Shown here: positions 1 to 45,910 of the stretch, piece after piece
Layout: each line of letters opens with the position of its first letter
Numbering within the stretch: position 1 is the stretch's first letter
Origin: an uncultured Verrucomicrobiales bacterium
GTDB taxonomy: Bacteria; Verrucomicrobiota; Verrucomicrobiia; Verrucomicrobiales; DEV007
Direction: 5' to 3'
Length of the DNA: 45,910 bases
NCBI GenBank assembly: GCA_937891465.1
Contig: CALAHF010000217.1
Location: forward strand, 1 to 45,910
Program-made: the position numbers and the translations under genes
The notes under the pieces: generated by a model
Databases searched by the model: none
What the model saw: the letters and a program-made list of their open reading frames with translations, nothing else
What the model was told of the DNA's origin: nothing

Positions 1-216
1 GGAATTTGGCTGGTAGTTCTCGTGGCGGCGGCATTGGTCTATTTGGCTCGACTTGAAAAACAGTCAGTAGATAAGCGCTTTCTCGATTTCGCCGTCATGA
101 TGCCCAGCCCCTCTTCCGATTCAGCTTCATTGAACTTTCAATCAGCCTCTGTTGCTGCGCCAACGATGCCAAGGTTTGGCTTTTATTTGAAAATCCCCAT
201 TCTCGACACCTTTTAA
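1..216 (+). CDS. Small membrane protein, 5' end outside the window
   Basis: The frame is open from base 1 to a TAA at 214-216, so the true start probably lies upstream; a TTG at position 22 or a GTG at 22-24 region could only give a shortened form. The visible N-terminal part is a hydrophobic helix (GIWLVVLVAAALVYLARLE) followed by a polar, serine-rich tail of about 50 residues with no motif I recognise. The helix and the residues after it resemble the start of the ORF beginning near 352 (both contain LVYLA, a charged residue cluster and RFL), so the two are probably tandem relatives whose tails have diverged. The function is unknown. Whether it is an intact gene or a truncated copy cannot be decided from the part that is visible. 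Confidence 0.4.
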   Translation, partial: GIWLVVLVAAALVYLARLEKQSVDKRFLDFAVMMPSPSSDSASLNFQSASVAAPTMPRFGFYLKIPILDTF

Positions 217-351
217 CGACCAGTCTTGATCTCCACAGCCAACCTTGAGGGTGAATCAAACAAATTCGCGAATTTCATCATTGGTGTTCGATGATTCAAG
301 AAACCAAGTTGAGAGTGGGAAAGAATTTTGGGGTGTGATACGCTGGTTTTG

Positions 352-705
352 ATGGCGGAAGAAACGAATTAAAGGCGTGGCGAGCGGCTTTTCAGAATTT
401 GCGGGACTGCGCTAGTTATTTTCGTTTTGGCGACATTAGTTTACTTGGCTCCTCTTGCTTTTGTGGCGCGGATTGAAGATCCTCTTGGAGGAAACCGTTT
501 CCTGACTTCAAAAACCTTTATTCCCCGTGCACAAACTCCCGAGTGGAGAGCCTGGCAGAAAAGACCAAGTGAAGAAGGAATAACTCGCTACTACTTCGTT
601 GAATATCCGTTTCTGAATTCCCTTTATCGTCCAATCCTGAGTGCCGCAGGCGGGAAACCTGCCGAGCAAAACAAGTTCGCAAAGCTAATTATTGGCCGTG
701 GCTGA
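352..705 (+). pseudogene. Small membrane protein with an early in-frame stop
   Basis: An ATG at 352 opens a frame reading MAEETN, then TAA at 370-372, and the same frame continues to a TGA at 703-705. After the stop it reads RRGERLFRICGTALVIFV and then a membrane helix. This second part resembles the ORF at 1-216, which suggests a formerly continuous gene of about 117 codons interrupted by a nonsense change. The only ordinary start codon after the stop and before the helix ends is a TTG at 427, which would cut the hydrophobic segment. The soluble part (about 75 residues, with EYPFLNSLYRP near the end) has no motif I recognise. It could instead be a functional gene with a TTG start. Function unknown. 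Confidence 0.4.
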
Positions 706-754
706 GATCGGGATTCACTTTGCCGAACCGGCTCTGTGCGTTTAGACTGGGGAC

Positions 755-1309
755 GTGTCAGAAAAACCACCCATCGGAAAAAACATCGTCCTCGGCATCA
801 CCGGATCGATCGCAGCTTACAAAGCCGCTGATCTGGCCAGTCAATTGACCAAACGCGGTCACTCCGTCCATGTCGTCATGACGAAGGACGCGACGGAATT
901 CATCACGCCACTAACCTTGCAGGTGCTTTCGAAAAATCCGGTGACCACAAGTTTATACGACGAAAAACAAAGCTGGCACCCGGGCCACATTCAGCTCGCT
1001 GATGACGCCGATCTGATTCTCGTAGCTCCCTGCACCGCCAACGTGGTTGCAAAATTCGCCCTCGGACTCTCGGACGACACCCTTTCCGCAATTCACCTCG
1101 CAACACTCGCCCCTATCTTAATAGCGCCAGCCATGAACGGGAAAATGTGGCAGCATCCGGCGACTCAAAAAAACGTCGTGACGTTAAGAGAGCGGAACGT
1201 CGAATTCATTGGCCCCGAAGAAGGCATGCTCGCCTGCGGTTATGAAGGCATCGGCCGACTCTGGCCCATTGAGGAGATTCTGGAGAAAGTGGATGAAATG
1301 TTAGGGTGA
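755..1309 (+). CDS. coaC: Phosphopantothenoylcysteine decarboxylase (flavoprotein)
   Basis: This enzyme decarboxylates 4'-phosphopantothenoylcysteine to phosphopantetheine in coenzyme A synthesis, using FMN. The 184-residue protein has the full signature of the flavoprotein family: GITGSIAAYKAADL at residues 14-27 (FMN phosphate binding), catalytic His78 in GHIQLADDADLILVAPCTAN, the PAMN substrate clamp at 125-128, and the active-site Cys161 in ACGYEGIGR. It is the decarboxylase half only; the common bacterial form is a CoaB-CoaC fusion of about 400 residues, and no CoaB domain follows, so the ligase must be elsewhere. The start is GTG at 755, since the flavoprotein fold begins about nine residues later. 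A family A palindromic repeat follows 12 bp after the stop. Confidence 0.9.
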   Translation: MSEKPPIGKNIVLGITGSIAAYKAADLASQLTKRGHSVHVVMTKDATEFITPLTLQVLSKNPVTTSLYDEKQSWHPGHIQLADDADLILVAPCTANVVAKFALGLSDDTLSAIHLATLAPILIAPAMNGKMWQHPATQKNVVTLRERNVEFIGPEEGMLACGYEGIGRLWPIEEILEKVDEMLG

Positions 1310-1320
1310 TTAATCCTCTT

Positions 1321-1371
1321 CCACGATCCAACAGGGTCTGTTCGTTGAACCAATAGAGTTGATTCGTAAAA
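1321..1371 (+). repeat. Family A palindromic element, copy 1
   Basis: The sequence ACGATCCAACAGGGT at 1323-1337 is matched at the other end by AGAGTTGATTCGT at 1355-1367, with CTGTTCGTTGAACCAAT between. It lies between the coaC stop and the sulfatase start. The same arrangement recurs near 7986, 13378, 19372 and 30680. It could fold as a hairpin in either transcript but lacks a following T-run, so it is not a standard terminator. Confidence 0.75.
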
Positions 1372-1450
1372 TGCGAAATCCACTGCCTCGCTGGATCGCG
1401 GATATTTTGCGATTCCCTCATTGAAATTCTCCCTCTAAAATCGGCTCACC

Positions 1451-2977
1451 ATGATTCGATTTCTCGCTCTCATCATTTTCTTCACGACCGCCCTCACCTC
1501 GCGGGCGGCAGACCAGCCAAATATCATCCTGATCATGGCGGATGACATGGGCTGGTCGGACATCGGCTGCTACGGCAGCGAAATCTCGACGCCAAATATC
1601 GACCGGATCTGCAGCGAAGGAATGCAGTTCACGAATTTTTACAACAACGCCAAATGCACCACGACGCGCGCCAGTCTGCTGACAGGGCTTTACCCACGAA
1701 ATGGCGGCAAGGGCATTGAACTTCTCAACGAAAACATGCTGACGCTTGGCGAAGCCCTGAAACTCGCGGGATACCAAACCGGCCTGAGCGGCAAATGGCA
1801 CAACGGTTCCAAAGCGCCTCACCGCCCATTCGATCGAGGCTTCGAGGCCAGCTACGGATTATGGGACGGCTGCTGCAACTTCTTTGATCCCAACCAGCCT
1901 GATCCAAAATTCAAAGGCGGCAAAGTCCGCTTTTTTGGGCAAAACGACGAACGAATCACGGAATTCCCTGACGATTTCTTCACGTCGAACGCTTTCACCG
2001 ATCACGCGATCGAAACCATCACAAAGCAATCGGCGACCAAGAAGCCGTTTTTCCACTACCTCCCATACACCGCTCCCCATTACCCACTCCACGCCAAACC
2101 GGAGGATATCGCTAAATATAAAGGCAAATACGACGCCGGTTGGGATGCACTTCGTAAAAGTCGATATGATCGCCAAGTCGAAATGGGTTTGATCGATCCA
2201 AAGTTGTTTCCAGATCCGGGGCTAAATCCAAACAACAAACCGTTCGCCGAAGGCAAAAATGAGGACACCGAATGGGAGAGCCTGCGGATGGAAACCTACG
2301 CCGCCATGGTCGACAACATGGACCAAAACATCGGTCGGGTTCTTACAACGCTCGATGATTTAAAAATCGCCGACAACACAATCATCATGTTTCTCTCGGA
2401 CAACGGAGCCTGTGCGGAAACGCCCGGCGGCGCAGGAAATACCGAACATCGTCCCGGACCAAAAGACTGGTACAGTCATGTTGGGCCAAACTGGGCCTAC
2501 GCGCAGAATGCGCCGTTCGCTCGCTACAAATCGCACACTCACGAAGGCGGTGTCGCCTCGCCATTTGTCATTCGCTGGCCTGGGAAAATCAAAGCCGGTT
2601 CAAAAACGGATCAGGTCGGTCACATCATCGATTTCATGCCCACTTTTCTCGATGTCGCCGATGGTAAATTCCCGATGTCGAATGACGGGAAGCCCCTTCT
2701 CAGGCCGGAAGGAATCAGTTTGGTGCCGGTTTTGACCGGAGAAGAAGCGGCGATCAAACGCCCTGCCCCGCTATTCTGGTTCTGGTCGAAAAAACGGGCC
2801 ATCCGCGAAGGAGTTTGGAAACTCGTTTGGGAAAGCCCCAAAAATGGTTGGGAACTTTACAACCTAGGGTTGGATCGAACTGAGACCAACAATGTTGCTG
2901 AAAAACAGGCGAGCAAGGTCGCCCAAATGTCGAAAAAATGGTATGCGTGGGCCGCACTTACTGGTGTGAAATACTGA
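1451..2977 (+). CDS. Secreted sulfatase (arylsulfatase-type, family S1)
   Basis: A sulfate-ester hydrolase of the alkaline phosphatase superfamily, 508 residues, with a Sec signal peptide of about 19 residues ending SRA-A, so it acts in the periplasm or outside. Metal-binding DD at 31-32 lies in NIILIMADDMGWSDIG. The formylglycine site is Cys69 in CTTTRASLLTG. The canonical core is C-x-P/S-x-R, so Thr at the third position is unusual. Later family features include HYPLHAKPEDIAKYKGKYD, the metal-site FLSDNG near residue 315, and the lysine-bearing C-terminal part ending LYNLGLDRTETNNVAE. It is paralogous to the sulfatase at 42835-44490: both carry the GCCN-FDP block, the HYPLHAKP block and the DRTET block. 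No maturation enzyme (FGE or anSME) is in the window. Its natural substrate cannot be told from sequence; a sulfated polysaccharide is an inference. It converges with the next gene, leaving 16 bp. Confidence 0.93.
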   Translation: MIRFLALIIFFTTALTSRAADQPNIILIMADDMGWSDIGCYGSEISTPNIDRICSEGMQFTNFYNNAKCTTTRASLLTGLYPRNGGKGIELLNENMLTLGEALKLAGYQTGLSGKWHNGSKAPHRPFDRGFEASYGLWDGCCNFFDPNQPDPKFKGGKVRFFGQNDERITEFPDDFFTSNAFTDHAIETITKQSATKKPFFHYLPYTAPHYPLHAKPEDIAKYKGKYDAGWDALRKSRYDRQVEMGLIDPKLFPDPGLNPNNKPFAEGKNEDTEWESLRMETYAAMVDNMDQNIGRVLTTLDDLKIADNTIIMFLSDNGACAETPGGAGNTEHRPGPKDWYSHVGPNWAYAQNAPFARYKSHTHEGGVASPFVIRWPGKIKAGSKTDQVGHIIDFMPTFLDVADGKFPMSNDGKPLLRPEGISLVPVLTGEEAAIKRPAPLFWFWSKKRAIREGVWKLVWESPKNGWELYNLGLDRTETNNVAEKQASKVAQMSKKWYAWAALTGVKY

Positions 2978-2993
2978 GCGCAACCTCGCGACA

Positions 2994-3758
2994 TCACTTC
3001 TTTATTTTCTTCGGGTTGTTCTCTTCCTTCGTTTCAGTCTCTTCAAACCTCAGGATCGTTTTCAAAAACTCGATATCCGGCTCGGAAAGTTCGGCGAATT
3101 TCGCTTCGATCTCTTCGCCTTTGGCGTCGATAAAAAGTCCCGTTTCACCTCGGCCGGCGAGCAACGCAGCCCGAAATCCGCCGCCTTTTTTGTAAGTCCA
3201 ATCACGCACCTCGCTGAGCAAGACCTTCTTCCCTTTCAAATCTTCCAGCATCACGCCGAAAATACTCTCCACGAGCTTGGCTTCGCTATCGCCCTCAAGC
3301 AGTCCCACCCGAAGCTCGACCAGCTCTTTTTCGTCCGTGACTTTCCCCCCTTTGATTCGGGATAACGTCAGCATTTTCTCATACATCGAACCATCCACTC
3401 CATAACAACCGGTGATTTCCTCACCTTTCGCGTTCGAAACCACGGCGATAGGCGCTTTTGTGAGATCTTTTTTGAATCGATCCGTGAACATTTTCACATG
3501 CGCCTCGTTATTCGCATTGCAACGGACCACCACAAACTCATCTCCCCGCTTCTTGAGCTCATCAAGAATCAATTCCTCCAACGCCTCCCCCTCTTCACGA
3601 AAGCCCCGCACATCCACCAGCATGAAAACAATGAGCTTCTCGCCTTTTTTGGCATCTTCGATTGCCTGACGCACTTCAGAAAACACCTTCGGCGCGGCTG
3701 CATTCGCAGCACCGGAAAAAAGCAGCAAAGTTAGTAAAATTCGGAAAACACAGGCCAT
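2994..3758 (-). CDS. Secreted thioredoxin-fold-like protein without CxxC
   Basis: A 254-residue protein with a signal peptide (hydrophobic residues 5-20, probable cleavage after ANA). Residues 25-125 have the alternation expected of a thioredoxin fold: an N-terminal helix, the strand KLIVFMLVDV, a long helix, the strand DEFVVVRCNA, then a helix and KAPIAVVSNAKGEEI, where the proline after KA would match the cis-proline of thioredoxins. The usual CxxC redox centre is missing; that position reads VDVRGFREEG. The second half is helical and ends in a lysine- and glutamate-rich tail. I do not recognise a named family. It starts from ATG at 3758, divergent from msrA 160 bp away. Confidence 0.7.
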   Translation of the reverse strand: MACVFRILLTLLLFSGAANAAAPKVFSEVRQAIEDAKKGEKLIVFMLVDVRGFREEGEALEELILDELKKRGDEFVVVRCNANNEAHVKMFTDRFKKDLTKAPIAVVSNAKGEEITGCYGVDGSMYEKMLTLSRIKGGKVTDEKELVELRVGLLEGDSEAKLVESIFGVMLEDLKGKKVLLSEVRDWTYKKGGGFRAALLAGRGETGLFIDAKGEEIEAKFAELSEPDIEFLKTILRFEETETKEENNPKKIKK

Positions 3759-3917
3759 ACTCTGATGAATAACTCAAAACAGCCGATTCGTCGCAAGAAT
3801 CGACGCTCCAATTTTGTAACACCACAACCGTTTCACGATATTCACGGGAGTTGATTTGTATTTGAAAGAAAGGAACTCTTACCCCAAGCGACTGATAGCA
3901 AAAATCTCCGACCTACC

Positions 3918-4604
3918 ATGAAAAAGAAAGCCACCTTCCTTCTGACCGCTGCCGCATCGCTCATGCTGCTCCCTGCTTGCCAGGCTGATGACAAAAAGCC
4001 AACGCCGGCAAAACCTGACGAAAAAGCCGAAACCAAGGCTCCCGTTGAAGTTCCAATGAAAGACGGCAAAGCCTACGCTTACTTCGCCAGCGGTTGTTTC
4101 TGGTGTGTTGAAGCAGTTTACGAAAGTGTGAAAGGCGTCGACGACTCCATTTCAGGGTATGCGGGTGGTCACACGAAGAACCCGACCTACGAATCAAGCA
4201 ACACGGGCAAAACCGGCCATGCTGAAGCCGTCGAGATCATCTACGATCCCAAAGTTGTGAGCTTCGCAACGTTGGTAGATGTGTATTTTGGTTCGCAAAA
4301 TATCGAGCAAGTGAACGGCCAAGGCCCTGACAATGGTTCACAATATCGCTCGATTCTATTCTATCAAAACGCAGAGCAGAAAAAGATCATCGAAGACAAA
4401 ATTGCCGCGATCGAAAAAGAAATTGGCGAAGGCAACGTCGCCGCTGAAGTCATGCCTTTCGAGAAATTCTGGCTTGGCGAAGATTACCACCAGAACTACG
4501 AGCGCCTTCATCCTGAAAATGGCTACATCCAGGGAGTCTCAATTCCCCGCTTGAAGAAATTTCAGAAGAAATTCCCTCAGTTGCTGAAGGAAAAAGCCCA
4601 CTGA
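3918..4604 (+). CDS. msrA: Peptide methionine-(S)-S-oxide reductase MsrA, lipoprotein
   Basis: It reduces methionine-S-sulfoxide in proteins. The 228-residue product has a lipoprotein signal peptide: basic MKKK, a hydrophobic stretch, and the lipobox LLPAC with Cys21. A lysine- and proline-rich linker of about 30 residues joins it to the catalytic domain, so the enzyme is predicted to be anchored in the envelope, where it would repair oxidised periplasmic proteins. The catalytic motif GCFWCVEAVYE has nucleophile Cys60. YAGG, NPTYE, GHAEAVEIIYDP and HQNYERLHPENGY are the other conserved blocks of the family. No cysteine follows in the C-terminal tail; Cys63 in the motif is the only other nearby one. 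The start at 3918 fits the signal peptide; there is no clear Shine-Dalgarno sequence. Confidence 0.93.
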   Translation: MKKKATFLLTAAASLMLLPACQADDKKPTPAKPDEKAETKAPVEVPMKDGKAYAYFASGCFWCVEAVYESVKGVDDSISGYAGGHTKNPTYESSNTGKTGHAEAVEIIYDPKVVSFATLVDVYFGSQNIEQVNGQGPDNGSQYRSILFYQNAEQKKIIEDKIAAIEKEIGEGNVAAEVMPFEKFWLGEDYHQNYERLHPENGYIQGVSIPRLKKFQKKFPQLLKEKAH

Positions 4605-4622
4605 TCCGGCGGAGCAAAATTC

Positions 4623-4700
4623 CGATCCAACGCGGTGCCGGTTGCAAGATCCATCACGGTTGGATCAGCAGCTAAATTGGCGCAATTCGCGACAATTTAG
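4623..4700 (+). repeat. Two adjacent inverted repeats after msrA (first is a probable degenerate family A copy)
   Basis: GATCCAAC at 4624-4631 pairs with GTTGGATC at 4659-4666. Its flank CGATCCAACGCGGT resembles the family A arm CGATCCAACAGGGT, and CACGGTTGGATCA resembles the other arm seen at 8020-8031. A second perfect 8-bp inverted repeat, CTAAATTG at 4672-4679 and CAATTTAG at 4693-4700, follows at once. No T-run follows either, so termination is possible but not shown. Confidence 0.5.
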
Positions 4701-4736
4701 ACTCGCCTGTGAGGAGGCCTTGCTCAATTCTTAAGC

Positions 4737-7700
4737 ATGGCAACCCGACGACTTGCAATTCTCCTTCTGTTTTTCACTGTTTCTTTTACCAGCTATTCTG
4801 CCGAACCATTCATTGTAAAAAATGGCGCGCCCACGGCGGTGATTGTCATTTCAGAAACTCCCACGCGCATGCAACGAGTCGCGGCGGCGGAGTTTCGATC
4901 GCAGGTTGAAAAAATCAGTAGCGCCCGACTGCCTATCGTCACGCAAGCATCCGACAGCGCAGTAAATGTCTTCATCGGGGCCAGCCCTGACAATCCTGTA
5001 AAGGCAGATGGATTGAAAGCGGGGGCTTATCGCATTGCCACGGGTCCGAACTGGTTAGCGTTGATCGGGGACGACCAGGACTTCGAGCCGAAACATCCCT
5101 TTGCCCGTAACAACGGCGACATCCCGCGAGCGCAAGCGGAGTGGGAGAAGATCATTGGTGCTCCCTACGGCATGCCATCTCGGGGGCTTTACAAAAACCG
5201 GCTGCGATTGCCGGGTGAGACAGGAAAGGCTGACGGAGCTACGACCGCCCCGAAGGAAACGCTCGACATCTGGGGACTGGATGAACGCGGCAGTTTCAAT
5301 GCGGTTTGTGGCTTTCTCCGGAAGTTGGGAGCCCGGTGGTATTTGCCGGGTGATCTGGGTGAAGTGCTTCCTTCGATGGAATCCATTCCGCTGCCCGAAA
5401 TCGACAAAACGGTTCAGCCGGATTTCCCACTGCGACAATTCAATTTCCGCTTCAGCACGTCTGGTCACGATCTTTCGTATTGGGCGATGCGTCTCGGAAC
5501 CCGCAATGACGAACGAATCCAGGTGGCTCATGGAATGTCCAGCATGACCAACAACGCGGATGCCTTTGCGAAACATCCCGAGTGGTTTGCTCTATATGGC
5601 GGGAAACGTGATTTCAAGCCGGGGAATTCCAAATGTCAGCTCTGTTATTCTGACGATGGCCTGTTTCAGGAAACTGTTCGCTACGCGCGCGTCCTGCTTG
5701 ATACCTACGATTTTGAAACGGTCTCGATGATGCCGCCCGATGGCTACACCGCAATTTGCCAGTGCGAAAAATGTGAGGGCAAGGACTCGCCTGAGCGACA
5801 CGAGCGGGGCAAGCTGAGTAATCACATTTGGGATTTCACCAACCGGGTCGCCAAAGAGATCGCGAAAACACACCCAGAGGCGAAGGTTATAAATGGCGGT
5901 TACGGAGTCTACACACTGCCGCCTGAAAACATCGACAAGCTTGAGCCAAATGTTGTCGTTTGCATCGTTGGCGGACGGCGCCCGATCAATAAAGCAGGCT
6001 ACAAAGGCGAAGGCGAAGTGTCCCCGGAAGCCCTGCGCGCAGGATGGGCCAAAAAGACTGACAACCCTTTGATGATTTTCGAAAACTATCCCTTCACGGA
6101 TCGGGGATGGTATTTGCCTTCATTCGCCCCGCGCGCTCTCACCTCGACAGTCGACGCCACCAAAGGAATCTCCATGGGCGAAGATATCTGGCTGTCCGCC
6201 GGAAAAAACTTCGACACCAATGTCGGGTTCAATCACTTCATGGTTTACTTCACGGCCCGCAGTTATTGGAGTGGAAAGGAAGGAACGGGTGATGCCATGT
6301 TTCACGAATACTGCAGGCTCTTTTACGGTCCGGCCGAAAAGGAAATGCGGGCCTTTTTCACCTACTGCGAGGAGAATTGGAAAGCGATGGAGGGCGAGAA
6401 GGCGATCGCCGACAAGGCGCTGGAACTTTTCGCAAATGCTCAGGCAAAAGCAGACGCCTCGAGTGTCGTCGGCCAGCGTCTTGCGTTGATCGATGACTTT
6501 CTCAACGGGCTTCGAATGAAAGCCGGGCAACTGGGCCAAAAACGGGGGCCGGTTCCGAAAGTTCGCATGGTGGGAGATGCCTACGACATCAAGATTGATG
6601 GCAAACTCGATGACGCCTACTGGCAAAAATGCGCCGTTGCCGCAACGGGACGATTGTATGAATTACAAACGGGAAAGATCCCGACATTTGGGACGTCATT
6701 CAAATCAGGATGCGATCGCAACGGCGTCTACTTCGCTATTCGCTGCGATGAAAATCCCGGCGAGCGTCCAGTCAATGCAGCAACTCGCGACGACGACACG
6801 GCCGTGTGGAATGGCGATGTTATCGAAATTCAAATCGCCACTGAAACCCACTCCTATTATCAAATCGCCATCAGCCCCGACGGACAAGTGGTCGATCTTG
6901 ATCGAGAGGCTTCCAAAGGTGGCAGCCTACGTTGGAATTCGAAAGCTGAAGTCGCTACCAGCATCGAAGACGATTACTGGATCGTAGAGATTCGAATTCC
7001 GGTTACTCAGGACGAAAATGATCCCCTGCATCAAGTGATCGGCCGAAAGCCCACCCCAAGCCTGCCGTGGCATATCAATATCTGTCGGCAACGGATTCGC
7101 AATGACGGTCAGGAGCTCAGTGCGCTGTCACCAACCGGCACGAAAGGCTTCCACGAACCGATGAAGTTTGCCCAGTTCTATTCAGGCAAATCCCAAGCGT
7201 TCGAATTTGATCCGGAGGTGACTGATTTCGTACTCGACTACCGCAAAGCAGTGAAATCACGCAAGGCCGACGCGTTTCTCGCTCTGGCAGAAAGCGACGA
7301 CATCAACGATTTCCAAAAATCAGCCGCTCTTGAACAGGCCGCAATACATCTTCGAAAAGAAGCAGGGCCGATTGTTGAAAGAATTCCACTTGAAGCCGTA
7401 AAGAAAACCGCGCAGATGCAACACCTGCTCATTCAGTCCAAAGCACCGGATGTGATTTCAGAATTTGGCGACGAGGACCTTTCCAAGTGGCCGTTCTGGC
7501 AACGCGGAGTTGCTTACCGCACTCGTGGACGGGCTTTTTTCATTCTAAAAGACGGAGAAAGCGCTGAATCAGATCTGACTAAGGCACTTCCATGGATTGC
7601 CGATCCCCGCGCCCTCGATTCAGCTTGGCTAGCGCTTGCTCAGAACCGGGAGCGCAATCTAGATGACGCCGCTGGAGCGCTGAGTGCCTACAAAGAAATC

Positions 7701-7904
7701 GTCGAAGGAGATGAAAGCATTGGTGGAGCCGATCAGTTTAACGCCCTTCAGGGAATCGCCCGCATCCTAACAGCGCGAGGTGAATTTGATGAAGCGCTCA
7801 GCACTTTGAATCGAGCAAAGCCTGAGAAATTGCAAGGCACCTGGCAGACAAACATTCTCAAATCAATTGATGGAGTGAACGAAGCTAGGAAGGCGGCAAA
7901 GTAG
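4737..7904 (+). CDS. Secreted DUF4838 protein with CBM9-like and TPR-like parts
   Basis: A 1055-residue secreted protein with a signal peptide of about 21 residues (cleavage near SYS-AEP). Residues about 35-110 form the small N-terminal domain seen before many polysaccharide-acting enzymes (RMQRVAAAEFRSQVEKIS). Residues about 200-500 match the DUF4838 type, with the conserved cysteine group CQCEKCEG near 345 and a GGYGVYTLPPENI block. From about residue 611 to 816 there is a CBM9/DOMON-like beta-sandwich (IKIDGKLDDAYWQKC ... VWNGDVIEIQI). The last 200 residues are helical and TPR-like. DUF4838 proteins are usually found with carbohydrate degradation genes; the reaction is not established, so a role in binding or cutting a glycan is inference. 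The ATG at 4737 is fixed by the signal peptide. Confidence 0.8.
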   Translation: MATRRLAILLLFFTVSFTSYSAEPFIVKNGAPTAVIVISETPTRMQRVAAAEFRSQVEKISSARLPIVTQASDSAVNVFIGASPDNPVKADGLKAGAYRIATGPNWLALIGDDQDFEPKHPFARNNGDIPRAQAEWEKIIGAPYGMPSRGLYKNRLRLPGETGKADGATTAPKETLDIWGLDERGSFNAVCGFLRKLGARWYLPGDLGEVLPSMESIPLPEIDKTVQPDFPLRQFNFRFSTSGHDLSYWAMRLGTRNDERIQVAHGMSSMTNNADAFAKHPEWFALYGGKRDFKPGNSKCQLCYSDDGLFQETVRYARVLLDTYDFETVSMMPPDGYTAICQCEKCEGKDSPERHERGKLSNHIWDFTNRVAKEIAKTHPEAKVINGGYGVYTLPPENIDKLEPNVVVCIVGGRRPINKAGYKGEGEVSPEALRAGWAKKTDNPLMIFENYPFTDRGWYLPSFAPRALTSTVDATKGISMGEDIWLSAGKNFDTNVGFNHFMVYFTARSYWSGKEGTGDAMFHEYCRLFYGPAEKEMRAFFTYCEENWKAMEGEKAIADKALELFANAQAKADASSVVGQRLALIDDFLNGLRMKAGQLGQKRGPVPKVRMVGDAYDIKIDGKLDDAYWQKCAVAATGRLYELQTGKIPTFGTSFKSGCDRNGVYFAIRCDENPGERPVNAATRDDDTAVWNGDVIEIQIATETHSYYQIAISPDGQVVDLDREASKGGSLRWNSKAEVATSIEDDYWIVEIRIPVTQDENDPLHQVIGRKPTPSLPWHINICRQRIRNDGQELSALSPTGTKGFHEPMKFAQFYSGKSQAFEFDPEVTDFVLDYRKAVKSRKADAFLALAESDDINDFQKSAALEQAAIHLRKEAGPIVERIPLEAVKKTAQMQHLLIQSKAPDVISEFGDEDLSKWPFWQRGVAYRTRGRAFFILKDGESAESDLTKALPWIADPRALDSAWLALAQNRERNLDDAAGALSAYKEIVEGDESIGGADQFNALQGIARILTARGEFDEALSTLNRAKPEKLQGTWQTNILKSIDGVNEARKAAK

Positions 7905-8034
7905 TTTTTACGAACCAACAGAGACAAAAGCTGGCTTGTCCAGCGGTCTGGAGACGGCCGGAACGGCAATCGCAAGATGCTTCTGTTACGAACTACTAAG
8001 GTCTGTTCATCGATCCAAAAGGGTTGGATCGTGA
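7905..8034 (+). repeat. Family A elements, half copy plus full copy
   Basis: TTTTTACGAACCAACAGAG at 7905-7923 is a single arm. After 62 bp that include a small GCTGG/CCAGC hairpin comes a full copy at 7986-8034: TTACGAACTACTAAGG, CTGTTCATCGATCC, and the inverted repeat CGATCCAA/TTGGATCG around AAGGG. The full copy overlaps the 3' end of the minus-strand phosphoesterase and provides its stop codon at 8007-8009. The layout could be one element split by an insertion, or two copies. Confidence 0.7.
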
Positions 8035-8723
8035 AGTTCAAAAACTCGCGTCGTGCTCGCAACCCATTGCCGAGCACTTTCGCAACCTTCCGCGATTTTA
8101 AATCGTCCACCTCCGGCCCACGGGGAAAAGGCCGGCAGTACCCAGCGGTCCGCCTGATTTTTGTAGCTCTCCTGAACCAGCGATGGAATTCGCAGCGACA
8201 TCCCCGCTCCATCGCGAAGATTCACCGACGGATGAAAATGTCCCACAACCTCCGTTTTATAATCTCCCAAAGGCGTCGGCTGATGACCATGATGAAATAG
8301 AAATCCGTCAATATCAAACTGCGGAACCCAGTCGAATTTGGCTTTGATCGTGCCCCGGTCGTGATTCCCTTCCACAAAAATGACCTCGCCCGGCGTGCGC
8401 TCGATGATTTTCTCGAGAAATTGAATCCCCTCCATGCCGACGAAGCTGGAATCGATAATATCGCCGACGAGAATTAGCTTTTCGGGCGCATATTCATCAA
8501 TCATTTCACCCAGCCGTTCCTCGATCGCTGCCATTCCCCAATTTGGCCACAAACCACCGATTGCCTTTCGCGAAAGCTCGTAACCGTAGTGAACATCACT
8601 CAACGCCAGCCAGTTCGACGTTTCATGCCAAATCGCGAGACGACCATCCAGCCAAATGCTATCGGCAATTTGGGCGCGGGTGACGGTTGATTTTTCGCTC
8701 GCTTCGATCATGCTGGCGGACAT
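8007..8723 (-). CDS. Metallophosphoesterase, PdeM/YfcE-like calcineurin fold
   Basis: A 238-residue cytoplasmic phosphoesterase with all five metal-site motifs: DVHYG (Asp43, His45), GDIIDS at 87-92, GNHDRG at 119-124, HGH at 145-147 and GHFHPS at 161-166. The order and spacing resemble the PdeM family (ligase-associated DNA damage response phosphoesterases), but no DNA ligase or helicase partner is adjacent, so the biological substrate is unknown. The last residues (TRVFELHDPTLLDR) are encoded by a family A repeat that also carries the stop codon, so the ancestral C-terminus may have been altered. It starts at ATG 8723, only 17 bp from the divergent lysS start. A second in-frame ATG lies four codons downstream. 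Confidence 0.85.
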   Translation of the reverse strand: MSASMIEASEKSTVTRAQIADSIWLDGRLAIWHETSNWLALSDVHYGYELSRKAIGGLWPNWGMAAIEERLGEMIDEYAPEKLILVGDIIDSSFVGMEGIQFLEKIIERTPGEVIFVEGNHDRGTIKAKFDWVPQFDIDGFLFHHGHQPTPLGDYKTEVVGHFHPSVNLRDGAGMSLRIPSLVQESYKNQADRWVLPAFSPWAGGGRFKIAEGCESARQWVASTTRVFELHDPTLLDR

Positions 8724-8740
8724 TTAAAAAAGCACATCTC

Positions 8741-10219
8741 ATGTCTGACGAAATCCCGCAAGAAGAAGATCTTAACGAATTGCTGAAATTCCGCCGCGAA
8801 AAGCTGAACAAGCTGCGCGAGCTGGGCGTCGATCCGTTTGGGGCGAAGTTTGAAACCACGCACTCCCCGGCTGAGTTGCGGGACAATTTCGAAGAAGAAA
8901 TGCAGGTGAAAATCGCCGGCCGCATCACTGCGCTGCGCGATATGGGCAAAAGTAATTTCATCGAGCTTTCCAACATCGATGGCGGAATTCAGTCTTTTGT
9001 GAACAAAGGCGAACTCGGCGATGAGCAGTGGGAAATTTACAAGCAGCTCGAAGTCGGTGACTGGGCCGGCGTCGAAGGCGAAACGTTTACGACGCGGACC
9101 GGCGAACCGACTGTGAAAGCGAAAACGATCACCGTGATTTCGAAATCGCTTCGCCCCATGCCGAATAAGTTCAGCGGCGTGGTGGATCCTCAGATCAAAT
9201 ACCGTCAGCGTTATCTCGATCTCATCGCGAACGAGCAGAGCCGTGATGTTTTCAAAAAGCGTTGCGCGATGGTTTCCGAAATTCGTCGTTATCTCGGCGA
9301 TCGCGGCTTTCTCGAAGTGGAAACCCCAATGCTCCAGGATGTTCCCGGCGGCGCTGCAGCCCAGCCTTTTGAGACGCGCCACAACGCGTTGAGCATGGAT
9401 ATGTATCTTCGAATCGCGCCCGAGCTTTACCTCAAGCGACTTCTCATTGGCGGATTCGACAAAGTTTTTGAACTGAATCGCAGCTTCCGAAACGAAGGCA
9501 TCAGCCGTCGTCACAATCCAGAATTCACGATGCTGGAAGCGTATTGGGCCTACGCAGATTTCGAGCAAATGGCCGATCTCGTCGAAGACATGATTTGCAC
9601 GCTTGCTGAGAAATATTGCGGCGGTTTGAAGATTGATCACAAAAATGCTGAAGGCGAAGTGACCAAGACGATCAACTTGAGCCGCCCGTGGAAACGCGCT
9701 GCCTACAACGATTTGATCAAAGAAGTTGCCGGCGACGACTGGTTCGACATCACGCTGGAAGAGCGGGTTGCTCGCTGCAAAAACGACCTAAAAGTCGAAA
9801 CATCAGCCGGAATGGAAGACTACGAAGTCACTCAGCAGGTTTTCGAAAAACTCGTCGAAGAAAAGTGTATCGATCCGATCTACGTGACCCACGTTTCCAA
9901 AGAACTCGTGCCACTCGCGAAGCAGAACACGTCCGATGATTCCGTCGTCGACGTTTACGAATTGATCATCAACGGCGCCGAGATTTCACCCGGTTACTCC
10001 GAGCTGAACGATCCCGACGTGCAACGCGCCCGCCTCGAAGATCAGGCTGGAGAAGAGACTCAAAAAGTCGACGAAGATTTCCTTCTCGCACTGGAATACG
10101 GCATGCCGTCAGCTGGTGGTATTGGAATCGGTATCGATCGCCTTGTCATGATGCTGACTGGCGCGGACTCGATTCGCGATGTGGTGCTGTTCCCGCAGTT
10201 GAAGCGGAAAGATGGGTGA
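8741..10219 (+). CDS. lysS: Lysyl-tRNA synthetase, class II
   Basis: It charges tRNA-Lys with lysine. The 492-residue protein has an N-terminal OB-fold anticodon-binding domain (about residues 55-140, with VKIAGRITALRDMGKSNFIEL) and a class II catalytic core: RYLDLIANEQSR near 157, motif 2 as FRNEGISRRHNPEFTMLEAY at 249-268, and motif 3 in GGIGIGIDRLVMML near the C-terminus, followed by the usual RDVVLFPQ. Length is normal for bacterial LysS. I chose ATG 8741; the frame is open further upstream, but that stretch reads through the divergent phosphoesterase start. Its promoter must lie within or overlap that neighbouring gene because only 17 bp separate the two starts. Confidence 0.97.
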   Translation: MSDEIPQEEDLNELLKFRREKLNKLRELGVDPFGAKFETTHSPAELRDNFEEEMQVKIAGRITALRDMGKSNFIELSNIDGGIQSFVNKGELGDEQWEIYKQLEVGDWAGVEGETFTTRTGEPTVKAKTITVISKSLRPMPNKFSGVVDPQIKYRQRYLDLIANEQSRDVFKKRCAMVSEIRRYLGDRGFLEVETPMLQDVPGGAAAQPFETRHNALSMDMYLRIAPELYLKRLLIGGFDKVFELNRSFRNEGISRRHNPEFTMLEAYWAYADFEQMADLVEDMICTLAEKYCGGLKIDHKNAEGEVTKTINLSRPWKRAAYNDLIKEVAGDDWFDITLEERVARCKNDLKVETSAGMEDYEVTQQVFEKLVEEKCIDPIYVTHVSKELVPLAKQNTSDDSVVDVYELIINGAEISPGYSELNDPDVQRARLEDQAGEETQKVDEDFLLALEYGMPSAGGIGIGIDRLVMMLTGADSIRDVVLFPQLKRKDG

Positions 10220-10221
10220 GA

Positions 10222-11118
10222 ATGAATCTAAGAGTCAGCGGCCATTCAACGGCTCTCTACTCGACCTGCTGGGCGATCGAACCGATAGGCTTGCTGTTTG
10301 ATTGCGGCGATGGAGCTGCTGCGACGCTTCAGCAAAAAGGTCTCAAAATAAAGACGATTGCCTGCAGTCATGCGGATCGTGATCACCTGTCAGGATTGTT
10401 CCAATTCTTGCAGCTGAACTCGACTAGCAATCGTCCGCTTGTGCTTTACCCAAAAGACTCTGGATCGTTTCCTGCGATTAAAAAGTTTACGGATCAGTTC
10501 GATCCCCATGTCGCAGGAAATACCAAATGGCAGGGAATCGAAAACGGGCATGTCCAGCAGTTGAAGCCTAATACTTTCCTCGAAGCCTATCCAAATCGCC
10601 ACATTCCGCGGAGTGAAACTTCGCAGGGTCAGCACAAGAGTCTGAGCTATTCCGTTTATTGCGATACTCAAAAGTTGAAGTCCGAATTCTCCTCCCTGTC
10701 AGGCCCTGAAATCGGCAGGCTGCGGAAGGAACGCCCCGTCGACGAAATTGTCGATATCGTTCGCAGCACGATCCTCACCTATTCAGCGGATACGCCGATC
10801 GAGAACGCAAAATATTGGAAGAATCCGGAAGTCTTGATTCATGAAGCGACTTTTCTGAACGAGAAAGACCTGACGAGTCGAAAGCAGGAGGCCCGCCACT
10901 CGTCCGTTCCTGATGTCATCAAAATGGCTTCTGAAATGCCGAATCTCAAAGTGCTAATACTCGGTCATTTTTCGTGTCGCTATAACCACGAACAAATTCG
11001 GGAAACGATTCAAGCCGAGGCAAAACGGTGGAATATCAAAATTCCAATTTTCGCGGTATTACCGGGCGAATTTGTACGCGACATCCTTTCGGCGACACCT
11101 GTTTGGGAGCCAACGTAA
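10222..11118 (+). CDS. RNase Z-like metallo-beta-lactamase fold hydrolase
   Basis: A 298-residue MBL-fold protein whose start codon lies 2 bp after the lysS stop, so the two are probably co-transcribed. Several blocks match the tRNase Z lineage: the N-terminal strand motif leading to LLFDCGDG at 24-31, LIHEATFL (about residue 210), and LKVLILGHFSCRY near the end, equivalent to the LxHxSxRY motif. The zinc motif is SHADRDHLSG, with His50, Asp52, Asp54 and His55: the second His of HxHxDH is replaced by Asp. The enzyme may therefore bind metal differently or act on another phosphodiester. A GTG at 10216 gives two extra residues; ATG at 10222 is preferred. tRNA 3'-end processing is a plausible role but unproven. 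Confidence 0.78.
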   Translation: MNLRVSGHSTALYSTCWAIEPIGLLFDCGDGAAATLQQKGLKIKTIACSHADRDHLSGLFQFLQLNSTSNRPLVLYPKDSGSFPAIKKFTDQFDPHVAGNTKWQGIENGHVQQLKPNTFLEAYPNRHIPRSETSQGQHKSLSYSVYCDTQKLKSEFSSLSGPEIGRLRKERPVDEIVDIVRSTILTYSADTPIENAKYWKNPEVLIHEATFLNEKDLTSRKQEARHSSVPDVIKMASEMPNLKVLILGHFSCRYNHEQIRETIQAEAKRWNIKIPIFAVLPGEFVRDILSATPVWEPT

Positions 11119-11191
11119 AATCTACTCAATAGCCCAATCGTGACACGAAAATAGCCTGTTCATCACGGCCAAACGTGGCATTCTTGTAACC

Positions 11192-13354
11192 GTGAGTTTT
11201 CTCTTTCCGCTTTATTTTCTTGGTGCAGCCGCCCTCGCGGTTCCAATTCTATTCCACCTGAGACGGCGGCCGCCGAAGGAACACATGGAGTTTAGCTCCC
11301 TGATGTTCTTGGAAAAGTCTCCGGAACAACTCACGCGGCGGACCAAAGTGGATCGCTGGATTTTACTGGCCCTGCGTTGTTTGGCGCTGCTGCTGTTGGC
11401 TCTGATTTTTTGCCGGCCGTATTTCAAATCGAGCACATTTCTCGGTGATGGCGGAACCGGAACTCGGACTGCAATTTTGATCGATCGCAGTGCCTCGATG
11501 CAACGGGATGGCCTTTGGGAAGAAGCCGTCGAACTTGCGAACGAAACGATTTCTAAAACGGGAGCTGACGATTCTGTTTCTGTTTCTGTTTTTGGGCAGC
11601 AATTGGAAACCGTGACGGATTCGGAAAATACAGTTGGCTGGACAGGGCCTGCGAGGAAAGCCGAACTCACCACCTTGCTTGCCGATTCCAAACCGGGCTG
11701 GAGTTCAACCGATTTGGGAACGGCTATTTCTGAACTCGCCGACGAAACCAGCAGCGAGTCGAGCGAAGGCAAAGATGCCTTTGCTAAACGTGAAGTTGTC
11801 GTGATCAGCGATTTTCAAGACGGTGCGGAGCGCGATGCGTTGGCCCAATATGCTTGGCCGGAAGATGTTTCAGTTCGCTGTCTTTCGGTTGCCCCCAAAA
11901 AACCCGGAAATATGACCGCCAATCTGGTCGCGGCTTCGATCACACAGGACAGCCAAAAAGCAGGACCCGTGACACGGCGCGTTCGATTGTCGAACTCCCC
12001 GGATTCCGAAGGCGAAAGTTATCAGCTAAAATGGGCGGGCGAAAAAGATGGAAACATTGCTGAAGGAATCCTTTCTCCCGGCGCAAGCCGAGTGGTTGCG
12101 GTGCCTCCACGTGAATCCGAATCAGAAGACGCCGTTCTCGAAATTTCGGGCGATGCGCATTCGTTCGACAACAAAGTTTACATCGCGCGGACGCAACCGC
12201 GTTTGATTCAAATTCTATTCATCGGCGAGGATCCAAAACGGAACGACGTCGGTTCTTCCTATTTCTATCTCGCCCGGGCGATGAATCGAACCAAAGCAAT
12301 CGACCCGGCGGTCGATGGTGTGAAATACGAAGACTTCAAACCAGATACCCTAAAAACCGCGAACGTGGTCGTCGTGCAGCTTTCCGAAAACACACCCGAA
12401 GCGATTACCCGCAGTGTGGGTAAATTTGTAGAAGACGGCGGCATGGCAATCGCAATCACTGGCGAAGGCGCGAAAGCGGAATCCCTTTCGGCGCTTTCCG
12501 GACGCGATGATTTGAGATTGGCAGAAGCCGACGTTTCCAACTACGCGATGCTTTCATCGCTTGATTTTGAACATCCGGTTTTAGCTCCGTTTGCAAAGGC
12601 AAAAGTTCGGGATTTCACCAAAGTCCACACGTGGAAACACCGTTCACTGACGATTCCAGAGGACAGTGAAACGGTGAAGCAGCTGGCTGATTTTGATAGT
12701 GGAGATCCGGCTTGGCTGGAGATAAATCGCGGCGAAGCAAACGGACGACTGTTCGTATTCACGTCCGGCTGGGAGCCTCAGGAAAGCCAACTCGCTCTCT
12801 CTTCGAAATTTGTCCCGCTGATTTACGCAATGTTTGCTCAGGCTGGCTATTCCGCGACAGAAGCAAGGCCACTCTATGTCGGAAATCCAATTCCGCTCGC
12901 GGGGATTCGCGATGCAAAAACGGTGAAACTTCCGACTGGCGACACGGTTTCATTGGAAAGCGGATCAACTGTTTTTGCCGACACCAACGAACCTGGCTTT
13001 TACACAGTGGCGACTTCGACGGTCGGCGAAGAGCGGATATTCGCCGTCAATTTAACACCCGCAGAAAGCCGCATCGAACCGGTTGATCCTGTTGTCGCGC
13101 TGGGAGATCTCGGTGTGAATATCGAAGCGGAAACTGCCGAAGATCCAGAAGCCGCCGCCGCACTTGCTGGCGCGACACAAGAAGAAATCAAAAAACAGAA
13201 ACAACGCCTCGAAGCCAAAGAAAAAGAGAAGCGTCAGAAAGTTTGGAAATGGATCGTCCTCGCAATTTTAATCGTCCTACTCATCGAAACCTGGTTAGCC
13301 GGACGACGCCGAACGGGTGTCGCCGAACCGGAGGGCGCCGCCTTCGCTGGATGA
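11192..13354 (+). CDS. BatA-type membrane protein with a von Willebrand factor A domain
   Basis: A 720-residue protein. The N-terminus has the double-helix BatA signature (SFLFPLYFLGAAALAVPILF, then RWILLALRCLALLLLALIFC near 50-72). A VWA domain follows, with the MIDAS motif DRSAS at residues 98-102 in AILIDRSASM, and further VWA strands (EVVVISDFQD near 203). The middle of about 350 residues is beta-rich and periplasmic. A C-terminal helix (about 683-702) ends in a short basic tail. Such proteins usually sit with MoxR ATPase and DUF58 genes; neither is in this window. The downstream giant coiled-coil protein is probably co-expressed. The start is GTG at 11192, placed by the N-terminal helix. 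Confidence 0.82.
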   Translation: MSFLFPLYFLGAAALAVPILFHLRRRPPKEHMEFSSLMFLEKSPEQLTRRTKVDRWILLALRCLALLLLALIFCRPYFKSSTFLGDGGTGTRTAILIDRSASMQRDGLWEEAVELANETISKTGADDSVSVSVFGQQLETVTDSENTVGWTGPARKAELTTLLADSKPGWSSTDLGTAISELADETSSESSEGKDAFAKREVVVISDFQDGAERDALAQYAWPEDVSVRCLSVAPKKPGNMTANLVAASITQDSQKAGPVTRRVRLSNSPDSEGESYQLKWAGEKDGNIAEGILSPGASRVVAVPPRESESEDAVLEISGDAHSFDNKVYIARTQPRLIQILFIGEDPKRNDVGSSYFYLARAMNRTKAIDPAVDGVKYEDFKPDTLKTANVVVVQLSENTPEAITRSVGKFVEDGGMAIAITGEGAKAESLSALSGRDDLRLAEADVSNYAMLSSLDFEHPVLAPFAKAKVRDFTKVHTWKHRSLTIPEDSETVKQLADFDSGDPAWLEINRGEANGRLFVFTSGWEPQESQLALSSKFVPLIYAMFAQAGYSATEARPLYVGNPIPLAGIRDAKTVKLPTGDTVSLESGSTVFADTNEPGFYTVATSTVGEERIFAVNLTPAESRIEPVDPVVALGDLGVNIEAETAEDPEAAAALAGATQEEIKKQKQRLEAKEKEKRQKVWKWIVLAILIVLLIETWLAGRRRTGVAEPEGAAFAG

Positions 13355-13376
13355 TGACAATTTTTACAAATACACA

Positions 13377-13430
13377 TTTTAACGAACCAACAGGGTTGGT
13401 TCATCAAACAGACCCTGTTGATTCGTTTAA
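13377..13430 (+). repeat. Family A palindromic element, copy between the BatA-type and DUF4175-like genes
   Basis: This is the most symmetrical copy. AACGAACCAACAGGGT at 13381-13396 pairs with ACCCTGTTGATTCGTT at 13412-13427, one mismatch in 16, with a loop of about 15 nt that contains TTGGTTCATC. Both ends are followed by A/T (TTTT and TAA). It fills most of the gap between the two genes, so a transcript crossing the pair would carry a strong hairpin there. Confidence 0.85.
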
Positions 13431-13475
13431 TTGTAAAGAATCTGCAGCTCCTGAAACCCGATTCCTCCAATTCCC

Positions 13476-16400
13476 ATGATCCATAACGTCCTCGATCAAA
13501 AACTTCGCCCGCTCATTTCTGCTGAGGCAGCATTGCGGCGGCGCAAAGCACTCGCTGCCGTTTTACTGATCGGATCGGCGATTGCAGCGGTGCTTTTCGT
13601 TCTCGCGAAGCTGGAGAATTTTTGGTCGTGGCCGGCTGTCATCACCGTCGCAGTCGGCGTTATTTTTGCGGCGCTGATTGCTTTGTGGTGGGCCGATTCA
13701 AAAACGACGTCGGTCAAAAAAATTGCGGATAAAATCGAGAGCGAGAACCCGGATTTGCAGGCGGCACTTCTTACTGCGGTCGAACAGAAGCCGGGGCCGA
13801 ATGGCGAGCTTGGCTATTTGCAGGAGCAGGTTGTCTTCGATGCGGTGAATCACGCGCTGAAAAATGATTGGGTGAAACAAATTTCGCGAAGCCGTTTGGT
13901 GAAGGCTGGCGCACTTCAGCTCGTTGCGGCGATCGCTTTTTTTGCAGTGATGTTCGGATTGCTCAGTGAAAACAATCGGATCCTCCAGCTCGCAAAAAAT
14001 GTGGCGAAGCCGGAACCGAAAATCGAACAGCCCATTCCTGATCTACTGGGTGATTACGAAATCAAAGTAAATCCCGGCGACGCAGAAGTCGAACGCGGCA
14101 CAAAGTTGGTTGTTGAAGCAAAGTTCAACGGACGAATTCCGCCCAACGCAATGGTCGTGATTCGCGATCCGGGAGAGGAAGGCGCCGAGCGCGGTCGGGT
14201 GACCTTACAGCCGGGCTTGGATGAACAGGTCTTTGCCGGATTGATCACTAAAGTTGATTCGGACGCGGTTTATCGAATCGAATTTGATGGGGAGCAGTCG
14301 GACGAATTCAAGATCACCACGTATGTTCATCCCAAGCTAGGTCAGGCTGACGCGACAATCACGCCGCCAGCCTACGCTGAACAAAAAACGAAAACGATCG
14401 AGGACACCCGCAAAGTTTCACTGCTGGAAGGTTCTGATTTGGCGTGGTCCATGACGATTAATAAACCAGTCAAAGACGCTGAACTCTTCGGAATGGACGA
14501 TGGGGAAATCATCTCGCTAAAGGCAAGTTCTGAAAATCCCAGCGTATTGGTGGCATCCCATCAGCCGAAAGAGACTCAAAAATACCGGCTGCATCTGGTC
14601 GATGATCGCGAACGAGCCAATAAGCGACCGCCGATCATCACGGTGACCGTGAAGAAAAATCAGCCACCGAAATTGGAATTTGAATTTCCTAAAACCGACG
14701 TGGAAGTCTCAGCCCTTCAGGAAATGCCAGTGGAAGGCAAAGTCTGGGATGACATCGGTGTGATGAGTGTCGGCGTCACTTTTGAAGTCGGGAAAGAAGA
14801 TCGTGATGTCACGCTTGCAGATGGAAAACTAGCGGGCGGAAAAAATCATCCGCTCAGCACGCAATTCAATTTTGAAGAGATCGGAGCCAAGCCACGGGAC
14901 ATGGTTTCGTATCACCTCTGGGCAGAAGATCTCGGTCCCGATGGGAAAGTGCGCCGCACCATGAGCGACATGTTTTTCGCTGAAGTCCGGGAATTCGAAG
15001 ACATCTTTCGCGAAAAAGAATCCCAGGGAGGTGAGCCCAGCGAGGGCGAAGGCGGCGAGTCAGAGAAGTTGATGAAGATGCAAAAAGACGTCATCAACGC
15101 GGGCTGGAAATTACTTCGTCGTGAACAAATGGGACGGACGATTGAAGAACTCGCCAGCGACGTTGATGTTTTGAAACAGTCTCAGGAGATCACGATCGGT
15201 CTCCTTGATGAAGCGATGGAAAAAGTCGAAGACGCCGAGGTGAAAGCTCTGTTTACCGAAGCTCGTGGGTTCATGGAGAAAGCCGTCGGCGAATGGACGG
15301 TTGCTCTCGAAAAACCGGATGGGAAAAAATTGGAGCCGGCTTTGGATTTTGCAAAAGATGCCTACCAAACGCTGGTAAGAGCCAAAAATCGCGAGCACAA
15401 CGTGACCATGTCTCAAGACCCCAGTCAGGGAAAACCGGGCCAACCGAAAGAGCAGCAGATGATGGAGCTCGAAATGAAGCAGAAGGAGCTTCGCTACGAA
15501 GAGCAGCGAATGGCCGAAGAGGAAATGCCGACAACGCCTGAACAAAAGGCAAACCTCGAAGTTCTGACCCGCTTGAAAGAATTGGCGAAACGTCAGGAAG
15601 CCATTGCGAAGAAAATCAAAGAACTCGAGTCCGCCCTCCAGGAAGCAAAAACCGAAGAAGAGAAATCCGAATTGGAACGCCAACTGAAACGCCTTCAAGA
15701 AGAACAGGAGCAACTCCTGCGGGAACTTGATGAAGTCACCGAGAAAATGGACTCCGAAGAGAATCGCGCCAACATGGCGGAGGAGCGGGAGAAATTGGAG
15801 GAAACACGCGAGGCGGTAAAAGAAACCGCAGAGAAACTCGATGAGGGCAAGCTCGCGGACGCAGCAAACTCAGCCACACGCGCACAGCGTGAATTGGAAG
15901 AGGTGAAGGAAGATTTCCGCGAAAAGACCTCACGGCAATTCGCCGGCGAAATGCGCGAGATGCGGAACAAGGCACGGGAATTGGCCGACGCCCAGGAAGC
16001 GATTGGCAAGAAGCTGGATGAAAGTGAACAGGGCAAAGACGTTTTTGATCAGGCCAATTCACCGGCAGAAAATCTGGCTTTATCCCGGGAGATCGACGCT
16101 CAAAAGAAGAAGCTGAATGACTTGATTGATCAGATGCGCAAACTCAGCGAGCAGAGCGAAGAATCTGAGCCGTTGCTTTCAACTGCGCTTTACGAAGGCG
16201 TTCGCGAAAGCACGACGAGTGGGGTGGAGAATTCGTTGGCGGAGGCAAGTCAGCTGACCCGCTACAATCGCCGTGAAATGGCCGTCGAGCCTGAGCGTGC
16301 CGCAGCTCGGGGAATTGAAGAATTGAAAAAGGACATTGAAGCTGCCGCCGAAAAAGTGCTCGGCAACGAGGCGGATGCGCTGCGACTTGCGCGAAGTGAG

Positions 16401-17519
16401 CTGGATGACTTGATCGAAAAAACGGAAGCAGAAGCGAAGAAATTAGGAGGCAATCAACCCGGAAAAAATGGCGAGGACACGGAGGTGGCGGAAGGACAGC
16501 GGCGCGGACCAGATGGAAAACCTGGAGATGCACCCCGGTTTGAGAACTCAGAAACCGGAGAAGTTGCCACTGCAGAACAGCTTAAAAATGCGGGCTTCCC
16601 ATCCGCCTCGAACGAAGAAATTGAGGAGAAAATGAAAGAACAGGGCTTCACCCCGGCAGCAGACGGACAGGAACCCGGCGGTCAGCAAATGGCGGAAAAA
16701 GGCAAGGGCACGCCAAGCCCTGATGGCAAAGGCGACAGCTCCAAAGGTTCACCAAAAGGAGAGCAACCTGGCGCAGGTAAAGGTGAAAAATCGGACGGGC
16801 CGAAACGACCCGGCGAGGGCAAAGGCAAAGGTGAGCCGGGCCAGCTTGCTGAGAATGTAAAAGGCGAAAAAGGAAAAGGGCCTGACGGCAAGGGCAAAGG
16901 TCAAGGAGAGGGCAAGGGTGAGGGTGAGGGAAAAGGAGCTGGTGAAAAAGGTGAAGGAAAAGGCAAGGGTAAGGGAAAGGGCCAAGGCAAAGGCAAAGGC
17001 TATAGTCAGGGTTTTGCGAACAACCCTCCGCCAAGCGAATCAGCGGGCGACCAACGTGGTGGAGGCGGTGCTCTAAACAACGGCGGCGGAGATGATCGCC
17101 GAAATGGACCACCTCCCGGAGGTGCAGCGCAGCCTGGAAAACCTTTGTTTTTCAATCAGCCTGAAGAAGAAATCTCACTCGATCCGATCACGGGCGAGGG
17201 CTACGAGGAGTTCGCGAAAAAGCTTAGCAACATTGAAGAGATGGTTGAGGACGAGGATTTGAAAAACGAAATCGCGAAAGTTTCTGACAATGCCCGCGCC
17301 ATGCGGATTGATTATCGCCGCGACAACCTGCCGCCACAAGCTGATCAAATCACGACACGAATCACCAATCCGCTCGTAGAAATGCGGAATCGCTTAACCG
17401 AAGAGCTGGCGAAATTGGATAAGGAAAATCCCCTCGCCCCGATTGATCGCGATCCTGTTCCGAGTGAATTCCGAGAGTTGGTGAAAAAATACTACGAAGA
17501 ATTGGGAAGCGGTAAGTGA
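13476..17519 (+). CDS. Very large coiled-coil membrane protein, DUF4175-like
   Basis: A 1347-residue protein with three N-terminal hydrophobic helices (about residues 25-45, 48-70 and 148-165), then a beta-rich periplasmic part to about 500. A long glutamate- and lysine-rich coiled coil runs from about 520 to 1010 (repeated ELxxLxKRQExIxKKI-type heptads). Next is a low-complexity region at about 1070-1190 made of GKGKGEG, PGQ and PDGK units (nucleotides about 16690-17010), and then a conserved-looking C-terminal domain with LSNIEEMVEDEDLKNEIAKV. The order resembles the DUF4175 proteins of Bacteroidota and Planctomycetota/Verrucomicrobiota relatives, whose role is unknown. It follows the BatA/VWA gene by 121 bp, mostly family A repeat. 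The low-complexity tract is a hot spot for length variation. A structural role in the envelope is inference. Confidence 0.75.
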   Translation: MIHNVLDQKLRPLISAEAALRRRKALAAVLLIGSAIAAVLFVLAKLENFWSWPAVITVAVGVIFAALIALWWADSKTTSVKKIADKIESENPDLQAALLTAVEQKPGPNGELGYLQEQVVFDAVNHALKNDWVKQISRSRLVKAGALQLVAAIAFFAVMFGLLSENNRILQLAKNVAKPEPKIEQPIPDLLGDYEIKVNPGDAEVERGTKLVVEAKFNGRIPPNAMVVIRDPGEEGAERGRVTLQPGLDEQVFAGLITKVDSDAVYRIEFDGEQSDEFKITTYVHPKLGQADATITPPAYAEQKTKTIEDTRKVSLLEGSDLAWSMTINKPVKDAELFGMDDGEIISLKASSENPSVLVASHQPKETQKYRLHLVDDRERANKRPPIITVTVKKNQPPKLEFEFPKTDVEVSALQEMPVEGKVWDDIGVMSVGVTFEVGKEDRDVTLADGKLAGGKNHPLSTQFNFEEIGAKPRDMVSYHLWAEDLGPDGKVRRTMSDMFFAEVREFEDIFREKESQGGEPSEGEGGESEKLMKMQKDVINAGWKLLRREQMGRTIEELASDVDVLKQSQEITIGLLDEAMEKVEDAEVKALFTEARGFMEKAVGEWTVALEKPDGKKLEPALDFAKDAYQTLVRAKNREHNVTMSQDPSQGKPGQPKEQQMMELEMKQKELRYEEQRMAEEEMPTTPEQKANLEVLTRLKELAKRQEAIAKKIKELESALQEAKTEEEKSELERQLKRLQEEQEQLLRELDEVTEKMDSEENRANMAEEREKLEETREAVKETAEKLDEGKLADAANSATRAQRELEEVKEDFREKTSRQFAGEMREMRNKARELADAQEAIGKKLDESEQGKDVFDQANSPAENLALSREIDAQKKKLNDLIDQMRKLSEQSEESEPLLSTALYEGVRESTTSGVENSLAEASQLTRYNRREMAVEPERAAARGIEELKKDIEAAAEKVLGNEADALRLARSELDDLIEKTEAEAKKLGGNQPGKNGEDTEVAEGQRRGPDGKPGDAPRFENSETGEVATAEQLKNAGFPSASNEEIEEKMKEQGFTPAADGQEPGGQQMAEKGKGTPSPDGKGDSSKGSPKGEQPGAGKGEKSDGPKRPGEGKGKGEPGQLAENVKGEKGKGPDGKGKGQGEGKGEGEGKGAGEKGEGKGKGKGKGQGKGKGYSQGFANNPPPSESAGDQRGGGGALNNGGGDDRRNGPPPGGAAQPGKPLFFNQPEEEISLDPITGEGYEEFAKKLSNIEEMVEDEDLKNEIAKVSDNARAMRIDYRRDNLPPQADQITTRITNPLVEMRNRLTEELAKLDKENPLAPIDRDPVPSEFRELVKKYYEELGSGK

Positions 17520-17542
17520 GGTTGGCAGCTCCCTATGTAGCG

Positions 17543-18928
17543 TCACTTCCCGGGTGCATCCAACAATTTTGCGACCGCATCCATCAACACTTTTTCGACA
17601 CCGGAAGCAACGCGGGAGGCACGATCACTGGTTTCGTAACCGCCCTGACCATACGCGATTTCAGTGCCAATATAGCCAGGCGCGTAATCGCCATAGGCAG
17701 CCATTGCCACAAACAGATCGGACCGAAGCTTTTGAGCGCTGAGTTGATACTCAACAAACAATTCGCCCGGCATGTGTAAAATACGAGCATCATTGAGCGA
17801 CAGGCAGCTGATTGGAATCGTGTCGTCGTTCTCACAGCGGCGCAGCCAGACAAGTTTTTTAGCGGCCATGTAGCGATCTCCTGGAGTGGCTACTCGATTC
17901 GCAATTGTCGCCTCAAGGGCCTTGGCATCAAGGTGCTCGGCGACAGGCAACGCAACTGGTTCAACCGCCCATCCGATGCTCCCCGCAGTGACCGGAGTTT
18001 TGTTGGTAGCGTTCCAGGCACGCTCCATGCCTGCCGCGACTTTGTCCGCAAGAACCTGGCGATTTTCGACGGAACCATCATTCCATTTGCCGGCGCCGAT
18101 GTTGCCTCCCGCGCCATTAAAATGAATGTGCGGTATGCCCGTGTCCCGCTGGCGGGCGTTGCGAGCAAGGCCTGGGAAATCAGGATTTGCCATACCTGTC
18201 CGATAGTAACTCTGCGGATGAGTCGCGTAATAGCTGAGCGCGGCGATTGCTTTTTCGCCGTTCCAAAAACTGACAATTTTCAATTGGGGATCAATGGTGC
18301 CTACCGGTAAGGCGCGGATCTCTGGATTTTTGGTCGCGGTGTAACGGGTGACTTTGACCTTACCATCAGGTCCGAGAATGCGGCGATTCGAAGCCACTTT
18401 TTCGACCACTCCCTCTCCAACTCCGATATGGGTGACGGGCTGGGATTCCGAGATCGCTTTTTTCGCCGCCGCGGCTGCTTTGTCAGCGACCCCTCTGGCG
18501 AACTTTGGATCAAAGCCGCCACCGGACGCCCCTTGTTCAGCAATCAATTTTTCGGCGTCGAAATCACAGCGGGGTGCATCGTGCTGGTGCAGGGCGTGAA
18601 TGACAACTCGATCGGGAGTAGTGTTAACTGCAGTCGCAAAGGCTTCTTTAAAAACAGTTTGCCCGCCGCTGCTGATTCCAATCCAATCGACCGCACAAAG
18701 AACAATCGGTTTTTCAGAATCAACCTGAAGCACAATGCCACGGCAACTCAACGGCGTCTGAATACCTTTTGTCGGATCATACGCAAGGGGACTGCCGGTG
18801 GGAGGCGAGGCATCGACATCGAACGTTCCGAGTCGAACCTTTACTTTCGGGGTATTTTCCTGCCCGACTACAAAAGGGGGAAATACGAGCAGAATGGCGG
18901 CGCAAAATAGCGTGAGTAAGCTTCTCAT
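17543..18928 (-). CDS. Secreted neutral/alkaline ceramidase-like hydrolase
   Basis: A 461-residue protein with a signal peptide of about 22 residues. The N-terminal part matches the neutral/alkaline non-lysosomal ceramidase fold: VRLGTFDVDASPPTG at about 31-45, the strand of IVLCAVDWIGI, and the zinc-binding HALHQHDAP with His111, His114 and His116; a GAGGNIGAG block follows in mid-protein, and YATHPQSYYRTG carries another likely zinc His. Ceramidases cleave the N-acyl bond of ceramide to sphingosine and fatty acid; many bacterial members have unknown amide substrates, and this protein is shorter than the roughly 650-residue bacterial ceramidases, lacking the C-terminal immunoglobulin-like domain. 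It converges with the DUF4175-like gene and diverges from the desulfurase gene. The AGGTG before its ATG is one of the few Shine-Dalgarno-like sites here. Confidence 0.82.
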   Translation of the reverse strand: MRSLLTLFCAAILLVFPPFVVGQENTPKVKVRLGTFDVDASPPTGSPLAYDPTKGIQTPLSCRGIVLQVDSEKPIVLCAVDWIGISSGGQTVFKEAFATAVNTTPDRVVIHALHQHDAPRCDFDAEKLIAEQGASGGGFDPKFARGVADKAAAAAKKAISESQPVTHIGVGEGVVEKVASNRRILGPDGKVKVTRYTATKNPEIRALPVGTIDPQLKIVSFWNGEKAIAALSYYATHPQSYYRTGMANPDFPGLARNARQRDTGIPHIHFNGAGGNIGAGKWNDGSVENRQVLADKVAAGMERAWNATNKTPVTAGSIGWAVEPVALPVAEHLDAKALEATIANRVATPGDRYMAAKKLVWLRRCENDDTIPISCLSLNDARILHMPGELFVEYQLSAQKLRSDLFVAMAAYGDYAPGYIGTEIAYGQGGYETSDRASRVASGVEKVLMDAVAKLLDAPGK

Positions 18929-19053
18929 GACACCTAGGATGACAGGTTCGAAGCATGCGCCACAATAGCGGGGTCGCGGCGCGAGATGGAAGATTAGACG
19001 AGCAGTTGCTCAAATCGAAATTGTGTCGTTTCGTTTTTCTATCCAAAACGTTC

Positions 19054-20223
19054 ATGATCTATCTCGATAATAACGCCACAACCGCTCTCGATCCCGAAGT
19101 TCGCGAAGCAATGCTTCCGTGGCTGGGCGACGAGAATTATGGCAACCCGTCGGCGAGTTATCGATTTGGAAAAGCCGCGAAAAAAGCAATCGAGACGGCG
19201 CGTGAGCAAGTTGCCGCATTGATTTCAGCGCAGCCTGAAGAAATCATTTTCACAAGCGGCGGGACGGAGTCGAATCATTCGGCGTTGCGTTCAGCCATTG
19301 GCACGTGGCCGGATCGAAAAGAAATTCTTACAAGCACGGTTGAACACAGCGCGATTTTTGAAGCGGGTGAGTTTTACGAATCAATAGGGTACGTTCATCG
19401 AATGAACCCTGTTGATTCGTGCGGACGGCTCGACCTTGATGCGTGGGAATCAGCCCTTTCGGACAGGACGACGATTGCGAGTTTGATCTTTGCGAACAAT
19501 GAAACGGGTGTGCTTTCGCCCATCGCAGAAGCTGCCGCAGCGGCGAAAAGCCACGGTGTTTGTTTCCATACGGATGCGGTTCAAGCGGTCGGAAAAGTTC
19601 CTGTATCGGTCGCGGATTCACCGATCCAGATGCTTTCAATTTCTGCTCACAAACTTCATGGGCCTAAGGGAATCGGCGCGCTTTTTGTGAATCAGAATTC
19701 ACGATTCCAGCCGACGATTTTGGGCGGAGGTCAGGAAGGCGGGCGACGTTCTGGGACGGAAAACGTTGCGGGGATCGTCGGTTTTGGAAAAGCGGCTGAA
19801 ATTGCGCTGGCAGCGATGGATCACCACGATTCGATGCGCCAGTTGCGGGACGATTTTGAAACCGCTGTTATTGAGAAAATCGAAGGCATCGAGGTGAATG
19901 GAGACCGCGATCAGCGATTACCGAACACTTCAAACCTATCCTTTCCGGGGGTCGACGGCGAAGGCTTACTGATCCTTCTCGACGAAGCTGGAGTTTGTTG
20001 TTCGCCCGGTTCGGCGTGCAGCACGGGTTCAGTGAAGCCGAGCCGAATTATCAAAGCAATGGGTTATTCATCGGATCGAGCTCGGAGTAGCGTTCGGTTT
20101 TCGCTTTCGAAATACACAAACGCTGTGGAGATTTCGGACGTCGTTTCCAAAATTGAAAAGGCAGTCGGAAAACTCCGGATCGTGATGCCGACTTCCGGCT
20201 CACGCGTCATAATTAATTCGTAG
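19054..20223 (+). CDS. Cysteine desulfurase (NifS/IscS type), contains an in-frame family A repeat
   Basis: A PLP enzyme that takes sulfur from cysteine for Fe-S clusters and thiolated tRNA. The 389-residue protein has YLDNNATT at 3-10, GNPSASYRFGK at 30-40, the cofactor Asp174 in FHTDAVQAVGK, the Schiff-base Lys200 in SAHKLHGPKGIGALFV, and the catalytic Cys322 in CCSPGSACSTGS. The short PGSACSTG loop fits NifS/IscS-like rather than SufS-like enzymes. Residues 107-123 (nucleotides 19372-19422) are encoded by a family A element, yet comparison from memory with E. coli IscS from the conserved His of xEH to the next DxT shows no length change. No iscU, iscR or suf gene is nearby. I chose ATG 19054, directly before the conserved N-terminus; the frame is open upstream to 18955. 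Confidence 0.93.
   Translation: MIYLDNNATTALDPEVREAMLPWLGDENYGNPSASYRFGKAAKKAIETAREQVAALISAQPEEIIFTSGGTESNHSALRSAIGTWPDRKEILTSTVEHSAIFEAGEFYESIGYVHRMNPVDSCGRLDLDAWESALSDRTTIASLIFANNETGVLSPIAEAAAAAKSHGVCFHTDAVQAVGKVPVSVADSPIQMLSISAHKLHGPKGIGALFVNQNSRFQPTILGGGQEGGRRSGTENVAGIVGFGKAAEIALAAMDHHDSMRQLRDDFETAVIEKIEGIEVNGDRDQRLPNTSNLSFPGVDGEGLLILLDEAGVCCSPGSACSTGSVKPSRIIKAMGYSSDRARSSVRFSLSKYTNAVEISDVVSKIEKAVGKLRIVMPTSGSRVIINS
19372..19422 (+). repeat. Family A element inside the cysteine desulfurase gene
   Basis: The 31 bases starting TTTTACGAATCAATAGGG at 19372 match the copy in waaA at 30 of 31 positions. The second arm, ACCCTGTTGATTCGT at 19406-19420, matches the copy at 13412. It is translated as FYESIGYVHRMNPVDSC. 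Confidence 0.88.
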
Positions 20224-20228
20224 TCGCC

Positions 20229-22613
20229 TCACACTTCGCCGGGCAATGGAGGGATATCGCCACCCACCTCATTATCTCTCCGCTTTCGTTCACGCTTTTC
20301 CTTCTTGAGCTTGTCTTTCGACCTGCCGTGAAGCCAAAGCGGAAATCCACAGGCCATAATGAGAATGGATTCAGCCCACGTGATAAAGAGCGCCTTCATC
20401 ACTCCATCGGTGAATCCATAACTGTGTAGCCCAACACCGAGGTTGTTCACGCCCCACCATGAAAACGTAACAATCATTCCCAAAATGATCGAAAATACCG
20501 CCATCCCGATGTCTTTAATGTAGCCACCCATCCGCATGTGAAGGATCACCAACGTCCACAAACAAATCATGAGCGCTCCATTTTCTTTAGGGTCCCAGCC
20601 CCAGAAACGCCCCCAACTGTAGTTTGCCCAAATGCCACCAAGGACCGTTCCGATGATCGAGAAAATGAGACAGAAGCAAACGATTCCGTAGGTCATTTTT
20701 CCGATCAACTTGTGATTGTCGCGAACGTTTTTAGGTTCATCAAAAATCCGCGTATTCGCGCTCGCGCCATTCCCTGTGAGTCCTTTGAGCACCACTGGAA
20801 GCGGGCGCAAAAATCGATAGAGCAAATAAGCAATCCCCAAAAACGACGCCAACATTCCCGCCGCGTAACCGATGTTGATGGTTGTCACGTGAGTTGCCAG
20901 CCACAAGTTTGTGTCCAGCACCGCCTGCAATGGATCCATGGTATCAACCGCTTCTTTGACCTCGTAGCGTAGCGAAAGAAACATTCCCAAGACACCGCTG
21001 AGCGACGCGATGATGGTTCCGATTCCGCGTCGAGTGAAGTATTCCAACATCAATGCCAGCAAAACGACCACGCCTGTAATGAAGATGATCGTGTCGTAGA
21101 GATTCGTGATCGGCGGCCGACTTCGAATGATGCTTCGCATGGTGATTCCAAGAAGATTGTATCCAAGCGCCAAGACGATAACTCCAATCGCCAACCATCC
21201 GAAAATCTTAGCGAACTTTGATCCCGGCACCAACCAACTCACCGCCAGAAGGATAAATCCTAGAATGAAGTAACTCAGGCTGTTCATGAAGTAGCTCGAT
21301 GTATAAAGCCCAACTTCTTGCTCAACCTTTGCACCTTCCATTTTCAATTCAGCACGACTTTCCTGAAGGCGCTGTTTTTCGAGTGAGTCATCCGCTGCTG
21401 CAATTTCCACATCGATTGCATCGCGCTTTGCCAAGAGCCGCTCTTCCGCTTCTTTCTTCTGCGTATCGACTAACGTCTCAAATTTTGCTGCAACCGGTTT
21501 CACAATCGCTTCGCGATCATCATTGCTCGCGTCTTCTGGCAGTTCCGCCAATGCTGTCCACATGGCTTTTTGAGAATCTACAATGTCAGTCACGACTTTA
21601 AGTTCCTCCTTCACCCAAGCTCGTTTCGACTTGTCTTCGAGACCTTCCATTAACAAATCTCCTACTCCGTACCACTGATCTTCGGCCGCATCAGGTGGGG
21701 GAATCAGAGTGAGATTCTGCCCCGATCTCGCAAAAAAGAAAAACAGCTGAAACGCTTTCTGAATCGCTTTTTCATTTTCGGTTGCCGCCTCACGACCCAT
21801 TTCCTGCATCAATTGCTGAACGGTCATTTCTGGCATCACATCGAGCAGACCCACGATATCCATTCCCTGTGCAGCAAGTTTCAAATCCTGAGGCAATACT
21901 TGATCACTTGCCAGCCCCTCGCCTTTTCGCGCAAAGCCAAATTGCCCGTTCATGTATTCAAAAAAGCTAACATTGGTGGCAAGCCGGTCGGTAATCCCTT
22001 CCAGACGGCTCATCTGGTAATCGGGGTCTTCCCGCCGCTTTTGAGTAATCCGCCCACTTTCACCCGCCAATTCAGCGCGCTTCGCCGCGATTTGATTGTA
22101 AGAATAACGATCTCGTTTCCGGTGGGAATCGCCATATTTTGGTGGGACTCCAATTGCCACAATTGCTTCGGTGTCATCCACATTAAAAAATGGAAGGTCC
22201 TTCGCGAGGTCGGGACGGAACAACACATCCAGCATCCATTCCTCCGCACTGATTTTGTGCTTCTCGCCGTCTTGAGTTTCGAAACGAGCTTTTGAGCTGT
22301 TGTTGACCTGGATCAAAGCGAATCTCGCAAAGGTATGCGCCGGCTTAATTCGTCCCCCATTTTGCACCCGAATGTTGCTGAAATTTTCAACAATCGATTC
22401 TGGCCATGGCTCGTAACTTTCGAGCGGAGTCGAAATGTCTTTTGCATTACTGGCATGAGTCGCTAGAAACCAGGCGGATCGCGATGCGATGATGAGGCAT
22501 GCGAATAACAGGAGACAGACGAGCAGGTAGAAAATTCGAACCCCCTGTTCCCCCTTCGCTTCTTCAGCTTCGATTTGTGAAGCCTCTTCTCGGATTTGTT
22601 TTTTTGTACTCAT
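20229..22613 (-). CDS. ccsA: Cytochrome c biogenesis protein CcsA/ResC with a large N-terminal extension
   Basis: A component of System II cytochrome c maturation that, with CcsB/ResB, moves haem across the membrane and attaches it to apocytochromes. The 794-residue protein has one N-terminal helix (about 25-47), then about 350 extra residues with a helical, coiled-coil tail (about 330-410), and a C-terminal polytopic domain from about 415. Signatures in that domain are RPPITNLYDT, LWLATHVTTINIGYA and the haem-handling tryptophan motif WGRFWGWDPKENGALM at about 665-680. Classic CcsA proteins are about 320 residues, so the N-terminal half is an addition. It is the last gene of the lipoprotein-resB-ccsA set. 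It converges with the desulfurase gene, with 5 bp between. Confidence 0.9.
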   Translation of the reverse strand: MSTKKQIREEASQIEAEEAKGEQGVRIFYLLVCLLLFACLIIASRSAWFLATHASNAKDISTPLESYEPWPESIVENFSNIRVQNGGRIKPAHTFARFALIQVNNSSKARFETQDGEKHKISAEEWMLDVLFRPDLAKDLPFFNVDDTEAIVAIGVPPKYGDSHRKRDRYSYNQIAAKRAELAGESGRITQKRREDPDYQMSRLEGITDRLATNVSFFEYMNGQFGFARKGEGLASDQVLPQDLKLAAQGMDIVGLLDVMPEMTVQQLMQEMGREAATENEKAIQKAFQLFFFFARSGQNLTLIPPPDAAEDQWYGVGDLLMEGLEDKSKRAWVKEELKVVTDIVDSQKAMWTALAELPEDASNDDREAIVKPVAAKFETLVDTQKKEAEERLLAKRDAIDVEIAAADDSLEKQRLQESRAELKMEGAKVEQEVGLYTSSYFMNSLSYFILGFILLAVSWLVPGSKFAKIFGWLAIGVIVLALGYNLLGITMRSIIRSRPPITNLYDTIIFITGVVVLLALMLEYFTRRGIGTIIASLSGVLGMFLSLRYEVKEAVDTMDPLQAVLDTNLWLATHVTTINIGYAAGMLASFLGIAYLLYRFLRPLPVVLKGLTGNGASANTRIFDEPKNVRDNHKLIGKMTYGIVCFCLIFSIIGTVLGGIWANYSWGRFWGWDPKENGALMICLWTLVILHMRMGGYIKDIGMAVFSIILGMIVTFSWWGVNNLGVGLHSYGFTDGVMKALFITWAESILIMACGFPLWLHGRSKDKLKKEKRERKRRDNEVGGDIPPLPGEV

Positions 22614-22651
22614 TTTATTTTTGAGTTCCAGTTCAACAGATTCAGATAAAA

Positions 22652-23878
22652 TTAAGCAGCGCGACGTTTCGCACTAGATTTAGAAATATATTCGGCCAGT
22701 CGCCAGACGAAGTGGGCTACCAAACCAATAGTGATGATGATCAAGGCGATCAGCGGAAAATAATCAGCCGGATCATCCGACACTGCGAACTGCGAATACA
22801 TCTGCTCACCGGGCCCCGGATTGGGAGGACCATAGCTTTCCTGAAAAACGACAAACCCACTCTGCCTCATCGGATCGTTCATGCGCACAGCGACTTTTTT
22901 ACCCTCGTCTTCCAGATCTTCTCTCCAAATGATTCGGCTTTCAAAATTCTTCGCCTTGGTCGTTCCAGGATGCTTTTCAAAAATAAACTTCTCGAGTTCG
23001 ATATTGAAGGCGATTTCCCAACTCCGTTTTACAAGCTGGATTCCCCACTTTTTGCCCTCAAATTCGAACCCGGCAAGCATCGCGGCATCATCTGGAGAAA
23101 TGCGATCTGACGTTCCCGATAAGATCAATTCTGCAGCAGCATCAGATCCATCGGCTGGAATAATTTTGGCAAAACAACCTGGAAAATTCGCCGCAACTTC
23201 TTTGTCAGTCTCACGACGGAGTAGTTTGAAACCGTTGATCTCCGGCCCTGTTGCTTCCGCCGATATCGGCGCAGACGTTGGGATCGGTCGAGCGTTACGA
23301 TAAAAATTCTCAACCTGAACAGAAAACGGCCACGCTTTGGATGTGAACACTTGGCTTCCCTCGTCGCCGATTGGTCGGAGGTTCTCCCAAGGTATCACTG
23401 TCGCTTGCTTGGCCTCGTCATTTTCACCCAATTCAAAAACCTCGATTTGCCAGTCCTTGTAACTCTGCGCTCGGTTCGTCGAAGTTCCCGGATACAACGC
23501 CACATAGCCATCGCGCTTCATATTGTGAGTGATGTAACCACTCACAAGCAAAAACAACATTCCACAGTGGATGATTAAATTGGGGATTCCCCGCACTCTT
23601 TTTTTCACATGAACAACGCCGCCCAAAGTCATCGAGATGAACAATAGAAACATCAATGTCATGCCACCCGGCAACGGAAATTTGATCGGGATTCCGAACG
23701 GAGATGCATCAAAAACAGAATAACCGTATGAGTGAAAAAACTCCTTCACACCGCCGTGCAGTCCCATTTCTTTTTGCGCCAGCGTGCCGAACAACGTCAC
23801 AATTGTCAGTAAAATCAGAATGATCGCCGCAAATAAAAACGACGAGAAAAATTTATAGATTCCTTTTAAAATAGCCAT
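22652..23878 (-). CDS. resB: Cytochrome c biogenesis protein ResB/CcsB
   Basis: The System II partner of CcsA. The 408-residue protein has three N-terminal helices (about 12-34, 70-90, 105-122), the early FGTLAQ block, LIIHCGMLFLLVSG with a conserved His in the membrane, a large periplasmic domain (about 125-370) and a C-terminal helix (about 373-395). The order is right for ResB, although the family is very divergent. Its start overlaps the stop of the upstream lipoprotein gene (TAATG), indicating translational coupling, and ccsA follows 38 bp later. Confidence 0.85.
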   Translation of the reverse strand: MAILKGIYKFFSSFLFAAIILILLTIVTLFGTLAQKEMGLHGGVKEFFHSYGYSVFDASPFGIPIKFPLPGGMTLMFLLFISMTLGGVVHVKKRVRGIPNLIIHCGMLFLLVSGYITHNMKRDGYVALYPGTSTNRAQSYKDWQIEVFELGENDEAKQATVIPWENLRPIGDEGSQVFTSKAWPFSVQVENFYRNARPIPTSAPISAEATGPEINGFKLLRRETDKEVAANFPGCFAKIIPADGSDAAAELILSGTSDRISPDDAAMLAGFEFEGKKWGIQLVKRSWEIAFNIELEKFIFEKHPGTTKAKNFESRIIWREDLEDEGKKVAVRMNDPMRQSGFVVFQESYGPPNPGPGEQMYSQFAVSDDPADYFPLIALIIITIGLVAHFVWRLAEYISKSSAKRRAA

Positions 23879-24597
23879 TATTCCGATTTGTTAGCTTTGG
23901 ATTCTGGGGCACTTGGTGCTGCGGGTGCCGCAGGCGCTTCTGGAGCAGCGCCAAAATCTACGTTCAGCGACTGACAAAAAGCGTCGAACTTCGCCGTATT
24001 TGCGTCCACCAGAGTTTTTGGTCCGGTCATTTTCACAAAAACCGCACCGCCTTGCGCCGTTAAAACGAGGCCCAGCATTTTGTAATCTTTCTTAGCTTCG
24101 CCGCCGCCCATTCCGCCGAAATCGCCTTCTAGATCAATATACGTCGCATCCGTTCCAAAAAGCGGCTTCTTAGGCAACGCGTTGATTTCTTCAGGCTTCG
24201 CATCAGGCAGGCCCATTTGGCCACGCCAGCGATTCACATTGGCAACCAATCCACCACCGCCGCCCGAAAGCTTAGTGAGGTAACATTCGCCCTCATCGTT
24301 TTCGCCAAAACGAAGATTTGCGTCACGCATCTGGGTTGTCTCAACTTCCTTCCATCCTTCTGGTAAATCCCAAATCAAACGAGGTGCCCCCGGAGTCGCC
24401 GGTCGTTGGGCTTGTGGCTTCTTCTCTGACATCCGAAATCGCTCGGTGTCGGATTTCGCCAAGACCGGAATCTCAAGTTTCACGGCAGGATTAATTTCGC
24501 GAACTTCCGTCACTTCAATCGGGCCGCTTTCCTGACAATTGCACAACACCAGCACGGAAGCGGTTGCGAGAATTGAGGTTTTTAGAAAATTCTTCAT
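23878..24597 (-). CDS. Lipoprotein of unknown function in the cytochrome c biogenesis operon
   Basis: A 239-residue protein with a lipoprotein signal peptide (MKNFLK, hydrophobic stretch, lipobox VLCNC). The mature part begins with acidic and proline-rich linkers and has a compact domain from about residue 75 to 215 with LIWDLPEGWKE near its start and a glycine tract (GGGGGL). The tail is alanine- and proline-rich. No motif for haem or metal binding such as CxxCH is present. The stop codon overlaps the resB start, so it is probably part of the same transcript and could help cytochrome assembly, but this is inference. I chose ATG 24597 because of the signal peptide; the frame is open to 24729. 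Confidence 0.72.
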   Translation of the reverse strand: MKNFLKTSILATASVLVLCNCQESGPIEVTEVREINPAVKLEIPVLAKSDTERFRMSEKKPQAQRPATPGAPRLIWDLPEGWKEVETTQMRDANLRFGENDEGECYLTKLSGGGGGLVANVNRWRGQMGLPDAKPEEINALPKKPLFGTDATYIDLEGDFGGMGGGEAKKDYKMLGLVLTAQGGAVFVKMTGPKTLVDANTAKFDAFCQSLNVDFGAAPEAPAAPAAPSAPESKANKSE

Positions 24598-24900
24598 CGT
24601 TAAAAAAATCGATCGAAAAGGGCCAGTTCGAGAAACCAATCCTGATGATTCTGGAGCTTCGCCTGAACTGGTTACGCTTTCCACTCCAATCACGAACGAT
24701 TTTCTTACGCTGATGGCACGAACGCGCAATCGGTTTTCATCATAACTTTTTGCGACTGTTGCGCTTTTTTGCGGCTATCAAAAATCTCTGCATCAAGACG
24801 TTGCCACATTTTCAGGATGAATTGTTGCCGGAAAAAAGCACCAAAAAACGCAAAAAGTCGGGACGGTTTTTGAAAATGAAAATAGTCAGGACAATTCCAT
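24598..24900. other. Intergenic region between the lipoprotein operon and the 1383-residue gene
   Basis: No ORF here looks real. The right part is A-rich and contains three CGCAAAAA-type direct repeats (minus strand, near 24747-24775 and 24857). A promoter for the minus-strand operon should lie near 24598-24700, but I cannot assign boxes with any certainty. No clear terminator for the gene ending at 24901 was found. Confidence 0.4.
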
Positions 24901-27900
24901 TCACGAGTCCCTTTTTGGTAATTCAGGAGGAAGGCTATCTTTTTGCTTTTTGCCAGATTTGAAATGGCCTCGCTCAGCTGAATTTTTCCAGCCATCCCGC
25001 AACCATCGCACGAGCGAATACGCGAGCCAGAGCGCCCACAGCAACATCGCAAGACGAAACCACCAGATGGAAATCGACCAGTAGCCGGGCGTTGGTAAAT
25101 CCACGGGAGCGCGAGCGGAAAACCAATTCAAATACGTCGCACTGGAACCGACCCCAGCGACATACATTTCGGGATTTCCCAGCAGTCCCGCAGAAGCAAT
25201 CACAATAAACAGGCCAACAATGATGATCGTCAGACCAATCAAACCGATTTGGAGAAAGTTATGTTTGAGCGGGGAAAGCCGCTTCCAGAAGCCCTTGTCT
25301 TTCCATAGCGCGAAAAACAACCAACCGATGATGAACAATGAACCGGCAATATGAATCTGGGTAAGCCCTATCAAAAGCAGCAGCCACGTGTGAAATCGCA
25401 GCGGTGATCCGGGAATGCGCGAAAGCACCACTGCAGCAAGTAAGGCAAAGACCAGCACCGCCCAAAATCGAACGGCAGGTCCTCGAAGGGGACCGTCAGT
25501 GACGATGAGCCATCGATCACGCGATGGACGAATGAGACTGGTGACGTTCGCCGTTTCAACGGGCAGCTTGACGGAATCGGCTCGCGTCCACCCTTCAGGA
25601 GTGTTCGGTCCACGCCATTCAACTTTTATCGATTGTGGCCCCGGGCGAAGAGGAACGACCACGGCATCTCCTTCTTTTCGGATGGGAATGTTCTTTCCAT
25701 CATGAATCAGCGAACTGACTTCTGATCCGGCAGGAATTTGAATGGGAAAATCTTCCCCGAGGCTTGTCCGCACCTGCAACTCAAGCGCCGATGAGCGCTG
25801 ACGCTTGCCAGGTCTCATCGTGTGTTTGGCGGAATCGATCGTCACGGCAGCCCCTTCAACCGCTTCAGGACGCGACACCAAAACGGTGGCTGATTCACCC
25901 GGCCACGGCTGCCACAACGGAATAAGTTGGTCGTCGGCACTCTCAAAAACCGGCGAAAGGCCATTGAAAGAAACATTCCAAACGGAGGATGCGAGAAGTC
26001 GCCACCGCTCGGTCCATGTGGCGTCCTTCGGTGTTTGCAAAGAAAATTCCGTGTCGGGCGTCAACTCACCTTCCCAACTCACCGAGTCCGTGCCCGGTCC
26101 GAGACGAGCTTCGATCGCGCCGCCTTTTACGGTGCGCCCTGCGCTGACGACCTTTTCCCCTTCAAGAAGCGGCACGTTCAGAGCGACCGCCCTGCCTTTT
26201 GGAGAAAGTCGGGACACCGTGGTTTGCACCCGCCAGACCAGCCCGAGTTCGATTTGGCGCGAAACGAGAATCGCATGATTAGTGCGCGGATCATCGTAAT
26301 TAGCCGATGACGCCTGACTGCCTTCCTCACGCATTTTGGAAAATAAAACCTGATCCTCAGCACTGCCATCTGTGCGAATTCCGCTCACAGTCCACCCCGA
26401 GGCTTCAACCGTGAGCTTTCGCGGTTTCAGATCAAATCCCCATTCCCAGTCGCTGCGGTTTCGAAGAATGCCTTTCACGACGATGCGATGAATCCCCGGT
26501 TCCGGCAGCAAAATCCAGAGTTTGCCTTCATCTCGCAACAAAGTTGCTGGTTCTCCCGAGGCAAACGAAGCGGACACAGGTTCCATCGCGTTCATCGGCA
26601 CAGGAATGGGAACTGCCGCTCTCGCAACGGCATGGAATTCCAATTCAAGCGTTACAGCCTCCTCTTCAATCGTCATCGAAGCGCTCGCAACGGAGGCTGC
26701 ATCGGGAAATCCGGGCGGGGTTTCAGAAAGTCGATTGCGCAACTCCTTCAACATTTCCGCCTCTGGAAACTGCGCCGACGCATTTGATGGTGCCGCCACG
26801 AGAATGAACGCTCCGATAACCATCGCGGCAGAACTGGTGACTCCTGAAGGCAGTCCTTTAGAAGTTGGTTCAGATTCCGAGTCGGACGATCCAGACTTCT
26901 TCTTCCGGCGGCGAAAAAGCAGCACGGCAAGAAGCACCAACGCCAGCACGCGCACCACACCAATAATTCGCGATTGAATGGGCGATATCAAAATAGGTTT
27001 CACCGTTTGCGAAGCGGAAACCGGACCATCAAATCCGAACTCGATGGTTCGCCACGTCCACATCGGCACGCCTGGTCCGGTTTGAATGACTGCTTTAGGA
27101 TCCGCTTTCAGATTTTCCTTCGACTTAGAATACGTTGGCTTCTTAGAAGCACCTCTGCTGCTAGATTGCTGCACCACCTGTGAAGCTACCCGCTGCACTG
27201 AGGGAGCATATCCGCCACTTGCCGCCGGCTGATTGTAAGCCGCCTTCCGTTCCAATTGCGGAAAAATGGCTCCCTGAATTTGATAGGCCAGAAAAGGGGC
27301 CAAAAACATCAGTAAAATGACGGCAGCCCCCCATTTTACGATCACGTTCCACTTTCTCCAACGCTCACTTAAATTCACCTCACACAACGCCACCGGCACC
27401 AACAGCAGTAGCCACGGCAACTTCGGCGCGCCCGGCTCATGATAAGCCAGGCCAAAAGCGACCAGAGCAAGCAACGCCCCGAGAAACCCACGAAGTCTGA
27501 AAACGGCGAGGGTAAATAAGAGCAATAGAAAGAGATCAAGCAACGTCCATGACGTTAGCCAGTCACCCTTGGTGTAGTCCGCTCCCATCAACGCAAACAG
27601 CCGATAGCCCGGAGACAGTTGCATATGGGCAGTGAGACTACCTGCATCGGTTTGCCATCCCGTTGCTGATAACGAATCCTGCATTTCAATGCGACCCGTT
27701 GCCACCGCATCCAACCGCGGCGTGCGAATCTCAAACCCGCGATCACCTCCGTCAGGATTATGAGTGATCAGTTGAGGCTCCCCATTCACCGAGACCGAGC
27801 CCAACTGGTGCGAATCCGCCGCATCAAGACGCCGAATTTGGCGGAGTTCCCCAGACAACGAATCATGATAGGTCAGCATTTTTCCGTCGTCATCCAACCA

Positions 27901-29049
27901 CAACAAACGGCGAATCGTGAGCGGTGCTTTCCCCCGAACTCCCGGCCCACGAACTCGTTCCACAAGTTGAAACGCGCCACTGGTATCCCAACGATAAATC
28001 GGAAACGATCGCCACTCTTCCGGCATTTGCGTCTGCGCAGCATCGATTTGCGGAAGCCCCATGATTTCTGCCTGTCGAAACTCCGGCGAGGCCCCATAAG
28101 CGAGCGCTTGATCCTCCGCAGCAGGTTTCGCATCCTCAGCAAACCGAATTTCATCCACTTCAGCATTTTGAAAAGCACGCAGAACAATACTCCATCGCCC
28201 CGCCCGAAGTTGAGCTTTCAGAAAACCCTTCTCATCAATCGCCACCGGAATGGGCGACGTAATCGTTGCCAGCTGCCACCCTTGCGGCAGAACCGCTCCC
28301 AACGCTTCTTCGCGGCTCTTACCAGCCACAATCAGATCAATTCGAGTTTCAAACCACAGAGGAATCCCGTCTTCTAGCAATGAATGAACTTTGATCGAAA
28401 GAAAATCTTCATCGACCGCTTCTGTAGAAGCTTCGCGCTGAAGCCAAAGCGTACCGTCAGCATCACGTGAAGGAGCCGGTTTCTTGACACCTCCCACCTG
28501 CAAATCAAGCAGACCTATTTGAGGAGGAATACTTATTTTTTGCGGAAGCTCGTTCCACTCAAATTTTCCAGTGATCGTCGATTTCCCTTTGGAAAGGCAA
28601 ATCGTTGGCGAGTCCGCTCGATCTACCACCGGAGTCAGCACGCCATCAACCGCAACCTGAGACGGCCACTGCCTTCCGCCTCCGGGAAGAGAAAGCCACG
28701 TTTTATCGAAAGCCTCCACCTCAACCGAAAAATCAGCTCCCTTAGGCTGCGCATCAATCGTTGCCCGCGAAATCCAGAGCGGCAGCCGATCCATGCCATT
28801 GCCGTGATGACGAGGAATAGCTTCATCATGAATTCCTTTGGAAACCCACGGAATCCATGGCTGCAGCGGTTCAGGAACCGGCTGACCGTCTTCAATTACT
28901 CCACCCGACTCAGGCTCTTCATCCACTGGAACCGCCGGAAGCGTTTCAATTTGCTCGACCGGCACATCTTGACCACAAATGGGTTGATGCGCCGCTATCA
29001 TGAAGAGCAAACCCAGCAACGCAGAGAAAAGAATTCGGAAAGAGAACAT
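24901..29049 (-). CDS. Giant membrane protein of unknown function
   Basis: A protein of 1382 residues when started at ATG 29049, which places a clean signal peptide (MFSFRILFSALLGLLFMIAA) at the N-terminus; the frame is open to 29097. Residues about 25-510 are a periplasmic, tryptophan-rich beta-type region. A cluster of hydrophobic helices at about 505-600 (WTLLDLFLLLLFTLAVF, LGALLALVAFGLAY) is followed by a lone helix near 685-705 with an RRRKKK tail, then a second long soluble domain (about 750-1190), and four more helices to the C-terminus. I do not recognise the family. The two halves look like similar architectures (soluble domain, then helices), possibly an old duplication. It diverges from rsmD across about 140 bp. 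Confidence 0.75.
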   Translation of the reverse strand: MFSFRILFSALLGLLFMIAAHQPICGQDVPVEQIETLPAVPVDEEPESGGVIEDGQPVPEPLQPWIPWVSKGIHDEAIPRHHGNGMDRLPLWISRATIDAQPKGADFSVEVEAFDKTWLSLPGGGRQWPSQVAVDGVLTPVVDRADSPTICLSKGKSTITGKFEWNELPQKISIPPQIGLLDLQVGGVKKPAPSRDADGTLWLQREASTEAVDEDFLSIKVHSLLEDGIPLWFETRIDLIVAGKSREEALGAVLPQGWQLATITSPIPVAIDEKGFLKAQLRAGRWSIVLRAFQNAEVDEIRFAEDAKPAAEDQALAYGASPEFRQAEIMGLPQIDAAQTQMPEEWRSFPIYRWDTSGAFQLVERVRGPGVRGKAPLTIRRLLWLDDDGKMLTYHDSLSGELRQIRRLDAADSHQLGSVSVNGEPQLITHNPDGGDRGFEIRTPRLDAVATGRIEMQDSLSATGWQTDAGSLTAHMQLSPGYRLFALMGADYTKGDWLTSWTLLDLFLLLLFTLAVFRLRGFLGALLALVAFGLAYHEPGAPKLPWLLLLVPVALCEVNLSERWRKWNVIVKWGAAVILLMFLAPFLAYQIQGAIFPQLERKAAYNQPAASGGYAPSVQRVASQVVQQSSSRGASKKPTYSKSKENLKADPKAVIQTGPGVPMWTWRTIEFGFDGPVSASQTVKPILISPIQSRIIGVVRVLALVLLAVLLFRRRKKKSGSSDSESEPTSKGLPSGVTSSAAMVIGAFILVAAPSNASAQFPEAEMLKELRNRLSETPPGFPDAASVASASMTIEEEAVTLELEFHAVARAAVPIPVPMNAMEPVSASFASGEPATLLRDEGKLWILLPEPGIHRIVVKGILRNRSDWEWGFDLKPRKLTVEASGWTVSGIRTDGSAEDQVLFSKMREEGSQASSANYDDPRTNHAILVSRQIELGLVWRVQTTVSRLSPKGRAVALNVPLLEGEKVVSAGRTVKGGAIEARLGPGTDSVSWEGELTPDTEFSLQTPKDATWTERWRLLASSVWNVSFNGLSPVFESADDQLIPLWQPWPGESATVLVSRPEAVEGAAVTIDSAKHTMRPGKRQRSSALELQVRTSLGEDFPIQIPAGSEVSSLIHDGKNIPIRKEGDAVVVPLRPGPQSIKVEWRGPNTPEGWTRADSVKLPVETANVTSLIRPSRDRWLIVTDGPLRGPAVRFWAVLVFALLAAVVLSRIPGSPLRFHTWLLLLIGLTQIHIAGSLFIIGWLFFALWKDKGFWKRLSPLKHNFLQIGLIGLTIIIVGLFIVIASAGLLGNPEMYVAGVGSSATYLNWFSARAPVDLPTPGYWSISIWWFRLAMLLWALWLAYSLVRWLRDGWKNSAERGHFKSGKKQKDSLPPELPKRDS

Positions 29050-29190
29050 AGAAGTGATACGGCCCATTTCCCCGACTCTATCGCAATTCGAAATCAAACA
29101 AAGCGGATTTGAGGGAAATATCGCAGGCAGGAAGCCGTCGGATATTCATTGAAGTCCGCAGAAATAAGACCAAGAGTTCAACCACTCAAT

Positions 29191-29748
29191 ATGCGCGTTA
29201 TCGCAGGCCTATCAGGCGGAATTCAGCTCACCGTTCCCAAAACCTTCACCCGACCGACTACCGATCGGGTTCGCGAAGCTGTATTCTCATCGCTTGGCCT
29301 CCGAATCGCCGATGCCACGGTGCTGGATCTCTTTGCGGGAACCGGCTCGCTCGGGATTGAAAGCCTCAGCCGCGGCGCGAAATCAGCCCTTTTTGTGGAG
29401 GAAAATCGGAACGCGTGCGAAATCATCACGGCGAATCTTACGAAAACCAAACTCTCCGAAAACGCCACCCTGCGAAAAACCGACGTCGAATCGTTTATCA
29501 AACGGCTCAGCTCGGAGGCAACATTCGATCTCATTTTCGCGGATCCCCCTTACGCACGCGACGAAGAGACCACCGAGCTGCTTGAAAATTTGCTCAATTT
29601 CGAAAATCTCGCTCAGTCCCTGAAACCTGACAGCTTGTTCGTTCTCGAAACCCTGGCGCGGAATCCCCTGCCCGAGACGCCGTTGTGGACCGTGCAAAAA
29701 GAGAAGAAATACGGCGACACCCGCATTAGTTTTCTCGCCCGAAGCTGA
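29191..29748 (+). CDS. rsmD: 16S rRNA (guanine(966)-N2)-methyltransferase RsmD
   Basis: An SAM-dependent enzyme that methylates G966 of 16S rRNA. The 185-residue protein starts MRVIAGLSGG, then TRPTTDRVREAVFSSLG at 20-36, the SAM-binding LDLFAGTGSLGIESLSRGA near 46-64, and the catalytic DPPY in FADPPYARDE near 116-124. Length and order are those of RsmD. I chose ATG 29191 because the family begins with this MRVI(A/S)G block. waaA starts 15 bp after its stop, so the two are likely co-transcribed. In many genomes the next gene is coaD; not here. Confidence 0.93.
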   Translation: MRVIAGLSGGIQLTVPKTFTRPTTDRVREAVFSSLGLRIADATVLDLFAGTGSLGIESLSRGAKSALFVEENRNACEIITANLTKTKLSENATLRKTDVESFIKRLSSEATFDLIFADPPYARDEETTELLENLLNFENLAQSLKPDSLFVLETLARNPLPETPLWTVQKEKKYGDTRISFLARS

Positions 29749-29763
29749 TCCAGCCCCTTCGCC

Positions 29764-31092
29764 ATGCCTCTCTGCATCGTTCTATTTATCTACAATTTGC
29801 TGCTGCCGATTTTTCTGATCGTCAGTTTTCCTTCCTTTATTATCAAAGGAATCCGTCGCGGTGGGCTCGCACGGAATTTTCGCCAGCGTTTTGGATTTTA
29901 TAAACCCGAAGTCATCGAAAAACTGAGCCGCGAGGGAAATTTCTGGATTCACGCCGTCAGCGTTGGCGAAATTCTCGTCGCCGAAAAAATAATCGCCGCC
30001 CTGCTCGACCGCGAACCGGATCGCAACATCGTTCTCACGACTACGACGACGACCGGATTGAAACTCGCCGACGACAAATACATCGATTCCAAAAACGTCA
30101 CCGTGTTGCACAATCCCGTCGACGTCCCGCTCGTGACGTGGCGGGCTATCAAGCTAATCCGGCCCGAAAAACTGATCCTCGTCGAAGCCGAAGTGTGGCC
30201 CAATTTGTGTCGCCAGATTCAAAAACGCGACATCCCGATTCATCTCGTGAACGCGCGGTTATCGCCTCGATCCGAAAAACGCTATTTGCAATTCGGCGCT
30301 ATGATTCGTCCCATTTTCGGCATGGTGAATCACGTCTGCGTTCCGTTTGAAGGTGATTTTAATCGCTGGAGCAGTCTCGGAATTGATCGCAACAACATCA
30401 CCCTGACCCGCAGCGTAAAATTCGACGAAGATCAAGCCACCGATCGCCCCGACGCAAAAATCGAAGAGCTGCGAACCTGGCTTCGCGAAAACGGCGTGAC
30501 CGATGATCAGCCCATTTTACTTGGCGGCAGCACCCACGCCGGCGAGGAAGCCTTGCTCGGAAAAATTTGGCGGAACCTTCAAAAAACCACGCCCGATCTC
30601 GCGCTCGTGATCGTTCCCCGTCACGCCGAACGCGCGGGAGAAATACAGGCTGAACTCGTGGCCGAGGACATTTCCTCCGTTTTACGAACCAATAGGGTAC
30701 GTTCATCGAACCAACAGGGTGCGTTCGAAAATCCGGCATTAATCGCCAACACCACCGGAGAGCTCCGCGCCTGGTTTTTCCTTGCTGACGCCGTCGTCAT
30801 CGGAAAAAGCATCACCGGAAAAGGCGGCCAGAACCCCGTCGAACCCGTCATGGCAGGACGGCCCACGATCGTCGGCCCGAACATGCAAAATTTCTCCGGC
30901 GTGATGGCTGATCTCGTTGCGGCAGAGGGAATTATCCAATTACCGGCAAGTGACGCGGATTTGTTGGAAAAAGCGATTGCTGATGTTCTGGCAGATTCAG
31001 AGAAAGCCGCTGACATGGCAAAACGCGGTCAGGCAGAGATGGAAATGCATCGTGGAGCGGCGGCGCGGACGGTGGATGTGATTTTGGCGTAA
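29764..31092 (+). CDS. waaA: 3-deoxy-D-manno-octulosonic-acid (Kdo) transferase, contains an in-frame family A repeat
   Basis: It transfers Kdo from CMP-Kdo to lipid A precursor at the inner membrane, so the cell makes LPS. The 442-residue protein has an N-terminal membrane anchor (about 5-28), the catalytic Glu69 in WIHAVSVGE, and C-terminal GT-B blocks including LGGSTHAGEE near 256, VPRHAERAG near 287, and GKGGQNPVEPVMAGRP near 350. Residues about 306-323 (LRTNRVRSSNQQGAFEN) are encoded by a family A element and fall in the loop between VPRHAER and TTGEL, which is variable in the family; against E. coli WaaA, from memory, this loop is about five residues longer. The element does not disturb any known active-site motif. 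Confidence 0.93.
   Translation: MPLCIVLFIYNLLLPIFLIVSFPSFIIKGIRRGGLARNFRQRFGFYKPEVIEKLSREGNFWIHAVSVGEILVAEKIIAALLDREPDRNIVLTTTTTTGLKLADDKYIDSKNVTVLHNPVDVPLVTWRAIKLIRPEKLILVEAEVWPNLCRQIQKRDIPIHLVNARLSPRSEKRYLQFGAMIRPIFGMVNHVCVPFEGDFNRWSSLGIDRNNITLTRSVKFDEDQATDRPDAKIEELRTWLRENGVTDDQPILLGGSTHAGEEALLGKIWRNLQKTTPDLALVIVPRHAERAGEIQAELVAEDISSVLRTNRVRSSNQQGAFENPALIANTTGELRAWFFLADAVVIGKSITGKGGQNPVEPVMAGRPTIVGPNMQNFSGVMADLVAAEGIIQLPASDADLLEKAIADVLADSEKAADMAKRGQAEMEMHRGAAARTVDVILA
30680..30732 (+). repeat. Family A element inside waaA
   Basis: It begins TTTTACGAACCAATAGGG at 30680 and continues GTACGTTCATCGAA, 30 of 31 bases identical to the copy in the desulfurase gene. The second half, CCAACAGGGTGCGTTCGAAA, keeps the arm less well. 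The reading frame differs from that used in the desulfurase copy. Confidence 0.88.
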
Positions 31093-31161
31093 AAAAAAGC
31101 GAGGTTTCGGAATTGCTTTTCAGGGGTTGTTTTCCAGCGGGGTTCGGATAAGAATCTCGGC

Positions 31162-32349
31162 ATGATCATTGAACCAAAGACCCGAGGTTTTATTTGTACG
31201 ACGGCTCATCCTGATGGCTGTGCTGCAAATGTGCGCGAGCAAATCGATTACGTTAAGTCGCAACCTGCGATGGCGAATCCGCCGAAAAACGTTCTCGTGA
31301 TCGGATCTTCGACCGGATATGGCCTGTCTTCGCGGATTGTTCCGGCATTTGCGGGCGGCGCTTCGACGGTCGGTGTCTTTTTTGAAAAACCACCAACGGA
31401 ACGCAAAACGGCCAGCGCAGGATGGTATAACACGGCGGCTTTTGAGGAAGAAGCCGAGAAGGCGGGAATTTACGCGAAGAGCTTCAACGGCGATGCATTT
31501 TCGAACGAAATTAAGGATCAAGTGATCGCGACGATCAAAGCGGATTTGGGCAAAATCGACACGGTGGTTTACTCACTGGCATCACCTCGCCGGATGGACC
31601 CAACCGACGGCGAGACCTACAAGTCAGTCCTCAAGCCGATTGGTGAGCCTTACACTCAGAAAAATCTAAATACGGAAAGCGGTGTGGTTGATGAAATTAC
31701 GATCGAGCCGTGCACCGAAGAAGAAATCGCGCACACCGTAAAAGTGATGGGCGGCGAAGACTGGGAACTGTGGATGAACGCGCTCGCCGAAGCCGACGTG
31801 CTGGCGGATGGAGTCAAAACGGTCGCGTATTCCTACATCGGGCCTGAGCTGACGTTTCCTATTTACACCAATGGAACGATTGGAAAAGCGAAGGAGCATG
31901 TTGAAGAATCGGCAGCTCGTTTGAACGAAAAATTCGGAGACGGAACGGCCGTTGTATCAGTGAATAAAGCGCTCGTAACTCAAGCGAGCTCAGCGATTCC
32001 GGTTGTTCCGCTCTACATCTCACTGCTTTATAAAGTGATGAAAGAGGCGGGAAATCACGAAGGTTGCATCGAGCAGATTCAGCGGCTTTTCTCGGATCAT
32101 CTCGCAAGCGCAAACGGACCAACCATAGACGAGAAGGGCCGGATTCGGATTGATGACTGGGAAATGAGCGAGGCGGTGCAAAAACCCGTCCATGAAAAGT
32201 GGGCTGAAGTGAATACCGAAAATCTTTCTCAAATTTCGGATTTTTCCGGGTATCGCGACGAATTTTTGAAATTGTTCGGCTTTGGCGCTCAGGGAGTTGA
32301 CTATTCAGCGGAAGTAAATCAGGAAAAGCCAATTATTTCAGTTAGTTGA
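31162..32349 (+). CDS. fabV: Trans-2-enoyl-[ACP/CoA] reductase FabV
   Basis: It catalyses the last, NADH-dependent step of each fatty-acid elongation round, reducing enoyl-ACP (or enoyl-CoA). The 395-residue length is typical of FabV, much longer than FabI. The cofactor-binding region is VLVIGSSTGYGLSSR at 44-58. The catalytic Tyr-x8-Lys signature, diagnostic for FabV, is Tyr235 and Lys244 in YTNGTIGKAK. It begins MIIEPKTRGFICTTAHP, as in the family. FabV enzymes are generally insensitive to triclosan. No other fab gene is beside it. Confidence 0.95.
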   Translation: MIIEPKTRGFICTTAHPDGCAANVREQIDYVKSQPAMANPPKNVLVIGSSTGYGLSSRIVPAFAGGASTVGVFFEKPPTERKTASAGWYNTAAFEEEAEKAGIYAKSFNGDAFSNEIKDQVIATIKADLGKIDTVVYSLASPRRMDPTDGETYKSVLKPIGEPYTQKNLNTESGVVDEITIEPCTEEEIAHTVKVMGGEDWELWMNALAEADVLADGVKTVAYSYIGPELTFPIYTNGTIGKAKEHVEESAARLNEKFGDGTAVVSVNKALVTQASSAIPVVPLYISLLYKVMKEAGNHEGCIEQIQRLFSDHLASANGPTIDEKGRIRIDDWEMSEAVQKPVHEKWAEVNTENLSQISDFSGYRDEFLKLFGFGAQGVDYSAEVNQEKPIISVS

Positions 32350-32364
32350 GTAATTTTTAATTGA

Positions 32365-32411
32365 TATAATCGCTCTAACTGGGTATGGAAATTCAGACCA
32401 ATTTTCTGAAT
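32365..32411 (+). promoter_or_regulatory. Possible -10 box and small hairpin before the L,D-transpeptidase gene
   Basis: TATAAT occurs at 32365-32370, but no good -35 box lies at the right distance. A 7-bp perfect inverted repeat ATTCAGA/TCTGAAT (32391-32397 and 32405-32411) follows, about 20 bp before the start codon, and could regulate or be part of the leader. Confidence 0.35.
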
Positions 32412-32431
32412 CTCAACAGAACCTTACCTCG

Positions 32432-33001
32432 ATGACCCGCCTTTCTGCTTTCCTTTCCATTTCTTCTTTGCTCGTTTTTATGACGGGATGCACGATTGAA
32501 GGCCTCGCAACTGATATACGAAGCACTTCGCATTCGTCAGCACGTTACGGGTCAGCTTACAATAAGAAGAAAAAGGAGGCTGCAAAACGTCCTCGCGTAT
32601 CTCCAACGAAGAAGCACGAGATGATCTTAGCAAAATCGAATAAAAAGAACACAAAAGTGGTCATCGATATTGGTAACCAAAAGGGATATTTGCTCGTCAA
32701 TGGCAGCAAAGGTGCTGAATTTCCAGTTTCCACTGCACGAAGCGGAAAATACACACCACGCGGAACATTTCGCGTTTCCGAGCGGGTTCGCACCGGCAAA
32801 GTTTCGACTATTTACGGTGTGGAAATGCCTTATTGGCAGCGTTTGAGCGGCACCGTTTTTGGCGTCCATGCTGGATACCTTCCCGGTTACCCCGCATCAG
32901 CTGGTTGTATTCGCCTCCCATCCGATGCGGCTCAACTCGTTTATGACCACATGAGTTACGGCGCACCAGTCAGCATCGTTTCTTCGTGGGCCGGTTTGTA
33001 A
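32432..33001 (+). CDS. L,D-transpeptidase (YkuD family), lipoprotein
   Basis: An enzyme that forms 3-3 crosslinks in peptidoglycan or attaches lipoprotein to it. The 189-residue protein has a lipoprotein signal peptide with the lipobox FMTGC (Cys20), then a basic linker with KKKKEAAKR. The YkuD domain (about 70-185) has HAGYLPGYPASAGCIRLP, with His146 and nucleophile Cys159, and TPRGTFRVSE near 108. The basic linker would bind the anionic cell wall. Family members are involved in wall remodelling and beta-lactam tolerance, but that is not shown here. It is followed by a strong terminator. Confidence 0.92.
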   Translation: MTRLSAFLSISSLLVFMTGCTIEGLATDIRSTSHSSARYGSAYNKKKKEAAKRPRVSPTKKHEMILAKSNKKNTKVVIDIGNQKGYLLVNGSKGAEFPVSTARSGKYTPRGTFRVSERVRTGKVSTIYGVEMPYWQRLSGTVFGVHAGYLPGYPASAGCIRLPSDAAQLVYDHMSYGAPVSIVSSWAGL

Positions 33002-33032
33002 TTTCTCCGGGCCCAATCTCAAGACTTTCAAT

Positions 33033-33064
33033 AAACTCCATCGGTTCACCGGTGGAGTTTTTTT
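33033..33064 (+). terminator. Rho-independent terminator after the L,D-transpeptidase gene
   Basis: AAACTCCATCGG at 33033-33044 pairs with CCGGTGGAGTTT at 33049-33060 around a TTCA loop; one G-T pair is included. A T-run to 33064 follows. The convergent gene ends at 33069, so on the minus strand this hairpin also lies just after that gene's stop and may serve both. Confidence 0.92.
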
Positions 33065-33068
33065 GTGT

Positions 33069-33473
33069 TCACTTCGCTGAAAGTGCGGCGAATGCAGCGG
33101 ACTCGACTCGGTCAATCGCATTAGCAACTGATGTAGAGAGCTCTTCAAAATCAGCGATTAGCTGCTTTGACTCGTCGCGGATCGCGTTGTGATTAACGCT
33201 GTTCTGCATTTCAATTTTTTCTTCCAACTCTTCGAGGCGCTTGGCGACACGATCTCGAATTTCAAGTGCGTGATTTTGGAAAGCCACTTCGAGAAGGGCG
33301 ATGCGGCATTCAAGTTCTTCCTGTGGATCAAGAAACGTTTTCGGCATCGTCCGGCCGAGGGACTCAAGGTCGCTGGTTCCGTGATTTCTTGTTTCCACAA
33401 TTGACTGATCTGGCGAAAGCTCGTCAAAGCTTTCGGTTGGCATATCAGTGGTGAAGTAAAATGTCTCTTTCAT
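33069..33473 (-). CDS. Small coiled-coil protein of unknown function
   Basis: A 134-residue acidic protein without a signal peptide. The first 45 residues are polar and probably disordered; from about 50 to 130 it is a helix with heptad spacing (LECRIALLEVAF, RLEELEEKIEM, LIADFEEL). This resembles small coiled-coil proteins that accompany regulators, but nothing specific is recognisable. Its end sits beside the bidirectional terminator, consistent with a true gene. Upstream, two similar 18-bp sequences related to AATTTCCATAATTTC lie about 49 bp apart (near 33496 and 33545), possibly a regulatory pair. Confidence 0.6.
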   Translation of the reverse strand: MKETFYFTTDMPTESFDELSPDQSIVETRNHGTSDLESLGRTMPKTFLDPQEELECRIALLEVAFQNHALEIRDRVAKRLEELEEKIEMQNSVNHNAIRDESKQLIADFEELSTSVANAIDRVESAAFAALSAK

Positions 33474-33576
33474 GGTTGTGAATCGCTTCTTTCACAATTT
33501 CCATAATTTCAATAACTAAGCAACCGTTTTTGTCCGTTTTTTATGAATTTCCATAAATTCGACCCATTTCGGGCGC

Positions 33577-34890
33577 TTAATTGGCGTTTTTTAGGCAATA
33601 CAGTGCCTTTTCACCTCGAAGAATCAGTTCGTCACCCACAATTGCCGGCGTTGCGCTAAACGAATCATCGAGCCTATTCACCCCGAGAGGCTTCGGACGA
33701 GAGTCTGTCGAAATCACAACGACCACTCCGCTGCGATCCACCAAATAGATCCGATCCGCTGCAGCAACGGGTGAAGCATACACCTCGCGAAGGTCTGGGA
33801 TTCGAAACGGTCCTTCCAGCTCCTCGCCGGTTTTCCCCACCACCCGCGAGAGCACGCCCTGATAATGCGCTAGAAAATAGAGCACCCCATCATGTAATAA
33901 GGGCGATGGGACATAGGGAGTTCGACGAGATCGCCGCCAAATGACGTTTCCACTGGTTGTGATATCACCTTTTGCTCCATCGAGCTTGATACCCATCATC
34001 GCCTGAAAATCGTAACTGCTCGCTGCGTAAACGTAGCCTGGTTCCGCGACCGGAGTCGCTACGACGTTGGCTGATAACCCACTGCACTGCCAGATGAGCG
34101 AGCCATCGGCCAAGTCATAGGCTCGAATGGCTTTGGTGCCACTCACAATAAGTTGATCACGACCATCATGCTCCGTCACGATCGGTGTCGACCACGAAGT
34201 GCCCTCGTCCCGCTCCTTTTGCCAGACGATCTTGCCGGTCTTTTTATGAAACGCCGTAATCACCGAAGTTTCTTCGTGATCCCAGTTCACCACAACGAGA
34301 TCTCCATGAACCAGAGGCGAACTCCCCTCCCCGTGGCCGTGCTTGGTGAATTGATCGCCCAAATCATGCTGCCAGATAATGCGTCCTGAATAATCGAGGC
34401 AAAACAGTCCCTGTGATCCAAAAAAAGCATACACGTACTCACCATCGGTCACGGGCGAGGCCGAAGCGAGCGATCCTGACTCGTGCCCGCCTTCATGCGG
34501 TAATGCCTCGGCCACATGTTGTTCCCACAGAATCTTGCCTGTGGTTCGATCAATCGTCAGCACGACAAACCGATGTTTTTGGCTGACGGCGAGATTATTG
34601 TGCGCGCCGGGCCGACCACTTCGTTTGGGTTCGGCGAGTTTTTCCCCAAATGGAATCGCCGTGGTTAGAAAAATCCGATCCCCCCACACAATCGGCGACG
34701 AATGCCCCAATCCAGGAAGCGGGGTTTTCCATTGAACATTTTTGGTTTCACTCCATTCGATCGGTGGATCAGCATCGGGAGCCACGCCCGTTCCGAGCGG
34801 ACCACGAAATTGGGGCCAGTTGGCGGGTGAATCAGCCTTTAAAAAAGAGAATGCCAGCAGCCAACATGAGATGAGCAATAGAAAGCGCAT
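33577..34890 (-). CDS. Secreted PQQ-type beta-propeller protein
   Basis: A 437-residue protein with a signal peptide (MRFLLLISCWLLAFSFLKA). It begins with WPQFRGPLGTGV, the typical opening of the PQQ-binding-like propellers that are abundant in Planctomycetota and Verrucomicrobiota. Repeats of the pattern GxxxWxxx with blades such as GKILWEQH, GRIIWQHD, GKIVWQKE and GSLIWQCS are clear. These proteins are related to BamB but are not thought to be BamB itself; the ligand and role are unknown. The gene upstream (34900-35880) ends 9 bp before its start, so they form an operon. Confidence 0.85.
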   Translation of the reverse strand: MRFLLLISCWLLAFSFLKADSPANWPQFRGPLGTGVAPDADPPIEWSETKNVQWKTPLPGLGHSSPIVWGDRIFLTTAIPFGEKLAEPKRSGRPGAHNNLAVSQKHRFVVLTIDRTTGKILWEQHVAEALPHEGGHESGSLASASPVTDGEYVYAFFGSQGLFCLDYSGRIIWQHDLGDQFTKHGHGEGSSPLVHGDLVVVNWDHEETSVITAFHKKTGKIVWQKERDEGTSWSTPIVTEHDGRDQLIVSGTKAIRAYDLADGSLIWQCSGLSANVVATPVAEPGYVYAASSYDFQAMMGIKLDGAKGDITTSGNVIWRRSRRTPYVPSPLLHDGVLYFLAHYQGVLSRVVGKTGEELEGPFRIPDLREVYASPVAAADRIYLVDRSGVVVVISTDSRPKPLGVNRLDDSFSATPAIVGDELILRGEKALYCLKNAN

Positions 34891-34899
34891 AAATAAAAA

Positions 34900-35880
34900 T
34901 CATACGCTAAGGAAATCGGTTTGACGAATCGACGGTATTATCAGCTTTGCAATACCATCTGTCAGAACCCTCACCAATTTCCGATTTTTGGGATTTTGAG
35001 GATTCCATTCGAAACTTGTCTTGGTTCGACTTTCACCGGACGTTTTCACCCAACCGTCCGTGAAATGAAAAACTGACAATTGAGTTCCAGTTCCCTTAAA
35101 AATCGCTGGAGTTTTTTGTGAACTTTGACGGATATCGACATCAACTTCCTCAGGCTCCCCACAGCCAATTGTTAAGTGAATATCAATTGGGGAACTCAGA
35201 ATTCGACGATAATCCAAAGCATAATATAAAATCCCATTCAGCTTTCGCCATCGAGCCATTTCATGGACCCGGGTTTGCATATGTCGATCAAACGCATGCG
35301 GGTTATGCCATTGAATCGACCGCCCGGCTTCTTCTTCTGGCATTTCGAAGGCTACCACCAGCGTGCCATAATACCTCCAAACATAAGGCGTTTCAGTAAG
35401 CCCTAGTTTCTCTGGATTAGAGATTTCAGACAGCGAAAGTGGATCAAACCAAGTAGCGGGGACTAGATTTTCCCCTTCTGGCTGAATATCTTCGATGCGA
35501 TTTCTGGCGATCGCGAGAAGCTTGATTGATTGCCCCGTTGGCAAAAAGATGTTGGAAGTTCCTTTTCGGGTCTGATAACGCTTACCAACGGAACAGCTGG
35601 CACTCTTTTCCGACGGATCCTTAATTTGAGCCTCAATCTTGTTTCCAGTAACTTGAAAGCTGGAAATTGGAGCATTCGTCGAAAGAGCCTCATCCGCGAC
35701 TAAGGAGTCGAGAAACAGCTCTCTATAAGTTGGAGTACTTCCATCGACCTTAAAATTTGAAGGTCTGGCTTGCTTTGAAGATACGAAGAATTCTCTTGGA
35801 TTCGATAAATGATAGAGGAAACCCGTGACCGGAAGCACTATTGCGACAATAGCCAAAAGAATAATCTGCTTCCGCTTCAT
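34900..35880 (-). CDS. Membrane-anchored protein of unknown function
   Basis: A 326-residue protein started at ATG 35880: MKRKQIILLAIVAIVLPV, a single N-terminal signal-anchor helix, then an extracytoplasmic domain of about 295 residues rich in beta structure. No catalytic motif is recognisable. This start is supported by a GGAGG eight bases upstream, one of the few convincing Shine-Dalgarno sites in the window. It is followed by the PQQ-propeller gene after 9 bp. A fourfold repeated leader (family B) lies about 220 bp upstream before a small ORF. Confidence 0.68.
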   Translation of the reverse strand: MKRKQIILLAIVAIVLPVTGFLYHLSNPREFFVSSKQARPSNFKVDGSTPTYRELFLDSLVADEALSTNAPISSFQVTGNKIEAQIKDPSEKSASCSVGKRYQTRKGTSNIFLPTGQSIKLLAIARNRIEDIQPEGENLVPATWFDPLSLSEISNPEKLGLTETPYVWRYYGTLVVAFEMPEEEAGRSIQWHNPHAFDRHMQTRVHEMARWRKLNGILYYALDYRRILSSPIDIHLTIGCGEPEEVDVDIRQSSQKTPAIFKGTGTQLSVFHFTDGWVKTSGESRTKTSFEWNPQNPKNRKLVRVLTDGIAKLIIPSIRQTDFLSV

Positions 35881-35882
35881 CC

Positions 35883-36089
35883 TTAAATTCCTCCCTTTAT
35901 CGGCTCCACCGCGAAAACCATTTTCACCAGTTTCTGCTTCGGTGCCCAACTGGCCATTTGACTGATACCGCAGTCAAGGGTCGAAGGTTCATTGACACAA
36001 ATCTCCTCGCAACGGCGAAAAGAATCGCTGCCAACAACCGAGGTCTGAAGCAGGATTGATTTCATCGCCTGGAAGATAACACAAAGCAT
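35883..36089 (-). CDS. Small ORF downstream of a family B leader, uncertain
   Basis: A 68-codon ORF from ATG 36089, or 60 codons from the ATG at about 36065. Its stop lies just before the start of the 326-residue gene. The product has no signal peptide or motif I know. It deserves listing mainly because a family B element ends 11 bp before its start codon, the same position seen for two surer genes. It could be a truncated gene whose 5' part remained, or not translated. Confidence 0.3.
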   Translation of the reverse strand: MLCVIFQAMKSILLQTSVVGSDSFRRCEEICVNEPSTLDCGISQMASWAPKQKLVKMVFAVEPIKGGI

Positions 36090-36100
36090 CCGGTTGCGGA

Positions 36101-36216
36101 ACTGAATAGGAATCTACTTTTTAAGAAATACTTATTGGGGCGCTGGTCCATCCGGGATCAAAGAGGTGCAATTGCACTTGCCGGAATTTTGCATTCATCG
36201 GACGGAAAATTCCGGC
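36101..36216 (-). repeat. Family B leader element with hairpin, copy B4
   Basis: On the plus strand it reads ACTGAATAGGAATCTAC, then CTTATTGGGGCGCTGGTCC, then CCGGGAT and GAGGTGCAATT. It contains the perfect palindrome GTGCAATTGCAC at 36166-36177. Directly after comes a perfect 11-bp inverted repeat GCCGGAATTTT/AAAATTCCGGC (36180-36190, 36206-36216). It lies upstream (minus strand) of the ORF at 36089. Confidence 0.75.
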
Positions 36217-36523
36217 GAATATCGTTGATCTAAAAAGCTCTGTAGTCAGAAAAGCCGACAAAGTTTACTCACATTGGAGCCATCCAAGAGAGCGAGTTGT
36301 ACAAATTCATTTCGTAGAGTCATAAAATCAGGTGTTTTCCAGGGCACACCGACAGTTTAATAAAACTGTCATGCATGCCCCCGAACACCTGTCATGGATG
36401 TCCCAAGTCCGTACACATCGAACCAAACCTGTTGCTTCGTGCCGACCGGTTCTTCCGCAAAACCGTATTGCGCCCGGATTGAAATCCGATTTGGGATTTT
36501 CTAACATCCCAACATGAAGTCGC
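36217..36523. other. Gene-free stretch with a nested hairpin and a partial family A element
   Basis: No convincing gene. At 36330-36390 there is a three-tier inverted repeat: AGGTGTT/AACACCT outside, GGGCA/TGCCC in the middle, and GACAGTTT/AAACTGTC inside around an AATA loop. At 36411-36442 there is a partial family A copy, GTACACATCGAACC followed by AACCTGTTGCTTCGTGC, comparable with the second half of the copy in the desulfurase gene. Confidence 0.65.
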
Positions 36524-36880
36524 TCACAAGTTCCCGACGCCAATTTCTTCAACGATCAGCGATCCTTTCATGACTGCCGAGTCATTGACTGTGCGTCGAT
36601 TGCTTACTCTGGAAATTCGACCAATCGCGCCTCCCTTGCCACTGAACCGAAACGTTGCCTGATTGGCGGCTCCAACTATTTCGAGAGCTTTGTAACTCGC
36701 GGAACTCGAGCGCCACAACCTCAGTTCCCTGGCCCCCACGTCACGACTGTCAAAGGTGTCGCTTCCACTGAGTTGTAGTTTTTTCTCTCCTTTTAATTCG
36801 GGGTCCGCTCCCCACAGTGCGGCCGACAGCAAGGATAGCAGTGCCGGAATGATGTTCCTGATCGTTGATACTGAAATCAT
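36524..36880 (-). CDS. Small secreted protein of unknown function
   Basis: A 118-residue protein from ATG 36880 with a signal peptide (hydrophobic residues about 9-21, probable cleavage at LWG-AD or just after). The mature part has a charged start (PELKGEKKLQLSGSD) and then a beta-rich, serine- and glycine-rich segment. It could be the N-terminal part of a longer surface protein that has been cut short, since the sequence ends without a recognisable domain. It follows the 818-residue gene by 68 bp on the same strand, so it may share its transcript. Confidence 0.45.
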   Translation of the reverse strand: MISVSTIRNIIPALLSLLSAALWGADPELKGEKKLQLSGSDTFDSRDVGARELRLWRSSSASYKALEIVGAANQATFRFSGKGGAIGRISRVSNRRTVNDSAVMKGSLIVEEIGVGNL

Positions 36881-36948
36881 AACCTTGAGTAAGTACTGAT
36901 GAGAATTCGCTGGTCCAACTGGAATGGAAAGAGTCCAACACGCGCATT

Positions 36949-39405
36949 TCAATCCTGCTCTTCCTCCTTTGGCTCTGCGTCCTTCTCCTCCTCTAGCTTT
37001 GGCTCACCCACCCGCTCTTTATAGTATCCTTCAATTCGCTTCCAGTAACTTTCGATCCGACGAAAATGAGTTTTTTCCCAACGATCATATTGCTCTTTTC
37101 TCAGTATCTCCTTCAGCTGCTTTTTGGGAATACCGGCAATCAATGTGAGGCTGTAGGTAGAATTAAAGTACCATGGGGTGCTCGAAGTAAAAGCACGCGC
37201 AGTTTCGGGTTCGTATTTTTCTACGAGTTTAGAAACCATCGGCTTAAGCTTGTCGACCTGCTCAGCGGACAGATTGATGGCAAACTCAGTATGGGACAAG
37301 ATTTGCAATGTGATCACCTTTCGCTTGAATTCACTCTGTCGGGTCTGCGATTCCTCGAACAGCGTGCGCTGTTCAGCCGCTAAGACTTTATCAACTGATG
37401 CGCTCCAAATTCCATCCTGTTCAGGGTCTTCTGACCCCAACCGCGAGGCACCCAACTGCGAGAGCCGCTGATACACCTGTTCGCGGTTGACCGTCAGCAT
37501 GGAACGCTGAATGTATTCGCCGAACTCAACAACGGCCGAGTCCAAGTGCTTTTCGCAAGTGCCTTTCGCCGCAATCTTCAGATAGTCTTTCTGGTCCTGA
37601 TTGAGTTTTACCAGTCGATCAAGAGCCTCCAATTGGCCAAGCTGATAATTCAAAAAATCTTCACGTCTCTGAGCGACCGATTGATGTAGAAACGCAGCCA
37701 CTGCCTCATTCACAAACCCTTTATCACTGGTCGGCTCCGGTTTATCAGGTGACCGCTTGAATTCCTTTCTCTGGTATCGCTTGCTATAGCCATCAACCCA
37801 GCTTTTCCACCGCTTCCTCTGTTCTTCTGAAAGATATTTCTCCAGCTCTTTCTGCTCGGTGCTGGACCGAAGGATGTTATGAACCGTTAAATTACTGGTG
37901 CTGAAAGCCCGTCCCTGATAGTTCTTCAGGTATCGTTTGTGGCCGATCTCGGCAAGAGCCGGGACGAGTTCTTCACGCTGCTTTTCGTTCAATCCGATAA
38001 TCTTATCGAAATATAACAGGATCAAATTTCCGAAACTCTTTTTTCTACGATCTTCACGCTGCTTTACCGTCACTTCCAGTAGGGTCACTTCTTCTTTCGA
38101 GAGGATCACTTTGAGCCCGTCTATCCAGATTTTTTGATTTGTTGGCAGCGATTCGGTTTTCGGAGCCACATACACCTGACCTCGCTCAACATTTTGCTTT
38201 CTCTGAGTAGCTGATTGATTCGCAAGAAATTCCCGGGCCGCTTTCATCCAGTCTTTTTCAAACGCATCAAGCGCCTTTTCGTGTAGCTCATCCAACTTCT
38301 TCTTTTCAGCATCATCCAGGACAATGATATCCAAAATCGATTGAACCGTTCGCTGCGATGTATTCCGCTGCTGCATTCGGACGCTGGCCGCCCGTGCTAT
38401 TAAGACTTCCTTCGTCAGCTTTTTAATTTCGCCTTCCTCTTTTTTCTGGAAATTCGCCCACTCCTTTGCCCAGGTTTCGTTTTCGTTTCCGTTCAGAAAC
38501 TTTTCCAGACCTTCAGCCCAAGCGTCTGACTCCGCCGGGTCATCTTGCTCCACTGTAATCTTAAGCCGGTTGGCAAAAACCTGTTCTCTTCTTGAATCAG
38601 AAAGCTTTTCGACTGCCACCCGATATTTTTTACCAATCTCGTCCAAACGGTTCGCTACCGTATCCGCAACCAGCTTATCAAAGTCAGCCAGCCTTTTTTC
38701 ATCGAACTGAAAAGTCTTCTTAACCACACCAACCGGTCGTTCCAATTGGGACTTCACTCCCTTCGATTGCTGCTCTTTAAATCGATCAATCGCGTCTTCA
38801 AACTGCTTCTCCTGCTCTTTCGCCAGCAACTGCAGTTTATCATTCCATTTTTTGAGCTGCTCTTCCGAAAGGGCTTCTTTCAAAGCCGTTTTCCAGACTT
38901 CAGCATCAACCGCCCGCTTCCCGTCCGGGATTCGAACTGAAGCAGCCAGACTCGTTTTCCCAGCTTCGCTCAACCGCTCCATATAACTGCGGCGCCCCTT
39001 TAAATAATCAACCGTAACGGTACTGGTGCCCCGTTTTTTATAGGTTTCGATCATATATTCAGAAGCCGCTTCAAGCCAGGCAGGACGACTTTTCTCAATC
39101 GCATCGTCCATGGCACTCGCCAGAAGCGTTGACTTCGCCTCATCCAACTCAACCGCTTCCGCAATTTGCTTAATCCGGTTCTCAAAATTCTTTTCCTCAA
39201 ATTTCTTTCTTAACGGTGAGACGCTTTTTGCCCAAAAATCCCCGTAGGATTGCAACTCCTTCAAGACATCCTCCGGCAGACCTTTTTTTGCCGATTGCTT
39301 CTCAACCGGTTTGTCTGCTTTCTGTGACAAGACAGAATCGCATGACAGCAGAAAAAGCGCGGCTGCCGCCGATATCCGAAAAATTGGAGAATTGGCAAAA
39401 ATCAT
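36949..39405 (-). CDS. Secreted, highly charged repeat protein
   Basis: An 818-residue protein from ATG 39405; a GTG immediately upstream (39408) would add one residue. The N-terminus is a signal peptide with a possible lipobox (FLLSC). The rest is almost entirely helical and rich in Lys and Glu. A short box recurs at intervals of roughly 110-150 residues: LSEEQLKKWND, LSKEEVTLLEV, LSEEQRKRWKS, LAAEQRTLFEE and LRKEQYDRWEK, each followed by a basic helix. The boxes recall the LTxxQ motif of Spy/CpxP periplasmic chaperones, but the similarity is short and I do not claim homology. The tail (EPKLEEEKDAEPKEEEQD) is acidic. A family B leader abuts the start codon. Confidence 0.72.
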   Translation of the reverse strand: MIFANSPIFRISAAAALFLLSCDSVLSQKADKPVEKQSAKKGLPEDVLKELQSYGDFWAKSVSPLRKKFEEKNFENRIKQIAEAVELDEAKSTLLASAMDDAIEKSRPAWLEAASEYMIETYKKRGTSTVTVDYLKGRRSYMERLSEAGKTSLAASVRIPDGKRAVDAEVWKTALKEALSEEQLKKWNDKLQLLAKEQEKQFEDAIDRFKEQQSKGVKSQLERPVGVVKKTFQFDEKRLADFDKLVADTVANRLDEIGKKYRVAVEKLSDSRREQVFANRLKITVEQDDPAESDAWAEGLEKFLNGNENETWAKEWANFQKKEEGEIKKLTKEVLIARAASVRMQQRNTSQRTVQSILDIIVLDDAEKKKLDELHEKALDAFEKDWMKAAREFLANQSATQRKQNVERGQVYVAPKTESLPTNQKIWIDGLKVILSKEEVTLLEVTVKQREDRRKKSFGNLILLYFDKIIGLNEKQREELVPALAEIGHKRYLKNYQGRAFSTSNLTVHNILRSSTEQKELEKYLSEEQRKRWKSWVDGYSKRYQRKEFKRSPDKPEPTSDKGFVNEAVAAFLHQSVAQRREDFLNYQLGQLEALDRLVKLNQDQKDYLKIAAKGTCEKHLDSAVVEFGEYIQRSMLTVNREQVYQRLSQLGASRLGSEDPEQDGIWSASVDKVLAAEQRTLFEESQTRQSEFKRKVITLQILSHTEFAINLSAEQVDKLKPMVSKLVEKYEPETARAFTSSTPWYFNSTYSLTLIAGIPKKQLKEILRKEQYDRWEKTHFRRIESYWKRIEGYYKERVGEPKLEEEKDAEPKEEEQD

Positions 39406-39520
39406 CACTGATAAGAATTTACTTTTTCAAGAGGTTCTTATCGGGGCACCCGTCCAGCAGGGATTGAGGGGGTGCAGGAGGAGAAAGGCCGAAATCTTGT
39501 CTTCATGGTGAGATTTGGCC
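39406..39520 (-). repeat. Family B leader element with hairpin, copy B1
   Basis: It starts next to the ATG of the 818-residue gene. Conserved plus-strand blocks are ACTGATAAGAATTTAC, GGTTCTTATCGGGGCACC, and GGGATTGAGGGGGTGCA. A hairpin of GGCCGAAATCT (39487-39497) and AGATTTGGCC (39511-39520) follows about ten bases later. Confidence 0.85.
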
Positions 39521-39574
39521 ATGAAAACGGCCTGGAGTCAATGCTTTGAGCCGTGGATCTACGGGACAGCGATG

Positions 39575-39663
39575 ACTGAAAGGACGTTGCTTTTCCACGA
39601 AGTTCTTATCGGGGCACCATTCCAGCGCGGATTGAGTGGGTCCAATATTATTCCACACGGTGG
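39575..39663 (-). repeat. Family B leader element with hairpin, copy B2
   Basis: A second copy about 168 bp from B1 in the same orientation, reading ACTGAAAGGACGTTGC, AGTTCTTATCGGGGCACC and GCGGATTGAGTGGGT. A short hairpin CCAC-ACG-GTGG lies at 39653-39663. It stands between the end of the SGNH gene and B1, with no start codon directly beside it, so it may be a tandem duplicate. Confidence 0.8.
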
Positions 39664-39697
39664 CATCTCCTGAATTCACCTTCACTTTTCTGCTCAC

Positions 39698-42600
39698 CTA
39701 AAAACCAGTATTCGGATACCATCGGCTGTAGTGGTTTTCGCCCATGCGGGTCAGCGGGGTTTGAACCGGCTTGAACAGGAGTGATCCGTCCCAGACCTGG
39801 TTTCGGTGCCCCAATTTCGAGATTAAAGGCCAGTAGGGAGCCTTCCCTTCCCCCCAACTCACGAATTGATTCGGATCCCACACGGCAATTCCGTCAGCAC
39901 CTTGATCGTAGTCGCGTGCGACACTTTTCAACAACTCCCCCGCGCTCTTCATCTTCCACCCAACGTAAAACGGATAGATTTTCACATCGGTTCCCTCCGT
40001 GATTTTCGCATAGTAGGCGGTGTCTCCCGACTTTGTTTTCGTTCCGCTCGTATAGTAGGCAAACCATGCAATTCCAATCTGATCGATCAGTTGTTCTCCA
40101 ATCCATGTCTCCACGGCGAGACCGAATTTCCGGTTGTCGGCTTCTGTGGCAAAAGTGGTGACGGCGAATTTCAATCGGCGATCGTCTTCACTCACCTCAT
40201 CAAGCAACGCGCGGATCTTCCTGATGAATCCCGTCATGATCTCTGCCCGCATCTCGTAGACACGGGGATCGTCCTCGGGAAGTTTCCGCGGGTCTTCTCC
40301 GAATTTCGTAATGAATCGTTCGCAGAAAGGCTCTTCCCAAAGCATCAGCGGCAACCCGCGATGGAACATGAACCCCAATCCATCGGGATCGCGCTGGAGT
40401 ACTTCGCGATACACGTCGATGAGATGATCCTGTACTTCCTCCACCGCATAGCTGAGATGCATCACCGGTGTTCCGTCGTAGTCGATGCAGCGGAATTCAG
40501 GATGCTTTTCATAAAATTCGCTCATGAAAAACTCCTCCCATGGCGGCGCGCCTTTCCAGCCGGCGGCACGCAAACAAATCAGAATCTCAGCGTCTTGAGC
40601 ATGCGCCTCTTCAACCGCGACCTTCACGGGATCGATCCCCTGTGAATGCAGATGCTTCACCGATTCGACATACTCGCGGTCCACTGACCTCGGAAAGGTA
40701 TCGAGATGGCCGCCCATTAGATTGCCAACTTTGCTGGGATGATGCACCAGGTCGGCGCCGCCTACTTGAAACCACCATGTTTTAAAATCGCTGTCGCGGT
40801 AGTTGGCAAAAGTCGCCGCCAGGTCCGCGCGGTTTTGCGGGCGGAAAGGATGGATCCAGGTAAAGCCGTCGAATGTCGCTACGGAAGTCCGGGTTCCTTT
40901 CTGTGATCGATCAGCTTTTACGGCAGCGACTTCCGCCCCGGTCAGCGGGATGGTTTTCACATAGTGAATCCGAGCGGGCATCTCGTAGACCGTGGAAATC
41001 TGCAGGTCGTTCGTGCTGAGATCGGCAACGCCGAGAAACACTTCCTCGAGAACATCCCTGCGTGGCGAAGCGAGATCGAGTCGATTGCTCAATCGCGTGT
41101 AGGCAGGGTCGCCCGTGAACTTCGCCTCGATTTGGTTGGGGGCGGGGCGCACCAGATCGGTGATCGTGCTGATTCCGAGATACACCGCATGCCAACCCTT
41201 CCGATCCAGCTTCAAGGTCAGGTCAGGCGCTGATGACTCGCGACCTACGGAGAGACACTTGCCGGAAAAGTCCGCCGTTTCGTATTCGAAAACCTTCCAT
41301 TTGTTATGTTCACGGTGCTGGGACAAAGCGGCGGCAGGGTTAGCGAGAGTCATGTCGGTGATCAGTTCTGCATTCTCATGTTTCTGCCATTGCTCAGCAT
41401 GAAAGGACGGGATCTGTTCCTCAATCGGGCGCCTGACCCGCTGCTTGCTCACCGTGAATCCCTCGAAGCCAATATCCGCTTCCTCACTTCGGGTAACGCC
41501 GCCAACGACGAAGTAGCCGGGGCCGGAGTGCTCAACGATCAGTTTGTGAATGGCGGAAACTTTCTTGCCGTCAACAAGCGCCGAACCATCGATCTCCGCA
41601 TCTGCTCGCTTCGAGTTAGGAGCGACTTTGGCAACACCGGAGGCCAGCTCCTTTCCCGCGATATCATAGAAGCTGTAGCGGACGTTGCCTTTGATTACAG
41701 AAGTTCCCGTCACCCGGAACGCCACGCTCGAAACAGTCGCCGCGCGATTGATATCTGCAGGATCTATGAATCGAAAAATCAGCTTGTCTGCACGGGCGTC
41801 CGCACAATCAACCTGCGAACTGGGATCGTAAAACCCCACCGTTCCCGCCGAACTTTCAATCAGCACGCCAACCGGTTCAGGAAGGGGCGTGACTGCCGTG
41901 CTCGTTGCCGATGGCTTCACCAATCCTGTGAAGGGAACGGTGAATTGCGCAACCATGCCCTGAACTCCTTCCCTTTTCCCGGGCGGTGGATTGGATACGT
42001 AGTCTTCAAAGCGGACTCTTGTCATCTCTTTGCCAGTACTGCTCAGACGCGAAACAGGCGGGTTCATAGCAACCTTCAGATCGAGTTTCGGTTTCGGATT
42101 GGCACCTTGTTTCCCGATCGATTTTTGAACCAACGGCTTCAAACCATCGGCTACGATCCGCTGACCGCGTTCATTCGGATGAATGCCATCGAGCAGCAGC
42201 TCATCGATGCTCTGATCTGCTTTCGCGCCATGGGCTTCGAACAGGCGATACACATCGACTAAAGGGAGTTTTTTCTCTTTCGCCAGTTCACGCACTTTTC
42301 CGGCATAGAGCTTCAGAAACGCATTGAAGCCGTCTTCATCGTCGGGATCGTACGGTGGCTTGCCATACATCTCCCGCATCTTCTTGTTCCAACGCAGAGG
42401 GTTCGGCGTCATCAAAATGACTTCCGCTCCATTCTTGGCCAGCGCATCGATGAAATGGCGAAGATTCGCTTCGTAGTCCGTCAGCGATACCCGCGACTCC
42501 TTTGCCGGCGGATCCTTCCAGACATCGACCGCCGCGTCGTTGATGCCGAACTGGATCACCACAACGTCGGGATCGTGCGTCAGGACATCCTTTTCAAAAC

Positions 42601-42829
42601 GCGCCCTGGCGTGATCTGTGTTGTGACCACCAACGCCCGCATTGATCACTTTGATTCCGGCGACCTCTTCCGCCAGAACTCGAGAATAGACACGCACCCC
42701 CCCCCGCGTTGCCGTGGTCGAATCGCCAAAGGTAACCACGACGGATTCATCACCTGCGTTCGTCACGGAACTCGCCAGTAAGACCAGCAAGGTGAGAACG
42801 CTACTAAATGTCGGAACTATTCTCTTCAT
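39698..42829 (-). CDS. SGNH/GDSL hydrolase fused to a glycosidase-like domain, secreted
   Basis: A 1043-residue protein from ATG 42829, where a signal peptide (cleavage near TNA-GDE) fits; the frame is open to 42889. Residues 28-235 form an SGNH esterase: VTFGDSTT with nucleophile Ser37, GVGGHNTDH, FGIND with Asn97, and the catalytic DGIHPNERG with Asp214 and His217. The middle (about 270-600) looks like beta-sandwich domains. The last part (about 620-1020) resembles the glycoside-hydrolase-like (GHL) TIM-barrel proteins, for example WWFQVGGADLVHHPSKVG, VAVEEAHAQDAEILICLRAAGWKG, and HPEFRCIDYDGTPVMHLSYA. An esterase that removes acyl groups combined with a glycan-cutting domain is the likely reading; the substrate is not known. 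It starts 5 bp after the sulfatase stop, so it is translationally coupled to it. Confidence 0.82.
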   Translation of the reverse strand: MKRIVPTFSSVLTLLVLLASSVTNAGDESVVVTFGDSTTATRGGVRVYSRVLAEEVAGIKVINAGVGGHNTDHARARFEKDVLTHDPDVVVIQFGINDAAVDVWKDPPAKESRVSLTDYEANLRHFIDALAKNGAEVILMTPNPLRWNKKMREMYGKPPYDPDDEDGFNAFLKLYAGKVRELAKEKKLPLVDVYRLFEAHGAKADQSIDELLLDGIHPNERGQRIVADGLKPLVQKSIGKQGANPKPKLDLKVAMNPPVSRLSSTGKEMTRVRFEDYVSNPPPGKREGVQGMVAQFTVPFTGLVKPSATSTAVTPLPEPVGVLIESSAGTVGFYDPSSQVDCADARADKLIFRFIDPADINRAATVSSVAFRVTGTSVIKGNVRYSFYDIAGKELASGVAKVAPNSKRADAEIDGSALVDGKKVSAIHKLIVEHSGPGYFVVGGVTRSEEADIGFEGFTVSKQRVRRPIEEQIPSFHAEQWQKHENAELITDMTLANPAAALSQHREHNKWKVFEYETADFSGKCLSVGRESSAPDLTLKLDRKGWHAVYLGISTITDLVRPAPNQIEAKFTGDPAYTRLSNRLDLASPRRDVLEEVFLGVADLSTNDLQISTVYEMPARIHYVKTIPLTGAEVAAVKADRSQKGTRTSVATFDGFTWIHPFRPQNRADLAATFANYRDSDFKTWWFQVGGADLVHHPSKVGNLMGGHLDTFPRSVDREYVESVKHLHSQGIDPVKVAVEEAHAQDAEILICLRAAGWKGAPPWEEFFMSEFYEKHPEFRCIDYDGTPVMHLSYAVEEVQDHLIDVYREVLQRDPDGLGFMFHRGLPLMLWEEPFCERFITKFGEDPRKLPEDDPRVYEMRAEIMTGFIRKIRALLDEVSEDDRRLKFAVTTFATEADNRKFGLAVETWIGEQLIDQIGIAWFAYYTSGTKTKSGDTAYYAKITEGTDVKIYPFYVGWKMKSAGELLKSVARDYDQGADGIAVWDPNQFVSWGEGKAPYWPLISKLGHRNQVWDGSLLFKPVQTPLTRMGENHYSRWYPNTGF

Positions 42830-42834
42830 ATCAT

Positions 42835-44490
42835 TCACAGTCCATTTCCCTTCAGCGGGTAGCCGGTCTGCTTTGCCCACCGAATCCACGCTTGCTCCAT
42901 GCGTCGCGCTTGATTCGGATGCTTTTTAATCACATTTGTCGTCTCAGTGCGATCCACTTTTAAATTGTAGAGCTCCCATTTTTTGGCCGTCGTCCCCCAC
43001 ACCATTTTCCACTTGCTCTGACGAACTGCGCGGTTGCCGTAGAGTCCCCAGAAGAAATACCGCGAATCTTCCACTTCCGATACTCCTCCTTCTTCTTCTA
43101 AGACATTCAAAAAGCTCTCGCCTTCCGGCTTCAATACCTTCACACCGTCCCGCAGTTCCGGAAACTCCGCGCCACTCAGTTCCATCAGTGTCGGCATGAA
43201 ATCGACCACGTGTCCGACCGCCGGAGTGATCGCTCCCGCTTCCACTTTTCCCGGCCAATGAGCGATCATTGGCGTGGCGATACCGCCCTCGTAAGTCCAC
43301 ACCTTGTAGCGGCGGAACGGGGAATTTTGCGCCCAGCCCCAACCCGGACCCACGTATTCGAACGTGTCGATGCTGCCGGGCGGACCCTGATTGTATTCAA
43401 CGTATTTCTGCCTCTGTTCCTCATCGGAATAGCCGACATGCGAGGCACAGCCGCCATTGTCCGAGAGGAAAATCACGAGAGTATTGTCAACAACCCCGTT
43501 CGTTTCGAGAGCATCCATCACCCGGCCGATTCCCTGATCCATTGAGTCGACCATAGCGGCATAGACTTCCATGCGACTGATCTCACGCTCCCGGTTTTCG
43601 ACATCCGCCCAATCCTTCATCGCATAATCATAGCGAAAATCGCCGAGTTGGGGATCCGCTTCTGTCAGCTTCGCGCCCGCATCAAGCAGGCCCAACTCGA
43701 TCAATCGTTGGTGACGACTCTTTCTCAGCGCTGTATAGCCATCGTCATACCGGCCCTGATACTTCGCGATGTCCGCAGGTTTCGCATGCAGCGGGTAATG
43801 AGGCGCTGTGTAGCAAAGATGGATGAAGAACGGGGCATCGCCTGACTTGGCTTTCGGGGAGAAAGCTTCAATCTGTCCGATGGCGTGATCGGTAAACGCA
43901 TCGGTCGCATAAAAGTCTTCCGGAAACTCCGTGACTTCTTTCTCGTTGTGCAAAAATGGCCAGGGCGGCACTCCTTTGTCAAATTCGGGAAAGACCTTTG
44001 CCGGATCGAAAGAGTTGCAGCAGCCATTAGCGATGCCAAAATACTCATCGAACCCGCGATCCGTGGGTCGATACACCGGAAAGCCGATGTCTTGTTGCGG
44101 GAAATGCCATTTCCCCGTCAAACTGGTCTGATACCCCGCCCCCTTCAATACCTCCGCGACCGTGACCATGTCAGGATGTAAAAGTCGCGCCCGGTTTCGC
44201 CTTCGCGGATGCACCCCGGTTAGCAGAGTCGCTCGAGTTGTCCGACACACCCCGCAGTTATAAAACTGTGTGAAGCGCATGCCTTCCGCCGCCAATCGAT
44301 CCAGGTTCGGGGTATCGATCTCGCCGCCGTAGCATCCAAGGTCAGAAAATCCCAGGTCATCAGCCAGAATAAGAACCACGTTCGGTCGAGACGCCTCAGA
44401 CTTCGTTCCAGACAAGCCGGTCGCACCTGCCAAAAGGGAGCCTATCGTCAAAGAAATCCAGATCCGGCTACAAAGCGTGGGAAGGTTCAT
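42835..44490 (-). CDS. Secreted sulfatase (family S1), first gene of a pair
   Basis: A 551-residue secreted sulfatase with a signal peptide of about 25 residues. Metal-binding Asp residues lie in LILADDLGFSDLG (44-45). The formylglycine site is Cys82 in CRTTRATLLTG, again with Thr in place of the usual Pro/Ser at the third position. HYPLHAKPADIAKYQGRYD, FLSDNGGC near 328 and DRTETTNV near the end match the sulfatase at 1451-2977. With the coupled SGNH/GHL gene this forms a desulfation and deacylation set. A family B leader ends 13 bp before its start codon. No formylglycine-generating enzyme is in the window. Confidence 0.92.
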   Translation of the reverse strand: MNLPTLCSRIWISLTIGSLLAGATGLSGTKSEASRPNVVLILADDLGFSDLGCYGGEIDTPNLDRLAAEGMRFTQFYNCGVCRTTRATLLTGVHPRRRNRARLLHPDMVTVAEVLKGAGYQTSLTGKWHFPQQDIGFPVYRPTDRGFDEYFGIANGCCNSFDPAKVFPEFDKGVPPWPFLHNEKEVTEFPEDFYATDAFTDHAIGQIEAFSPKAKSGDAPFFIHLCYTAPHYPLHAKPADIAKYQGRYDDGYTALRKSRHQRLIELGLLDAGAKLTEADPQLGDFRYDYAMKDWADVENREREISRMEVYAAMVDSMDQGIGRVMDALETNGVVDNTLVIFLSDNGGCASHVGYSDEEQRQKYVEYNQGPPGSIDTFEYVGPGWGWAQNSPFRRYKVWTYEGGIATPMIAHWPGKVEAGAITPAVGHVVDFMPTLMELSGAEFPELRDGVKVLKPEGESFLNVLEEEGGVSEVEDSRYFFWGLYGNRAVRQSKWKMVWGTTAKKWELYNLKVDRTETTNVIKKHPNQARRMEQAWIRWAKQTGYPLKGNGL

Positions 44491-44503
44491 TGGTAACCAA
44501 CTG

Positions 44504-44606
44504 ACTGACAGGAATTTGCTTTTTCAAGGGTTCTTATGAGTGCGTCGGTCCTCCCGGGATTGAGGGGGTGCAATTTTTCAATCGGTCGGAGCCAAGATCT
44601 TGCTCC
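44504..44606 (-). repeat. Family B leader element with hairpin, copy B3
   Basis: It reads ACTGACAGGAATTTGC, GGTTCTTATGAGTGCG, GGTCC and GGGATTGAGGGGGTGCAA on the plus strand. The near-palindrome GGAGCCAAGATCTTGCTCC at 44588-44606 follows. The element ends 13 bp before the sulfatase start and is the most divergent copy in its central part. Confidence 0.8.
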
Positions 44607-44773
44607 TTCGAGGTTGTTGGGTTATTCAGCAGGTCTTATCGACCTCATTCTCATGCTCTTGAGTTAAGGCCTGTTCAAGATTAAGTGAACTCGAAAGCTA
44701 AAAAGGCACTTTGCGATCAGGATTGAAAAAGAGGTGAGTTCCCTTATTAAACGGAGAAAATGGGTTATCGGAA

Positions 44774-45910
44774 ATGAGTCGAAAATTAGAATTATTAGCG
44801 CCCGGTGGTGATGTTGAAGCCATTAAAGCCGCCGTTGTAGCTGGAGCCAACGCTGTCTATTGCGGACTGGATGTATTCAATGCTAGAAACCGTGCGTCAA
44901 ACCTCTCGATGGATGAGCTCTATGGCGTCATTCGGCTTGCTCATGAATATGACTGCGAAGTCTTTCTGACTCTCAACGTGGTGATTTTAGAGCACGAAAT
45001 CCCCATTCTCGTAAGGCTGTTAAACCAGGTTGTGAATAGTGGGGTTGATGGGCTGATCGTCCAGGACATGGGAGTTTTCAATATCGTGAAGGCGCATTTT
45101 CCTACGCTGGCGATACACGCGTCGACCCAAATGACGACTCACAATGAGGGGCAAATTTTGTTTCTCGGTAAACTTGGGGCCAATCGGGTCAACCTGTCCC
45201 GGGAATTGAACCTTCCGGAGATCACCCAATTGACGGCTCTGGCTCATGAAAATAATATTCTGACCGAGGTCTTTGTTCACGGGGCGCTGTGCATCGCGTT
45301 TTCCGGGCAATGCTATTCGAGCTCGGTGAGTGTTGGGAACTCCGGGAATCGAGGCCGCTGCAGCCAGGCGTGCCGTGATAAATACGAACCGACTGCGGCC
45401 GGAAATGATTACCCGCTCAATTTAAAGGACAATTCAGCCATCTTTGAACTCCCGCAATTGATCGAGGCCAAAGTCGATTCTCTGAAAATTGAGGGTCGTA
45501 TCAAAGGGGCTCATTACGTTTATACCGTCACCGATACGTGGCGAAAAAAGATCAATCGCTTTGTCGAGTCGGGAGACATTACCGGTGACGTTTCAAATCT
45601 ACATAAGGTGTTTAATCGGAGCTTCACCAGTTCATTCCTCACGGGGAAGCTATCGAAAGATATGTTCATCGATAGCCCGAAGGACTACAGTGCCAAGCAC
45701 GCTATTGAGAAAAGCGGGGCGACGACTGAGTCGGAGCGTCAAGTGGCTCAATGGGATCTACGTGACGAAAAAAAGGCCATCGGTGACACGCTCGCTGAAA
45801 AAATAGAAGGCCTCACGATCGACAAGCCTGACTTAGTGATTTCAGTAAAAGCCGAACTCGGTGAGAAGCCGATCTTCACGGCCCAAACAGGAGGCCGAAA
45901 GTTCGTCGTG
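44774..45910 (+). CDS. Peptidase U32 family protein, 3' end outside the window
   Basis: The frame is open from ATG 44774 to the window edge (379 codons visible), so the end is missing. It begins MSRKLELLAPGGDVEAIKAA, the usual start of U32 proteins, with VYCGLDVFNARNRA near 33-46. The family signature is clear from about residue 165: EVFVHGALCIAFSGQCYSSS, then GNRGRCSQACR with the cysteines that hold an Fe-S cluster in the better-studied members, and later LKIEGRIKGAHYV. Known U32 enzymes include RlhA and TrhP, which hydroxylate cytidine in 23S rRNA or uridine in tRNA with prephenate-derived chemistry; some are collagenase-like proteases. Which activity this one has cannot be told. An in-frame start further upstream was not seen; GGAG lies about 20 bp before the ATG. 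Confidence 0.9.
   Translation, partial: MSRKLELLAPGGDVEAIKAAVVAGANAVYCGLDVFNARNRASNLSMDELYGVIRLAHEYDCEVFLTLNVVILEHEIPILVRLLNQVVNSGVDGLIVQDMGVFNIVKAHFPTLAIHASTQMTTHNEGQILFLGKLGANRVNLSRELNLPEITQLTALAHENNILTEVFVHGALCIAFSGQCYSSSVSVGNSGNRGRCSQACRDKYEPTAAGNDYPLNLKDNSAIFELPQLIEAKVDSLKIEGRIKGAHYVYTVTDTWRKKINRFVESGDITGDVSNLHKVFNRSFTSSFLTGKLSKDMFIDSPKDYSAKHAIEKSGATTESERQVAQWDLRDEKKAIGDTLAEKIEGLTIDKPDLVISVKAELGEKPIFTAQTGGRKFVV

Follow-up and report, generated by a model that had tools for sequence, protein, structure and literature searches.

The window, a stretch of 45,910 nucleotides, belongs to a genome (G000; 229 contigs, about 6 Mb) to which, among named relatives, MAGs of Verrucomicrobiales and Akkermansiaceae come closest. 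On its forward strand, at 19054..20223, lies a gene for a NifS/IscS-type cysteine desulfurase of 389 amino acids, referred to here as nifS, which was recognized from the list of open reading frames, a profile match and the alignment of relatives. The ATG at 19054 is its likely start, since relatives align from this position, and the reading frame may open at the ATG at 18955. The protein belongs to the NifS/IscS family, with a match to TIGR03402 of E=5.8e-144, yet below the curated cut-off of this model.

Within this gene we found two 21-bp imperfect palindromes placed exactly 22 bp apart, namely, unit 1 (CGAATCAATAGGGTACGTTCA, with the core ATAGGGT) at 19377..19397 on the forward strand, and the inverted unit 2 (CGAATCAACAGGGTTCATTCG) at 19399..19419 on the reverse strand. 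Together with the flanking TTTTA and T, they make up an element of 49 nucleotides (19372..19420, forward strand), which in frame with the following bases is read as TTT TAC GAA TCA ATA GGG TAC GTT CAT CGA ATG AAC CCT GTT GAT TCG TGC, that is, FYESIGYVHRMNPVDSC, residues 107-123 of the frame starting at 19054. A first-pass annotation of this DNA had described a repeat at 19372-19422; its sequence, frame and peptide are as written there, and its limits are drawn in here to a core at 19377-19419. The predicted RNA hairpin of this copy has a minimum free energy of -28.4 kcal/mol (z -6.8), and Rfam models gave no match at E<=1 to positions 18900-20300 of the window.

A dispersed family of paired palindromic units

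A 111-nt query around the nifS site returned 48 matches in the genome at E<=0.001, the best other place giving E=6e-13 over 48 nt, which upholds the first-pass view of a repeat and not a chance likeness. The two matches on which that view was founded were also recovered: the first 31 bases agree with a copy in waaA at 30 positions, and the second arm shares 15 identical nucleotides (ACCCTGTTGATTCGT) with an intergenic copy. The latter is an inverted pair at 13383..13425, with no strand assigned, between the open reading frames at 11192-13354 and 13476-17519. Elsewhere in the window there are a partly degenerate intergenic direct pair (1324..1366, forward), a degenerate direct pair (7989..8031, forward) whose second unit, at 8011-8031, is clear, and a single unit at 36419..36439 on the reverse strand. 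When the window was compared with the nifS contig of G001, only nifS and scattered copies of the repeat aligned.

So as not to favour copies similar to that in nifS, the core [AG]YAGGGT alone was scanned in G000 (446 kb) and G012 (400 kb). Core pairs at exactly 22 nt numbered 45 and 33, respectively, and other spacings gave few pairs; extrapolating from the scanned density, a 6-Mb genome would hold about 600 paired copies. Each unit is a 21-bp imperfect palindrome with a 9-3-9 layout, which reads CGAACCAAC-AGG-GTTGGTTCG in G000 (version g1), CGATCARAC-AGG-GTCTGATCG in G012 (version g12), and cGACTCAAC-AGG-GTTGAGTCa in eight other genomes of the clade described below. Unit orientation is set by the central AGG or CCT, and units spaced by 22 nt occur in either relative orientation. 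The spacing is fixed at 22 nt in three families and is 21 nt in G019, where the repeat takes the form of 21-nt units in direct tandem (GATTCAATAGGGTACAAT..., peptide SIGY; L012:1819-1863 and L119-L138).

Most copies of G000 are intergenic (35 of 45), with 9 between convergent, 22 between tandem and 4 between divergent genes, against a background of 30, 127 and 46; thus, convergent or tandem gene pairs are favoured, near stop codons. Y1_Tnp genes are present in the genomes examined, and of 12 Y1 transposase loci checked, one has two cores 22 nt apart nearby (L225:1335 and 1357, in G023, near a Y1-type transposase gene); this locus excepted, no element-flanked RAYT transposase was seen at these 12 loci. 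A separate family of 73-nt repeats, containing GGGGCACC...GGGATTGAGGGGGTGCA, has four copies in the window (36098-36170, 39404-39476, 39572-39644 and 44500-44572), the other copies being 63-79% identical to the reference copy.

Length and age of the replacement in nifS

The protein aligns without gaps with human NFS1 over the stretch that runs from the conserved EH(S/K) motif across the element to NNE, and it also aligns gap-free with outgroup proteins that lack the element, so that no residues were added, as had been proposed. Among 65 aligned nifS rows no element-sized stretch is added at the segment, with G019 as the one clear exception: the 8 residues that it gains consist of the 21-nt repeat unit of that genome. 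Differences of one or two residues occur in a few more rows.

With the columns of the element masked, the nifS tree places 22 sequences in one clade (support 94/88), which takes in G012, G023, G019, G000, G001, G002 and the species L139-L155. About 19 of these 22 Verrucomicrobiales species hold the element at the same codons, and it has visibly been lost from nifS in L142, L152 and L154, where the element has decayed and repeat matches elsewhere in the genome are kept. The replacement is therefore not an event of the present lineage alone. Likewise, insertion into nifS in this lineage is excluded by the orthologous sites in most clade species together with the equal length.

We then ranked the site among all positions of the gene (about 1,100) using weight matrices from dispersed copies. 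It came first in 10 of 12 clade nifS genes tested and between 5th and 19th in L142 and L154, and the same site ranked from 10th to 877th of about 1,100 in 14 outgroup nifS genes. These are the relatives lacking the element that the first-pass annotation had proposed to look for, with sites unlike the element and the same protein length. As outgroup sites are not element-like and most of the clade sites tested are top-ranked at equal length, the change in nifS dates to the branch leading to the 22-species clade or close by. There, over about 43 bp, native nifS codons were turned into the sequence of the element at unchanged length. The proposal that native sequence was replaced is in this respect borne out by the in-frame repeat and the equal length; a single overwriting event is, by contrast, something that we infer and have not observed, and the genomes compared showed neither an intermediate nor a strain-level conversion tract nor a footprint of recombination.

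The segment is only in part a swapped, non-homologous one. On the one hand, most of the clade has R116, N118 and S122, residues that outgroups have seldom or not at all, with R116 and N118 standing in place of T116 and V/L/I118. On the other hand, G112, Y113, V120, D121 and mostly E109 agree with the native family pattern, as the first reading of the peptide had it, and G112, V120 and D121 are nearly unchanged between clade and outgroups.

Constraint on the nifS site at the DNA level

Codon choice was analysed at 178 fourfold-degenerate nifS columns in 21 clade species, against the codon usage of each gene itself. The three most biased columns all fall within the element, namely, P119 (CCT in 15 of 19; background 10%), R116 (CGA in 10 of 13; background 12%) and G112 (GGG in 16 of 20; background 24%), and V120 (GTT in 12 of 21; background 13%) comes fifth. 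This synonymous bias was matched in 0 of 20000 permutations. The outer 14-bp hairpin of the nifS element has 84.5% of its cells paired, against 28 to 46% when slid; covariation is modest, its measures being reached by 8 to 53 of 500 shuffles.

These data dispose of chance likeness of ordinary codons to the repeat, for which it may be said that some native motif residues are common to outgroups: it is refuted by E values of about 1e-12 to other copies, the 22-nt pairing of cores, the synonymous bias and the recurrence of the element in other genes.

Copies in other genes

The element recurs inside glpD: G000, G012 and G023 have it at the same codons, G001 has one clear unit, and the glpD genes of G013, G016, G019 and G021 have no element. 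Length through the element differs by at most one residue, and the element overlies a native motif, PC.T..L, that is common to outgroups and PDB 3da1. In a gene that we take to be of DUF1549 type, one and the same linker contains both units of an element in G000, G012 and G039.

In the window, the second in-gene copy is a direct pair (30685..30727, forward) in waaA, the Kdo transferase gene (29764..31092, forward), where it sits in a loop of variable length; units are found at this one site in G000, G001, G039 and G046. The second unit (30707-30727 in the window, compared with L271) faces the same way as the first in G000 and the opposite way in G001, as a short inversion of the spacer between the arms would give, orientation resting only on the central AGG/CCT. 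Among about 4,400 pairs of copies, none exceeds the identity of 30 of 31 bases between the nifS and waaA copies. Two other pairs share this value, which is thus not special, and recent copying between these two genes was discarded on this ground.

In-gene insertion by the same repeat happens too. In genomes with the g1 version, a gene that is presumably DNA-glycosylase-like contains two elements in a row (L066:2018-2130 in G000; L279 in G001), with about 29 extra residues when compared with G002 and G038. Hence, overwriting does not hold for every copy of the repeat, given the 8 residues gained by the G019 nifS and the roughly 29 gained by this gene.

The in-gene copies bear genus-specific versions of the repeat

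We scored in-gene copies by two-unit log-odds of g1 versus g12, a comparison of two genus-specific families only. The nifS copies of G000 (+48.8) and G001 (+39.0) are g1-type, and those of G012 (-12.2) and G023 (-11.2) lean towards g12; other species scored from -21 to +13. In the protein, the g1 codons give VHRM where most of the clade has E/D-x-R-F/L. For nifS, glpD and the DUF1549-type gene, all copies of G000 fell within the range of dispersed g1 copies (3 to 49) and all those of G012 within the range of dispersed g12 copies (-30 to -12), that is, six of six inside the range of their own family. The matrices were built without the G012 copies in PSD, nifS and glpD and without the G000 copies in nifS and waaA; they did include the G000 copy in glpD, as one of 43 pairs. 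Therefore, the in-gene copy of nifS now bears the genus-specific version of the repeat, and so do the copies in glpD and the DUF1549-type gene, which lie at orthologous sites. For the remaining genomes of the clade, the nifS copy had no clear preference for copies of its own genome, so tracking is established only for lineages with distinct families.

Possible origins of the in-gene element

What lies in nifS is one copy of a REP-like element that is dispersed in genomes across the clade and consists of two 21-bp imperfect palindromes (9-3-9) with cores 22 bp apart. As to how it came to be there, we give about even weight to an ancient replacement by templated copying, followed by repeated re-copying, that is, concerted evolution. 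The native codons may have been replaced by a templated copy, through ectopic gene conversion or template switching from another copy of the repeat, with survival only of those copies whose peptide kept the family motif. Later re-copying from the repeats of each genome would then produce the tracking, and would amount to concerted evolution inside a protein-coding gene. The wider proposition, that dispersed palindromes overwrite conserved codons at constant length and thereafter follow the concerted evolution of their family across the genome, repeatedly rewriting parts of NifS and GlpD, we hold slightly more tentatively.

The main rival reading, which is less probable, is that the element is a candidate binding site for a clade-conserved DNA-binding protein, its two dyads lying two helical turns apart. 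Selection on the DNA would then make or keep the in-gene sites, and drift in the specificity of the protein would account for the genus tracking; such selection could also yield the synonymous conservation. The palindromic units, the length of time for which orthologous codons have kept them, the extreme synonymous bias there, and the absence of elements near most Y1 transposase genes examined all fit. The spacing, constant at 22 nt in three families whichever way the two units face, and 21 nt in G019, is suggestive only. However, about 600 long two-armed copies per genome resemble dispersed repeats, a 43-bp double palindrome would be hard to reach by point mutation within a conserved gene, the cognate protein is putative, and L142 and L154 lost the nifS site while keeping related repeats.

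Insertion of the element with a compensating deletion of an equal native stretch seems improbable, even though the insertions in the glycosylase-like gene and in the G019 nifS give it precedents: the deletion would have to be exactly equal in nifS, and nearly so in glpD, and the clade has no partly lengthened nifS intermediate other than G019, with its own 21-nt unit. More doubtful still is that nifS was the source, its native sequence having turned palindromic and seeded the family. The native E-S-x-G-Y...P-V-D does resemble the translated element, and translation in that frame gives (D/E)-S/E-x-G-Y for each of the three families, but outgroup nifS DNA is not especially element-like, the g12 consensus has a stop in this frame, and glpD and the DUF1549-type gene show the repeat pattern at unrelated native sequences.

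Relation to known repeats

REPs and BIMEs are short palindromic units, often paired in opposite orientation, which number in the hundreds and lie for the most part near 3' ends, where the neighbouring genes are in tandem or convergent (PMC3733652). The present element is similar in being palindromic, numerous and mostly intergenic, between tandem or convergent gene pairs near 3' ends. Unlike REPs, it has no GTAG or CGTC terminal tag in the g1, g12 or other consensus obtained here, and its two units keep a fixed 22-nt spacing in either relative orientation. At the Y1 loci examined, no RAYT transposase flanked by the element was seen, save for the two cores in L225. Since the tags of the superfamily are absent, we do not file the element as a member, and call its distribution REP-like. 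Intragenic REPs are known, the GTAG repeats of O. terrae being the most numerous, and in recB two species of Xanthomonas have different REPs at roughly one position; both intragenic REPs and Rickettsia palindromic elements are described as insertions (PMC3733652). Here, in contrast, nifS and glpD gain no residues, or at most one, and the copy is the genus-specific version.

A further comparison is with Rickettsia, whose palindromic elements are in-gene insertions that add residues. The likeness lies in palindromic repeats translated in frame inside conserved genes. Those elements interrupt genes and lengthen the product (PMC3733652), whereas here nifS and glpD had sequence replaced; in-frame lengthening of that type is not seen in the nifS of the window, which has the same length as outgroups and human NFS1. 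Enterobacterial RU-1/2/3 are MITE-like small mobile sequences that give amino acids to annotated proteins; they measure 103-168 bp and their in-gene sequences are described as fusions (PMC2759123), as opposed to the 43-45 bp of the present element, which replaces native codons. In the open papers searched we found no description of an in-gene copy that tracks a genus-specific repeat version, and no paper that brings together REP sequences, palindromes, concerted evolution and gene conversion; among the matches listed for the string CAACAGGGT, none looked related by title.

In-gene palindromes have so far been described as insertions that add residues, and here the same codons of conserved enzymes bear the repeat without lengthening, in its genus-specific version. 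What shapes the amino acids of these enzymes is then either concerted evolution or a DNA-binding site that coevolves with its protein. If concerted evolution is the true cause, lineage-specific amino-acid changes would arise from a repeat that rewrites parts of NifS and GlpD, and the 22-species clade provides natural replicates of this process.
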